From Rhizomys pruinosus (taxonomy: Eukaryota > Chordata > Mammalia > Rodentia > Spalacidae), in the NCBI GenBank assembly GCA_009823505.1, contig VZQC01008895.1, positions 650,833 to 714,832 of the forward strand: 64,000 bases of DNA. The letters run 5' to 3'. The notes under the pieces are model-generated. The model had not been told where the DNA came from. It did no database searches and worked only from the letters and a program-made list of their open reading frames with translations. Positions 1-64,000 of the stretch are shown in pieces. Position numbers and translations under genes: made by a program. Each line of letters opens with the position of its first letter. The stretch's first letter is position 1.

Positions 1-100
1 CGAGACTCATGGAAAAGCCACAGAATCTCACCACCATCTCTTCTGAACCATAACCCCTTCAATTAACAAATACTGTTATGTATGATCTAAATATATCCTA

Positions 101-260
101 GGCTAGAGAGATTACTCAGTGCTTAAGAGCACATATTACTCTTGCAGAGGATGCCAGTTTGGTGCCAAACACTGACATAATAGGGCAGATTAAAATCACC
201 TGTAACTCCAATTCTAGAATAACTGGCAGCTTCTTCTTCTGGACCCTACAGGCATCTATC

Positions 261-327
<67 letters not shown>

Positions 328-366
328 AGCACATACACACAATTTTAATGTAAATTAAATGTAAAA
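101..366 (+). repeat. Old B2 SINE with embedded CT/CA microsatellite
   Basis: A diverged B2: the tRNA-like head (gagagattactcagtgctta, then agagcacatattactcttgc) is followed by a B2 body and an AT-rich tail. The body has a single copy of the 'aactccaattctag' segment, unlike the young B2 copies elsewhere in the window. A long (TC)n(AC)n run sits in the 3' half. Divergence suggests an old copy. Ends are approximate. Confidence 0.75.
265..327. repeat. (TC)n(AC)n compound microsatellite
   Basis: About 46 bases of TC dinucleotides run straight into about 17 bases of AC dinucleotides, inside the 3' half of an old B2 element. Confidence 0.97.
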
Positions 367-376
367 ATATAATCTT

Positions 377-508
377 GGGTTTGAGACAAGATCTCCCTGT
401 TGCCACAGCTGGCCTGGAACTCACTACAGAGAATGGACTGACTTTGCTCCTCACCTCTACCTCCTGAACACTGGGATTAAAGGCATATCTCACCACATCT
501 GTCCATAG
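377..508 (-). repeat. B1 SINE, minus strand
   Basis: The reverse complement of a 7SL-derived B1 is recognisable from 'tttgagacaagatctccc', 'agctggcctggaactcac' and 'gggattaaaggcat'. It is flanked by a 10-bp direct repeat, atataatctt (367-376 and 509-518), which looks like the target-site duplication and so fixes the ends. Confidence 0.85.
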
Positions 509-540
509 ATATAATCTTTAATTCTATCTCCTGGATTTCC

Positions 541-872
541 TGTTTTGAAACTTATTCCTCACTATAGTACCGTTAAGAGGTGAGACCTCTGGGAGATGAC
601 TGGATCATAGGCCTCTGCTTTTAAGAAGTAATTCCATCTCTGCTTCGCTCAGAGCAGCTTCTCAGGCTTGCTGACTTGGCCTTGTTATGTCATGCCCTCT
701 GCCATACTCAAATGCAGCAAAACGTCCTCTAGTAAATGCTGAGCAGGTACTCGGTGGAATGCTCTTAGACTTACAGGCACTGAACTGTGAGTTTAACACA
801 CTTCTATTCTGTACAAATTATCCATTGTGTGGCATTCAGTTATAGCAACTGAAAATGGAGAAATATACCTCC
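541..872 (+). repeat. MaLR-like LTR (solo, diverged)
   Basis: Hallmarks of mammalian MaLR (MST/MLT/MT-type) LTRs are visible: a 5' part like 'gaggtgagacctctgggaga' with 'gactggatcat', and a 3' end of the form 'ttctgtacaaattatccatt' followed by 'cagttatagcaactgaaaat'. These elements are non-coding relics of ERVL-related retrotransposons. No internal region is seen. The exact subfamily cannot be fixed by eye. Confidence 0.6.
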
Positions 873-1249
873 AAGCCTATGTAACAAATATTAACTCTGT
901 CACTATAGTCTCATAAAAGAAGCTGCACATGAGAGCAGTAGAAGCCAGGGCCACATCAAAGGACAGATCCATGAGCTATCAATACTAGTAATCTGTTTTC
1001 CCAAACTGAGGCTAATTAATGGCTAGAGTCCATAAATGGGTATGCTGTCACTCATAGGTATAAGCTGGTATTGAGAAATGGGACTGTCCACTGCCTCTGC
1101 CCCTAGCTTGTAAAATGATCTTGAACAAGGAACAGGGCATCATCTCCTTAAGCCTCCCTTTCTCCCTCCACCTATAGACATCTATAATGTCAGATGAGAC
1201 AAATAATTTCCAGAATATAGGTCTTTTGGCTCAGAAATAGCCTCCAAAA
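873..1249. other. No gene or repeat recognised
   Basis: Unique-looking sequence of ordinary base composition between two LTR-like repeats. No open frame, RNA gene or repeat signature was found. Confidence 0.5.
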
Positions 1250-1562
1250 CCATGTGTATTAATGGCTTATCCTCAAGCCTACAGTGCCAAAGGGAGGTGT
1301 TGCTGCCTTTAGAAAGTGGGGCCTCCTTGCAAGAAATTAGGTCACAGGGAGGTACTGGTGAGGGAGAAATTAGAAGCCTGTCTGCATCCTGGCCTTGAGT
1401 GGAGCAGCTTTGTTCCCCCATGTGCTCCACCTCCTGGTCTTCCGAGTCATTACAGGCTCAAAAGCAATAGAGCCAACCATCTTGAGCCCAAACAAATGTT
1501 TCCTTCTTGGAGGTTGATTTTCTGACATAGTTTGTCACAATAATGAAAACTGACTAACAGTT
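1250..1562 (+). repeat. MaLR-like LTR (second, different copy)
   Basis: Contains 'gcctccttgcaagaaattag' and 'gtcacaggg' near the 5' side and 'tttgtcacaataatgaaaac' then 'tgactaacag' at the 3' end, the ending typical of rodent MaLR-type LTRs. Short open frames inside it read through LTR sequence and are not genes. Subfamily is not assigned. Confidence 0.55.
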
Positions 1563-1611
1563 ATACAATCAATTGCCTAGGTCATAGGAGACATTTAAAA
1601 GATGGACTGGA

Positions 1612-1865
1612 GGGGCTGGAGAAATGGCTCAGCAGTTAAGAGCACTTACTGCTCTTGCAGAGGACCCGGGTTTGATTCCCAGCACTCACTGGGTGGCTAA
1701 GATTTAAGCTGGGCATGGTGGTGCAGTCCTTTAATCCTAGCACTTGAGAGGCAGAAGCAGGCGGATCTCTGTTAAGTTCAGGGCCAGCCTGGTCTACAGA
1801 ATGAGTTCCAGGCCCACTAGGGCTATAGGGAGACCCTGTCTCAAAATAAAAATGAAAATAAAAAT
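1612..1865 (+). repeat. ID_B1 composite SINE
   Basis: A tRNA/ID-like head (ggggctggagaaatggctca, with the B-box-like 'gggtttgattcccagc') is joined through a short linker to a B1 body (gctgggcatggtggtgcagt onward) and an A-rich tail. The same head, linker and body order is seen on the minus strand at 14,961-15,207, which supports a true composite SINE rather than a chance neighbour pair. A direct repeat 'aaaagatggactg'/'aaaaggtggactg' (1597-1609 and 1866-1878, one mismatch) looks like the target-site duplication. Confidence 0.82.
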
Positions 1866-1879
1866 AAAAGGTGGACTGT

Positions 1880-2458
1880 AATAGAGTGAAAAATATGAGA
1901 TTATATGACCCTAGTCATGGTAAGTGTTACTTCTTAAATTTTCTTTCAGTTATAACTGTGGGTATGTCATATGTCTATGTGTTCATGTGTGCCATAGGTA
2001 AGAGGACTCTCAGGAAAATTAACACCAGCACACAGCCCACTCAAAGGACTTTTATAAATTCTGTGTCTGTTGTATGGGTACATTCTAAGAAATCATATAA
2101 AATATGCTTCATGATGCACATCATAGAGTCTGAAGGCCACAGGTGACACTCTCTAAGCTGCTTTTAAGGTGGTAGCTTTACAGGTCATTGAAATACTACT
2201 AGTTACTAAAGTTTTGAAAATTTTAACAATCTGGATATATCTTGCTTTGCAGCTTATAAATCAACCTTCACCAGCCTCAAGGATAAAGTCTATCTGTGTT
2301 ATTTCCTTTGTAGTCACTGCAGATCTAATTCAGAGAGTTGGTTGTCTGGGACAAAGGTAAGGAAAGAGATGCCACCTTTCCACTACACTGCAGTTCTATA
2401 TGGCATTCTAACACTTCCCTGGTAAAGTGACCATTTTTCCTCTGGTTAACTATATGTT
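1880..2458. other. No gene or repeat recognised
   Basis: AT-leaning sequence with only short chance frames. 'caaag|gtaagg' at about 2,351-2,361 resembles a splice donor but has no supporting open frame. Confidence 0.5.
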
Positions 2459-2811
2459 GATCTCTCTCTCTCTCTCTCTGTATGCACATGCACATGTAAC
2501 ATGTATGCCTGTACATGTGCACAAGGGTGCACATACAAATGGAAACCAGAAGTTGACATCAGGGCTCTTCTCTCCTGCTCTCTACCTTATTTTTCTGAGA
2601 CAGGCTCTCTCTTTGAATCTGGAGCTTACTGGTTGGCTAAACTGCCTATCCATCATACTCCAGGGATCTCTATAGATCCACTCTTTCAGTGCTAGCATTT
2701 CAAATACACTTTAACATGCTCAGCTTGTTTGTGGGTGCTGGGGACCCAGACTTGGGTCCTCAGGCTTGTACTGAAAGGACTTTTCCAATGAAGCCAGCTT
2801 CCCAGCCACTC
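2459..2811 (-). repeat. B3-like SINE, minus strand, with CT and TG-rich end
   Basis: The reverse complement of a B3-type SINE: a CT run and 'gcacatgcacatgtaacatg' at the left, 'ccttatttttctgagacagg' in the middle, 'gggtgctggggacccaga' and 'cttcccagccact' at the right. The same family recurs at 19,975-20,275 (minus) and 53,280-53,500 (plus). Diverged; family name from memory of the B3 consensus. Confidence 0.6.
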
Positions 2812-4039
2812 TGTGGTAGTTTCTTAATCCTCATATGTATAACTACAACAGTGTGTTGCTGGATATGTGAAATGAGAATGATGCATGTACAGAACTTTGC
2901 CATGCTGGCAGTCAGAAAGCACACAATAAATAGCAGAAGCAGCAGCAACTGTTGGTTTGCAGTACAGGTAGAATTTATCCTCAGTGCCTGATAAAAGGCC
3001 TCTGTGAAGAAGGGGGATGAGATGCTGGGTCCAGATGGCTATAAAATCCTCCTTAGGAAAGTTTGTATTTCGATATAAGACCAGAAATAACTCTAAATTA
3101 AATCCAACAGAATTCATATTTAATAGAGGTATGTTAGGGAATTACACAAGGTACAAAAGGGAATAATCTTTTTCCGTTTGTGGGAGTATAGAGAGGGGCC
3201 ACCTAACCCTTAAATATCAAATAAAAAAAGTAGCAGTAAAGCCCCAGACTAATTAAAGTCAAGAGGCATGAAGAATCATTACCTATACCTCTTCCCTTTG
3301 AATAATTGCAGCCTTGATGCTGTGGGTTACTGTGACAAGACATTCAGATGCAGGGAAGGTTCTGGGTTGAGATATTTTTGCTGCTTGTCAGCACTGATTA
3401 CAATGTTTTCAGAAGATCATCCACAATACGTCGCACCAATGATCTGTGTCTTACTGTTTCCTTAATATTGACACTGTGTGATAAAGATCTGTTTGTTAAC
3501 AATGTCCCAGTACACTGCATGCATTTTTGTGTGTGAAGACGTGTTTAGACTGATTTGCTTAGTCATAATCCAGGGCATGTTACTGGTAGACAAAAAGGGC
3601 CCCAAGGTGACTGCTTCTCATCCAAGACCCAGGGCCAGTAAATTGACAGTCAATATTCATGCATCTCCAGTTCTTGAAATATCACACACACATGAACATC
3701 ACAGGAAGGTCCCTGTTAAGTCGTGTTTCCTTCTTGGAAAAGTAGATTAGGATTCCCACAAACTCGTCATGCCTCACTAGCACAGGACCTGCCAAATCTC
3801 TCTCCCACAGGCTTCTTCAATACTTGGAGTGTACATGGGAAACCCTTTCAAAACTTCTTCGCTCCATCTCCACAGAGTTTTATCTTGAAATTTTGCAGGA
3901 GGCAAGCTGTGTGGACTGAGTTCACACGTGTATGCATTCAGAGCACGTGAGCAGGTGGCCAGAAATGTGTTCATTCACACCTGTCCAATATGAGTCCTGG
4001 GCTAGCATCCAGGGATCAGTGACTTTCACAGTAACTATG
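2812..4039. other. No gene or repeat recognised
   Basis: Unassigned sequence. Open frames up to about 100 codons exist on both strands but none shows a domain, a coding start context or support from neighbours. Confidence 0.5.
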
Positions 4040-4125
4040 GCACCACCTTGCTGAGTGACCTCAGGCAAGTTCCTTTGCTTCTCTGAGCCTCAGTCAGTTT
4101 CTTCCTTTCCCCTTTAAGCTGCTAA
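4040..4125 (+). repeat. MIR fragment
   Basis: The conserved MIR core is visible: 'ctgagtgacctcaggcaagt' then 'ctctgagcctcagt'. MIRs are old tRNA-derived SINEs shared across mammals. Confidence 0.7.
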
Positions 4126-6354
4126 AACTAGATCATCTCTAAGCTTGGTTATCATTCCAGAGTCCATTAATTTCTAAAACTTTTGAGCTGAGAAAGTTTC
4201 TTTGTGAGAAAACTAATTAAAAGTACAGATAAAATCACATTAACTTATAAATCAGAATGTCCTTTCTAATTACATCTTAAGCAACATCAAAATGGAACTT
4301 GCCCAAAGCTACCACTGTAGTTAATCAACAGCTTCTAGTGTTGTCACCCTTCCCCCTCTTATGGGTAAAGTATGGGTGCCTCCTGGAACGCATTTTACCT
4401 AGATGGCTCTGAATTCCAATGTTTGGGTGACTCACTGATGAGGGATATGGCCACTTTTCAGATCACCATTCAAAGTTGTTTGTACATACTTTATGCCAGA
4501 CCTTACTATGGGAGCTATAAATTCAATTTCCAGTAAAAAGAAGTTAATGAAGTTTATAGAGACTCAGTGTTAAATACACAGAAGTAAAGCATACTACCAT
4601 CTCGATGGGGCTCATATTATAAAGACATCCAACCCAGCCCTGGAGGAGTCACAGGGGAATTTCCCAAAGAATGCTTTAAAAGTTCAGACAAGAAATAATA
4701 GTAGGTCACCAATCCACAACACTTCCCAATTGTTGGGAAGGCAAAATAAATGATTTGGAGGCAATTTAATCACCTAGAAGTATCTCAAAGCTTAAAAGTA
4801 TTTCCAGTGTTCTATTAGCCATTGTATGCTACGGGTTTTATTAAAGTACAAATCAGAACGGCTTTCCAAAACAAGCAGCACACTCCCTGAAAAACAATGA
4901 GGAAAAAAAAACAATTTCTTGTTATCACTGCAAAGAGAAGGGTGGGTGAGTTTGGAAGGGCAGATGTGTTCAGAATTTTAAGATGTGTGTAACACAGACA
5001 AGTTGTATAAAGTGACTTGATGGTATTTTTATCCTGGGCTAAATGGCACCTGCCATAAGGCAGATGTTTAACCCAGAGTGTAACAGCATGAGCTAGAGGT
5101 ACACCAGACCCTTGCTGGGACATATGAAGACTTATGAAGGCAAAGCTTGGAAACTTGATATTGCCTCAACTTACAGATGAAATAAAAGTTGGGCAAAATT
5201 AAATATCTAGACCAAGGTAGTAGCAGAAAGCAACCCAGAGATGGGCTTTACCCCCTAATGGTCCATTCTTAGTATCAAAATTTTAAAATATTTTCTACTT
5301 CTCCTCCATTAAGTATGCACCCAAAATGTTTTCAGCACTGAAGTAGAAAAGTAATTGCAGCATATTAGAGCACCAGGCATTGTAAATATAAATCACCCCT
5401 TTGTTTGCATTTTATTCACAAATGACTTTAGTTATTTAAAATATTTGTATCAGACAGTTGCATATCACAGCTACCCAAGGCTCAATTACTACCCTTGATT
5501 AAGAGGTCAGGGTTAAAAGCAACAGATTTGAAAGATAAATTTGGATCTGATCAAGGAGAGATGACAAAACAGTGTATTGGACAAGATGTCTGGCACCTTT
5601 GGCCATTTTTTCAATGAAATAGAAGGAATGTTGAGGTCACTGAGGAAACAATTTAAGTGGGCCAGAAAAAGAGACTGTGTGTGATGGCTTCTTTTTACCT
5701 GCAGAATGAGACAATGATCTATTCTGGGGAATCTGAAGCCTGTTAATGAAGGAAGCTTTCTTGTACCTAGATTCACTAAAGTGGGAGGCAGTCTGACACT
5801 TCTGACACAGTGGCATCTTGGTACTGCTCTCAGTGTCACTCTGTGTCAAGCATTAGTACAAACACCAACACAGATGCACTGAAGGCTCACTGAAGGAGCT
5901 TTTTCAACCTGATACACAACAGACAGGAAAAGAAACCTAACGGAGACCTACATGAATACTGCAAAGGGCTTTCATGGGTGTCTTAAGCTGGCTGATTTCT
6001 TTCAGTATACAATATAGCTATGTTCTCATATCAGAAGTACAGAGTCCACTGTGCTATGTGTATTTAACCTGAGAAAAAAAGGAGGGGTTGAGAGTTCTCC
6101 TCAAAATGCCTGGAAAAGCTTCCCAGTGTGAGAATCTAAAAGCTATGGAATAACTGGGGCAAATGGTAATGTGCAGATGTAGGCTTGGGGCATGGACTAA
6201 AATTACAGATTTCTGGGCTCTCTGTCCTAAGATTTAGATTCAGTCAGTCTCTAGGAGGGTCCAGAAACATACTTAAATTTTGACTAAGAGGTTCACATGA
6301 CCATGATGCTCATCCACATATGATAACTACTGGTACAGTAGACAGACTGAAGCC
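4126..6354. other. No gene or repeat recognised
   Basis: A long AT-leaning stretch with no recognised gene, young repeat or RNA gene. A minus-strand frame of 108 codons at 5,513-5,839 has no recognisable domain. It may contain old repeats too diverged to see by eye. Confidence 0.5.
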
Positions 6355-6470
6355 TTCAGAAATGGGTACAGGTCCTGCTTGGCACCAACTGGTCCTACTA
6401 CTTATGGTAAATCACCTCTCAGTTTCTTTGGCCAATTTTCTCCCATGAATTGGCAAAGTGGAGATGAAGA
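6355..6470 (+). repeat. Possible MIR fragment
   Basis: Weak resemblance to the MIR core and tail ('ggtaaatcacctctcagttt', then 'ggcaaagtggagatga'), followed by a purine-rich run. Could be chance. Confidence 0.3.
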
Positions 6471-7538
6471 GGGAAGAGAGGGAGAGGGAGGGTAAGAGAG
6501 AGAGGAAAATGATCTTAGGAAAGACTGCTAAGACACTCTTGGCTCCATTGGTATAAACGGGATATCAACCAGAAGGACTACATGATATCTAATGAGGACC
6601 TTGGGTTTGAGTCCACCAAACCTGGGCTCGAACATTACTTCTGTCTTCTAGCTGAACCACAGATAAAGATGTGCTTCTTTGGAGAAAGCAGTGCAATGTC
6701 TCTAAGTCTCAGACCCCTCCATGATCAAGTGTAGTTAAAGAATAGTCCTTATGGCACCTCTTTTTGTCACCAGTGGCTAGTAGTGCATAAAGAATGGCCA
6801 GCACAATGCAATGTTGAGTGCCTAGGAGCCCTCAGTTGCAAATACCCCTGGCAAGGTCAACCAAAGGAGCCTGTCTTCTGTCCCTTGGAGCTCCTGTGAT
6901 TAATGAGGTTCATGGAAAGGTAACCCTGGCTGAGTGCTTCCTTCGTTTTGTGCTTTTATCAAGAAATATTCACAAGAAATGAGCTTTCCTGGGGAGAAGA
7001 GGAAGCGATATAAGGATGTGTTAAACCATGTATCTCAGCAGAAGAAACTAGAGAAGAGCCATTATATGGCCACATCATGTTTGTCAAAGAATGGTTCCTG
7101 GACAACCAGCTTCAGAATCAGCAGGGACACTCATTAAAGCTGCGTATCATATCGCTGTCCCTGTTAGATCACACTCCCAGGGGATTGGGTCCCATCACTT
7201 GCCTTTCCCAGAAACTCTACCCAGATCTGAACAAGAATTGGAGAAGCCACGGTTGAGATTGTTAGTGAAGTATTCCCCTGCCCCAATTCTGTTCTATGGT
7301 TTTATTGAGGGAAGGGGTAGTGAAGTCAAATGCTCCTGTACATCTGTGCATATGAAAATAATCTAACTTCCTTATACTGTGGCCAACTTCAGTGCACCTG
7401 TACCAAGCAGGTGTCCAATTTCTGCAGTATTCATACCTCCCTGGGGAAACAAACACCAGCCAAGGGATGGCCACTTAAGGATACAGATCATCCCTGCATC
7501 CTGAGAATGGCAGTGTGAGTTATACAAATTAAATACCT
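6471..7538. other. GA-rich patch then unassigned sequence
   Basis: About 40 bases of GA-rich sequence (6,471-6,508) lead into sequence with no recognised gene or repeat. Frames of 60-90 codons around 6,934-7,560 overlap on both strands without recognisable domains. Confidence 0.45.
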
Positions 7539-7677
7539 GCCAGGTGTAGTGGCGCACGCCTTTAATCCCAGCACTTGGGAGGCAGAGGCAGGTGGATCAT
7601 TCTGAGTTCAAGGCCAGCCTGGTCTACAAAGTGAGTTCTAGGACAGCTGGGGCTACAGGAAGACCCTATCTCAAAAA
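7539..7677 (+). repeat. B1 SINE
   Basis: A well-preserved B1: 'gccaggtgtagtggcgcacg', 'cctttaatcccagcacttgg', 'caaggccagcctggtctaca', ending 'accctatctcaaaaa'. A (CA)n run continues from its tail. Confidence 0.93.
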
Positions 7678-7678
7678 G

Positions 7679-7707
<29 letters not shown>
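7679..7707. repeat. (AC)n microsatellite
   Basis: About 29 bases of AC dinucleotides growing out of the A-rich tail of the preceding B1, a common birthplace for microsatellites. Confidence 0.97.
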
Positions 7708-7712
<5 letters not shown>

Positions 7713-7737
7713 ACCAAAAGCATTTGCTATTTGCCTT

Positions 7738-8100
7738 CACTTCCCCTGTCTCTTCTGCTCTCCTACCTGGGTGTTCCATCCTCCCCTGCCCTGTTCTTCT
7801 TTGCTCCTACATTATGTTCTCTTCTTTCATTCTTTTCCCTCCATTCCCTCCTTCTACTTTACCCTCACACTGTATATGACTTCCTCCTCTTCCTCCTTTC
7901 TCTCTCCCCCGCTCCCTCTCCTCATCCCTCCCCCTCCTCCTGAGTCTCATGTTCTTGCTCTCTTCTTAACATTCTTCTCTCTATCTGGAGCTCTCTTTTC
8001 TTGCATCTTTTTCTGGTCCAGGCCTTCTACCTAGTCTCCTCCTCACACTATCCCTTAGCTGTCCCTTCATCCTTTGGACACCCCAGTTCCGGCCTCCCCT
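7738..8100. repeat. Pyrimidine-rich low-complexity tract
   Basis: Roughly 360 bases with strong C+T excess on the plus strand, built of irregular ctcct/cttcc/ccctcc words. The Ser/Pro/Leu-rich open frames here are products of composition, not genes. Confidence 0.75.
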
Positions 8101-8421
8101 TCCAACACAGAGCCCTCACGTCACTATTTCTGGCAAGATGTGGACCTGATGCTAAATCAGTAAGTGTGCACTAATCGTCCAGATTTACACCTTATTATTA
8201 AGTGCTATGAGCAATTCCCTGCCAGAGGCCCAGAGTGAGGAGGGCCCTCACCTGGTGGGAAACTAAACTTGGGCTTGCTGTTAAAACTCAACAGCAATTA
8301 CAGAGAAAAGGCAGAAAGGCTAAAGAGCCTTCCTACACAGACACTTGCCTGGAGGGTTAGTCTCTGGTCCATGTGCTGATATCTGAGGGTTCTTCTGCAC
8401 TTTGGAAATCCTGACACTTTA

Positions 8422-8677
8422 TTTTTTTTTTAATTTTTTATTAATTTTTATTTATTTCTGTATGTGTATGAGTGTACTGTCTGCATGCAAGTTTGTGCAC
8501 CCGTGTCGTGCAATGCCACGGAGGTCAGAAGAGGGTCTCAGATTCCCCTGGAACTGGAGTTCTCCTGGAATTGGAGTTTCAGACGGTTCTCAGCCGCCAT
8601 GTGGGTGCTGGGGATCGAACCCGGGTCCTCTGTAAGAGCGGTCGGCGCTCTTAACCGCTAGGCCATCTCTCCAGCCC
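8422..8677 (-). repeat. Young B2 SINE (17-bp-duplication variant), minus strand
   Basis: A full-length B2 in reverse: poly-T, 'tatttctgtatgtgtatgag', then the RC of the tRNA-like head ending 'ggccatctctccagccc'. An exact 18-bp target-site duplication, ggaaatcctgacacttta, lies at 8404-8421 and 8678-8695, so the insertion is recent. The body has the doubled 'aactccartt ccagg' block described in the findings. Frames of 60-77 codons inside it are SINE sequence. Confidence 0.96.
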
Positions 8678-8695
8678 GGAAATCCTGACACTTTA

Positions 8696-9400
8696 AACTA
8701 GTGTTCAAACATCTCACTACAACATGGTGGCAGGATGTCTACATGTGTGTCAGGAATGCTTTCTCTTTCCAGACTGCTATTAATCCCAAAACCAACCAGC
8801 ATTCTTTGAACACAGATTGAAGGAAAAGCTGAGAGTCTGCTATGCATGCAGGCTCCAGATGACACCCTCCCAATACGAGTATACAAACCCCTCCTCCTCT
8901 GACTTCCATCTCCACATTCAACTCGAAATACCTCCTTTTCTTAGTTCCTTCCAGTACTCAGGGGTAACTGTCCCATCTTACATATGGGCAAACAGAGATG
9001 GAGACTTCCAGCATCTTTAGGCCATGCCTCTGTGGAATAGTCACAGCATTGTATACCAGGCCCACGGGAAAGGATGTAGGATTAAGAGGAACACCAGAAA
9101 ATGCAAATGCACCATCTCTCAAGTCTATTCTTCCTTAGGCAGCAGCAGAACTTTCTCACCAATTTCTTCCAACCCGACCTGTTCACACATTCATTCGTAC
9201 ATATACACACTACGTGTACTCCCACACCTGTCCGTGGCTAAGTTTCAGGATGTAAGTACAGGGGAGTCGGGTTAAAAAAACAAAACTAAAGGAAAGGAAA
9301 GAAAAGAAACTCCAGGAAGACTGTGGTGCTCCTGAAACGCCCCTCCTACCACAGAAGTACAGAGCAAAAACTCTGAGGTTTGGTTCTCAGCCCAGCCTAG
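8696..9400. other. No gene or repeat recognised
   Basis: Unassigned sequence upstream of the CpG-rich block. 'tcaggatgtaagtacagg' near 9,246-9,262 contains a good GTAAGTA donor-like word on the plus strand, without other support for an exon. Confidence 0.45.
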
Positions 9401-9845
9401 GGAGCTAGAATTCCCGCCGGCAGGGACCAGGGGAAAGGCTCAAATCCAAGGATCAGCCAAGTCCACATCGCCCAGCTGAAAGGGCCCTCAGTTGCCTGTA
9501 AGTTGAAACCTCAGTCAGATACACAAAGGGGCCGCTGTTTTCCGGGCAGGAGGCATTTGGATGCCTCCCACACCCCAAATGGGGTTGGAGCGCAGAGTCC
9601 ATTTCTTTGCCTACGTTCAGAGGTGCTCCTACAAGTGTCAGAGCCAGCCAGGGCCCCAGGAGAGTGAGCGGTTACCCTCTCAGGTGCCCAGCCACAGGAA
9701 GCATGCTCAAGCCACCTGTTGGTCCAGATCTGGCCTTCCTGCATCAGACTGCTAGCAAACATTCACCACCAGGACGAAGGGCTCCTGGTGCAGGACCCAG
9801 TAGCAAGAGATAAATTTCACTTATGTCTCTTCCTCCCCTCACGTG

Positions 9846-9848
<3 letters not shown>

Positions 9849-9909
<61 letters not shown>
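9849..9909. repeat. (TC)n microsatellite
   Basis: About 61 bases of pure TC dinucleotide at the edge of the CpG-rich block. Confidence 0.98.
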
Positions 9910-9912
<3 letters not shown>

Positions 9913-10326
9913 CCTCCATTCTTCATATCCGGTCTCCCTTCCAGCAGTCATTTCTCTTTAACGAAACACACTTGGCATCTCCACTCTTCCCTAGGGGCTC
10001 AGGTTGCCCATCATCTCCCAGCGCGCCTCAGCAGCTGCGGATCTCCAAGCGCTTATGCCTGTACTTGTTCAACGCGCGGACGAGCTGAAAAGCCCCAAAT
10101 GGGGAACACTCTGTGACCTGTTATCAGAAGCCCCTTCTCTCCTTGAGAAGGGAAGGATGCTCAGCCTTGGCCTTAGTACGGAGGCAATCCTGTTAAGGAG
10201 CCAAGTGTGCGTCCGCTGCCATCCTAGGATAGGGGCAGGAGACCCAACTTTCTGGTATCTCCCGACCATCCCTGGAAGCAGCGGCTAGCTGGGGGAGGGA
10301 GACGGCGCCACTAACCGGCTACTCAC

Positions 10327-10592
10327 CCCTAGATGTACTCGCTTCCCTCGCAGGGGATCCGAGCAGTCCGTGCGCACTGGGTCAGCGAATCGCCTTGGTG
10401 TCTCACTCCTCTCCTGGGCAGCTCAGCGAAAGCTATGCGCTCGGAGCCCGGCGGCCGAGGGCAGCAGATCCCATGAGTGGGGAGTTGGCAGAGGGCGCGC
10501 AGCCGAGCTGGGGGCGCATCGCTCCTGGGGCTGGGGCTGGAGCAGGCTGCGGCGGAGAGAGGGGCTCCGGGGAAGTTGGCGGGGCTGGGCAC
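10327..10592 (-). other. Candidate minus-strand first exon with GTGAGT donor
   Basis: Read on the minus strand, the GC-rich sequence runs to 'catctaggg|gtgagtagcc', where the intron would begin at 10,326. GTGAGT is a perfect match to positions +1 to +6 of the donor consensus; the exon side (ggg) is only fair. The 5' limit is unknown; 10,592 is simply an ATG of an 87-codon frame that stops just at the junction, so the exon may be untranslated. Proposed from one splice signal and CpG context only. Confidence 0.35.
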
Positions 10593-10949
10593 AGACTTCG
10601 GACTTGGCGCCCGCTCGGCCCGGCGGCGGTGCGACCTCCGGGATGGGTAGATGCGGGACTTGCGGGTGGAAGGGCCGCCGGCGCGGGCCAGGAGGCTGCA
10701 GAAAGCGCCCCGGCCACCGCCTAGAAGAAGCGCAGCGGCATCGCGCTGCCCTCCGCGGTGGCAGGACCGAGGGCGAGCGACACTGCCCTGCTGCCTGCTT
10801 CCGACCGCGGACCCCCCCTCCTAGCTCAGAGCCGGTCTCGCTCCAGCCCGCTGCGCCGCGTCGGTCCCGTTCCCCACTGCGGCTTCGCCGGCTCTAGCGG
10901 CTCGGCTGGGGCGAGAGGCTGCGCGCGAGGCGGCCGCGGCTCCTGCAGC

Positions 10950-11165
10950 ATGGAGGGCGATCTCCCCGGCTCCGGCTCAGGCTCAGGCAGCAGCGGCCGC
11001 CGCCTCCCGCGCGCCCACGTGCCGGAGCCCCGGTGTGCGCGCTCCGGCTGGCGGGGCTGGGGAGCGCGGGCGAGGGCGAGCCTCGGGTGGGGGCGGCGGG
11101 GACAACCCGCACCCTGCGCGGCTCGGGAAGCTGCTGGCGGGCTCCAGGGAGCGCGGGGCTCCTAG
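10950..11165 (+). CDS. Possible plus-strand first coding exon, unrecognised
   Basis: An ATG at 10,950 sits in a strong context (A at -3, G at +4) within the CpG island. It opens a frame beginning MEGDLPGSGSGSGSSGRRLP, Gly/Ser-rich at first and then Arg-rich. The frame is also open upstream to 10,758. No recognised domain follows, and no strong plus-strand donor is seen before the stop at 11,165; weak candidates are gtgtgc after 11,032 and gtgggg after 11,086. It could be a true N-terminal exon with a non-consensus donor, or a chance frame in GC-rich DNA. Codon positions are all GC-rich, so composition cannot decide. Confidence 0.2.
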   Translation: MEGDLPGSGSGSGSSGRRLPRAHVPEPRCARSGWRGWGARARASLGWGRRGQPAPCAAREAAGGLQGARGS

Positions 11166-11290
11166 CTGGCAGCTCAGGAAGGCTGGCGAGCAGGGCTCCC
11201 TTTGCAGAGGGAAGAGGGAGCCCCAGCAAAACGCGAGGGGATGGAGGCGGGGAGGGGCGCCCTGCTCCTAAGGATCAGCCAGAGGTAGAG

Positions 11291-12006
11291 GTCCCCAGGA
11301 AGCTAGGTGTCTCAGCTGAAGGACGGGATCCAAATTCCTTCAACCCACTCGCTGCTCCTGGAGGGTAGGGTGGGAGTGAGGTTCAGAAAGAGTGAGGGAG
11401 TCTTTGGGTTCCCAGAGAGAGCTTGTTCCCCGGCTCGCCCCGCCTTCCACCCAGAGTAAGCACTTTTCCTGTTAACCAACAGACTCCAAAGGGGCGCCTC
11501 CTTCCAAAGAAAAGGGAGTTGGCTTGCTAGATGGCCTTGACACTCTCCAATCAACTGACACATAATTAGAGAGCACCCAGTTTGATGGAACAACGCATGG
11601 AGCACACACACCTTGGTAATTGGGAGTGTGGTATGTTCTCAGCTCCATAAACCCTTCACTCAGTCTGTCCAAGGCCTTTGCTGCCTCACCCTTAAAATGA
11701 GGTTCCCTCCTGCTGTGAGTAAGATAAGATACAAACAAACCCAACAAAACCGTGGGAGAATTTAAAAATGAGAAGGCAATTCAAAAGATGGGTGTTAGTG
11801 CTAACGGAAACATGATTAAAATAGGAAACATATGTTGGATAGAAAAATGAGCTCTGTAAAGAAATAAAATTAATGAACTGCATCATCCTCAATCATCACC
11901 ATAATGAATAAAGTGAGATTCAGATAAGATAAAAGGCTTGTCCCTGTTGTCACATTGTCACATGGTCACATGTCCTTTTGGTCAGACTCCACTCTGATAT
12001 CCTCCC

Positions 12007-12008
<2 letters not shown>
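11291..12008. other. No gene or repeat recognised
   Basis: Composition drops to background after the CpG island. 'acccagagtaagcac' near 11,451 is a modest plus-strand donor-like word. No repeat was recognised. Confidence 0.5.

Positions 12009-12064
<56 letters not shown>
12009..12064. repeat. (GA)n microsatellite
   Basis: About 56 bases of GA dinucleotide. Confidence 0.98.
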
Positions 12065-12068
<4 letters not shown>

Positions 12069-13032
12069 GAGGAACCTGGATTTTTTTAAGAGGCTTCATG
12101 AAAGAAGTGGCATTTTTGCAAAACCCTAGAGAGAGAACTGATACAGGCAAGAGGAAGTGACAGGTCAACAGGAAGGCTATAGGGAGGTACAAGAAATAAA
12201 GCAGAGCCAGAGCAACCAAGATTGGCAAGAGCTGAGCGCCTACCCACGCAGTGGGGGCTACTGGAGGATTTTAAGCAGGAAAAGAATCATGATCATTTAA
12301 TCATGATCAGTACATGCTCCATACAGGATGGACTCGAAGGGAAAGAGAAGGAGATGGAGAACATTGCAGGTCGAGGGAATCACATGGAGTCCAAGGCAGA
12401 GTTAGTAACCTGGTTCAGGAGATGGGAGCCTGCAGCAAATTGTGACAGGTGGAAGTTGAGTCAAATGAAGGTCTTCTCACCTGTTCTGAAAACCTGCTTT
12501 ATCGGAGACACCTGACTGCTTAATACAGGGAGGCTGGATGAAAAGACGTCATAGGAAGCAGGGCCCGGCTCCTGGAAACAGTGGCACAATTTTTCATAGT
12601 AACTCTCCTTGCTTCTCACGTTCAGCACCGGGGAGCTGGACAGCAACAGCCTTGGTGAAGAATAGGCTGAGCTAAGATTGCCATGAACCAATAGAGAAGC
12701 CAGAAAAGGAAGGTGAAATTCTGTTTCCTCAGCTTTCCTAGTCAGCCCTTGAAATTGCAAACTAGTGACTGGAGGGGTTCAGCAGGGTTTTTCCCTGGAG
12801 ACAGGCTCTCGTTTCAGCAGTCTGTCCCTTCGTGTGGACCACTACCACCACCAGCAGCAGCAAACTCTTGCAAGTCTATCAGAAACAGGAGCTCTCCAGC
12901 CCCATTATACACCAGTTGAGTCTGGGTCTTCACTGACTCATGCACAGTAAGCCTTAGAAACATTTTTTCAATTGCCTCCTCCTTAAGTTAGTGTTTCCAG
13001 TTCTGAGTGTGATACACAGCACTATGCACTTC

Positions 13033-13036
<4 letters not shown>
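12065..13036. other. No gene or repeat recognised
   Basis: Mixed-composition sequence with chance frames near 100 codons on both strands (12,222-12,515 plus; 12,461-12,760 minus). Neither has a recognisable domain. A short CCA/CAG triplet patch lies at about 12,842-12,862. Confidence 0.5.

Positions 13037-13073
<37 letters not shown>
13037..13073. repeat. (CT)n microsatellite
   Basis: About 37 bases of TC dinucleotide. Confidence 0.97.
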
Positions 13074-13080
<7 letters not shown>

Positions 13081-14138
13081 TACATATAGTTGAAATAAAA
13101 TAACAGTTTCCCTTATTACTCCAATGTTTTCTATTTGTTTTGCTATTTTTGTAAAATACTGGTCATGATCTAATTGATTATGTGGCCTGCTAATGCACTG
13201 TGATTTCTGGTTTAAAAATATTCATTTATGTTCTTAATTCCTGCTGCCTTGGGGTTGAGTTGGACACGTATGTATCACATCTCTTACATTAATGGAGGAA
13301 GGAGATCAAAACGAAGTCATTGAAATATGAGTTCTTGAGGGAAAAAATCAGATTTTTTAAATCTTTGAAATGCTAATTATATATTAATGGAAGATTTTAT
13401 ACATATTAGTAACTAAATAAATCATCAATGAAGGAAGCAATCGATGAAGCTAAGACAGTCTTAAAGCTCGGAGAGGAGTAAGCTGAGGGAAGAGGAGGGT
13501 GAAACTTGGAACGCAAGAGGGTGTTAAGCCAAGAAATATTTACTAAGAAACCCAGTTTACAGAGTCATTATCAAGGGACTCTTAGCAGAAAAAGTAACCT
13601 CTTAAACCACTGCATGTTCCAAATGTTCTTCTGACCACTGGGACATTCTTTCCCAGTATGGCTCTCCTTCACTGCTTCCCAAGACTCCAGGGATTAGGGG
13701 TTCGGGTATGAAGGAAACCAGCTGGATTTTTGACAGGGACTGTCAGAGGAGGGAAAAAATGGAAAGTTAACGAAGGCATATGAGGACATAAGTGGCATTT
13801 AAAGGGGCAGTTTCCTCTGCTCTTATTATCCTGGGACCAGGCTGCTGACCAGGGAAGGGGAAAAAAACAAGGTCTAATTACAGAGTGAGGCAGATTTTTG
13901 TCTGAATGTATATACCAGCAAGTTGATCTTTCCAGAATGCAAAATGGTTTCTTTTGAAGACAGTATTTCTCTGTCACAGGAGAGATTTATTATTGTTCAC
14001 CAGCTCCAAAATTTTATACTGGGAAGTATTATGGTTTATTCACTATATATAAAAACATTGTCTAAGAGTGATAGATAAAACCATAGCATCTCACATGCAA
14101 GAGATCTGAGGTACACAGTAGTCCATGCCCTCGCGTGT
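13074..14138. other. No gene or repeat recognised
   Basis: AT-rich sequence. The minus-strand 102-codon frame at 13,669-13,977 shows no recognisable domain. Confidence 0.5.
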
Positions 14139-14147
14139 GTATGTATG

Positions 14148-14181
<34 letters not shown>

Positions 14182-14182
14182 T
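14139..14182. repeat. (TATG)n microsatellite
   Basis: About 44 bases of gtat/atgt tetranucleotide with one 'atat' interruption. Confidence 0.95.
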
Positions 14183-14420
14183 AAAACATATGTGATTGTC
14201 TCATCATTCAGACTGGCCTTGATCTCCTGACCTTCCCGAGCCCACTTTCCAAACGTTCCACATGCTACTGTTATAGGTACTTCCATTACCCCAGACTTAT
14301 GTACTGCTGAGGATGGAAACCCAGGGATTTCTGCACGCTAAGCAAGAAGTCTCCAATTCAGCTACATCATCATGGGCCTTCAAGTTAACAGAATCCATGA
14401 CAGTCATCACAGGTCAAGAA

Positions 14421-14423
<3 letters not shown>

Positions 14424-14452
<29 letters not shown>
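14424..14452. repeat. (AC)n microsatellite
   Basis: About 29 bases of CA dinucleotide immediately 5' of a long GAAA array. Confidence 0.97.
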
Positions 14453-14460
14453 AATAAATA

Positions 14461-14516
<56 letters not shown>

Positions 14517-14548
14517 AAAAGAAAGAAAGGAAAGAAAGAAAGAAAGAA

Positions 14549-14632
<84 letters not shown>

Positions 14633-14634
14633 AA
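14461..14634. repeat. (GAAA)n tetranucleotide array
   Basis: About 174 bases of GAAA repeats with only a few length interruptions near 14,517-14,550. Arrays this long and pure are usually unstable in length. The Lys/Glu/Arg and Phe/Leu/Ser frames over it are artefacts of the repeat. Confidence 0.98.
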
Positions 14635-14814
14635 ACACAACCATTGACCTAGTCTTTGAGTCCTGGCTTTTAGACATAACTATCTGAGGACTCACCATAT
14701 CCAACATAAAATACTGCAGGCATAGGGGTCACTGCTGACTGTAGAGAAAATACTCACAGATCGTCTCCAAAGGCTGGTGGGATAACGTTTACTCAGCATC
14801 TGTACTGACCAGAT

Positions 14815-14905
14815 GCTGTGGCTGCTCCAGGCACTGAGGCATGTATTTTACATGCTTCATTCTACAAAATCTCTACTTTAAAAATCATGAGGTAGGATTT
14901 TTAAA
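14815..14905 (-). repeat. MIR-like fragment, minus strand
   Basis: 'ccaggcactgaggcatgtat', 'tttacatgcttcattctaca' and 'tcatgaggtaggattttt' follow the order of the reverse-complemented MIR tail (caggcactg, tttacat, atgaggtagg). Confidence 0.6.
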
Positions 14906-14906
14906 T

Positions 14907-14907
<1 letters not shown>

Positions 14908-14960
<53 letters not shown>
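14908..14960. repeat. (ATCT)n microsatellite
   Basis: About 53 bases of pure atct tetranucleotide, between a MIR fragment and a composite SINE. Confidence 0.97.
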
Positions 14961-14962
<2 letters not shown>

Positions 14963-15207
14963 TGGAGACAGGGTTGCCATTTAGTCCCAGCTGGGCTGGA
15001 GCTCGCTATGTAGACCAGGGCTGGCCTCAAACTCGCCAAGATCCGCCTGCCTCTGCCTCCCAAGTACTGGAATTAAAGGTATGTGCCACCATGCTTGGCC
15101 TAAGACAGTTCTTAGCCACCCTGTGGACACTGGGAATCCAACCCAGAATCCAACTCCTCTGCAAGAGGAGTCAGTACTCTTAATCGCTGAGCCATCTCTC
15201 CAGCCCC
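14961..15207 (-). repeat. ID_B1 composite SINE, minus strand
   Basis: The reverse complement of the composite at 1,612: a B1 body (ttttggagacagggttgcca to 'ccaccatgcttggcc'), then the same linker (cttagccaccctgtg), then the RC of the ID-like head ending 'gctgagccatctctccagcc'. Confidence 0.85.
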
Positions 15208-15326
15208 ATGAAGTAGGAGTTTTAAATCTTCATCTTTTGTGTAAGGAAAGTTCCCAGACATTAAATAATTTTGGTTTGTGGTTCCAGAGAAGGTTTGGAA
15301 CAAAATTCTGTATTACTCCTAAATAT

Positions 15327-15330
<4 letters not shown>

Positions 15331-15379
<49 letters not shown>

Positions 15380-15432
15380 CCTCTCTTCCCCTCTCCCTCC
15401 ATCTCCCTCCATCTCCCTCCCTCCCTCCCTTC
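15331..15432. repeat. (CT)n plus CT-rich tract
   Basis: About 43 bases of pure CT dinucleotide followed by some 60 bases of irregular ccctcc/atctccctcc words. Confidence 0.95.
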
Positions 15433-16338
15433 TACATTTTCCTTCATAGCCACCTTTGATTTCATATGGAATACTCTCTAGAGAATGGAAGATCAGCCTT
15501 TTGAGTGAGTAAGAGGTCTGGAACACTTGGCCTGAGAGGTACACATCTTGCTGGACTCTGAAATGCTTCAGAACATCATATGTTCTGCATCAAGGTGGAA
15601 TTGCTATTAAGTATTCTGAGTGCATCCTAGTGTGCAGAATCCACAAACTGACTAAGTGGTGGCTTGTCATACAGGAAGGCTAATGGCTGCTGTTGAGAGC
15701 TGCATTGGGTGCAGGAGAAGGGAATGCTTCTGCATGAGGAGCTGGGTATCATCAAAGTAAGAGAAAACAACTGAAAAAAGTCGAGAGAGTAACGTTAAAG
15801 ATCAGCTCATGAAAGATACAGATAGTGAAACAAGTTCTCTAAAAGGAGCTGGACTGCAGGAATGGATCCCTCTGCTTATATAGTTATCAGTATTGATCTT
15901 TCAGTCTCTTTTTACTTCCTTGTCTTGCTGTACTTACGCTTATTTCCTCCTTTGCCAAAAAGTGATGCTCTACCTCTTTGCTCCTGCAGTAGAATATGGT
16001 CACACCATAAATTTCACATCTTCACTGGGTCCCAGGTCTTTCCCAGAAGAAAAATCCTCTTCACCCCAAGATGGTAGAGTCTCCTTGCTACAAATCTGCT
16101 AGAAAATTAGCCTTCTGACTAAGGTGTAAAGAAAGGAAAGTGTCTATGGGAAGTCCCAGGCAGAATGGAAAAGCACTATCTACTCTCCTTAGCTTTATTG
16201 ATCTAAGCACTACAAGTGGTGGTGGGAATGTACTTACTCATGCACCAGATTCCCTGTAGGAGATAGCCAAGGATATATGAGAGTTGGTGGTTCTACAGCT
16301 GTTAAAAGTGCTAATGGATAACTGTAAACCCTTATAAG
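15433..16338. other. No gene or repeat recognised
   Basis: Unassigned sequence with frames of about 70 codons only. Confidence 0.5.
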
Positions 16339-16350
16339 ATCCCTGTCACC

Positions 16351-16536
16351 AGGGATGGAAAGACAGCTCAGTGTTTAAGAGCACTAGCTCTTAATATGCT
16401 AGCTCTTAACTCCAGTTCAATGGGATCTGATACACATTTCTGGCTCCCAAGGGCACTACACACATGTGGTGTACATACATACATACATACATACATACAT
16501 ACATACATACATACAAGCAAAACACTCATTAAAAAA
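16351..16536 (+). repeat. Older B2 SINE with (ACAT)n
   Basis: A B2 with a single 'aactccagttcaatggga' segment, 'gcactacacacatgtggtgt' and a tail like 'gcaaaacactcattaaaaaa'. A (ACAT)n run occupies 16,472-16,515. It is bounded by an exact 12-bp target-site duplication, atccctgtcacc (16,339-16,350 and 16,537-16,548). It lacks the 17-bp duplication of the young variant. Confidence 0.85.
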
Positions 16537-16669
16537 ATCCCTGTCACCCAAGGACCTGAGCATGTGGACCATAATTTGTGGGAACTAATGAAATCCCAGG
16601 AGGTTCCTATATGAAGAAGACTCACTCTATGGCTGATTTCTGAAAAGAATAGAGAATTGCTATCGGGAA

Positions 16670-16875
16670 AGTTTGCATCAAACCTTGCATCTGTCCGTAT
16701 AGGCTGTGCAACTTGGGACAGGTTACCTGACTGAATCAACATCAGGGAACTGTTAAGAATGTCCTGCCTACTTCAGAAAACTGCTCTCAGAAGCAAATGA
16801 GATAATATCTGAGAAGAAGCTGGCCTTATGTAAAATCCAAAGCACTAAGCAAATATAAGGGATTATTAGTAATAC
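16670..16875 (+). repeat. MIR element, nearly full length
   Basis: 'ggctgtgcaacttgggacag', 'gcaaatgagataatatctga' and 'aaagcactaagcaaatataa' appear in MIR order (core, internal, tail). Confidence 0.75.
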
Positions 16876-17179
16876 AAGAAATAACAGGCAGCCAATGAGT
16901 TTCAGCACTTAGGTTACCTTCGGAAATATCTATTTCAAGTGTTCTCTTTCAAGTAGAAGAAACCATGCTGTGAGAAATGTAATGAATGTGAAATATGTTT
17001 ATTCTATTTTTATAAGGCATGGTTGGACGAAGAAACCAGTGTAGCTCAAAAGTGAAGGAATGGAAGTATATAGTGTTCAAGGAAGAATGAAAGCCTCTCA
17101 GCATTAATAATGTTAGGGGTAATGATACAGCAAAAGCAATGGTAGCAACCAGGTGGATTCTGTGTTCTCAACATCAGGC

Positions 17180-17330
17180 TCAATGCTCTATATGCAAAAG
17201 CTCATTAAATTCCTAGAAACTTATCTTCTGGGTCTCATTTTTGTCTATGTTTTAAAGATGAGGAAGCTGAAGCCAGTTAAAATAAGTATTTACAAAGTAT
17301 CAAAGATAATATGTTGGATAATCAGATTTA
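17180..17330 (-). repeat. MIR fragment, minus strand
   Basis: 'ttttaaagatgaggaagctg', 'aagccagttaaaataagtat' and the preceding 'aaagctcattaaattcctag' match the reverse complement of MIR in order. Confidence 0.6.
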
Positions 17331-17599
17331 CTTCAATCAAAACTTACTTGCTTTAATCAAATAGTAAATAACTGATAAAATATTTTGTATTGCAGACAAT
17401 TAAAGAAACACATGATAAATGAAAATCTTTTATGGTGCAGATGTGTTATAGAAAGACGTGCTGTAAGGGTCCAAAGCATTCAGTCATGGATCCACATATG
17501 TTTTGACTCAGGGCATTTCCTTCTTGGCTATGAATTTTCAATATGCAAAATTTAACTTACTCCCTACCTATTAAAAGAACTAAATAATGACTATACAGA

Positions 17600-18200
17600 C
17601 GATTTATGAGGAAGCTGTGCTCATAGGAATACAAAATGGTGTAGCCCCTCAGAAGACAGTTTGACAGTTTCTTAGAGAGCCAAACATAGTCTTATCATGC
17701 TACAAAAAAATCAACTGGACAGTTAGTATTTACGCAGTTTATCTGAAGTTATCAACACACATAAACCTGAAGTCAAATGTTTAGGACTGTGTTATTCATG
17801 AATTCTCAAAAATACAAACTAAAATATACTTTGATAAACAAATGAATAAACAAATAGTACTCCATTTGTACAATACACACAATAGTATTCAGTGATCAAA
17901 AGGAATGAACTAAAAAACAAAGACATGGATGAATCTTAACTATATATTGATTTTAAAAAGCAGACAAATTTGGAAAAGTAACATACTGTAGAGCTTCATT
18001 TATGTCACATTCTGGAGGAAAAATAAAGCTACAGATGTTAATCTGATCAATGGGAGCTTGTAGGAGGAGGAGAACTGAACAGTGAAACCCTGGAGATCTG
18101 TTATGGCGATGAAACCACTCAGTATGGTATTGTACTGGTGTTTAAATGGCACTACCCATTGGTATCAAAATCCCAAGTGCCTCATTGCACAAGAGAAAAC
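17600..18200 (+). repeat. Old L1 (L1M-type) 3' fragment
   Basis: Diverged L1 ORF2 C-terminal and 3' UTR sequence. 'gacagtttgacagtttctta', 'aaacaaatgaataaacaaat', 'agtattcagtgatcaaaagg', 'gacatggatgaatcttaact' and 'acatactgtagagcttcatt' all have counterparts in the 3' ends of old mammalian L1s. Heavily decayed, no open frame. Confidence 0.75.
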
Positions 18201-18603
18201 CTTAACATATGCAATGAAAAAAATCAATTAGGAGGTCAGGAGATCTCAAGAAATATTGTAGACTTTGGCAAGAGAATCTGACTATGTTACAAATGTATGA
18301 AGCATCCTTGGTGATAGAAGTGGAAAAAGGGGGTGACTTACCTAAGTCTCTGAAAATAAGTAGAGCCTATCAGATTAAACACAAGAGGACATATACATAA
18401 GCACAGTGTTTCCTGTGCAAACATTGTTCCCGAGGGCTACAGGTTATAGCCATAAAACCACAATGCACATACGATAGAACTTCAAAGCCAGTTAAATGAA
18501 TAGTGCACGGTAGAAGAGAGGCTTGTCGCTGTGGATGGAAAGTTACAGACAAGCAACGGGCGTCGACCAGAACGATCCAAGGGCTAACACATAGCTTAGT
18601 ATG

Positions 18604-18604
<1 letters not shown>
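18201..18604. other. No gene or repeat recognised
   Basis: Unassigned sequence between an old L1 relic and a GT microsatellite. Confidence 0.5.

Positions 18605-18647
<43 letters not shown>
18605..18647. repeat. (GT)n microsatellite
   Basis: About 43 bases of TG dinucleotide. Confidence 0.98.
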
Positions 18648-18648
<1 letters not shown>

Positions 18649-18866
18649 TATCCTTTCCCATTATAAGGACTAAAAGCAATGATAAATGATATCCTAGTAG
18701 CCGAGAATGCCTAGCCCTCAGGACTTAGGATCGTGTGCCATTCCATTCTCCAATGAAGAAACCAGAGCACCTCAGAGAGAAAGCCGATTATGGAACTAGA
18801 GTGTGTTCTTTAAAGTTACATCTAGAGCATTTTTTAGTACCAGGGAGTAGGAAGAGAATACTAAAA

Positions 18867-18996
18867 ATACAAACACACACACTAATACATATGCATACAC
18901 AAGTGCACACACACTAATATATACACAAACACAAGTACACACACATTAATATATACACAAACACAAGTGCGCACACACTAATATATACACATACAC
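18867..18996. repeat. 32-bp minisatellite
   Basis: Three clear 32-bp units begin at 18,901, 18,933 and 18,965, each starting aagtgcacac, aagtacacac or aagtgcgcac and containing 'taatatatacaca'. A looser unit precedes them, and a partial fourth start (aagttcacac) at 18,997 leads into a CA array. Units differ from each other by a few substitutions. Confidence 0.9.
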
Positions 18997-18999
18997 AAG

Positions 19000-19000
<1 letters not shown>

Positions 19001-19037
<37 letters not shown>
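19001..19037. repeat. (AC)n microsatellite
   Basis: About 37 bases of CA dinucleotide following the minisatellite. Confidence 0.97.
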
Positions 19038-19040
<3 letters not shown>

Positions 19041-19090
19041 ATGAAGGTTTGACAAATGGACAGAGGAGCCAATTGAAAGATCCCAAAATG

Positions 19091-19339
19091 GGGCTGGAGA
19101 GATGGCCTAGCAGTTAAGAGCGCCGGCCGCTCTTACAGAGGATATAGGTTCGATCCCCACCACCCACATGGCGGTGGAGAACTGTAGGAAACTCCAATTC
19201 CAGGAGAACTCCAGTTCCAGGGGAATCCGACACCCTCTTCTGACCTCCGCGACATTGCACGACACAGGTGCACAAACCTGCATGCAGACAGTACATTCAT
19301 ACACATACAGAAATAAATAAAATTTAAAAAAATATTTAA
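19091..19339 (+). repeat. Young B2 SINE (17-bp-duplication variant)
   Basis: Full length from 'gggctggagagatggcctag' to an A-rich tail. The doubled 'aactccartt ccagg' block is present. A 16-bp target-site duplication with one mismatch (gaaagatccca-aatg) lies at 19,075-19,090 and 19,340-19,355. Confidence 0.95.
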
Positions 19340-19579
19340 GAAAGATCCCACAATGGCAAAAGATGGGCTATTGTGAAAAATAAAATAATCAAAGGCTGTG
19401 GTAACTGGATTATAATACAATTTAAAAATACTAGTACACCACTGTTACAAGTAAATAGAGAAGAGACATTTTCTACCTTATAAAAACTTCACATAATTTA
19501 TATAAAAATTTGCCTACCAGAGGAACTGGTCCTGTCCTAAATATGAATTGTGCACTTACCTGGATTCTTGGTGTGATAT

Positions 19580-19860
19580 GATGACAGTGGCACCTGGCCT
19601 CTGTCATGGTTTTCCTCAGGATTCCAGAACAGTCTAACCATGAGGAAATCATAGCAGAGATGCAGAGAGGGATGCCCTACAAAATACCTCCACCGGATCC
19701 TCAAAACCGTGAAACAAGAGAAGCCTGAAAAACAGTTCCAGTCAAGAAACACTCAAGGAGACACAATGACTAAATGCAATGTGGTTCTCTAGTGAGGTCC
19801 TAGAAAACAAAAGGACAGGAGATAAACAACTAAAATAAATAAATTGGACTTTGATAATAA
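19580..19860 (+). repeat. Old interspersed repeat, probably L1M 3' UTR type
   Basis: 'ggagacacaatgactaaatg' followed by 'caatgtggt' and the neighbouring 'cagagagggatgccctacaa' are words I associate with an abundant old mammalian repeat, probably the 3' UTR of an L1M subfamily. The family assignment is uncertain; that it is repeat-derived is likely. Confidence 0.45.
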
Positions 19861-19974
19861 TGGATGAATATTCGTTCATTATGTTACCAAAAGTGGTACA
19901 CAAATGCAAAATCTTAATAATAAAAAGAAATGTATATATTTTTTTCTGTAGTCTAAAACCATTCTAATGTTTGT

Positions 19975-20275
19975 TTCTATGCATGTATGTGATGTGTGTG
20001 TTTGGTGTATGTGCACACGTGTGTGCAGATAGGCATACAGAAGCCAGATGAAGATGTCCTATGTCCTGTATCATGTTCTCCCTCATTCCTTTGAGACCAA
20101 ATCTTTCACTGAAGCTGGAGCTGGCAGCCAGAAATCCCTAAGCATCCTGCTGTCTCAACCCCAACCCCAGGACCAAGGTTACCAGTGTTCCCTTGCCCAG
20201 TATTTTTTACATACATCTGAGGGATTTAGACTCATATTCTCATGCTTACACAGTGATATTTCCACAGCCCCATGG
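19975..20275 (-). repeat. B3-like SINE, minus strand
   Basis: Shares order and words with the element at 2,459-2,811: TG-rich left end ('gtatgtgcacacgtgtgtgc'), then 'ttgagaccaaatctttcact', 'gaagctggagctggcagcca', and a right end resembling the RC of the tRNA-like head. Diverged. Confidence 0.55.
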
Positions 20276-21429
20276 TTTATTTTTTAATGTAAACAAACAA
20301 ACAAAACAGCTCTAAAGCCCCGAAGATATGCAACAGGAGATACTTAGTATTCTTTTCTTAAATAATAAAATATTTAAAATGAGAAACCCAAAAACATAAT
20401 GAAAAAGAACTTAACTAATTTAGACTCCCTAATGAGGAAAAACAGAGAATGATTTAAGGTCAAGGTCCCCATTCCAAAGAATTGGAAACCTCATACTGTG
20501 CTCAAGTACAATCGTCATGCTCATTTCTTCTGCTTGCTAGACCTGTTCTGTTCATATTTAATAGCTACTTAGACATCTCAAAGATAACATTGATCTGAGC
20601 CTTAGAGTGTAATCGATTATTCAGCAGGCTCCTATTAAAATGTGCCTTATTGCATAGGCACTTGCCGCATGCATGGGAAGGCTAGTCTGTCTATAGCAGG
20701 AATTCAGTGGCTATCTGACACAATCTCCACTAATCGGATAGCATCAAACTTCAGGACCAGCAGAGTTTGATTTTGGGTTTGGAAACCAATAATGAAATGT
20801 TAATGTAGATACAGAAGACCACAGGGCAATTTATTTGTGGGGGAGGAGGGGAGAATCGAGGGAATTCTTTTAAAAGATGACTGTTTTCATTTATCTCCAG
20901 ATTGCTTAGTGGAGAAAAATGTGTATATGGTAAGTGCAGCTATTTGAACTGTAAAAACAATTATGAGGTGATTCAAATCCCAATTTCCATCCATTTTCCT
21001 GATTTGTTCATTGGCTTCTTGGAGGCCAGGAGAGCAAAAATGAAGATTGCCAGCCAGCTCAGAATTACTAAAGGACAGGATTTTACATTCTATGATTCAC
21101 CCACAGTATGGGAAACGAGGCAGAATCCAACTATTCTCCTGGGCTTCCAAAACTGCATAATTTTTCCACCAATACTTTCTGGGTTCAATATTTTCTTTGG
21201 CAATAACCTTTTGCATGAATTCTTTTTGGTGGTCGTGTAGTTTTGAGCAACACGAACCTTACTTCAGTGTAAGCTGCTTGTTCTCCCAGGAAATGTTCCA
21301 GAACAAAAAATTGAAATCCAACACAGCAGTGTGACCATTTTGTTTTCTGTTTTAGCATTCTGGAATTCCATGAGATTAAATTACTTGCATGGATATTGAA
21401 TTTGGTGAATTTAGCAAGCACAATTAATG
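20276..21429. other. No gene or repeat recognised
   Basis: The plus-strand 112-codon frame at 20,902-21,240 has no recognisable domain. Confidence 0.5.
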
Positions 21430-21930
21430 GTCAAATTGTAGAAGAGATCATGAATTGTTTGTAACTGAACAATTCCACTCCCAGGTGTGACACCCAAACT
21501 ATTGCTCAAAGAGTTATATGCCAATTTGTATAGCATCCACCAAAAATGAAAGTAATCCATCAGTGATGATAACAGATAAATTGTGGTATATCCAAACAAC
21601 AGAATATTATCCTGCCATGAAAAAGGAACTACAGATATTTCATGGCTGAACCTTAAAACTATACTAATGAAGGAGGTCAGACAAAAAGAAAGGTAACATA
21701 TTGTACGATTTCATTTATCTAGAATAGATAAATTCACTGAGATAGAAAGTATAGCTCACATAGGCTAAGGGAAGGAAGAACTGTCCTTTGATGTCAGTGT
21801 TCTTTAACTGGACAGTGGTAATGCTAACAAAGCATTGTGAATGCTCTAAAGGACATAGAATTGCAAACTTTGCAATGGTTGAAATGGTGAGTGCTATATT
21901 GTGTGAATTTTACTTGACATATGCATATGT
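21430..21930 (+). repeat. Old L1 (L1M-type) 3' fragment
   Basis: 'aacaattccactcccaggtg', 'gataaattgtggtatatcca', 'cagaatattatcctgccatg' and 'gtaacatattgtacgatttc' follow the order of the L1M ORF2 end and 3' UTR. A different copy from the one at 17,600. Confidence 0.8.
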
Positions 21931-22464
21931 ATATAATGTAAGGAAGCACTTTGGGATGCACCTATAGTGTGAACCAGGTGTCTGACATAATTGTAGCTAC
22001 CCCAGTAGTGTTCATGAAAAAAAGGGAAGGGGATTATCGACAAAAGAGCATGAGTTTCCTGTTATCCAGGAAAGTCAACTCCTTATGAATACTTGACGCA
22101 GTTTATGCAAAACATCTAAAGTAGATAACACCAAAACCATCTTTCCATCAGGCAGATGGAGATGAGACAATCTACGAAGCCATGCACTGCCTGAGGTGGG
22201 TGCAGTACCAGTCATGGATCATTTATGCACCTGAAGAGATCCAGGAGATCCAAAGATCAGGGTGGTCCTGAGAACCAACTGCGGACATGGCTAAACTGAA
22301 AATAGGATTATTTAGAGGACTTAGAGCATAAAACCTAAATGGAGGCTGAGGACAGATAGCTGATGAACAAATAAACAGAACGTTCTGAGTGAATGTAAGG
22401 TATGAACAGAAAATCATGGAAAAACCCATGCTGGAGCAGCAGCTGGTGTCAGAGTTCTGAATTG
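21931..22464. other. No gene or repeat recognised
   Basis: Unassigned sequence. Confidence 0.5.
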
Positions 22465-22480
22465 GGTGTGGCATTCTTTT

Positions 22481-22713
22481 TTTTTTAATTTTATTTATTT
22501 CTGTATGTGTATGAATGTAGTGTCTGCATGCAAGTCTGTGTCGTGCAATGCCACGGAGGTCAGAAGAGGGTCTCGGATTCCCCTGGAACTGGAGTTCTCC
22601 TGGAATTGGAGTTTCAGACGGTTCTCAGCCGCCATGTGGGTGCTGGGGATCGAACCCGGGTCCTCTGTAAGAGCGGTCGGCGCTCTTAACTGCTAGGCCA
22701 TCTCTCCAGCCCA
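22481..22713 (-). repeat. Young B2 SINE (17-bp-duplication variant), minus strand
   Basis: Reverse complement of the same B2 variant as at 8,422, with an 8-base deletion relative to it ('gtctgtgtcgtgcaatg' instead of 'tgtgcacccgtgtcgtgc'). An exact 16-bp target-site duplication, ggtgtggcattctttt, lies at 22,465-22,480 and 22,714-22,729. Confidence 0.95.
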
Positions 22714-22889
22714 GGTGTGGCATTCTTTTCATTTCTCAGTGTGCTAGCACTTTCTGAGTCTCAGTTTATGGATAGGGCAAAACAGAGCAATGCCTAGATG
22801 ATATGAATCTAGTGTCAATTCAGAGTTGCAACACTAAACCTAATTATGAAAATCATTCCCTTTTACTTGGCACTATGGGCCAGGCTAAA

Positions 22890-23050
22890 ACATGAGCATC
22901 TCTCAGGTTATCTCGTGAAATACTCAGAATTAGTCCCTTGAAGCGAGTATTAGTCTCACTAGAGGAGGACTTGTTAAAATGGGAAGGTGAGATTTCAGGG
23001 GAAACTTTCAAGGCCTGGTATGTAGCTAGTGGCTAGACTGGTGCTGGGAA
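22890..23050 (-). repeat. Possible MIR fragment, minus strand
   Basis: 'gttatctcgtgaaatactca', 'aaaatgggaaggtgagattt' and 'gtagctagtggctagactgg' loosely follow the reverse-complemented MIR order. Confidence 0.35.
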
Positions 23051-24394
23051 GATAGGTGTCAGATGGGAAAACCTGTTCACAAGGCTCCTTTAACAGTGCC
23101 AACCCTGGAAGAAACATGTCCAGGAAAAAGAAGTGTCTCCTTATCTATAATAATCTAACATTGACTATCCAGTGAAGAAAGCATGAAATCCAGGGTGTAA
23201 GTATGTAGCAGAAAAGAAGAGCTACCCAGACTCCACTTAACACACTTTATCATGATTATCCATCTGTAGAACTCAGCCCCTATTGAATCACCAGCAGGCA
23301 GAACCCCAGAGATTTGAAACTCACTGTACAATGCAGCCTGTGCCTATAGTAGGCAGTAAGTTTTTTTACTAAATAATATTGGAAAAAGGAGTGAATAAAT
23401 AAAAGTGTGCCTCTGACAGAGTGGCTGGTAAGAATTTTATTTGCTCTCACAATAACTAGTAACTTGTGCTTTGAAATGTGTATCTTTATAAGGCTGATCT
23501 CCAAGAGGAAGTTGCCTACCACTAACTCCAAATCAAGAGGAGGCTGAGGCTTGAATGAGTTTCCCATATTTAGTCATTTTGTAAAATGCAAGCTGGGTTT
23601 CTAATTCTCTTTCCTTAACTCCAGTTCCCAGTGCTTGCACCTCTTCCCTCTGTCTTCTAAAATGTGTTATCCATTTATCTATCCCTTAGGGACTGGTGAT
23701 TGTGCATTTTGTGGAAAAGGGAAAATGAAAGTTATAGTGCTAGGTTTCAAAAATACCAGAATGCAAATTTATACACAAGCTTTGATTACAGCTGGGTAAA
23801 AATTCACATCTACACAAAGGAAGCAACAGGGATCTCAGAAAATAAAATAGTTGTATAAGAGTGGCTAAACTGGGGATACTTTTTAACACTCTTGCTTAAT
23901 TTTGTTATAATGTAAAGGCTAAATCAAAACTGAAGAAAAGATGGTCCTGATAAAACAAATTATTATGTGCCTACAAACTGAGAGCTTTGGCAGAATCATC
24001 ACTTTTGATCCCTGACTTGTAATCCAGGAAGATGATATGGTGCCTTGGGTACCATATTTCCTACAAATGTGGCAAAGCTCTATGATGTACCAATTTGAGA
24101 ATTCTCCAGTTAAAATTAAAATTCTGAAAATATGATCTACTCTTCTCCTCACCAGAACACTGAAAACTATCACTTACTGTAAATGTATCTTCAAGTCCAT
24201 TTCTTCTTTTATATAATCTGTGAAATATTCTCTGTCTCCCTTTATATTGTTTTATTGTGTCTGAAAATGATAACTGTTCATTGAGCCTTTCACCCTGGGG
24301 CCTGTTATCTCTTTAAAAGTCAGATCAGGAAATGGTGCTTCCCTCCCCTAAAACTTTCTACTGCCTCTTGTGACAGAGATTAGCCAGAATTCCA
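23051..24394. other. No gene or repeat recognised
   Basis: AT-rich unassigned sequence; frames under 100 codons only. Confidence 0.5.
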
Positions 24395-24458
24395 TCCTCC
24401 TCTCTACCCATCCTCCTCTCTACCCATCCTCCTCTCTACCCATCCTCCTCTCTACTCC
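24395..24458. repeat. 16-bp minisatellite
   Basis: Three identical units of tcctcctctctaccca (24,395, 24,411, 24,427) and a fourth that diverges at its end. Confidence 0.95.
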
Positions 24459-24660
24459 TCCTATCCTCTACAGCCCATATGTCCTCCTTACATTGTGCCA
24501 ACTTGCATTCAAAATTTCATGATTTTCTTATAATATACATTTGGTCTCAAATGTCTTTCCTCAGTTATCAAGATCCTATTAATTCTTCAAGACTCAAGAG
24601 AAATGTCTCTATCACATGTTCAACAGCACACTGTATTTTATTTTAAGTAACTCTTATGGG

Positions 24661-24890
24661 ATCTGGGGTGTAGTTCAGTTTGTGGAGTACTCACCTGGCT
24701 GGCATTAAGCCCTAGATGTGAACTTCAGGACCACACAAAAGTGGGCATGGTACAACATGCCTGTAATGTCAATGTTCCAGAGCTTGATATAGCAGGATTA
24801 GAAGTTAAAGGTCATCATTGGTTATACAACACTATCCATGCCAGATTTAACTATATGACACCTGTCTCAATTGAAGAATAACTAAATAAT
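24661..24890 (+). repeat. B4 SINE
   Basis: Diverged B4: 'gatctggggtgtagttcagt', then 'agtgggcatggtacaacatg', 'cctgtaatgtcaatgttcca' and a 'cacctgtctcaattgaagaa' end, i.e. a tRNA/ID-like head followed by B1-like sequence in B4 order. Confidence 0.7.
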
Positions 24891-25019
24891 GTTGTGAACC
24901 TACAACATAACATTTGTGTCTCTATAGCTTATTACTTGTTGTCTTTACAATATAATAAGAACAGTTAATCATTTGACTCATACATTGAGTGGATTGGTTC
25001 ATTTTAAATAGCAGACCCA

Positions 25020-25150
25020 GGAGCCAAGGACTATTGCTCCATTCTAGTAAAAAGGTAATGGAGGCTGAAGGATGATGAAAGACCTCTCCACAAGGCTAAT
25101 CTAGAAGCAGCGGATATGAGCTTTGGACTTGAATCCTGTGCTCTCAGCTG
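25020..25150 (-). repeat. Possible MIR fragment, minus strand
   Basis: 'gtaaaaaggtaatggaggct' and 'tttggacttgaatcctgtgc' resemble the RC MIR core and its gaacc-like end. Weak. Confidence 0.4.
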
Positions 25151-25559
25151 CTATGTTTTTTAAATGCTCTGCAAATTTCCAGTTGTCTGCCTAGGAAATT
25201 AATTGGAGCCAAATGGTTTAGAGCACAGAAACACATGCATTTGCTGTTTATGTCAAGTGCTTAGTTGCAGTCCCATGCCGAGCCTCAGGCAAAAGGAAAA
25301 ATCAGTAACAGTAACACTGATCCTATTTAAAATTTGGTATATTGTAATGGTGATGAATTAGCTTGCATTTCCTTAAGTTTTAAAAACATTACATAAAATG
25401 TTAATTATCTTAAATATGGCCTTTTTGGCACTCCCCTTTAAATTCTGCACCTTGTGAAACTGGCTCACTCGCCTCTTCTTAATCCTAGCTATACCCACCG
25501 AAGGACCTATTACATAAAAGACACTTGGAAAACTCTGCCCCCACATTGTATATTATATT
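25151..25559. other. No gene or repeat recognised
   Basis: AT-rich sequence flanking the 3' end of the large L1 that follows. Confidence 0.5.
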
Positions 25560-27201
25560 TAATTTGTATGTCTTTTTTATACTTTTATTGATGTTTTGTG
25601 TATTTCATACATCATTTTTCACTTCAATTTAGACATATCCCCTTTTCCCTGCCCCCCCCACTCCAGTTCATGCATTCTGCCATACATGTCCCGCATCTTT
25701 CTCTCAGTCTTTTAAAAGTTTTGCTCTGCAGAGGTTTATTGTTTTGGGCAGAATTTGGCTGTATCAATCAGTTCTTTGACCCAGTCCTTAGGTTGTTGTT
25801 ATTCCCTCCAGTTTGTATTGTTCCAAAATATGCCTCATGTACCAGAGTAATGTCATTTGGAAATACACTGAATGTTAATTCTGAAATATGTTTAGGAATT
25901 GACATTTTTTCTCTTTTATTTTACATTACTAAAAGATATGAATACATACCTTCCATCCATTTATAGTAATTACAATGTCTGAAAATAAGTGGTAAATTGA
26001 TTCTAGGGCCCATTAAGAGATTCATATTATAATAGCAGAGTTGCTTCCAGATACAAATAAATATAACAATAACAATGTTCAGCTTGCCTTTCAACTGGGG
26101 GATTTGGTGCTAGCATCCACAAATGAGAGAAACCATTCCCCGTATTTTTTTTTTTTTTTTGGCTGGGGTACTATGTTACTTCATTTAGCATAGTTCTAGT
26201 TCTATCCATTTACCTGCAAATTTCATGATGTCATCTTTCTTTAGCACTGCATAGAACTCCATTGTGTAGATGTACCACATTTTTGTTATCCACTCCTCAG
26301 TTGAGGGGCATTTGGGTTGGTTCCAGCTCTTCAATATTGTGAAGAGAGATGCAATAAACATAGATATGTATGTATCTTTGTGGTAGGATGGGTCTTGTGG
26401 GTATATACCCAGGAGTGGTATGGCTGGGTCAGGTGGTAGGCTCATTTTGAGCCTTTTAAGGGTTCTCTGCACTGTTTTCCATAGTGCTTGTAGGAGTTTA
26501 CATTCCCATCAGCAGTGGATGAGTGTTCCCCTTTCCAGAGAACCTCTCCAGCATTTGGTGTCTTTTTGATCTTAGCCAGTCTTATCAGAGTGAGATGATA
26601 TCTTAGAGTGGTTTTAATTTGCATTTCTTTTATTATTAATGATGTTGAACTCATTTTAAGATGCTTCTCAGCCATCTTTACTTCCTCACTGATGAAGACT
26701 CTGTGCAGCTCTTTACTCCATCTTTTAAGTGGGTCATTTGTTTTCTTACTGCTTTGTTTTGTGAATAGTTTATATATTCTAGATGTTAATGCTCTGTCAG
26801 ATGCATTACTGGTGAATGTTTCCTCCCACCCTGTGGGTTTTCTCTTTACTTCTTTGATTGTTTATTGTTTCTTTGATTGTGGGTTTTCTCTTAACTTCTT
26901 TGATTGTTTCTTCTATCCAGAAGCTTTTGAGTTTAATGAGGTCCCACTTGTCAGCTGTTGACCTTATTTCCTGAACAGCTGATGTTTGATTTAGAAAGTC
27001 TTTTCCTATGCCCATGTCTTGTAGGTTGCTACCAAAATTTTCTTCTATTGCCTTCAGAGTTTCGGGTTTCACACTGAGTTTTTGATCCACTTGGAGTTGA
27101 TTTTTGTACAGGGTGAGAAGTTTGGGGGCGGGAGTAATTTTCTTCTTCTACAAATGGTGATCTAGTTTTGCCAGCACCATTTGCTGAAAATGCTATCTTC
27201 T

Positions 27202-27445
27202 GGGGCTGGAGAGATGGCCTAGTGGTTAAGAGCACCAGCCGCTCTTACAGAGGACCCGGGTTCAATTCCCAGCACCCACAAGAACCATCTGAAACTCCAA
27301 TTCCAAGAGAACTCCAGTTCCAGGGGAATCCGACACCCTCTTCTGACCTCTGCAGCATTGCATGACACGGGTGCACAGACCTGCATGCAGACAGTACATT
27401 TATACACATACAGAAATAAATACAATTAAAAAATATTTAAAAAAA
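27202..27445 (+). repeat. Young B2 SINE inside the L1
   Basis: Full-length young variant (doubled 'aactccartt ccagg' block present) inserted into the minus-strand L1 ORF2. An exact 14-bp target-site duplication, gaaaatgctatctt, is at 27,186-27,199 and 27,446-27,459. It lacks a short stretch near 'cacccacaagaacc', where other copies read 'catggcggctga'. Confidence 0.96.
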
Positions 27446-29354
27446 GAAAATGCTATCTTTCCTCCATTGAGCTTTTTTGGCCCCTTTGTTGAATATGAGG
27501 TGGCTGAAATTATATGAGCTCAAATTTGGATCTTCCATTTTGTTCCATTGGTCAACAAGTCTGTTTTTGTGCCAGCACCAGGCTGTCTTTAGGACTATAG
27601 CCCTTTAATATAGCTTGAAGTCTGACACAGTGATCCCTCTGGTATTGCATTTTTTCACTCAGGGTTGCTTTAGCTATTCAGGGTCTTTTGTTTTCCCATA
27701 TGAATTTAAGGATTTTTTCCAAGTCTGTGAAGAAATTCATGGAGATTTTAATTGGGATTGCATTGAATCAGTATATTAATTTGGGTAGAATGTACATTTT
27801 TATTATATTAATTTTTCCTATCCATAAGCATGGGAGGTTTTTTTCCGTGTTTTAATGTCATCTTCAATCGCCTTCTTCAGGGGTTTAAAATTTTTGTTGT
27901 ACAGATATTCCTTGTCTTTGGTTAGGTTTGTTCCCAGGTGTTTTGTTTTGTTTTGTTTTGTTTTTGAGGCTATTGTGAGTGGGAAGGTCTCCTTATATTC
28001 CTTCTCCAGTTGCTTGCTGTTGGTGTAAAGCAAGGCTACTGATTTTTCTAGGTTAATTTTGTATCCTGCCACTTTATTGAAACTCTTAATCATTTCTAGG
28101 AGTTTTCTGGTTGAATTTTTGGCATTCCTTAAGTAAACTATCTCATCATCTGCAAAAAGGAATGGTTTGACTTCCTCTTTTGCAATTAGTAATCCTTTAA
28201 TTTCCTTTCCTTGATTTATTGCCCCAGTAAGCATTTCCAGCACTATATTGAAGAGGAGTGACAATATGGGACAGCCTTGTTGGGTTCCCACCTTTAAAGG
28301 GAATGCTTCTAATTTTTTTTCCCATTTATGATGATGTTGGCTATGAGTTTGTTGTATATGGCTTTGATTATAGTGAGGAATGTTCCCTTCAGTCCAATTC
28401 CCTCTAGAACTTTAAACATGAAGGGATGCTGGATCTTGACAAATGCTTTTTCTGCATCAGTTGAGATGATCATGTGATTTTTGTCTTTAATTCCATTTAT
28501 GTGTTTTATGATATTTATTGATTTATGTATGTTGAACCATCCTTCCATCTCTGATATGAATTCAACTTGGTCATGATGGATGATCTTTTTGATGTGGGTT
28601 GGTATGTGATTTGCAAGTATTTTGTTGAGAATGTTTGCATTTATATTCATCAATTATATGGGTCTATATTTTTCTTTTGGGGTTGTGTCTTTGCCTGGTT
28701 TTGGTATTAGATTGATGCTGGCTTCATTGAAGGAGTTTGGGAGATTTCCCTCTGTATCCTTCTGAATAGTTTGAGTAGTAATAGTTGTAAGACCTCTTTA
28801 AATGTTTTACAGAATTCTGATGTGAAACCATCTGGGCCTGGGCTGGTTTTATTTGGCAGGTTTTTTATTACATCTTCAATTTCCTCAAATGTTGTGGGCA
28901 TATTTAAACTGTCAATATCTTCTTGGTTTAGCTTTGTTGATTCCCAGGGTTTCAGATATTCATCCGTTTCTCTTAAGTTTTCAAATTTAGTACAGTACAG
29001 GTTTTTGAAATATTCTAGTATGATTATCTGGATCTTTTCTTTATTTGTTGTGATACTTCCCTTTTCATCATGAATGCTATTTATTTTGAGTTGCTCTTTC
29101 TTTCTTTTGGTTAACTGGGATAGAGGTCTGTCTATCTTGTTTATCTTTTCAAAGAACCATCTTTTGGATTTATTGATTTTTTTTGTTTTGTTTTCTTTGT
29201 TTCTATTTCATAGATTTCTGCTCTGATTTTTGTGATTTCTTCCTGTCTGTTGGGTTTAGGGTTCATTTTTTGTTGTCTCTCAAGCAGCAAGCAGCATTTT
29301 TTTTTTTTGCTGCAGTGTTAGATCTTTTATTTGTTCCCTTTCTGATTTTTTTGT

Positions 29355-29493
29355 CTTTTTGACACAGAGTCTCCCTATAGCCCCAGCTGGCCTGGAACTC
29401 ACTCTGTAGACCAGGCTGACCTTGAACTCATAGAGATACATCTACCTGTGCCTCCCAAGTGCTAAAATTAAAGGTGTGCCACCACCCCTGGCT
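29355..29493 (-). repeat. B1 SINE inside the L1, minus strand
   Basis: 'ttgacacagagtctccctat', 'agctggcctggaactcactc', 'ctgtagaccaggctgacctt' and 'aaattaaaggtgtgccacca' are reversed B1 sequence lying in the L1 ORF2 region. Confidence 0.9.
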
Positions 29494-30559
29494 CCTTTAT
29501 TTTTTTTAATATGGGCACTTAGGGCTATCAATTTCACTCTTAGGACTGCTTTTAAAGTATTCCACAGGTTTTGTTGTGTTATATTGTCTTTTTCATTTAG
29601 TTCCATGAATACTTTTATTTCATTCTTTATTTCTTCCCTGACCTATTCATTATTTGGGAGTGTGTTGTTTAGTCTCCATGTGTTCTTGTAGCTACTTGGG
29701 CTTATTCTGATGTTAATACTGAGCTTTATTTCACTGTGGCCTGATAGAATGCATGAAATTATTTCAGTCATTTTATATTTGTTGAGATTTCTTTTATGTC
29801 CCAGTATGTGGTCAATTTTGGAGAATGTTCCATGGGGTGCCGAGTAAAAATATATTCTCTGGTATTTGGGTGGAATATTCTATAGATGTCTGTGAGGTCC
29901 ATTTGCTGTGTTATATTGTTCAGTCCCAATGTCTCTCTGTTTATTTTTTGTCCAGTTTATCTATCCAAGGGTTTCAGTGGGGTATTGAAGTCCCCACTGC
30001 TGTGATTAATCTGTGTCTTGAAGCCCTGCAGAATTGTGTTTATAAAGTCTTGTGTACCCAAGATTGGTGCATAAACATTTAGGATTGTGAAAACTTCCTG
30101 GTAAATTGTTCCTTTGATAAGGAAATAGTGGCCCTCTTTGTCTCTCCTTTACTCTGAGGTCTATTTTCCATGATATTATAATAGCAACTCCTGCTTGCTT
30201 TTTGGTACTGTTTACTTAGAATATTTTTTTCCATCCTTTCACTTTAACTTGGTGTCTGTCCTTGAAGGTGAGATGGGTTTCTTGTAGAAAGCATATAGAT
30301 GGATTCTGTCTCCTAATCCATTCTCCCAGTCTGTCTTTTGATTGAGGAGTTTAGACCACTAATATTTAAGATTACTATTGAGAGGTGTGTGTTGCTTCCT
30401 TTCACCTTATTTTGTTTGCAGCCTTCGTCTAGGTTTGTATTTATACTGTTATGCTTTTATTAATTTATTAATTTATTAATTTCTCTCTTTAGTTGCTTGA
30501 GGATAATTGTTCCTTTCCTCTGTTCTTTAAATTGCTCTGAGTAGTTTCTGAAGTGTTGG

Positions 30560-31719
30560 CTTTTTTGACATGTATTCTCTGATTTTGTTTATTTCATGAT
30601 ATATTTTTATTTCTCCTTCAACTATAATTGAAATTTTTTGCTGGGTATATTAATCTGGATTGGCATCTATACTCATTTAGCACTGGGAATACTTTGGTCC
30701 ACATTCTTCTGGCTTTCATAGTTTGCACTGAGAAGTCAGCTGTAATTCCAATGGGTTTCCCCTTATACGTAATTTGTTGTTTTTCTCTTATGGCTTTCAG
30801 TATTTTGTCTTTGTTTTGAGCATCTAGCATTTTAACTATGATATGGTGTGGGGAATTTATTTCCTGGTCTTGTCTATTTGGTGTTCTATATGCATCTTGT
30901 ATTTGTATGGGTTTGTCTTTTTTTCAGTTTGGGGAAATTTTCTTCTATTATCCTGTTAAAGATCTGATCAATACGGTTTTCTTGGGATTCTTCTCGTTTC
31001 TTTATCCCTATGATGCAGAGATTTTGTCTTTTCATGGTATCCCAAATTTCCTGGTTTTTCCACTCTTTTATTTTTTATTTTTTTTCATAATCTTTACTTG
31101 AGCATTTTAGTTGTTATGTTTTATCCTAGAAGTCTGATATTCTTTTTTTTTCTGCTTCATCCATTCTGCTTCTGAGGCTTTCTCCCATCCTTTCCTGTTG
31201 ATTGGATGAATGTTCAATTTCCTTTTTCATTTCTTCCTCTGTTTTCTTTAGTATTTCCACTTCCTTTTGGAGCATGTCATTCTCTTCCCTACTTGTAGCT
31301 CCTTGCTTCACTGGTCAGTTTCTTTTTTCTTTTTGGCCGTGATCTTTACAGTGTTTCTACTTACTTCTGGAGTTTGTCTTTCTCTCCCTCTAGTTCTTTC
31401 CAGATTTTATCATTCTTTCCTTCTAGATTCTTCCTGAGTTTTTCATTCTCTCCCTTTAGTTCTCTGATTTGTTCTTTATATTCTTTGATTTCTTTAAATA
31501 TGTCTATGATTGTTCTTCTAAGACCCATGCACTGGTTTCCTTCCAGGGAGATCTTCTTGTAGGGATTTCATATAGAACTGGTAGAGATGGGTGTAGATAT
31601 ATTATGAGCTTTTCCCATGTTGTTCTTTTATCATTGTGACTTTGGCTTGTGGGTTTTTTTTTTTTTGTCTGGATTCTGTTGCTAATCTCAAATGTTAACA
31701 TGGAAGACTGGTTGGTCAC
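30560..31719 (-). pseudogene. L1 ORF1 remnant (RNA-binding chaperone)
   Basis: ORF1 protein coats L1 RNA. The C-terminal RNA-binding part is visible at 30,618-30,830 (ITYKGKPIGITADFSVQTMK, then ARRMWTKVF and YPAK), matching the conserved 'KGKPIRLTADLS...ARREW...YPAK' order of L1 ORF1. A Glu/Lys-rich segment with heptad character at 31,126-31,311 would be the coiled coil. The ATG at 31,719 opens a 71-codon piece that may be the N-terminus. Pieces lie in different frames, so this is a pseudogene. Confidence 0.8.
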
Positions 31720-31854
31720 TCACTCTGCTTCCTGCCGGTCAGTTCCTCTACATTGGCTGTGCAGCCTAGAATCACTAACACTGGGCCCATTGGATCATCA
31801 CATATGCACAACTCCACCAGCTTACTGGATATCTGAAACATAAGGGGGGGGGTG

Positions 31855-32265
31855 GAGGGGAGATGTTTGCACCCTTGGCCCATGCACTGGCCCCCTGAGT
31901 GTGGCTGGGTGACTCCATCCACACCGCTCATGCAGGAGCTGGAGTGCAGGATCCCACCTGGTCTTTGAGGCCCAGGCCACTGACGTTGGCTCCCCATGTG
32001 CTTTTCTGGCCCACCTGAGCAACTGCTGGCCACCTGAACATCTCCCTGGGCATGGCTGTGTGACTCTGCCCATGCTGCTCATGCAGGGGGAAGGGTGTGG
32101 TGTCCCCCCTGGTCCCTGAGGCCCAGGCTGCTTGTCCCAGTTCCCCACATGCTTTTCCTGCCCACCAGAGCTTGTGCTTGCTTCCTGGATGTCTCCATGG
32201 GCATAGCTGGGTGACAGCATGTTGATGTTTTATACGAAAGCTCAAATTCCTTGAAGGCAGTCATA
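31855..32265 (-). promoter_or_regulatory. L1 5' UTR made of ~150-bp tandem units
   Basis: Plus-strand anchor words recur at a period of about 150 bp: 'tgagtgtggctgggtgac' near 31,896, 'tgggcatggctgtgtgac' near 32,047 and 'tgggcatagctgggtgac' near 32,197. Within units, 'gctcatgcagg', 'gaggcccaggc' and 'atgcttttc/atgtgcttttc' recur at matching offsets. The region is markedly GC-richer than the rest of the L1. In mouse L1 families, tandem monomers at the 5' end carry the promoter; a like role here is inference. Confidence 0.75.
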
Positions 32266-32298
32266 TAGTTTCCCACAAAACAACCACACTGTGTCTTT

Positions 32299-32438
32299 AT
32301 TTTTTAGGCAGGGTCTCCCTGTAGCTCCAGCTGGCCTGGAACTGTTATGTAGATCAGGCTGGCCTTGAACTCATGGAGACCAGCCTGCCTCTGACTGCCA
32401 AGTGCTGGGATTTATGGCATATGCCACCATGACCAGCT
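32299..32438 (-). repeat. B1 SINE, minus strand
   Basis: Reversed B1 ('ggcagggtctccctgtagct' to 'catatgccaccatgaccagc') flanked by an exact target-site duplication, acactgtgtcttt (32,286-32,298 and 32,439-32,451). Confidence 0.94.
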
Positions 32439-32451
32439 ACACTGTGTCTTT

Positions 32452-33336
32452 TAACAGAATAAAAAAAATGTTTTCAGTAAAAAAATGTTATATCTCTCAC
32501 CTCACAGTGTGGTAGAGTCATAGTTCCCAAAGCCCATTAGAAGGTAACTCTTTACAATGCAAAGTTCACTACCTGACTAGGGTTTGAATTTTCTATCAGA
32601 TTCTAAATCCAATGGACTTAGACCTGAAAGCTGAAGCAAGTTTTAAAGATCAATTTTATTTCTACTAAATTCTGCCCCAAAACATCTCTTTATTTCAAGT
32701 CTTAAAGAGCTAATTTTAGTTTATCTCACAGATACCTTACAGGATTATGATAACTAATCTTCTCAAACAAGACTCCTATTGCTAATGAGTTATGATACTG
32801 TTTGCGACTAGAAAATATAGATCAAGGAATCATTCCAAACTTCTGAAAGAATATTATCTATCTTTCTGTTGTCTTATGTTGAAGTTCCCTTTGTATGAAC
32901 TAGAGATACTCTGCACTGCCTAAAGACAAGCTCTTCCAAACATGGGCATCTTATGAGGCTAACTGGGTTCTAACAGATGGACCCACACTCAAGAACCTCT
33001 GGGGACACAAATTAGACTCTTTAGGCCTTATTATGGACATAACAGAGTACATTAAATTTGTGAAGGGGGCAACAAGCATAGGTATGGATAGAGAAGATCT
33101 AAATACCACCAACATATTGTAGAAAATCACAAAAATTCAGTTAATAAAATCTTTACAAATATATTAAAAGATAAAAGACAAAAATCTGAAAAATAAATAA
33201 AATCTAGACAATCTCAGTTGATTCTGGCTCCTTGACTTAGTACCTGTGTGGTGCCTGCAACCTAAAGAATCTTTCCACATCACAACTGGGAAAAGTGAGA
33301 TAATAAAAATAGCTCTATCAAAAGATTATTTGTACT
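32452..33336. other. No gene or repeat recognised
   Basis: AT-rich unassigned sequence. Confidence 0.5.
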
Positions 33337-33474
33337 TATTTTTTGATTCACTATTTTTATTTTATATATGCAATTGCATTGTCTGCATATAGGTAAGGGC
33401 ACCCATGTTGCGCAATGGCTGCTGAGGCCAAAAGAGGATGTTGGATCCCCTGGAACTGGAGTTATGAACAGTTG
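33337..33474 (-). repeat. Old, truncated B2, minus strand
   Basis: 'gcattgtctgcatataggta', 'gcacccatgttgcgcaatgg' and 'gatcccctggaactggagtt' are reversed B2 body with only one 'aactccagttccagg' unit. The tRNA-like head is missing, replaced by LTR-like sequence. Confidence 0.75.
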
Positions 33475-33481
33475 TTCATGT

Positions 33482-33762
33482 ATTTGAACACTTGGTCCCC
33501 ATTTGGAGGAATTGCACCATTGGGAGAAGGCTTTGAGATTTGACAGGCTGGCCCCACACCTGTTCCCTCTTTCTGCCTCCTGTATACAAATGAAACATGA
33601 TCCCTCTGTTTCCTGACTGTCCGATCTCTCTAAGGCCCTGCTGCAGGTCCTTCCCCAGCATGATACAGGTCTAGAATCTAAAATCAATACTTTTCTTCTG
33701 AAAGTTACTCTTTTGAGTCAAGTTACTTTTTATTACAGAAATAGGAAAGTAATTAATACAGT
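33482..33762 (+). repeat. MaLR-like LTR
   Basis: 'tgaacacttggtccccattt', 'gaaggctttgagatttgaca', 'ggctggccccacacctgttc' and the end 'ttttattacagaaataggaa' then 'agtaattaatacag' are the order of an abundant rodent LTR of MaLR type. Frames of 61-135 codons over it are not genes. Confidence 0.6.
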
Positions 33763-34316
33763 GCTCTAGCAAATATAGGAGAACAAATGGAAATAAAACA
33801 TAAGCACACCCTCAACATTGCATCACATTACTTTAATATTGCTATTCATTTAAAGTAAAAAGAAAAGGAACCAACAATTAACATTCAAAGTGATGAATAA
33901 ATATGAGTTTGTTAAGGAAGTATAAAAACATGCAATGTTATTACCAATTCAGTACATAAAGGCCTAGAGGGGAATTTTTGCATCTTTGCTCAGTTATGTA
34001 AAACAAATACTTTATGCCAGGAAAGTATTGAGGGAAAATTGCTTTTGACTTAAAGGATGCAGATCTGATCAGTCTATACAAGTAAAGATAGCTTGATGAT
34101 ATCTTTCCCCGTCCTATTTGCAATTCATGGGACTGTGCCTGTGCTACAGACTGAGAGGTGCTTCCCAACATCAGGTTGCAGGTGAAGGTCCTAAATTTCA
34201 GCACTTCAGAATGTGACTGAATTGGAAGTCCGGGCCTTGAAAGAATAATGTACTTAAACTGAAGTTTATTATTTGCCCAATATTTGTATATGTCCATATA
34301 GATCAGGAGATTTGGG

Positions 34317-34318
<2 letters not shown>
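33763..34318. other. No gene or repeat recognised
   Basis: Unassigned. The minus-strand 141-codon frame at 33,941-34,366 starts in the CA microsatellite and has no recognisable domain. Confidence 0.5.

Positions 34319-34358
<40 letters not shown>
34319..34358. repeat. (AC)n microsatellite
   Basis: About 40 bases of CA dinucleotide. Confidence 0.98.
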
Positions 34359-34363
<5 letters not shown>

Positions 34364-34504
34364 CACAGAAAGAAAATACTCATATATCAGCCAAAGGGAA
34401 AGGCATTAGTAGTAAAGTCATCTGCTGACACATTAATCCCCGGCTTTTTGCCTTGAGAAGAGAAAATTAATCTCTATTTTGGGATCAAAAACAAGTTACA
34501 TGTA

Positions 34505-34618
34505 TTCCTACCAGCCTTGAACCATTATGTACCCCAAGATGGTCCTTAAATCTTTATCTTCCTGCCTCTATCTTGAGTACTGTATTGGGATTAAAGGCAT
34601 GAGACCACTCTTGGCTTC
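34505..34618 (-). repeat. Diverged B1, minus strand
   Basis: 'cagccttgaaccattatgta', 'cttcctgcctctatcttgag' and 'gggattaaaggcatgagacc' follow reversed B1 order with many changes. Confidence 0.55.
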
Positions 34619-34736
34619 CTGCATATAGTCTGTGCACCTTTATTTTGGAAGCCTACACAAATTAATCCAGAATGAGAAGAGACAGAGGGAGCATGATCAA
34701 ATATTACCTTGAGATGACAATGCAAGTCTGACATCC

Positions 34737-34738
<2 letters not shown>

Positions 34739-34784
<46 letters not shown>
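34739..34784. repeat. (GA)n microsatellite
   Basis: About 45 bases of GA dinucleotide. Confidence 0.98.
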
Positions 34785-34786
<2 letters not shown>

Positions 34787-35123
34787 TTGAATAAACAGCC
34801 CCCTGACATGCAGCTCTGAGAAAGTGTTGACTGAGCTAATGGAGAGGTGTAGTATGGACTGTCTCAGAAGCACCCAAGAGCAGGAATGGCCTGATTCACA
34901 TGCGAGTTGTAGATTCTGGAATGCAGCAAGCCTGAAGGATGATCTACATGGGTTTCCACAGTAGCCACAAAGAGCACATTTTGAAATTCTAAAAGAAGTT
35001 GTAATTATGGGTATTGGTTTTGACATGCTTATTGCTACCAATATGATTACTTTACTAAACAAAATGAAAGAAACAATGGAAGAAATGCATCTCTGTGATT
35101 AAACGTTTTACAAAGAAGAAAGT
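34785..35123. other. No gene or repeat recognised
   Basis: Unassigned sequence before a local tandem duplication. Confidence 0.5.
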
Positions 35124-35315
35124 TTTAAATTTAAGCAAAGTTTCATAATACAATATATAACCATATTATATATGATTTTATATCTACTGTATTCTACTGA
35201 TGTAGATATTAATTTTAATTTTAAATTTAAGCAAAGTTTCATAATACAATATATAACCATATTATATATGATTTTATATCTACTGTATTCTACTGACGTA
35301 GATATTAATTTTATT
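35124..35315. repeat. 96-bp local tandem duplication
   Basis: Two head-to-tail copies (35,124-35,219 and 35,220-35,315) of an AT-rich 96-bp segment. 'gcaaagtttcataatacaat' occurs at 35,135 and 35,231. The main difference I see is gatgtag versus gacgtag, so the duplication is recent. No repeat family is recognised within the unit. Confidence 0.95.
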
Positions 35316-35593
35316 ATAATTTTTACAAATGAAAGAACCAAAATGCACAGGAATAAATAATTTATGTCAGAAGTTAAAGGCATAAAAATTCTAAGCCATT
35401 CTTTCTGGGTTCAATTATAGTGGGATCCAGAATCTCAGTATCCACAAGGATGCTGGGAAAAGAAATTCTTCTTCCATGTGAAAATATAATATGAAGGGTC
35501 CTCTTTGTCAACAATACTTCCACAACTGGCCTACCATAATGTCTACTATTTCACGATTAGAACTTTAGCTTCATGGTTTAAAATGTACCTCTT
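35316..35593. other. No gene or repeat recognised
   Basis: Unassigned sequence between the tandem duplication and a B1. Confidence 0.5.
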
Positions 35594-35771
35594 AGCCTGG
35601 CATGGTGGTGCACGCCTTTAATCCTAGCACTCGGGAGGCAGAGGCAGGCGGATCTTTGTGAGTTCAAGGCCAGCCTGGTCTACAGAGTGAGTTCCAGGAC
35701 AGCTGGGGCTACAGGGAGACCCTGTCTCAAAAAGACAAAAATAAAAAATAAAAATAAAATAAAATAAAATA
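35594..35771 (+). repeat. B1 SINE with long A-rich tail
   Basis: A well-preserved B1 ('gcctggcatggtggtgcacg' to 'gaccctgtctcaaaaagaca') with an (AAAAT)n-like tail that runs into the insertion site of the following L1. Confidence 0.93.
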
Positions 35772-35784
35772 AAATGTGTCTCTC

Positions 35785-36960
35785 AAATGGGACCTCATTA
35801 AACTCAAAAGCTTCTGTACATCAAAAGAAATAATCAAGGAAGTGAAGAAAAATCCCATGGAGTGGGAGAAAACCTTCACAGCAGAAACATCTGACAAAGC
35901 TTTTATTTCCAGCATATATAAACTACTCAAAATACAAAGAAGAAAGAAAACAAATGATCCACTCAATAGATGGAGCAAAGAGCTGAACAGAGACTTCACA
36001 AGTGAGGAATTAGAGATGGCTGAGAAACATCTTAAGAAGTGTTCAACATCATTAATCATTAAGGAAATGCAAATCGAAACTACTTTAAGATATCATCTTA
36101 TTCCACTAAGACTGGCTAGGATCAAGAAAACAAATGACACCAAGTGGTGGAGAGGTTGTGGGGAAAGGGGAACACTCATCACTGCTGGTGGGAATGTAAA
36201 CTTGTACAGCCACTATGGAAAGCAGTGTGGAGAACCCTTAGAAGACTTGGAATGAACTTGCCACCTGACCCAGCCATACCACTCCCGGGTTTGTACCCAC
36301 AAGACTCATCTTACTGAAGAGATACATGCACAGCCATGTTATTGCAGCTCTCTTCACAATAGCAAGGAGCTGGAACCAAACCAAATGCCCCTCAACTGAC
36401 AAGTGGATAGAGAAAATGTGGTACATTTACACAATGGAGTTCTGTGCAGGGCTAAAGAAAGATGACATCATGAGCTTTGCAGGATAATGGCTGGAGCTAG
36501 AAGACATCATGCTGAGTGAAGTAACACAGTCCCAGAAAAACAAACGATGAATGGTGTCCTTCATCTGTGGATGCTAGCACCAATTACCTAATTGTATGGC
36601 AAACCAAACAATGTCAATGTGATCTGAAAACGACTGTGCTCTTATATTGTGAATCCTTCAAAATATAATAAAAATATGGGGCTCGAGAGATGGCCTAGCG
36701 GTTAAGAGCACCAACTGCTCTTGAAGAGGACCCGGGTTCGATCCCCAGCACCCACATGGCGGCTGAGAACTGGCTGTAACTCCAATTCCAGGACAACTCC
36801 AGTTCCAGGGGAATCCGACGCCCTCCTCTGACCTCTGTGGCATTGCACAACACGGGTGCAGAAACCTACATGCAGACAGTACATTCATACACATAAAATA
36901 AATAAATAAATAAAAATTTAAATATATATATAATAAAAATAAATAAATAAAAATAAAATA
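35785..36960 (+). mobile_element. 5'-truncated L1 (ORF2 C-terminus and tail)
   Basis: Plus-strand ORF2 end, open for 159 codons at 35,776-36,255. It has KWDLIKLKSF near the start, then FTSEELEMAEKHLKKCSTSL and KEMQIETTLRYH, and further frames reach the WYIYT-like end near 36,430. 'aaaatgtgtctct' precedes it (35,773-35,785) and follows its A-rich end (about 36,960-36,972), an apparent target-site duplication. A young B2 sits in its A-rich tail. L1 copies truncated at the 5' end like this are the usual product of incomplete reverse transcription. Confidence 0.88.
36678..36915 (+). repeat. Young B2 SINE in the L1 tail
   Basis: Young variant ('ggggctcgagagatggccta', doubled 'aactccartt ccagg' block) landed in the A-rich tail of the preceding L1. 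A flanking 'atataataaaaat' occurs on both sides (left near 36,663; right near 36,931), a likely target-site duplication. Confidence 0.93.
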
Positions 36961-36973
36961 AAATGTGTCTCTA

Positions 36974-37734
36974 GTAATTTCTAACTAACCCAGATACTTC
37001 AACATCAAACTAGTGATCTCAATCACTGTACTATATCTACCTTTAGGAAAAGTCATACAATTCTCTACCAGGAAAACCAGAAAGAATAATAAATGGGACA
37101 TATATACCTATTACTTTTATAATATTCTCAGTAGAGTTTGCAGTCAGTAAAGGTCAACAAATTTTTCTTAGATGATGAATATAATAGAAGATAAAAACAA
37201 AGAAAAATGTTACATTTCATAATGTTTGGAAGTCTAAGAAACATTGCTGTGGTACACCTCAGATCTAAATCTGAAATTTACCCCATGACATTTTTAGTCA
37301 GGACCCTGGACAGATGCCTTCCTGTTTGGCTATCCAGAAATAGCGAAATTAACAGTTTTGGATTGATCTTTCCTTAAGCTATAAAGTCTATGCTAGTTAG
37401 TAAAAATACATTCTGATTAATAGAGAATTTAAATCTATCCTGTATATGAATTTCTAATTATCAAATATTTTTGTGATACCCAATAAGTTTCTCAAAACAT
37501 GATGTATAATATAAAATGTAATCCTTCTCTGATGATTCAATAGGCCCTGGAGAACACTATACTTTCCCAAGATCATAGTGTGGGAAACTCCAAGAAAGAA
37601 AAAGTAGGAAGGAATTAAACATGCTGGGAATCAACTTCCTGCAAGAAAATGTGAAATGCTATCCACAGCTATTATCTCAGTGATATCCCAGAGGCATGCA
37701 GTGACACAGGCATGCGATGACACAGGCATCCTTA
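36974..37734. other. No gene or repeat recognised
   Basis: AT-rich unassigned sequence. Confidence 0.5.
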
Positions 37735-37850
37735 TTTTATACATGATGACAATGCCCTTCAGAGACGGAAAATAAAGAATCAGAAGTTCACAACAGAACA
37801 TAGCATTGAACCAAGACTGGCTGATTTTTTTTCCCTTTAGGATAAATATT
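37735..37850 (-). repeat. MIR fragment, minus strand
   Basis: 'ttattttatacatgatgaca', 'cagagacggaaaataaagaa' and 'gcattgaaccaagactggct' match reversed MIR order. Confidence 0.5.
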
Positions 37851-38309
37851 TGGCTAACTGTAATATAGACAGTGGCCAAACAAATAATAATAGCAAGGTA
37901 GTCTCAGGAAAAAGTAAAATATCTAAGAGTGAGGTGCGTGGCAATGCCAGAATGGTATTTCATCTCTAAAAGGACAAGGTTCTTCATACCCTTCTGTTTG
38001 CCCACTCATAGAGCCGCTTTCATCCTCAAAGTCCGAGGTGGCTGCTTGAGTTCTGTCACATACTTGGACGCCATAGAAGAAAAGGAAAGGCTATAACCAA
38101 GGTAAATATCTCAAGTCAATGCTTTTTCACATGTCTTCTCAGAAGCTCTATTCAACAAGTCTTACTTGCTTTGCATACTTCTAGTTACAAAAGAAAGTGA
38201 AAAGATTCATACCTAAATCAAACTGGAAAACAGAAAGGAAAAGTGGTAGGGTTCCATCAACTAATGATTGACCCTGAATACAAACTGACTCAGAGACTGA
38301 GAGTCTAAA
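37851..38309. other. No gene or repeat recognised
   Basis: Unassigned sequence upstream of old L1 pieces. Confidence 0.45.
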
Positions 38310-39150
38310 GATGAATGTCAATCTATCAAGCAAGTGAATAACAAAAACAGGCTGGTTTAGATAATCTCATATGATAAAGCAGATCTCAAGCCATTTCCAC
38401 CCTTATATGCTATGAGCAAGTAAAGAATTTAGGATGAATTAAACTAATACTCTTCAAGTGGGGGCAGGTGAATTAAATTCAGAACATGGAGGGGAACATC
38501 AGCATCCCCGATTTAAAAAAATCCAGAAAAATTAATGAGAAAATCAGTAACATGAATGAAAACTCAGTAATATGAAAGAGAAATTTATTTAAAATATTGA
38601 GAATTTTGAAACAAACTAAGAAAACTTTGGAAATGATAACCTCAATGATTCAAAATTTAAAGAAAAAACCCACAGTGTAAAGCATCACTAATAGACTCTA
38701 ACAAGCAATGGAATGATATCAAGAAAGGAGGACATGGCAAAATAAATATTATATTTAAATATCAATGAAGAAAAAAAACAAAGTTAGCATGGCCACAATA
38801 TTTATACACCCTAGCATGTAATTAAGATATCAAACTTAGGACACTACAAATAGTAATGGGTCCTCAAGGCATTTCCATATGTGGAGGAAGTTGATTGCTG
38901 CTGAGGGAGGGGTAGTCCTCTTCTTTGAGGGATGTAGCCACTAGTAGATTGGCATATCCCCAACTGATAGTCCTACACCCATGTGACTATCAGCAACACT
39001 AATGGGATTCAGGGGTCATTTAAAACAATGAAAAAGAGGTCATGAATTTGTGTGGGATCTGAGGCAGGACTTTGGGAGAGAGCTGGGGAGGGGGATTTGG
39101 AGGCAGGAAGGAATGGATGAAAATGATAAAATTAATTTAATACGCCACTT
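38310..39150 (+). mobile_element. Old L1 fragments (endonuclease piece and 3' UTR-like piece)
   Basis: 'atcaagcaagtgaataacaa' and 'gataatctcatatgataaag' (38,325-38,390) match the L1 ORF2 endonuclease segment that recurs at 40,398-40,466. The sequence at about 38,800-39,150 ('aaaaagaggtcatgaatttg', 'gagagctggggagggggatt') resembles an Lx-type L1 3' UTR. Both are too decayed for coding. Confidence 0.5.
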
Positions 39151-39207
39151 GAAGCATATTAGTTTAATTCATTATAGATTCTTCACCCACTAGTAGCATA
39201 TTGTATG
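38405..39207. repeat. Imperfect inverted repeat, ~60-bp arms
   Basis: The stretch 38,426-38,463 matches the reverse complement of 39,146-39,183 at 33 of 38 positions, with weaker extension outward ('tatatgcta' on both). The arms enclose about 680 bp that include L1 3' UTR-like sequence. Confidence 0.65.
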
Positions 39208-39379
39208 TTTGAACTTTTCAAAAAATATTATTTAAAAAATCTGTAAAATAAATGAAGGAGCTGAGATAAAATCTAAAGACTCAGAGCATCAATTCAATCA
39301 AATTACAGCAGAAAGTTACTTGAATCTAAAGAAAGAACTGGACATTTACAGAGGTATTTAGAAGCTCAATTAGACATGA

Positions 39380-41275
39380 CCAGAAAATAAGGTCTTCATG
39401 ATCAGATTGTCACAGATATAAAGTAAAGAAATACTAACAAAAGCTGCAAGGGAAAATGTCAATGTACCTACAAAGGAACACATCATTATACTACTAGCTC
39501 TCTCATTAGCAGCTATGAAAGCCAGGAAATCACAGAATTATATATTTAAAGTCCTGAAAGTAATTGACTATTGTATTAGTCACTTTTCTGTTGCTGTGAT
39601 AAAGCACCATGACCAAGGAACTTATAAAAGGAAGAGTTTATTTGAGCTTATGATTGGTGGTTCCAGGGAATTAGCCCATTGTGGCGGGAGGCATGGAGGC
39701 CGGATCCAGAGCAGCAAACCGAGGGTCACATCTCGCAAAGAACACAGGAAGCAGAGAGGAAGCAACTGCAGACCAGGAGACTTGTTAAGCTCACTAAGCC
39801 TGCCCCCAGTGACACACTTCCTGCAGCATGGCCACACACCCCAAGACCTCCAAAAACAGCGCCACCAACTGGAGACAAACGTCTGAATACCTAGAGCCTA
39901 TGGGGGACACACATTCAAACCACCACAACTGTCTACCAAGATATCTATATTCAGTAAAGCTGTCTTTTCAAACAGATAGAGAAATAAGGACATTTCAAAG
40001 AACAAAGACTCAGATGTTTCATGGGCTTCAGAACACAGGAAAGGAATACATATAGAAGAGAGCCTGAATCACAAAAGCATAGGAAAGAAACATGAGAACA
40101 ACAGAAAAACAAATGTGAGCTAGGAGAGACTCTATCATGGCCAACATAGTGAGCCAGAAATCCCATAATGCACTTAGGGTACAAACAATAATCTAACTAA
40201 TCAAAAAGCAACCAATAAAAGTCTAGGAATTAGTAAATCCCTCTCAATAATGACTGTAAATCCAAATGACCACAAGCTACCACTTAAATAATGTAGACTA
40301 GTTAACTTTATAAAAAACCAAGACCTAACTACGTGCTGTCTGCCAGGAACACACGTCACTGGCAAAGTGGCCCACAGACTGTCTAAAGAAGAAAGTTGAT
40401 CTACCAAGCAAGTGATTGCCAGAAACAGGCTGGCATAGATAATCTGATATGATAAAGCAGATGTTAAAACAAAATTAGTCATAAGTTATAAAGAATGAAA
40501 AAACACATTAATGATAAAGGTATAATTGTAGATACATATGCACCAAATGCTGGGTCTATCTATTTTATAAAATAAACAATAACAAGCATAAAAGCGCTAA
40601 GTTTCTCATGGTATAGCAATTGTTAGCTTTAGTGGACACTTTCATTTTTAGATAGGTCATCAGAGCTAAAACTTAAAAATTAAATATTTATTTTTGAATG
40701 ATCAGTAGTTTATTAAACAACTAGGGAATACACTAAAAAGTTCTTAAAATCAAGTGTGAATGAAGGCATAACTTAATAGAATCATTGTGTTACAGCTAAG
40801 ATGGTTCTAAATGGGAAGTTTTAGTTATGAGCCTTACTTTGAAAAGTCAGAGTAATCACGACTAAATAACCAATTGATTCACCACAAGGTCTTAGACAAA
40901 CAAGAATTGGCCAAATATAAAAGCATAAAGATTATGGCAAAATTAATGACAGTAACATAAAGAATCAATCTCACAGAGTTGATTCCTTGAAAAATGAAAA
41001 ACTTTGAGAGGTCCCTAACCATACTAAACCAAGAGAAAGAGAAAATTCAATAAAATTAAAGATGAAAAGAGAAGCATACTACAGATTCCAGTGAAATACA
41101 GAAACATTATGGAGAAATTTGAAAACCTACATTTAAAAAAAAACCGAGAGGAGGAAGCCTGGAAAATCAAAAGAACTGGATAGATTTCTAGACACATATG
41201 AACATCAAAATTAAATAAAAAAGATATAGAGAACTTTAAAACAAACCTACAACCAGCAATGACATTAAAGTATTA
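39380..41275 (+). mobile_element. Old L1 with ORF1 and ORF2 debris, split by another repeat
   Basis: ORF1 RNA-binding sequence precedes the insertion ('gaaagccaggaaatcacaga', 'aaagtcctgaaagtaattga') and resumes after it at 39,930-40,055, read as PRYLYSVKLSFQTDREIRTF. This parallels the conserved 'YPAKLSF..EGEIKYF' of L1 ORF1. ORF2 endonuclease sequence follows from about 40,390 ('gatacatatgcaccaaatgc' gives the TYAPN motif at 40,531) to linker sequence near 41,190 ('gatagatttctagacacata'). Heavily decayed. Confidence 0.75.
39563..39927 (+). repeat. Rodent interspersed repeat inserted in the old L1
   Basis: Opens 'tgtattagtcacttttctgt' and 'tgctgtgataaagcaccatg', continues with 'ggcgggaggcatggaggccg' and 'agtgacacacttcctgcagc', and ends 'gggggacacacattcaaacc' 'accacaa'. 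I recognise this as an abundant rodent repeat but cannot assign it to an LTR or DNA-transposon family by eye. It interrupts L1 ORF1. The 123-codon frame over it is not a gene. Confidence 0.7.
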
Positions 41276-41455
41276 GTGCTCAGCTCTAAACAAGAAAGCT
41301 ATTCCTCCCCTCTAATTAGGGCTCAGCACTAAACATAATAGTTATCCCTCCCACTCTAAGGGTCAGGGGATATTTTAGTAAAAGGAGATGTAGATACAAG
41401 TCAGAAGATAGGATTAAGGGCTATAAAATGCCAATCTCTACATTTGATAAAAGTT
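41276..41455. repeat. Short imperfect duplication, L1 3' UTR-like
   Basis: 'gctcagctctaaacaagaaa' plus 'gctattcctcccctcta' recurs about 44 bases later as 'gctcagcactaaacataata' plus 'gttatccctcccactcta'. The following 'agggtcaggggatatttta' resembles L1 3' UTR sequence. Confidence 0.45.
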
Positions 41456-41459
41456 CTTT

Positions 41460-42806
41460 TTTAATATTTTTATTGAAGTTTTGTGCATTTCATAGAAAAT
41501 TTCTCAGTCCAGGGGCTGGAGAGATGGCTTAGTGGTTAAGAGCACCGACTGCTCCTGCAGAGGACCCGGGTTCGATCCCCAGCACCCACATGGCGTCTGA
41601 GAACTGTCTGTAACTCCAATTCTAGGATAACTCCAGTTCCAGGGGAATCCGACACCCTCTTCTAACCTCCACAGCATTGCACGACACACGGGTGCACAAA
41701 CCTACATGCAGGAAGTACATTCATACACATAAATAAATAAACAGAAATTTAAAAAAAAAAAAGAAAGAATATTTCTAAGTCCAATTTAGGCTCATTTCCA
41801 TTCCCATGCCCTGCACCCCTCCCGAGTTCATGCATTCTTCCATACCTGCCTTGTATCTTTTTCTGAGTCTTTTTAAAGTTTTCAAAGAAGAGGATTATTG
41901 ATTTTGGAAGAACTTTACTATTTCAGTCTGTTCTTTGTCCCAGTTCTTTGTCGCTGTTGTTCCCTCCAGTTTGTATTGCTCCATCATTAGGAGATATATG
42001 TCACACCTGTACTAAAATTATGCCATCTGAAAATAAAATGTTTGTTACTTCCAAATCATATTTCAGGATTCACATCTTTCCTTTTAAAATTTGTATTAGT
42101 CTAAAATATCCCTAAATACTCTCCACCCACAAACCAAGATTACAAAGTCTGAAAATAAGTGGTGCATTAATTCTAGAGCCTTTTAAGGGATTCACATTAT
42201 AAGAGCACAGTTGTTTTCAGAAAAAGAGGAATATAATATCAATGACGTTCAGTTTGCCTTGCAACTAGATACTTAGTGCTAGCATCCACAAATGAGGGAT
42301 ACCATTGTCATTTGTTTTTCTGAGACTGTGTTACCTCACTTAGCATAATATCTTCTAGTTCCATCCATTTACCTGCAAAGTTCATGATGCCATCTTTCAT
42401 TACCACTACATAGAATTCCACTGTGTAGATATACCACATTTTCTCTATCCACTTATTGGTTGAGGGGCACTTGAGTTGGTTCCAACTCTTCACTATTGTT
42501 AAGAGAGCTGCAGTAAATATGGCTGTACATGTAATATATCTCTGTGGTAGAATGAGTCTTGTGGGTACATACCTAGGAGTGGTATGACTGGGTCAGGTGA
42601 GTCTAAGTGTTCTCCATACTGCTTTCCATAGTGGTTGTACAAGTTTACATTCCCACCAGCAGTGGATGAGTGTTCCTCTTTCCCCACAACCTCTCCAGCA
42701 TTTGGTATCATTTTGTTTTCTTGGTCCTACCAGTTTTATTTGAGTGACATGATATCTTAAAGTGGTTTTAATTTGCATTTCCTTAATTATTAATGATGTT
42801 GAACAC
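41460..42806 (-). mobile_element. 5'-truncated L1, minus strand, split by a young B2
   Basis: Left edge 'ttttattgaagttttgtgca' is the RC of the L1 3' end. The 3' UTR continues after the B2 ('agttcatgcattcttccata', 'ttgtttccctcc'-like words) to about 42,130. ORF2 C-terminal sequence lies at 42,308-42,806 (KMWYIYTVEFYVVV, then [20 protein letters not shown]). It stops abruptly at 42,806, where another L1 3' end begins. Confidence 0.85.
41512..41767 (+). repeat. Young B2 SINE in an L1 3' UTR
   Basis: Young variant with doubled block. The target-site duplication is 'atttctcagtcca'/'atttctaagtcca' (near 41,499-41,511 and 41,771-41,783, one mismatch). Confidence 0.94.
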
Positions 42807-42807
42807 T

Positions 42808-43115
42808 TTTTTTCAAAGCCAATTTTTATTGAAGATTTGTGCATTTCATACGACATCTCAAATCAAATCTTGATCTATGCACCCTCCCTGCCCCCCCGCC
42901 CCACCAGAGCTCATGCATTCTGCCGAACATGTTTTTCATCTTTTTCTCGGTTTCTCTCAAAATTCTCAATGAAGAAGTTTACTGTTTTGAGCAGAAGATC
43001 ACCGTTTCAGTCAGTTCTTTGACTCAGTCTTGTTGTTGTTGTTGTAGTTGTTGTTATTCCTTCCAACATGCATCACTCCAAAATATGCATATATGCATGC
43101 CACATATATTATAGG
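42808..43115 (-). mobile_element. L1 3'-end fragment, minus strand
   Basis: Begins 'ttttttcaaagccaattttt' 'attgaagatttgtgcatttc', then 'agctcatgcattctgccgaa', a (TTG)n patch and 'tattccttccaacatgcatc'. The same L1 3' UTR order is seen at 25,577-25,850. It abuts the truncated ORF2 of the neighbouring L1. Confidence 0.8.
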
Positions 43116-43139
43116 TTTTAGCATCTTCAGCTTATGATT

Positions 43140-43560
43140 TTTTATTTATTAGACTGAAAGATGTTATTTTTGAAGGCTCCTCCCTGGCAAGCCCAAACTA
43201 CCATCAGTTCTGCCCTTGTGTTCCACACTGGGGTTTTCCCTTCCCATGGTCACTAAATGAGGTCCAGTAAGCACTGTGTCCTGTCTTGATCTTCTGGTAC
43301 TGGTCTCCATGATAAAGCCTGGGGCAATGGCAGCCTATACTCTGAAGAAGTGGAAACCCCAGTAGTAGCTCAGTCCATAAGTTTGATGTCTCAGCAATCC
43401 CCATCTGGCACTGAAGGTTTGGAGGATGCTTGGAGAGACATGAGTCTTCAGTCCATATTGGAAGGTTGAAAAGCTGTGTCTCATGTCTTTGAAGGATGGC
43501 AAAAGCAGTGGCAGCCACAGGGTAGCTGCACTTGCCAGTAAGACAGGCAAAACAACTATG
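43140..43560. repeat. Probable interspersed repeat, LTR-like, unassigned
   Basis: 'tccctggcaagcccaaacta', 'gtgttccacactggggtttt', 'gatgtctcagcaatccccat' and 'gcagccacagggtagctgca' resemble a rodent repeat that also seems distantly related to 48,593-48,996. Family and orientation are uncertain. The 104-codon minus-strand frame is not recognised. Confidence 0.4.
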
Positions 43561-44229
43561 CTCTTCTTTTTACTTTTTATCTTTTTAGTAAGATCTCAAT
43601 TTTTATACGGGAAGTACAATTTCTAAGACCTTACTATTTATTTATTTCTGGTTATACTTTCCTTTTTGATGTTTAAGGCCACACAGTTAGCCCAGATTAA
43701 CCAAGGTTTTTGTTTTCTCAGGGTCACTTGAAGATGTGGTCCTCAAGGGTCACTCAGGGGATTTTTTGTCGGGGAGGGAGCCCCTGGCTCCTTTTGGCTT
43801 TACATTTACCAGTTCCATCCACTCAAGGACAAAGTCAGGTCTTGCTAGACAAGGCTTCCCTTTTCAAAGCATGAACAGACTTTACTCATTATAGACTGGA
43901 CACTGGCTGAAGTCTCATTAGTGGATCTCCAAGACCTCCCTGCACAGGAAGACTGGTGACTCACATTTGCAGGACATTTCAAGAGATGCCCCCATGCATA
44001 GTCCCCTGGTACTTAGTTGACCTCTGAGGACAAGGAACAAAGTTATCCCTTAAGGTCTTCGGCCAAATTGGTATTGGCATTAAGTATGATCATTAAGCAA
44101 TCAAAAAGGTTAAGTTACACCAGCCTGATACTTTTATCTATCATGTAATATTTTAGAAAGAGCTTGGACAAAAGCTCAAGCAGCCTTGTATAAGAAATAC
44201 TAAGAAGCACTCCCATAAAATAAATACTG
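43561..44229. other. No gene or repeat recognised
   Basis: Unassigned sequence between L1 fragments; possibly part of the same unassigned repeat. Confidence 0.45.
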
Positions 44230-44249
44230 TGGTTAGACATAATCTCATG

Positions 44250-45420
44250 ACAAACTAGTTTTCTGTCATTCTTTTGATCTTATATTACTCTAAACTATGC
44301 ATATATAACTTCCACCCATATGCCCAAAATTCCTAACTCTGAAAATAAATGGTAGCTTAGTTCTAGAAACTGTCAAAGGATTCACAATATAAGAGCGCAG
44401 TTGTTTTCAGGTCATGAGGAATATAACATTAATGTTGCTCAGTTCACCTTACAACTGGTGACTGGTGCTAGCATCAAATAGATACCATTCATCATTGTTT
44501 TTCTGGGACTGTGTTACTTCACTTAACATGATATCTTCTAGTTTCATCCATTTACCTGAAAAGTTCATGATGTCATCTTTCCTTACCACTGCATAGAACT
44601 CCATTGTGTAGATGTACCACATTTTGTCTATCCACTCCTCAGTTGAGGGGCATGGAACCAACCTAGGTTGGTTCCAGCTCTTGGTTATTGTGAAGAGAAC
44701 TGCAATAAACATGGCTGTGCATGTTTCTCTGTGGTAAAATGAGTCTTGTGGGTATATACCAAGGAGTGGTATGACTGGGTATGTGGCAAGCTCATTTTGA
44801 GTCTTTTAAGGGTTTGCCACACTGCTTTCTATAGTGGTTGTATGAGTTTACATTCCCACCAGTAGTGGATGAGTGTTCCCATTTCCCCACAAGCTCTCCA
44901 GCACTTGGTATCATTTGTTTTCTTGATCCTACCCGGACTTTTTGGAGTGAGATGTCTTAAAGTGGTTTTAATTTGCATTCCTTTAATTATTAGCAACATT
45001 GAATACTTTTAAAGATGTTTCTCAGCCATCTTCATTTCTTCACTTGTGAACTCTCTGTTCAGCTCTTTACTCCATCTTTACTCCATGAGTCATTTGTTTT
45101 CTTACTTCTTTGTTTTTTGAGTAGTTTATATATTCTGAAAGTTAATGCTCTGTCATATGTATCAGCGGTGAAGCTTTCCTCCTACTCTTGGTTTTCTCTT
45201 CACTTCTCTGATTGTTTCTTTCACTTTACAGAAGCAATTGAGTTTAATGAATTCCTACTTGTCAATTGTTGATCTTATTTCCTGTGCAGCTGCTGTCTGA
45301 TTTAGAAAGTCTTCTCCTATGTCTACGTCTTGTAGGTTGTTACCAACGTTTTCTTCTACCACCTGCAGAGTTTCTGGTTTCATGTTGAGGTCTTTGATAC
45401 ATTTGGAGTTGGATTTTTAT
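44250..45420 (-). mobile_element. 5'-truncated L1, minus strand
   Basis: 3' UTR-type sequence ('gaaaataaatggtagcttag', 'cattaatgttgctcagttca') leads into ORF2: 44,449-44,712 reads KMWYIYTMEFYAVVRKDDIM and SEVTQSQKN, and later frames cover the upstream ORF2 region to about 45,420. It lacks the outermost 3' end word seen in the other copies. Confidence 0.85.
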
Positions 45421-45423
45421 TCT

Positions 45424-45590
45424 TTTTTAAATTTATTTATTTTTATTGATGTTTTTTGTATTTCGTACATCATTTTTCAATTCAGTTCAGGCATATTCCC
45501 CTTTCCCTTTCCCCCACACCACCCCACCCCACCCGACCCCATGCCAGATCATTCATTCTGCCATAACTGTCCTGCATCTTTCCCTCAGTC
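45424..45590 (-). mobile_element. Short L1 3'-end fragment, minus strand
   Basis: 'ttttattgatgttttttgta' 'tttcgtacatcatttttcaa' to 'ctgcatctttccctcagtc' is the RC of the last ~165 bases of this L1 type. A second copy starts immediately after it. Confidence 0.85.
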
Positions 45591-45591
45591 T

Positions 45592-46945
45592 TTTTTTTAT
45601 TGATGCTTTGTGTATTTCATAATCATTTTCCAATTCAGTTCCAGCATATTTCCCTTTCCCTTCCCCCCACCCCACTCCACCCCACCCCATCCCAGATCAT
45701 GCATTCTGCCATAACTGTCCTGCATCTTTCTCTCAGTTTTTTTTTTCATTTTTTAGCAATAAGTGATAATTTATGGGTACAAGCATCCTTCATGTAAAAC
45801 CAATTTGCAGGCTGTTGTGCCCAAACCCACACAGCCCATGGGTCCCACCATCCAGCGGGGGTCAGGAGGGGGGCTTGTATGTTCAATCAAGTTGATCAAA
45901 TGAGTGTCCAGATAATATTGCTGTAGTTTCACCATTCACCCCAATTGCAGCCCTTACATTCTACCACGCCCCCTCTTCCTCAGATTGTTCCCTAGGCTTA
46001 GAAAAGGGGTACAGGTGGATGAGAAGCAAAACAGTTTACTTTCTCTGGAGCTGTTGTCTTGGACTCTGGTCAATTCTGGCTGTTTCCTTTCATGGGCTGA
46101 CAGTTTGTCCAGGAATAACCTTTCGATCCTACTAATGAAGCACAAGCAATTAGATACATAGGTATTTAAACAGCACTAATAGTTATGGTAAGTTACTTTG
46201 GTATAGACACATATGTTTCGATGGTATGTTAATCCATGAATTACATTTTTTCCTGTTAAATATGCCCTCAGTCTTTTTTTTTATTTTTAGGAATTCACAT
46301 TTTCCTCCATTAATTTTATATTAATCTAAAATGTAGATACATACTCTCCACCCATATACAGTAATTACAGAGTCTGAAAATAATTGGTGGGTTGATTCTA
46401 GAGCTTGTTGAGAGATTCACATTATGACAACATAGTTGCTTTCAGATAAACAGAAATATAATAATAATGTCATTCAGCTTGCCATTCATCTGGGGGATTT
46501 GGTGTTAGCATCCACAAATGAGGGAAACCATTCTCTGTTTGTCTTTCTGGGATTGTGTTACTTCACTCAGCATAATGACTTCGAGCTCCATCCAATTACC
46601 TGCAAAGTTCATAATGCCATCTTTCTTTACCACTGAATATTACTCCATTGTGTAGATGTACCACATTTTTGTCATCCACTCGTCTGTTGAGGGGCATTTG
46701 GGTTGGTTCCAGCTCTTCACTATTGGGAAGAGAGCTGCAATAAACATGGATGTGCATTTATCTTTGCGGTAGGATGAGTCTTTGAGGTATATACCCGGGA
46801 GTGGTATGACTGGGTCAGGTGGTAGGCTCATTCTGAGTCTTTTAAGGGTTTTCCACACTGCTTTCCATAGTGGCTGTATGAGTTTACACTCCCACCAGCA
46901 GTGGATGAGTGTTCCTTTTCCCCACAACCTCTCCAGCATCTGTTC
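45592..46945 (-). mobile_element. 5'-truncated L1, minus strand, split by an insert
   Basis: 3' end at 45,592 ('tttttttattgatgctttgt'), broken at about 45,737 by a ~525-bp insert, resuming at about 46,262 with 'ccctcagtctttttttttat' and 'aggaattcacattttcctcc'. ORF2 C-terminus at 46,640-46,939 reads [20 protein letters not shown] and WYIYTME. Confidence 0.82.
45738..46261 (-). mobile_element. Unidentified A-tailed insert in an L1
   Basis: About 525 bp lie between two halves of one L1. The minus-strand product ends 'cccataaattatcacttatt' 'gctaaaaaatgaaaaaaaaa', an A-rich tail, and the junctions share 'ctcagt-ttttttt', consistent with target-primed insertion. No SINE, L1 or known LTR sequence is recognised in it. 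The 63-codon minus-strand frame at 45,954-46,145 has no recognised domain. It could be a retrocopy of a transcript 3' end or a fragment of an unfamiliar element. Confidence 0.6.
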
Positions 46946-46949
46946 TCTT

Positions 46950-48465
46950 TTGTTTTCCTTTATTTTAATTTTTTATTTATTATTTCCTATGTGTCTTGAC
47001 AGAGAGAATATGTCCAATTTCGCTGATGAAAAAAAGCACAAAAAATTCTCAGGAAAATTATTTCAAAGGGAATTCAAGATAATATTAAGAATAAGAATAG
47101 CATTCACTATAGCTAAGTTGGTTTCATTCCAGGAATGCAAGGGTGGTACAAAATGCATCAATCAATAAAATTATACAACACATAAAGAACTTAAGGGAAG
47201 AAATTACATGGTCATCTCAATGGATGTAAAAACGCCTTTTGACAAAGTTAATCGTGATAAATTCCATGAAAAAGCTACTATAATACAAGCCGGTTACCTG
47301 GCCATAATAAAAGATATTCATGGTAAACTCATAGGAATTATTTTGAATGACAGAAAAATAAAACTATTTCCTCTAAAATTAAGAATTATACAAATGTGCA
47401 CATTCTCTTTACTCTTATTCAGTTTTTGAAGAGTTAACTAGAGAAATAAAAAAATGAAAGAAAGAAAGGAAGGAAGGAAGGAAGGAAGAAAGAAAGAAAG
47501 GATTCTAATAGAAAAGGAAGAATGCAAATTATCAACAATGTCAGGCTATATGATCCTGTATTTACAAGGCTCTAAAATCCTCAACAGAAAATGCTGAGAT
47601 CCGACAAACACTTTCTGTAAAGTCTTGGAATGCAGAAGTCAACATACAAAAGTCAGTAGCTTTTCTATATAACAATATCAAATTTGCTGAGAAAGAAATA
47701 AGGTAAAAATTCACAATAGCGATATAAAAGAACAAGTTGTTCAAAATAAACCCAGCCAAGGAGGTAAAGTACTTCACACAATGAAAATTTTAAGAGAATG
47801 AAGGAGGAAACAGGACACACCAGAAGCTAGAAAAGCCTCCAAAGTTCACGAATTATGAATTACCATAATTAATATTGTTATTAATAATTCATGATTATGC
47901 TGCCAAAGCAAAGTAATGGCCTAATGTAATCCTTATAAAATTTTCAATGATATCATTTATAGAATTAGAAAAATTCATCTTGAAGTTTATTTGAGAGCAC
48001 AGAAGAATCTGTGAATAGGCAAAACAATCCTGTGCATTAATAGCAATGTCTGGTCTCAAATTCTACTTCAAAGCTATAGTGACAAGACCAGCATGGTACT
48101 AGTTCAAAATTAGTTTATAGACCAATAGCACAGACTAGAGGACTTCAAACAACCACAAACAGCAACAACCACCTAATCTTTAACTATCGTGTCAAAATTA
48201 TTCATTGAAAATTGAAAAAAGACATCTTTAGCAAATGTTGCTAGAAAAACTGCATAATCAGACCTAAAATAATAAAGCTAGATCCGTATTACTTACCTGG
48301 CACAAAAGCCCATTCAAAATAGATTGAAGACCTTAATATAAGGTTAGGAAATTTGAAACTGATACAATAACACATAGGTAAAAAATTTTTCAACACATAA
48401 GCACAGGCGAGGACTTTCTGAGAAGGATTCCAATAGTACAGGCCATACGATTAAGAGTTGGAAAA
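46950..48465 (+). mobile_element. Old L1 ORF2 fragment, plus strand
   Basis: Decayed reverse transcriptase region: 'ttcattccaggaatgcaagg' (FIPGMQG), 'atggtcatctcaatggatgt' (MVISMDVKTPFDKVN, parallel to the MIISIDAEKAFDKIQ palm motif), then 'agtagcttttctatataaca' (VAFLYNN) and 'ttgagagcacagaagaatct'. Orientation is opposite to the adjoining minus-strand L1. A GAAA/GGAA run sits at 47,458-47,501. Confidence 0.8.
47458..47501. repeat. (GAAA)n/(GGAA)n microsatellite
   Basis: About 44 bases of gaaa and ggaa tetranucleotides inside an old L1. Confidence 0.95.
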
Positions 48466-48469
48466 CAGG

Positions 48470-48592
48470 GTGTGGAGAGATGGCTCAGCAGTTAAAAGCA
48501 GAAACTGCTCTTCCAAACCTGGGTTTGGTTTCCAGCAACCACATGGTGGCTAACAGGCAGCCATTCTTAACTTCAGTTCCAGAAATTTTATT
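48470..48592 (+). repeat. Older B2 SINE, truncated
   Basis: 'tgtggagagatggctcagca', 'ttccagcaaccacatggtgg' and a single 'aacttcagttccaga' segment, closer to the common mouse/rat B2 form than to the young variant of this window. The 3' part is missing. Confidence 0.8.
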
Positions 48593-48920
48593 AGATTAAC
48601 TCACAGGATAGACTCTGAGTGGTCCAACAATGGCTGCAGCATACTGGAGAGGCTGAGAATCTGGTAGCTGCACAGTCCACAAAGCTGGATGTCTCACAGT
48701 CCCAATCAGAGATCCAATCAGAGTCCCAGTCAGATCTCAGGAGATCTACTAGTCTTCGGTCTGCATTGGAATCCAAGTTGATCACAACATCAAGATGAAC
48801 TCACCAGTGAGAGAGAAGGCAAGTGGCAAAAAAGTAAATCTACCTTCTGCCATGTCCTTTTTATATGGCTGCCATCAGAAGGTAACGCTCACATGTAGGG
48901 TGTGTCTTCCAGCTTCAAAT

Positions 48921-48971
<51 letters not shown>

Positions 48972-48996
48972 TCTAGTCAAGTCGACACCCTGAATT
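48593..48996. repeat. Probable interspersed repeat with (CT)n, unassigned
   Basis: 'gatgtctcacagtcccaatc', 'aactcaccagtgagagagaa', 'gtgtgtcttccagcttcaaa' and the end 'agtcaagtcgacaccctgaa' 'ttagccatcaca' match a common rodent repeat whose family I cannot name. A (CT)n run occupies 48,923-48,968. Confidence 0.5.
48923..48968. repeat. (CT)n microsatellite
   Basis: About 46 bases of TC dinucleotide. Confidence 0.97.
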
Positions 48997-49013
48997 AGCC
49001 ATCACAGCTGCCA

Positions 49014-49083
49014 TAGGGCTGCTAGGAATGGAACCCAGTCCTCTGCAAAAGCACTTAACTGCTGAGCCATCTCTCCAGCTCCT
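49014..49083 (-). repeat. ID/B2-head fragment, minus strand
   Basis: 'ggaatggaacccagtcctct', 'gcaaaagcacttaactgctg' and 'agccatctctccagctcc' are the reversed tRNA-like head of an ID or B2 element. Confidence 0.8.
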
Positions 49084-49084
49084 T

Positions 49085-49397
49085 TTACACTCTTTTATGA
49101 TGTATATGTACATACTTCTTAAAGCTTATATAATGGTAGGATTCAGGTGCTTTTTCTATAGGCCTTTACCGTGACTTGTCCCTTCACATACTCCCTCCTC
49201 TGCCCTGCCCTCCCATTCCCCACCCCATTTAGCTCTTCCTAGTCTAACATATACCCTTTCCTCTTCATATCCATGCATTCTACCATCCCTCTCATGAAGA
49301 CCTCAACCCGCTCATTAATTATTCTTTATTAGTTTCTTGACCCCTCAAGGCAAGATAGGGCCAGCAATGTGATAGTGGCACAAATACTGCGGAAGTA
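49085..49397 (-). repeat. Possible L1 3' UTR-like fragment
   Basis: The C-rich 'ccctgccctcccattcccca' 'ccccatttagctcttccta' words loosely resemble a reversed Lx-type L1 3' UTR. No gene is seen. Confidence 0.3.
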
Positions 49398-49411
49398 ACC
49401 AATCACTCTTT

Positions 49412-49653
49412 TTTTTTTTTTTTTTTTTATTTCTGTATGTGTATCAATGTACTGTCTGCATGCAGGTCTGTGCACCCGTGTTGTGCAATGCTGCGGAGGT
49501 CAGAAGAGGGTGTTGGATTCCCCTGGAACTGGAGTTCTCCTGGAATTGGAGTTTCAGATGGTTCTCGGCTGTCATGTGGGTGCTGGGGATTGAACCCGGG
49601 TCCTCCGTAAGAGCGGTTGGCGCTCTTAACCGCTAGGCCATCTCTCCAGCCCC
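49412..49653 (-). repeat. Young B2 SINE, minus strand
   Basis: Young variant in reverse with doubled block. Exact target-site duplication accaatcactcttt at 49,398-49,411 and 49,654-49,667. Frames of 65 and 117 codons over it are not genes. Confidence 0.95.
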
Positions 49654-49854
49654 ACCAATCACTCTTTAATTGGATTAAAGGTCTGCTTCCTAGGATGGAG
49701 TCCATACCTAACACTGGTATCAGACTTAGGAACCTGAGGATAGACAGGTCACAGGACATAGAGGAGAATATAATACTCATTTTCTGCTACATAGTTATAT
49801 TAACTGACTTTAATGACTTAGTGGTTAATCTATGGATGAATGCATCTCTCAACT

Positions 49855-50889
49855 CTCACTAGAGAAGTTTCCTTGTGCAGCAGATGGTGATTAATACAAA
49901 AACCCACAACATGCCAACATGCAAAGGGCAAGAGGCTGAAGAGTGCTTATTCCTGGACAGAATATCTATGTCAAACTTCTACCCCCCAAGGACCAGGGAT
50001 CACTGTGGAAGTGGGGATGGAAAGATTTAAGAGCCAGAGGTGGGGGCTGACCAGAAGGAAACAGCATACAAAACAGCTGGTCAGTTAGTGGTATGCCCTT
50101 ACAGCAATAGGGACAAGGTGTATAAATAGGAATGTTCAAATGAGCCCAAACCAGAAAAAAAAGTCCAAGCACAGACAAGAGGAGGTGGGTAAAAAGCTCC
50201 AACCCCACCTAAGAAAATGGTGGCAAGAGATGGATGGGAGGGACAGAGACAGTCTCTCTCAAGCAATTTTATTCGACTATGAAGAATGAAATTATGGCAT
50301 TTCCAGAAAGAAATGGATAGAGTGGGAAGTTATTTTAAGTGAAATAAAACCATATGTAGAAAGATATTGATCACATTTTCTCTCACATATGAAATATAAA
50401 TTTAATGTGTGTGTGTGTGATTCTTCTAAAAGTAGAAAGGGGATGCTGATGAAAAGAAAGAAATATCAAGGGAGGTGGGGGGTGAACAATGAAAGTAACC
50501 AATGTGGGGACTGGAGAGATGGCCTAGCGGTTAAGAGTGCCGACCACTCTTACAGAGGACCTGGGTTCAATCCCCAGCACCCACATGGCGGCCGAGAACC
50601 ATCTGAAACTCCAATTCCAGGAGAACTCCAGTTCCAGGGAAATCCGAGACCCTCTTCTGACCTCCGCGGCATTGCACGACACGGGTGCACAAACTTGCAT
50701 GCAGACAGTACATTTAAACACATACAGAAATAAATAAAATTAATAATAAAAAATAATTTAAAAAAAGAAAGTAACCAATGTATATGACATGAAAGCAGAA
50801 GGATGGACTACTTAGGGAAAGAGATTTGATCAGCAACAGGTTGGATAGGGGACAGGGCAGGCCAGTGGGGAGCAAGTAAAAACAAAGTA
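49855..50889 (+). mobile_element. Old L1 (Lx-like) 3' region, split by a B2
   Basis: 'aaacttctaccccccaagga', 'gatggaaagatttaagagcc', 'agaaatggatagagtgggaa', 'cacattttctctcacatatg' and 'ggataggggacagggcagg' follow the 3' UTR of Lx-type rodent L1s. It ends at an AT microsatellite. From about 50,625 rightward it belongs to the left arm of the large inverted repeat. Confidence 0.65.
50506..50766 (+). repeat. Young B2 SINE
   Basis: Young variant with doubled block and long A/T tail. Exact target-site duplication gaaagtaaccaatgt at 50,491-50,505 and 50,767-50,781. A noisy reverse copy lies at the far right edge of the window. Confidence 0.95.
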
Positions 50890-50893
50890 TATA

Positions 50894-50929
<36 letters not shown>
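50890..50929. repeat. (AT)n microsatellite
   Basis: About 40 bases of AT dinucleotide. Mirrored at about 63,675-63,712. Confidence 0.95.
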
Positions 50930-50931
<2 letters not shown>

Positions 50932-50949
50932 CACTCATATGAATAATGC

Positions 50950-51062
50950 CATTTTTTGTTTTTTTTTTCAAAGCCAATCTTTATTGAAGCTATGTGCATT
51001 TCATACAAAATTTCAAATCAACTCTAGACCTGTGCCCCCCTCTGTGCCCCCCAATCCCATCA
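50950..51062 (-). mobile_element. L1 3'-end fragment, minus strand
   Basis: 'ttcaaagccaatctttattg' 'aagctatgtgcatttcatac' then C-rich sequence ending 'atcagagcta': the same L1 3' end as at 42,808, truncated after about 110 bases. Confidence 0.8.
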
Positions 51063-51117
51063 GAGCTAGAATGCCATTTCTGGATACTATTTTTAAATAG
51101 CCATAAGGAAAAAAAAA

Positions 51118-51195
51118 ACAGTAGTGTTTAATGGTAGAGCAATGCTTGGCTGCATAGACTTTGGGTTTGATCTCTAGTACCAGAATCACTAACTA
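51118..51195 (+). repeat. B4/ID-like fragment
   Basis: 'tttaatggtagagcaatgct' 'tggctgcatag' and 'gggtttgatctctagtacca' resemble the tRNA-like head of a B4 or ID element. Confidence 0.45.
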
Positions 51196-52495
51196 AATAA
51201 ATATGCATGCTCTTACTGAAGATGTGTTGCTTATGGGAATATATTATGTTCTTTAGATGTCTGGTGAGGAAACTAATGATATCTGATTGGATATAATGAA
51301 TGAGCTGATGTTCAAGTAGCAATGATGCCTAAAACTTAAGTTCCTTGAAAGATATCTAAGTCCTTTGATGGAACAGGGAATCAAATGTGGTTGGGGAATA
51401 TGCATAATAAAATAATGGAGACTAGACTTGCAACTTTTTACAAATTAACATATCAAAATAATTTCATTTGTAGCAAGCTAGGGTTTATTATTAATAAGAA
51501 GTTGGTTGATTTATTGTTTAGGTCACAAATTAGATAGCCTAAGATAGTTATATAAATGTGTTTACATATAAATATGTTTACAGATTCCTATACAGTGTAT
51601 GTATATGAATTTAGTACTAAAAGAGAATTGATACTGAAATTTATAAAATCATGAAAAAGTTTTGCACATTTCAGTATCTTGGGTGATATTTCCATTTGTA
51701 TTAAATCAAAGAAGCATTCTTCTTAGGATCATATAAGCCAAGAATGCCAGTCCTGTGTCTTGAGATCACCTTGATGACTATTTGAGCATTAGTTCTCCCT
51801 CCCTATATAGTTTTTCTGATGTGAGGCCACAGAGAAGCATCACATAGGCTTCCTGCATGGGGGCATTCTTACTTTATGAATCTTGCCTTCCCAAGATAGA
51901 AGCCAGAATCATTTTTTCAGGCTCTTTAAACTAGGCTAGGCCTTTGATCAAGACTTTGTCAAGACTGGGCTGCCTAGGAGCTAGGAGATGACTGACAGTT
52001 AAGACCACGCAGTGCTGCTTATTCAAAGCACAATTATCTTAACTGCTATTACAAACATTCAGAGAACACAGCATACCTAGGAGCAAGATAGAGAGAAACC
52101 AACAGAGGTATTACATAAACCAGGGGATGGCAAGCCATAGTCTCCAGTGCCAAATCTAACCCTCCACATGTTTTGGTACAGTTCATGGAGTAAGAATTAC
52201 TTTTACATTAGGAAGGCAATTACAAAGATTCTATGATTCAAACCCAGTATCTATAAATAAAGTTCTATTGACACACAGCCATGGTTATCATTTTATTTTT
52301 ATATAAAGCCATTGTGCTACAATAGAAAAGCTGAGTAGTTATGACAAATTTCTTACTCTCCACAAACACAAAACATTTATTTTCTGCCCTCTTACCAAGG
52401 AAGTTTGCCACTATGGAATCAAAAGGAGACCCAGAACATTTGTTCTTATAATAATAAGGAAACTTTCTCTTGCCTCATTCTAAACCCCAAACAGT
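51196..52495. other. No gene or repeat recognised
   Basis: AT-rich unassigned sequence within the left arm; it reappears with errors at about 61,900-63,380. Confidence 0.5.
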
Positions 52496-52575
52496 GCTGG
52501 GTGTGGAGGTGCACATCTTTAATCCCAGCACTCAAGTGAGGTAGATCTCTTTGAGATCTAGGCCATCTACATGCA
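52496..52575 (+). repeat. Truncated B1 SINE
   Basis: 'gctgggtgtggaggtgcaca' 'tctttaatcccagcactcaa' then 'tttgagatctaggccatcta': a 3'-truncated B1. Confidence 0.8.
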
Positions 52576-52626
52576 TTTGATTTTGAATTGAAGTTTGCTT
52601 GCTGAGCATTCAGAAATCTTTTTTTT

Positions 52627-52866
52627 TATTAATTTTATTTATTTATTGTATGTGTATGAATGTACTGTCTGCATGCAAGTCTGTGCACCCGTGTCGTGCA
52701 ACGCCGCGGAGGTCAGAAGAGGGTCTCGGATTCCCCTGGAACTGGAGTTCTCCTGGAATTGGAGTTTTAGACTGTTCTCGGCCACCATGTGGGTGCTGGG
52801 GATCGAACCCGGGTCCTCTGTAAGAGCGGTCGGCGCTCTTAACCGCTAGGCCATCTCTCTAGCCCC
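52627..52866 (-). repeat. Young B2 SINE, minus strand
   Basis: Young variant in reverse with doubled block. Exact target-site duplication cagaaatcttttttt at 52,611-52,625 and 52,867-52,881. Its mirror at 61,499-61,790 is heavily garbled. Confidence 0.95.
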
Positions 52867-52881
52867 CAGAAATCTTTTTTT

Positions 52882-53279
52882 TTTTTAAGATTCCATTTTA
52901 GGATGGGAACCCTGGGAAATCCAGGTAAGAAGTGCAATGCTGGCCCAGAACTGGCTCCAAGGAGATCAGCTTAGTCCATAGATCAAACCCGTTGATATTT
53001 TCATGATCTCTGGTTTTGTAACATTCACACTTCCTAGTCGGACAAGATCCTGCATTAGTTACTTGAGATAAAAGATGTCATAATGGAAACAACCAAGTAA
53101 AATTTTTGAACTAGTTAAGATGGTAAATAAAAAATCAACACATTATCCCATGGCAGAATGAGCATAGCAAAAATTAATGCCAACTTTTAGATATAAAAGA
53201 TGGCAGAGACAGTGAAAAGGCAACTCCTCATTTAATTAACAAATTCAAGTTTCATTCCTCCCCTATAGAAACTGTATAG
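52882..53279. other. No gene or repeat recognised
   Basis: Unassigned; mirrored near 61,080-61,480. Confidence 0.5.
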
Positions 53280-53500
53280 CTTGGGCGAAGGTTCATTTGG
53301 TAAAGTGCTGTTCAAGCCTGAAATCCCATGTCTGATGATGTAGAGAAAAGAGGGTCTCTGGGGCTGGATGGCCAGCCAGTCTAGCCAAATCAGCAAGCTC
53401 CAGATTCAGAGAGACCCTGCCTCAAAAAACAATGTGGAGAATGATTGAGGAAGACATCCAAAGATGATCTCTGTCTTCCACAGGCAGATGCACCTCTGTG
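53280..53500 (+). repeat. B3-like SINE
   Basis: 'tggtaaagtgctgttcaagc', 'ctggatggccagccagtcta' 'gccaaatc' and 'gagaccctgcctcaaaaaac' 'aatgtggaga' match the order of the reversed copies at 2,459 and 19,975. Confidence 0.65.
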
Positions 53501-53689
53501 CCAGTCCAACCCTGCCCACCAACATGAATGCAGAGAAAGTGGGTCCCAAGTTGTAGGAGTGGCCTATAATAAGCTCAATTATTGATTCACAATTATTAGC
53601 TTCAATTAGCATTTATTACTCAAAAACTGGTGATCTGATAGATTAAGACATGCAATAGATTCAATGGCCTGGAAAATGTGTTCATTCCA

Positions 53690-54575
53690 GCCCTATTGTG
53701 ACAGTGACATAGAAACAGACATGGAGAGCAAGAAAATTGTGGACTAAGAAATAAGCCCAGTTGTCTACAGCCATGTGATTCTCCATAAATGTATCAAAAA
53801 GTCTCTGAAGAAAAGACAATCTCATTATAAAATTCACACAGAGGGAAATCCAGAGAAAGAAGACTGAAAGTAGATTCTAATATCTCAAACTATACAAAAA
53901 TAAAGTAAAAGAATATTAAAGATGTTAGTGTGTGACTTAAATTCCAAATCTATAAGAAAAACTTAAGCCAAACCTTTCAAGATAGAGGTATAGGCAAAAA
54001 CATTTTGAATAACAAGAAATAACAAAAATTTAAAAATGAGATTAAATGAAATTTGACAGCTCTTCACAGAAAAGTAAATAATTAGGAGAATAAAGAGACA
54101 ATCTATAGAATAGGACAAAAAAATCTTTGCTACTGATTCATTGGAGAGGAGATCAATACCTGGAATAAAAAGTCAAAAGATGGAAACATCCCAAAATTCA
54201 AATACCTAATAAAAAACTGAGTGACGGAAATGAGCAGATACCTTTTTAAAAGTACATGTGGCCAATAAATACAATGATATACTTCAACACCTTTAGTTAT
54301 TGGGGAAATACAAATCAAAACCAGATCATGATTTCATCTCACAACAATCAGAATGTCTATCACCAAGAAAGCAAACAATATATCAATCAATACAGAGAAT
54401 CGGGAGAAAGGGACCTCTATTCACTGTTTATGGGATGTAAATTAGCCTAGCTGTTATGGAAATCAGTATATGCTCTCTACCAAAATAAAAATAGACTCAC
54501 TGCATGATCCATTGGTCTCCATTACTTTACTAATCCCTCTGGCCAAATATCTTATAAGCAACTTAAGAGAGTATG
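53690..54575 (+). mobile_element. Old L1 ORF2 fragment
   Basis: 'gagaaaagacaatctcatt'-like sequence, 'gatagaggtataggcaaaaa', 'gtacatgtggccaataaata', 'gggaaatacaaatcaaaacc' and 'tagctgttatggaaatcagt' follow L1 ORF2 C-terminal order with heavy decay. Confidence 0.75.
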
Positions 54576-54930
54576 GTAGTTAATCTTGATTGTCAGTGTT
54601 ATAGGATTTAGAATTTCTAGAAGGTGTACCTTACTGGAAAGTTTTAATTAAGGAGGAAAGATCAACCCTGAACGTGCCCAGAACCATTCCATGGATGGGG
54701 GTCTCTAGACTGAATAAAAACAAGAAAGTCAGCTGAGCACCAGAACGCCCCTCTTTCTGCCTGCTGACTGGGGCACGATGCATGTAACATGTTGTCTCCT
54801 GTTCTCACCACCTCCCTGTCAGGATGAATTGGATCCCTTCTTAAAATGTGAGCCAAAGTGAACTCTTCTTTCTTTAAATGGCTCCTATCAAGTATTTTGT
54901 CACAGCAATGTGAAAAAAAATGACAAACAG
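54576..54930 (+). repeat. Rodent LTR-like interspersed repeat
   Basis: Opens 'ggtagttaatcttgattgtc', continues 'gatcaaccctgaacgtgccc' and 'gactgaataaaaacaagaaa', and ends 'caagtattttgtcacagcaa' 'tgtgaaaaaaaatgac'. This order is common to an abundant rodent repeat with a MaLR-like ending. Family is not fixed. Confidence 0.55.
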
Positions 54931-55619
54931 AAAATTAGCACTAGGGAATGGGTTTTTTTGCTGTGATAAACCTGACCATGTTATCCATAGGCTTTTGGAA
55001 TGGATTCCTAAGAGAATGAGGGAGAGTTTAGAACTGCAGGCTATCAAAGACTTAGAACACGTGAGCAGAGAGTAATCGGCCATTCTGGTAGGAGTTAGAG
55101 CACCAGGGTGTTCAGAGAAATGTCCCCTGTGAAGGCCCAGCTCATGGAGTTTCAAAGAGAAACAAAGACATTGCAGAACTGAGGAACTGAGCAGAGACCT
55201 TTCATCCTGTGCTCTGGACAACAATCCGGCTGCATTCTGCAATGCCCTGAAAAATGGAGGGCAGGTGAAATCAAGAGCAAAAGATGATTTATTTGGCACA
55301 GGAAATTTCAAGACAATAAGACATTTGCCCTGTGGTACAGTTACTGCTCATAGCTCTCAATCAGATCTACAGTATGAAAGAACACAAAGACTGGACAATG
55401 TAGAATTTAGTGAGGATAGCACTGTAAGTTTATAGTTGTACATGAGGAGGACATAGACAAAGCATCTCTAATTGTTAAAGACGTGAGTAGCATTAGAAAA
55501 AAAAACTCACATGCCCATCACATTGGAGCAACAGAGCAAGACCCACTCCTTGACAGATCCTACTGTGCAAATGGAAGTCCATCTGAAAGGGTGAGAGCCT
55601 GAATTGAGAGTGCAGGTGT
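54931..55619. other. No gene or repeat recognised
   Basis: Unassigned. The minus-strand 145-codon frame at 54,874-55,311 starts inside unassigned DNA and has no recognised domain. Its mirror in the right arm is broken. Confidence 0.5.
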
Positions 55620-55965
55620 CCTCATTGGCTTTCTGCTGCTGTGATAAACACTGACAAAAGGCAACTCACGGAGGAAAGGCTTTATTTTATTTTACAGCCT
55701 ACCATCCATCATCAAGGGAAGCCAAAGCAGAAACTTACTTGAGACAGAAACTGAAGCAGAAACCATGGAGGAACGATGCTTACCAGAGTGCTCAGCTACT
55801 TCTCTTACACAATTCATGTCCACCTGCCCATCGTTCAGCAACCAATAAAATGTCTCTCAAACATTCCCACAGGCCAGTGTGATGAAGGAAGTTTCTCAGC
55901 TGAGGTTCCCGCTTCCCTGGTGACTCTCTTTTGAGTCAGGTTGGCAAAAACTATCAAACACAGTA
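55620..55965 (+). repeat. Rodent interspersed repeat, family unassigned
   Basis: 'tttctgctgctgtgataaac' 'actgacaaaaggcaactc', 'accatggaggaacgatgctt', 'cccacaggccagtgtgatga' and 'gagtcaggttggcaaaaact' are in the order of a very common rodent repeat related in style to the one at 39,563. Confidence 0.6.
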
Positions 55966-56151
55966 CCTAAAGAAATTCCCTGCTCAAAAACAACTGCCTA
56001 GCAAAGAATTTTCCCAGGTTCAACCACAAAGGCACTCAGGAGTCCTTGCAGCTTGGGTCCAGCCTGGGCTTTACATTGTGCTGACAGCAGAACTCTCACT
56101 TGAGTACTCTAGGAAGTAGGAGAGAGACATATAGGTAAAAGAGGGGCTAGT

Positions 56152-56390
56152 GGGGCTGGAGAGTCAGCCTAGTGGTTAGGAGCACCGACTGCTCTTGCAG
56201 AGGACCCGGGTTCGATCCCCAGCACCCACATGGCGGCTGAGAACCGTCTGTAACTCCAATTCCAGGAGAACTCCAGTTCCAAGGGAATCCGATGCTCTCT
56301 TCTGACCTCCGCGGCATTGCACGACACAGGTGCACAAACCTACATGCACACAGTACATTCATACACATAAAAAAAAGAAAGAAAGAAAAA
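56152..56390 (+). repeat. Young B2 SINE
   Basis: Young variant with doubled block. Exact target-site duplication aaaagaggggctagt at 56,137-56,151 and 56,391-56,405. Mirrored, with errors, at 57,548-57,806. Confidence 0.95.
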
Positions 56391-56539
56391 AAAAGAGGGG
56401 CTAGTACAGTTGTGGGATAGGGAAAGGAAGGAGGCAAAGGAAATATAAATCTAATAGGGGTATGTATATGACCAAAGGGTATTACATTCATGTACAAAAA
56501 TGTCATGATAAAACCCATTAGTTTTCAAAGATTTACTTT

Positions 56540-56748
56540 TGTTCATTAATTGTGTGTCTCTGTGTGAAGGAAGGTCTGTGCACACTGAGTACAGGGCTCA
56601 TGGGATCCAGAAGAGAATTTCAGATCCTGTGGAACAGGAATTAGAGGTGGTTGTGATTAGCTAGATCCAGATGTTGGCAACTAAACAGTGGTCTTCTGTG
56701 AGAGCAGGAAGAGCTTTTAATCACTGAAGCCATCTGGCCTGTCCCCAA
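56540..56748 (-). repeat. Older B2 SINE, minus strand
   Basis: 'gtctgtgcacactgagtaca', 'agatcctgtggaacaggaat' 'tagaggtggttgtga' and 'ttaatcactgaagccatctg' are reversed B2 with only one 'aattcctgttcc' segment, lacking the 17-bp duplication. Confidence 0.7.
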
Positions 56749-56785
56749 ATTGCTGATGCTTTGTAACTGATATAAAAAGAAAACT

Positions 56786-56803
56786 AGAGAGAGAGAGAGG
56801 AAG

Positions 56804-56839
<36 letters not shown>
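56786..56839. repeat. (GA)n microsatellite at the apex edge
   Basis: About 54 bases of GA repeats with two interruptions. The inverted repeat turns around just beyond it. Confidence 0.95.
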
Positions 56840-56842
<3 letters not shown>

Positions 56843-57114
56843 CTACACTCCCCTTCCCTTCCCATTCCCTTCCTTCGCACTTACTTGGCGCCTTCCGTCC
56901 CCTTCCCTTCCCTCCCCCTCCCCTTCCGCCTGCAGCCCCTTCCCCGTGGTTCCCGTTTCTTTTAAGAAAAGCTTTGCTTTGTTACCTCGTCTTTTTCTTT
57001 TCTCTCCTCTCCCCTCTCGTCCTTCCTCGTCTCCTCTTCCTCGCTCATCCCAGTCTCTCTCTCGCTTCGCGCTACTGCACTCTCAGACACGTCTTCTCTA
57101 TTTGCTCCTCTCTC
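56796..57114. other. Apex of the inverted repeat: pyrimidine-rich, unpaired
   Basis: About 320 bases of C/T-rich sequence (gatccctacactccccttcc onward) with no clean match in either arm. Its right part (agtctctctctcgcttcgcg to 'tctctatctcttcag') looks like a garbled reverse copy of the GA tract on the left. It would be the turn-around point of a fold-back read or the spacer of a palindrome. Confidence 0.8.
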
Positions 57115-57547
57115 TATCTCTTCAGTCGATTCTTTCTATTTTTATATCAGTTTACAAAGCATCAGCAATTTGGGGCACGGCCAGATGGCTTCGGATATCA
57201 ACCTCCTGCTCTCACAAGAAGACCTAGCTGTTGTAAGTTGCCAACATCTGGATCTAGTAATCAAAAAAAACAACCACCTCTAATTCCTGTTCCACAGGAT
57301 CTGAATTCTCTTCTGATGCCATGGAGTCCCTGTACTCAGTGGTGCACAGAACCTTGCCTTCACACGAGACAACACAATTATTGAACAAAATAACGCATCT
57401 TTGAAAACTAATGGGTTGTTTATATCATGGACTTTTTGTACATGAATTAAATCCCTTTGGCCATAGTACATACCCGCTATTAGAGCTTTTATATTTCCTT
57501 TGCCTCCGTTCCGTTCCCTATCCCACAACTGTACTGAGCACCCTCTT

Positions 57548-57806
57548 TTTTTTTTTCTTTCTTCTTTTTTTTGTAGTGTATGGAATGTGTACTGGGGGGG
57601 GGGGGTTGATGTCAGTATTGTGCGACCTGTTCGTTGGCAAGCGCACGGAAGTCAGACAGTAGCATCGTATTCCCTGGAACTGGAGTTTCTCCTGGGAATT
57701 GGAGGTTACAGAACGGTTTCAGCCGCCATGTGGGGTGGTGGTTGAGAACTGGGCCCTCTGCAAGCAGTGGGGTAGCTCTGAACCACTAGGCTGCTCTCCA
57801 GCCCCA
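57548..57806 (-). repeat. Garbled mirror of the B2 at 56,152
   Basis: 'ctggaactggagtttctcct' 'gggaattggagg', 'agccgccatgtggggtggtg' and 'aaccactaggctgctctcca' 'gcccc' are the young B2 in reverse with many small insertions. It includes 12 consecutive G (57,594-57,605) absent from the clean copy. Confidence 0.9.
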
Positions 57807-57989
57807 CAGCACCCTCTTTTACCTATATGTCTCTCTCCTACTTCCTAGGTAAGTACTCAAGTGGATTTCTGCTGTCAGCACAATGTAAAGCCCAGGCTGG
57901 AGCCCAAGCGTGCAAGGACTCCTGAGTGGGCCTTTGTGGTTGACCCTGGGAAAATGTCTTTGCGTAGGGCAGTTGTTTTTGAGCAGGGA

Positions 57990-58530
57990 ATTTCTTTAGG
58001 TACTGTGTTTGATAGGTTTTTGCCAACCTGACTCAACAGAGAGTCCCAGGGAATGTGGAACAAAAGTCAGCTGGGGAGTAGAGGAGGGGAGAGAAGAGGG
58101 GGGGGGGAGGGGGAGGAGAAGGGGGAGGGGGGGTAGGGGGGGGGGGGGGGGAGGGGGGGAGAAGGGGAAGGGAGAATGGACAGGAGGAAAGGGGGAAGGC
58201 TCGGGAGATACATGTGAAGGAGAGCAAGATGAGTACTATCAGTCACACTTGGCCTGTGCTAATTAGTTTGAGATGACATTGTTATTGTTTTGGAGGGAAA
58301 CTGAACGATGGGGCATGAGACATGAAGGTTGTGATAAGAGAGTAGCGTGGAGCATACATTGGTGATTAGCCATGCGTTTCCTCCCATGGTTTGGTCTGTC
58401 TTACATATTGCGTGTCTCGAAGTGTAAGTTTCTGCTTTGTGTCTTCCAATGCTGATGACGGATGGTAGGCTGTAAAATAAAATAAAGCCTTTCTCTCCGT
58501 GAGGTTGCCTTTGTCAGTGTTTATCACAGC
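57990..58530 (-). repeat. Garbled mirror of the repeat at 55,620
   Basis: 'ttgccaacctgactcaacag' at the left and 'aaataaagcctttctctccg' then 'cagtgtttatcacagcagca' at the right mirror the clean repeat. The middle is replaced by a purine-rich block and unmatched words. Confidence 0.85.
58081..58200. repeat. G-rich block with a 16-G run
   Basis: Nearly pure G/A over about 120 bases, with 16 consecutive G at 58,136-58,151. No counterpart exists at the matching position of the left arm (around 55,850-55,900). Confidence 0.95.
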
Positions 58531-59279
58531 AGCAGCAAAGCGCAGTGGGACACCTGCACGCCTCTGCATTCAGGAGGAGCTCTCACCTTTCAGATGGACT
58601 AGGGGGTGCCATTTGCACAGTAGGATCTGTCAAGGAGTGGGTCTTGCTCTGTTGCTCCAATGTGATGGGCATGTGAGTTTTTTTTTCTAATGCTACTCAC
58701 GTCTTTAACAATTAGAGATGCTTTGTCTATGTCCTCCTCATGTACAACTATAAACTTACAGTGCTATCCTCACTAAATTCTACATTGTCCAGTCTTTGTG
58801 TTCTTTCATACTGTAGATCTGATTGAGAGCTATGAGCAGTAACTGTACCACAGGGCAAATGTCTTATTGTCTTGAAATTTCCTGTGCCAAACAAATATCT
58901 TTTGCTCTTGATTTCACCTGCCCTCCATTTTTCAGGGCATTGCAGAATGCAGCCGGATTGTTGTCCAGAACACAGGATGAAAGGTCTCTGCTCAGGTGTA
59001 GTCCTCAGTTCTGCAATGTCTTTGTTTTCTCTTTGAAAACTCCATGACTGGAGCCTTCACAGGGGACAGTTCTCTGGAAGCACCCTGGTGCTCTAACTCC
59101 TCACCAGAATGGGCCGATTACTCTCTGCTGCAGTGTGTTACGTAAGGGTCGTTGATAGCCTGCAGTTCTAAACTCTCCCTCATTCTCTTAGGAATCCATT
59201 CCAAAAGCCTATGTATAACATGGTCAGGGTTTATCACAGCAACAAAACATGAAACCATTCCCTAGGTAGCTTAATTTTC

Positions 59280-59640
59280 TGTTTGTCAATGTTTTGTTTC
59301 ACATATGCTGTACAAAATACTTGATAAGAGGAGCAACTTTAAAGAAAGAAGAGAATTTTGTCACTTATGGCTCACATTTTAAGAAGGGATGCCATTCATA
59401 GCCTGACAAGGAAGAGGTGGTGAGAACAGGGAGACAACATGTTACATGCATCGTGGCCCCAGTCAGCAGCAGAAAGAGGGCGTCTGGTGCTCAGCATGAC
59501 TTGCTGATTGTTTTTATTCAGTCTAGAGACCCCCATCCATGGAATGGTTCTGGGCACGTTCAGGGTTGATCTTTCCTCCTTAATTAAAACTTTCCAGTAA
59601 GGTACACCTTCTAGAAATTCTAAATCCTATTTTCAACAAC
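59280..59640 (-). repeat. Mirror of the LTR-like repeat at 54,576
   Basis: Reverse complement of 54,576-54,930, for example 'ccatccatggaatggttctg' and 'gttcagggttgatctttcct', with scattered changes. Confidence 0.9.
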
Positions 59641-60440
59641 AAATGACAATCAAGATTAACTACCATACTCTCTTAAGTTGCTTATAAGATATTTGGCCAG
59701 AGGGATTAGTAAAGTAATGGAGACCAATGGATCATGCAGTGAGTCTATTTTTATTTTGGTAGAGAGCATATACTGATTTCCATAACAGCTAGGCTAATTT
59801 ACATCCCATAAACAGTGAATAGAGGTCCCTTTCTCCCGATATTCATCTGTATGTGATTGATATATTGTTTGCTTTCTTGGTGATAGACATGTCTGATTGT
59901 TGTGAGAGTGGAACTCATGATCTGGTTTTGATTTGGATACTTTCCCCATAACTAAAGTGTGTTGAAAAGTATATCATTGTATTTTATGGCGCACATGTAC
60001 TTTTAAAAAGGTATCTGCTCATTTCCGTCACTCAGTTTTTTATTAGGTATTTGAATTTTGGGATGTTTCCATCTTTTGACTTTTTATCCAGGTATTGATC
60101 TACCTCCCAATGAATCAGTAGCAAAGATTTGTTGTTCATTTCATGGAGGTCTACTCTAGATTGTCTCTTCTAGATAATGATACTTTTGTCGATTTGAAGA
60201 CTTCAAAATTCAGTTTAATCTACATTTTTGGGTAAATTTTTTTTATGTGGGGATCTTGTTATCAAAATGTTTTTGCCTATACCTCTATCTTGAAAGGTTT
60301 GGCTTAAGTTTTTCTTATAGATTTGGAATTTAAGGAGTAAAAGGACAGCACAGCTGAAATCTTTAATATTCTTTTACTTTATTTTGTATCAGTTGAGATA
60401 AGAAATCTACTTTCAGTCTTCGTATTCGTCTGGAGGTTGT
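59641..60440 (-). repeat. Mirror of the old L1 fragment at 53,690
   Basis: 'acataactgattt'-like and 'ttttgcctatacctctatct' 'tgaaaggtttggcttaag' match the clean arm in reverse. Several patches, e.g. near 60,340, are scrambled. Confidence 0.88.
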
Positions 60441-60829
60441 CGCTCTGTGTGGTAGTTGTTATAAGTGAGGGGATTGGTGCTAAAATTAATGACTTCAAAG
60501 ACTATGAATTGATACATTTAAATGGAGAACTACGTGCTGTTAGACAACATGGTGCGTTGAAATTTCTTAGTACCACAATTGTTCTTGGCTCTCCGATGTC
60601 TGTTTCTTATGTCACTGGTCACAAATAGGGCGGTGGAGATGAACACAGTTTTCCAGGCCATTGAATCTATTGCGGTCTTGTCTAGTCAGATCACCAGATG
60701 TTATTGAGATAATAAATGCTAATTGAACTATAATTGGAATCAATATTGAGCTATTATAGCCACTCCTACACTTGGAACCACACTTTCGCTCTGCAGTTGC
60801 ATGTTGGTGGGCAGGGTTGGGATGGCACA

Positions 60830-61060
60830 GAGGGTGCAATCGGCCCTGTGGAGACAGAAGTATGCATCTTTGGATGTCGTTCTCAAATCAGTCTCCAGCA
60901 TTGTTTTTTGAGGCAGGTCTCCTCTGAACTGGGCTTGCTGAATTTGGCGAGACTGGCTGGCCTGGCCGCCCCCGAGAGCCTCATTGTTCTCTACATAGCA
61001 TCAGACTATGTGGGATTTCAGGCATTTGAACGGCACTATTAACAAATAACCTCGCCCAAC
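60830..61060 (-). repeat. Garbled mirror of the B3-like SINE at 53,280
   Basis: The clean element's reverse complement is only partly recognisable ('ttgttttttgaggcaggtct', 'gactggctggcctggccgcc'). The 102-codon frame at 60,734-61,042 arises from this noisy sequence and is not a gene. Confidence 0.75.
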
Positions 61061-61498
61061 TAATACAAGTTTCTATAGGGGAGGAATGAAACTTGAATTT
61101 GTTAATTAAATGAGGAGTTGCCTTTTCACTGTCTCTGCCATCTTTTATATCTAAAAGTTGGCATTAATTTTTGCTATGCTCATTCTGCCATGGGATAATG
61201 TGTTGATTTTTTATTTACCATCTTAACTAGTTCAAAAATTTTACTTGGTTGTTTCCATTATGACATCTTTTATCTCAAGTAACTAATGCAGGATCTTGTC
61301 CGACTAGGAAGTGTGAATGTTACAAAACCAGAGATCATGAAAATATCAACGGGTTTGATCTATGGACTAAGCTGATCTCCTTGGAGCCAGTTCTGGCTAC
61401 ACGCATGGGGTGCGGACTTCTGTAGCCGGGGGGGATGATGGATTTCCCAGGGTTCGCCATCCTAAAATGGAATCTTAAAGAAGAAAAAAAGATTTCTG

Positions 61499-61790
61499 GG
61501 GGCTGAGAGAGGATGGCGGCATAGAGGCGGTTAAGAGCGTCCGACCCAGCTCTTTAAACAGGAGGACCGGGGAGTTCGAATCCCCAGCACGCCACATGGT
61601 GGCCGAGAAGAGCCAGCTCTGAAAACTCCAATTCCAGGAGAAACTCCAGTCTCCATGGTGGATCCGCGAGTACCCTCTTGCTAGACCTCCGGCGGCGTTG
61701 CACGATACACGGTGGTGCACAGACTTGCAGCAGATGCAGACCAGACAGTCTTCATACAGCATACAATAAATAATAAAATAATAAAAAAAA
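61499..61790 (+). repeat. Garbled mirror of the B2 at 52,627
   Basis: About 50 bases longer than the clean copy through scattered one- to few-base insertions ('ggctgagagaggatggcggc' for the usual ggctggagagatggcc; 'caggaggaccggggagttcg' for aggacccgggttcg). Confidence 0.92.
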
Positions 61791-63529
61791 CAAGATTCTG
61801 AATCTCAGCAGCAAAGCGTCATTCCAACTCAAATGCTGTCGTTGGCCTTATCTCACTGGATCTCCCAATCACTGTGGAGTGCTGGGATTGAAAGAAAATG
61901 TTGCGAACCAGATCAACACACCCGAGGCATGTTTTTAAGGGGTTTAGAATTAAGGCAAGAGAAAGTTTCCCTTATTAAATGATAAGAAAAATGTTCGGGG
62001 TCCTCCGTTTGAGGTCGGCGATAGTGGCAACGTCCGATTGGTAAAGAGGGCAGAAAAAAAAGAAAAAAGGAAAAATAAACATGTTTTGTTTTTGGTGGAG
62101 GGAGTAAAGAAATGGGTGTCAGGGAACGCACTCAGGGCGGTTTCTATGGGTAGCCCAATGGCGTTGAAGAAAAATAAAAGGAGAACCATGCTGTGTGTCC
62201 AATAGAGAATTTATTGTACAGTAGATACTGAAGAAAGGGGGTGTATAAATGGAAAATCATAGAATCATATTTGGTAATTGCATTCCGCCTGTAACAAAGT
62301 AATTCTTACTCCTGACGGTACCAAAACATGGTGTAGGGTTTAGATTTGGCACTGGAACTATGGCTTTGCCATCCCCATGGGTTTAGTAATAAGTCTGTTG
62401 GTTTCTCGCTATCTTGCTCATAGGTATGCTGAGGGAGAAGGAGAGTGTGTTCTCTGATTTTGGGGTCTAGCAAAGTGTAAGATAATTGTGGCTTATGAGA
62501 TAAAGCAGCACGCGTGGTCTTAACGGTCAGTCAGTCTCCTAGCTGCCTAGCAGCCCAGTCATTAAACAAAGTCTTGATGCAAGAGGCCCTAGCGCTAGTT
62601 CAAGAGCCTGAAAAAAGGAGTGGGGTTCTGCGCTTTATCGGGTGGGAAGGCAAGATTCATAGATTAAGAAGGCCGGCCCATGCAAGGAAGCCTATTGATG
62701 CTTCTCTTTGGCTCACATCAGAAAAAACTATATAGGGGAGGGAAAACTAAGTGAGGATCAGGATATCAGGGTCAGAGTGTATCTCGACCAGGACTTGGCA
62801 ATTCCGTGGCTTATGTGATCGCAAGAGAAGTGGAGGATTGCTTCTTGGATTTAAGTAAGGAAATGGAAATAATCACCAAGATACTGAAGTGATCAAAACT
62901 TGTTTCATGATTTTATAAATTTGCATATCAATTTCTCTTTTTGTACTAAATGCATATACATACACTGTAATAAAAAGTGAATCTTAAACATATTTATATG
63001 TAAACACATTTATATAACTATCTTAGGCTATCTAATTTGTGACCTAAACAATAAATCAACCAACTTCTTATTAATAATAAACCCTAGCTTGCTACAAATG
63101 AAATTATTTTGATATGTTAATTTTGTAAAAAGTGTGCAAGTCTAGTCTGGCCATTATTTTATGATCATGATTCCCTCGCCCAAACCACAGTTGGTGGGTT
63201 AGCCCTGTTTCCACAAGGACTTAGAGTCTTTTCAAGGAACTTAAGGTTTTAGCATCATTAGCTACTTGAACCAATGCTCATTCATTTATCCAAAATCAAT
63301 ATCGAGTATTTTCTACCAGACATCTAAAGAACATAATATATTCCCATAAGCAACACATCTTCAGTAAGAGCATGCATATTTATTTAGTTAGTGATTCTGG
63401 TACTAGAGATCAAACCCAAGTCCTATGCAGCCAAGCAAGTTGGCGCGACCAGTAAACACTACTGTTGTTTTTTTCCTTATGGCATAGTTAAAAAGAGTAG
63501 CCAGAAATGCAGTTCTAAGGCTCTGATGG

Positions 63530-63645
63530 AGATGGGTGGGGCACAAGTGGGGCAAGGTCAGAGTTGAAATGTTGGTAAATTGGGTGTGGTATGAAGGGAT
63601 GCACAAGCGGGTCAATAAAGAATTGGCTTGTGGAAAAAAAAAACA
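63530..63645 (+). repeat. Garbled mirror of the L1 3' end at 50,950
   Basis: 'ggatgcacaagcgggtcaat' and 'aaagaattggcttgtggaaa' echo the reversed L1 3' end with many changes. Confidence 0.7.
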
Positions 63646-63856
63646 AACAATGGGCATTATTTCATATGAGTGTTTCATATATATATATATATATCTATAA
63701 TATATAATATTGATAGTACTTTTGTTTTTACTTGCGTTAATTACTTGCTCCCCACTGGCCTGCCCTGTCGCCCTATCCCAGACCTGTTTGCTGATCAAAT
63801 CTCTTCCATAAGTAGCCGGATCCGTTCTGCTTTCATGTCATATACATTGGTTACTT

Positions 63857-63858
<2 letters not shown>

Positions 63859-63911
<53 letters not shown>
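63859..63911. repeat. 53-base T homopolymer
   Basis: Uninterrupted run of T replacing the mixed A/T tail of the B2 at the mirrored position (about 50,720-50,766). Confidence 0.97.
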
Positions 63912-63913
<2 letters not shown>

Positions 63914-64000
63914 CTACATGTATGTAAGTGGTTTTGTGTTGTGCAATGCCGCGAGGTCAGCAGAGGGAAGAGATCGGCAGAGGTCTTGTCCCTGGAACGG
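63912..64000 (-). repeat. Garbled mirror of the B2 at 50,506, cut by the window end
   Basis: 'ttttgtgttgtgcaatgccg' 'cgaggtcagcagaggg' and 'gtccctggaacgg' are the reversed young B2 with gaps and insertions. Confidence 0.9.

Follow-up and report, generated by a model that had tools for sequence, protein, structure and literature searches.

A giant inverted repeat at the end of a Rhizomys pruinosus sequence window: very probably an assembly artefact rather than a chromosomal palindrome

The window analysed here (the whole stretch of 64,000 nt; Rhizomys pruinosus assembly GCA_009823505.1, contig VZQC01008895.1, positions 650,833 to 714,832 of the forward strand) ends in a long stretch that repeats its neighbour in reverse-complement order. 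Does the chromosome carry a palindrome at this locus, or did the assembly produce one? The giant inverted repeat claimed in an earlier note was borne out by both self-BLAST and a gap-tolerant alignment. The left arm (50628..56839, + strand) is of polished quality and terminates in an (AG)n microsatellite (56786-56839, from the tandem-repeat listing). An apex spacer of 214 nt (56840..57053) without counterpart in the left arm separates it from the right arm (57054..64000, - strand), the reverse complement of the left, which reaches the window end and is cut there. Self-BLAST returned two inverted matches in collinear order, 50650-55882 to 63967-58243 (83.4%, 5,222 bits) and 55905-56813 to 58061-57095 (83.6%, 869 bits); among the matches listed, the runner-up inverted match by length is a repeat pair of 900 columns at 80.6%. 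The gap-tolerant alignment of 50628-56839 with 64000-57054 contains 5,884 matches and 150 mismatches, and the right arm has 913 bases extra and 178 missing. The resulting net gain of about 0.73 kb agrees with the excess of roughly 0.7 kb claimed before, and the drifting sum of paired coordinates was likewise recovered (55450+58733=114183; 50939+63665=114604). The gap between the two BLAST pieces is a low-complexity insertion burst in the right arm (58061..58243, - strand; G/A-rich on the + strand), which faces just 22 unaligned left-arm bases (55883-55904) and includes one 102-nt insert; its inserted sequence is 97% C+T in the reverse orientation, and tandem-repeat rows are found at 58096-58172.

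Chromosomal palindromes of the mammalian Y type are homogenised by gene conversion. In having long inverted arms and a short spacer the repeat resembles such chromosomal palindromes, as they are described in passages of PMC7023750; unlike them, it has differences of the sequencing-error type confined to one arm. We used HMM segmentation followed by an exact string check to define the similarity between the arms at a higher resolution. The right arm turned out to be a mosaic, in which nine islands of 72-328 bp (1,415 bp in total) show no difference from the left arm. All of them lie on the - strand: 63315..63419 (left 51161-51265), 62985..63123 (left 51442-51580), 61069..61396 (left 52945-53272; the longest, 328 bp), 60263..60334 (left 53936-54007), 59992..60087 (left 54165-54260), 59644..59840 (left 54399-54595), 59509..59630 (left 54601-54722), 58897..58969 (left 55213-55285) and 58609..58891 (left 55292-55574). 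A two-state model describes the arm better than uniform error (log-likelihood -2220 vs -2332), and when the positions of the differences were shuffled 1,000 times, no perfect run was longer than 108, vs 328 observed. There is no intermediate state; the islands stand beside patches with events at about 14% per column. In the noisy part (4,797 left-arm bases) 3.1% of the bases are substituted, 3.7% missing and 19.0% inserted overall, or 14.8% inserted without runs of 10 or more. Perfect islands within raw sequence are what a patchily corrected fill should contain. The earlier description of one polished and one unpolished arm thus holds for the left arm but not for the right, which is not uniformly unpolished.

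Patchy identity between long arms lying close together could also arise if a large palindrome were genuine and its right arm were decaying, with gene conversion keeping some patches identical. The lack of anything between 0 differences in 1,415 bp and about 14% events per column speaks against this, and so does the kind of difference seen in the diverged patches. For comparison we took 35 pairs of natural repeats from the part of the window left of 50.6 kb. These pairs share repeat copies and hence are not independent; pairs were dropped if they had fewer than 150 columns, an E-value above 1e-20 or fewer than 40 distinct trinucleotides, or if they touched sequence right of 50,600. With the same aligner and scoring, the arms differ by 356 substitutions and 397 gap events (a ratio of 0.90), vs a ratio of 3.0 or more in each of the natural pairs; the ratio depends on scoring, and cheap gaps bring the controls as low as 0.53 and the arms to 0.25. 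Transitions and transversions number 87:269 in the arms vs 1189:715 in the natural pairs under this common scoring, and the gap-tolerant alignment likewise gives 120 transversions to 30 transitions.

The right arm has 447 insertion events vs 149 deletion events. It also contains 119 CpGs, vs 44 in the left arm, a gain confined to the noisy part (37 to 112; 7 and 7 in the islands). The observed/expected CpG ratio is 0.185 in the left arm, similar to most of the sequence elsewhere in the window apart from the CpG island, and 0.394 in the right arm, a rise that runs opposite to mammalian CpG decay. The differences are strand-biased as well: on one strand, single-base insertions add C 155 times vs G 26 times, A>C changes number 47 vs 18 for T>G (p = 4e-4 for this asymmetry), and the 913 inserted bases include 446 C and 282 T in the reverse orientation. 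Small insertions and homopolymer runs had been named as the main differences; insertions do dominate, but homopolymer extension is a minority, since only 111 of the 303 one-base insertions repeat an adjacent base. Homopolymer error alone was rejected as the main account on this count.

A SINE in the left arm (52619..52868, + strand), which we take to be a B2 element in agreement with the earlier label, has its right-arm copy at 61497-61790. We polarised the arm differences in three SINE copies by pairwise alignment, with the consensus of seven copies from elsewhere than the arms as reference: the right arm holds the derived state at 106 of 108 differences and the left arm at 2. The differences of a genuine palindrome should be spread across both arms, and the claim that they fall on one side is upheld within these copies for all but two differences. 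In the wider window, an Rfam search gave no match at gathering thresholds, and Pfam gave one match, a reverse transcriptase, in five open frames.

Taken as a whole, the arm differences are unlike those that evolution leaves. The transition excess, CpG loss and preponderance of substitutions over indels expected of natural mutation are not what is observed; transversions prevail 4:1, indels outnumber substitutions, CpGs are gained, strands are biased and one arm only is affected. We rejected the decaying natural palindrome on the error spectrum, the CpG gain and the one-sided derivation, and consider it extremely improbable. We also rejected an origin of the islands by gene conversion, because the intervening stretches are not naturally mutated.

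Another possibility is a genuine palindrome that is very young or fully homogenised, with at least 6-7 kb per arm and its centre at the (AG)n tract, and whose second arm was poorly sequenced, from raw long reads only. Islands without any difference from the left arm are compatible with a second copy almost identical to the first, and the sequence by itself is in keeping with this reading; however, such islands are predicted in any case had the correction been made with short reads of the left locus. Two coincidences would also be needed: a 7-kb inverted duplication with practically no divergence, and the failure to polish exactly one arm, starting at a microsatellite. We regard such a palindrome as quite improbable.

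The single-pass indel spectrum, the one-sided derivation, the CpG gain and the strand asymmetry all support an artefact. Judged from these sequence features, the inverted repeat is very probably a product of assembly and not a chromosomal palindrome, and the last 7 kb of the window almost certainly reproduce the adjoining stretch as raw long-read sequence full of errors, inserted backwards by the assembly. The right arm would then represent no second genomic locus but a single-pass, insertion-rich long read of the left-arm locus, probably a PacBio CLR read. The accurate contig probably ended at the microsatellite (56839), where the read would have been attached to the left sequence the wrong way round; correction would have followed in patches only, where short reads could be placed. 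Published passages provide precedents for several of these steps: raw, uncorrected read portions are retained beside corrected ones (PMC4580222), mammalian assemblies have been treated with PBJelly and then polished with Pilon (PMC5689209), and duplicated sequence diverts reads, which leaves one copy unpolished (PMC8081667).

As to the platform, the noisy stretches have the properties of single-pass PacBio CLR sequence in their error of about 15%, skewed towards insertions and with few substitutions. The PBJelly paper uses 9/4/2% for PacBio RS reads, with insertions at 9% (PMC3504050), a value that the right-arm insertion rate exceeds. Raw CLR data for N. crassa, where deletions (8.8%) exceed insertions (2.9%) according to an excerpt of PMC5964698, show the reverse of the right-arm noise. 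PacBio errors are called 'genuinely random' in a passage of a review (PMC4719071), which counts against this platform given the C/T bias of the inserted bases in reverse orientation; our literature search on base bias of PacBio insertions found no paper. Since this bias departs from the random errors expected, the platform is assigned only tentatively. Nanopore reads are likewise from single molecules, and they too are prone to fold-back. In early Nanopore data, however, deletions were about double the insertions in the account of PMC4719071, vs the insertion excess here, and we consider Nanopore an improbable source.

The apex bears on how the copy came to be reversed. The junction probably lies at about 56839/56840. 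The spacer is pyrimidine-rich on the + strand (83% C+T; C 100, T 78, G 21, A 15), and is self-complementary over 16 nt only; the apex is asymmetric. In composition (C 47%, T 36% on the + strand) the spacer is similar to the inserted bases, yet those are C/T-rich on the opposite strand. The spacer may be true purine-tract sequence beyond the left arm seen once, or else base-calling noise. A strict fold-back, in which both arms and the apex come from one molecule, either a SMRTbell read whose hairpin adapter was overlooked or one that switched strands, would have the geometry observed. Had an adapter been missed, about 45 nt of it would be expected at the centre. In the spacer we found no adapter-like stretch beyond the shuffle range (23 of 300 shuffles were as good), although unpolished noise could blur an adapter. 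The best-scoring alignment (56782-56815; 42.0, top of 638 window tiles, the next being 40.4 at 34.6-34.7 kb) is the (AG)n tract of the left arm, outside the spacer, and the repetitive adapter core occurs in the window at 43032-43035 only. Moreover, an out-and-back read should cross its apex twice, and the spacer is present once. Seeing the spacer once is also expected of a palindrome, and is thus non-discriminating for a very young one.

Reads of the required kind are on record: about 1% of PacBio reads have missed adapters (PMC3504050), up to 3% retain adapters and are termed siameric (PMC4580222), and palindromic reads make up 0.5% of unamplified control data (PMC6218980). PBJelly, however, is said to split missed-adapter reads (PMC3504050), a point against the fold-back. 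Siameric reads are like the present case in joining two opposite-strand copies of one locus end to end with about 15% insertion-skewed error (PMC3504050, PMC4580222), and unlike it in that the spacer here contains no adapter-like sequence, the 214-nt apex is asymmetric and one arm is polished. The strict fold-back is a serious possibility, though we would stop somewhat short of calling it probable. The fold-back artefact proposed earlier accordingly stands as an artefact, while the missed-adapter or strand-switch cause is a candidate only.

The asymmetry of the 214-nt apex would be accounted for as well or better by the backward join of an ordinary read than by a fold-back. Within the artefact reading, the asymmetric apex and the lack of an adapter-like match in the spacer mildly favour such a backward join of an ordinary opposite-strand read or contig, which we hold to be somewhat probable; use of a fold-back (missed-adapter) read to extend the contig or fill a gap is nearly so. 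Gap filling or contig extension with raw long reads, polished in patches by short reads (PBJelly with Pilon or Proovread), is a close analogue, its product being accurate up to a simple repeat and then noisy with perfect islands; such pipelines keep uncorrected read portions (passages of PMC4580222 and PMC5689209). Unlike a usual gap fill, the fill here turns back over its own flank and not into new sequence. Homotype false duplications at contig boundaries in VGP assemblies are similar in being error or contig-end duplicates with one copy unpolished as reads map to the other (PMC8081667); according to the figure legend their copies are tandem with a gap between, whereas the copy here is inverted and joined without Ns.

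The inverted repeat is of no importance as biology, and the right arm should be removed and not studied as a natural palindrome. Such stretches put false duplicated exons, SINEs, frameshifts and false palindromes into a reference. The signature combines insertion-rich sequence interrupted by perfect islands, a gain of CpGs, a strand bias of the insertions and one-sided derivation; it can be read from an assembly alone, without reads, and this would make scans across genomes possible.

The final 13.4 kb of the window form a large inverted repeat. Comparison of the window with itself using BLAST returned two inverted matches, 50650-55882 to 63967-58243 (83.4% over 5,812 columns) and 55905-56813 to 58061-57095 (83.6% over 991 columns). 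In local alignment with cheap gaps the matching span grows to 50628-56839 (left arm) versus 64000-57054 (right arm), with 5,884 matches and 150 mismatches; the right arm has 913 bases that the left lacks (447 events), and the left has 178 that the right lacks (149 events). The length of the right arm is a minimum, as it runs to the window end. A spacer of 214 nt (56840-57053) separates the arms. The arm coordinates proposed in an earlier note, and the drifting sum of matched coordinates described there, were reproduced.

Elsewhere, the window has a distinct CpG island at 10001-12000 (GC 0.612, CpG o/e 0.71), which suggests a promoter; the sole open frame tested there (10825-11271) had no Pfam match. 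An open frame at 27818-28411 (− strand) matches Pfam RVT_1 (3.3e-12) and would fit a LINE-type element; other repeat pairs, such as the inverted pair 35784-36658/44376-45261 (80.6%), may be of the same kind. At 35123-35313 a 96-bp unit occurs twice in tandem, the copies being 98% alike, which indicates a recent small duplication.

Along its length, the right arm is a mosaic of perfect and noisy sequence. Segmentation of the arm alignment by a two-state hidden Markov model delineated nine stretches with zero differences (72 to 328 bp each, 1,415 bp in total), separated by noisy stretches that average 14.3% difference events per column. The longest run without a difference measures 328, compared with at most 108 when the difference positions were shuffled 1,000 times. 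Relative to 4,797 left bases, the noisy part has 3.1% substituted, 3.7% missing and 19.0% inserted bases (14.8% once runs of 10 or more are excluded). A G/A-rich burst at 58061-58243 includes an insertion of 102 nt, facing 22 bases of the left arm that stay unaligned; the inserted bases are 97% C+T in reverse orientation. This is probably a base-calling burst; alternatively, the left arm may hold a collapsed simple repeat.

The differences between the arms are not evolutionary. Under BLAST scoring there are 356 substitutions versus 397 gap events (0.90 per event), whereas 35 natural repeat pairs left of 50.6 kb, used as controls, show 1,904 versus 162, the lowest single pair having 3.0. With cheap gaps the contrast is reduced but persists (0.25 versus 1.94, or 1,267 to 652, with a minimum of 0.53). 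Between the arms, the transition to transversion ratio is 30:120 with cheap gaps or 87:269 with BLAST, as against 1,189:715 for the controls. Natural decay would lower CpG numbers in a mammalian genome already depleted of them, yet CpG dinucleotides rise from 44 in the left arm to 119 in the right, the gain being confined to the noisy part (37 to 112; 7 and 7 in the error-free stretches). Among single insertions, read in left-arm direction, C (155) leads T (76), A (46) and G (26), and there are 47 A>C substitutions to 18 T>G. Asymmetry of this kind fits the sequencing of a single strand and not double-stranded inheritance.

The left arm carries three SINE copies, putatively B2 elements (the name used in the earlier note) of rodent origin. 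When arm differences within them were polarised by the consensus of 7 SINE copies elsewhere in the window, the right arm had the derived state at 106 of 108 (59 gains, 24 losses and 23 substitutions) and the left arm at 2. Therefore, the right arm descends from left-arm sequence and not the reverse. Since the left-arm copies also deviate from the consensus about as much as other copies do, sequence quality in the left arm is normal.

The left arm terminates in a clean (AG)n tract (56786-56839), which would be a typical stopping point for a short-read contig. Alignment of the SMRTbell adapter to 56781-57140 revealed no adapter-like stretch in the spacer. The best alignment (score 38.2, equalled by 23 of 300 dinucleotide shuffles) lies outside it, at 56782-56815 within the (AG)n tract. 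Because of the same tract, 56701-56900 ranks top (42.0) among 638 window tiles; the runner-up (40.4), near 34.7 kb, is a plain (AG)n tract. The spacer (C 100, T 78, G 21, A 15) resembles the right-arm inserted bases in make-up, but on the opposite strand: it is pyrimidine-biased on the + strand, whereas they are purine-biased. The two are therefore probably not the same noise. In the simplest reading, the spacer would be a purine tract following (AG)n in the true locus, read once from the opposite strand, so that the right side would be an ordinary opposite-strand read joined backwards. A fold-back read, in which one molecule runs out and back, should traverse the apex twice, but nothing in the left arm corresponds to the spacer. 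PBJelly is described as splitting missed-adapter reads (PMC3504050), a point against the fold-back version. The backward join appears slightly favoured.

In the most likely course of events, an accurate contig would have stopped at the microsatellite and been extended or bridged by a raw long read from the contig's own locus, folded back or wrongly oriented. Short reads originating from the left locus would then have corrected only the patches where they could be placed. Each element has published precedent. About 1% of reads have missed adapters (PMC3504050); up to 3% retain adapters ('siameric' reads), and uncorrected raw portions are kept alongside corrected ones in gap filling (PMC4580222). 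Unamplified data contain 0.5% palindromic reads (PMC6218980). Filling by PBJelly has been followed by polishing with Pilon, in which more insertions than deletions were corrected (PMC5689209), and a duplicate can draw reads away, leaving its twin unpolished (PMC8081667). Against an artefact, the C/T-biased insertions clash with a review calling PacBio errors random (PMC4719071), and deletions outnumber insertions in raw N. crassa data (PMC5964698). A real palindrome with nearly identical arms, the second of them poorly sequenced, retains a low probability on the sequence alone. Judged from the window sequence alone, the error spectrum, strand asymmetry, CpG gain and right-arm derivation uphold the artefact proposed earlier: the inverted repeat is very probably an assembly artefact, ordinary in kind.
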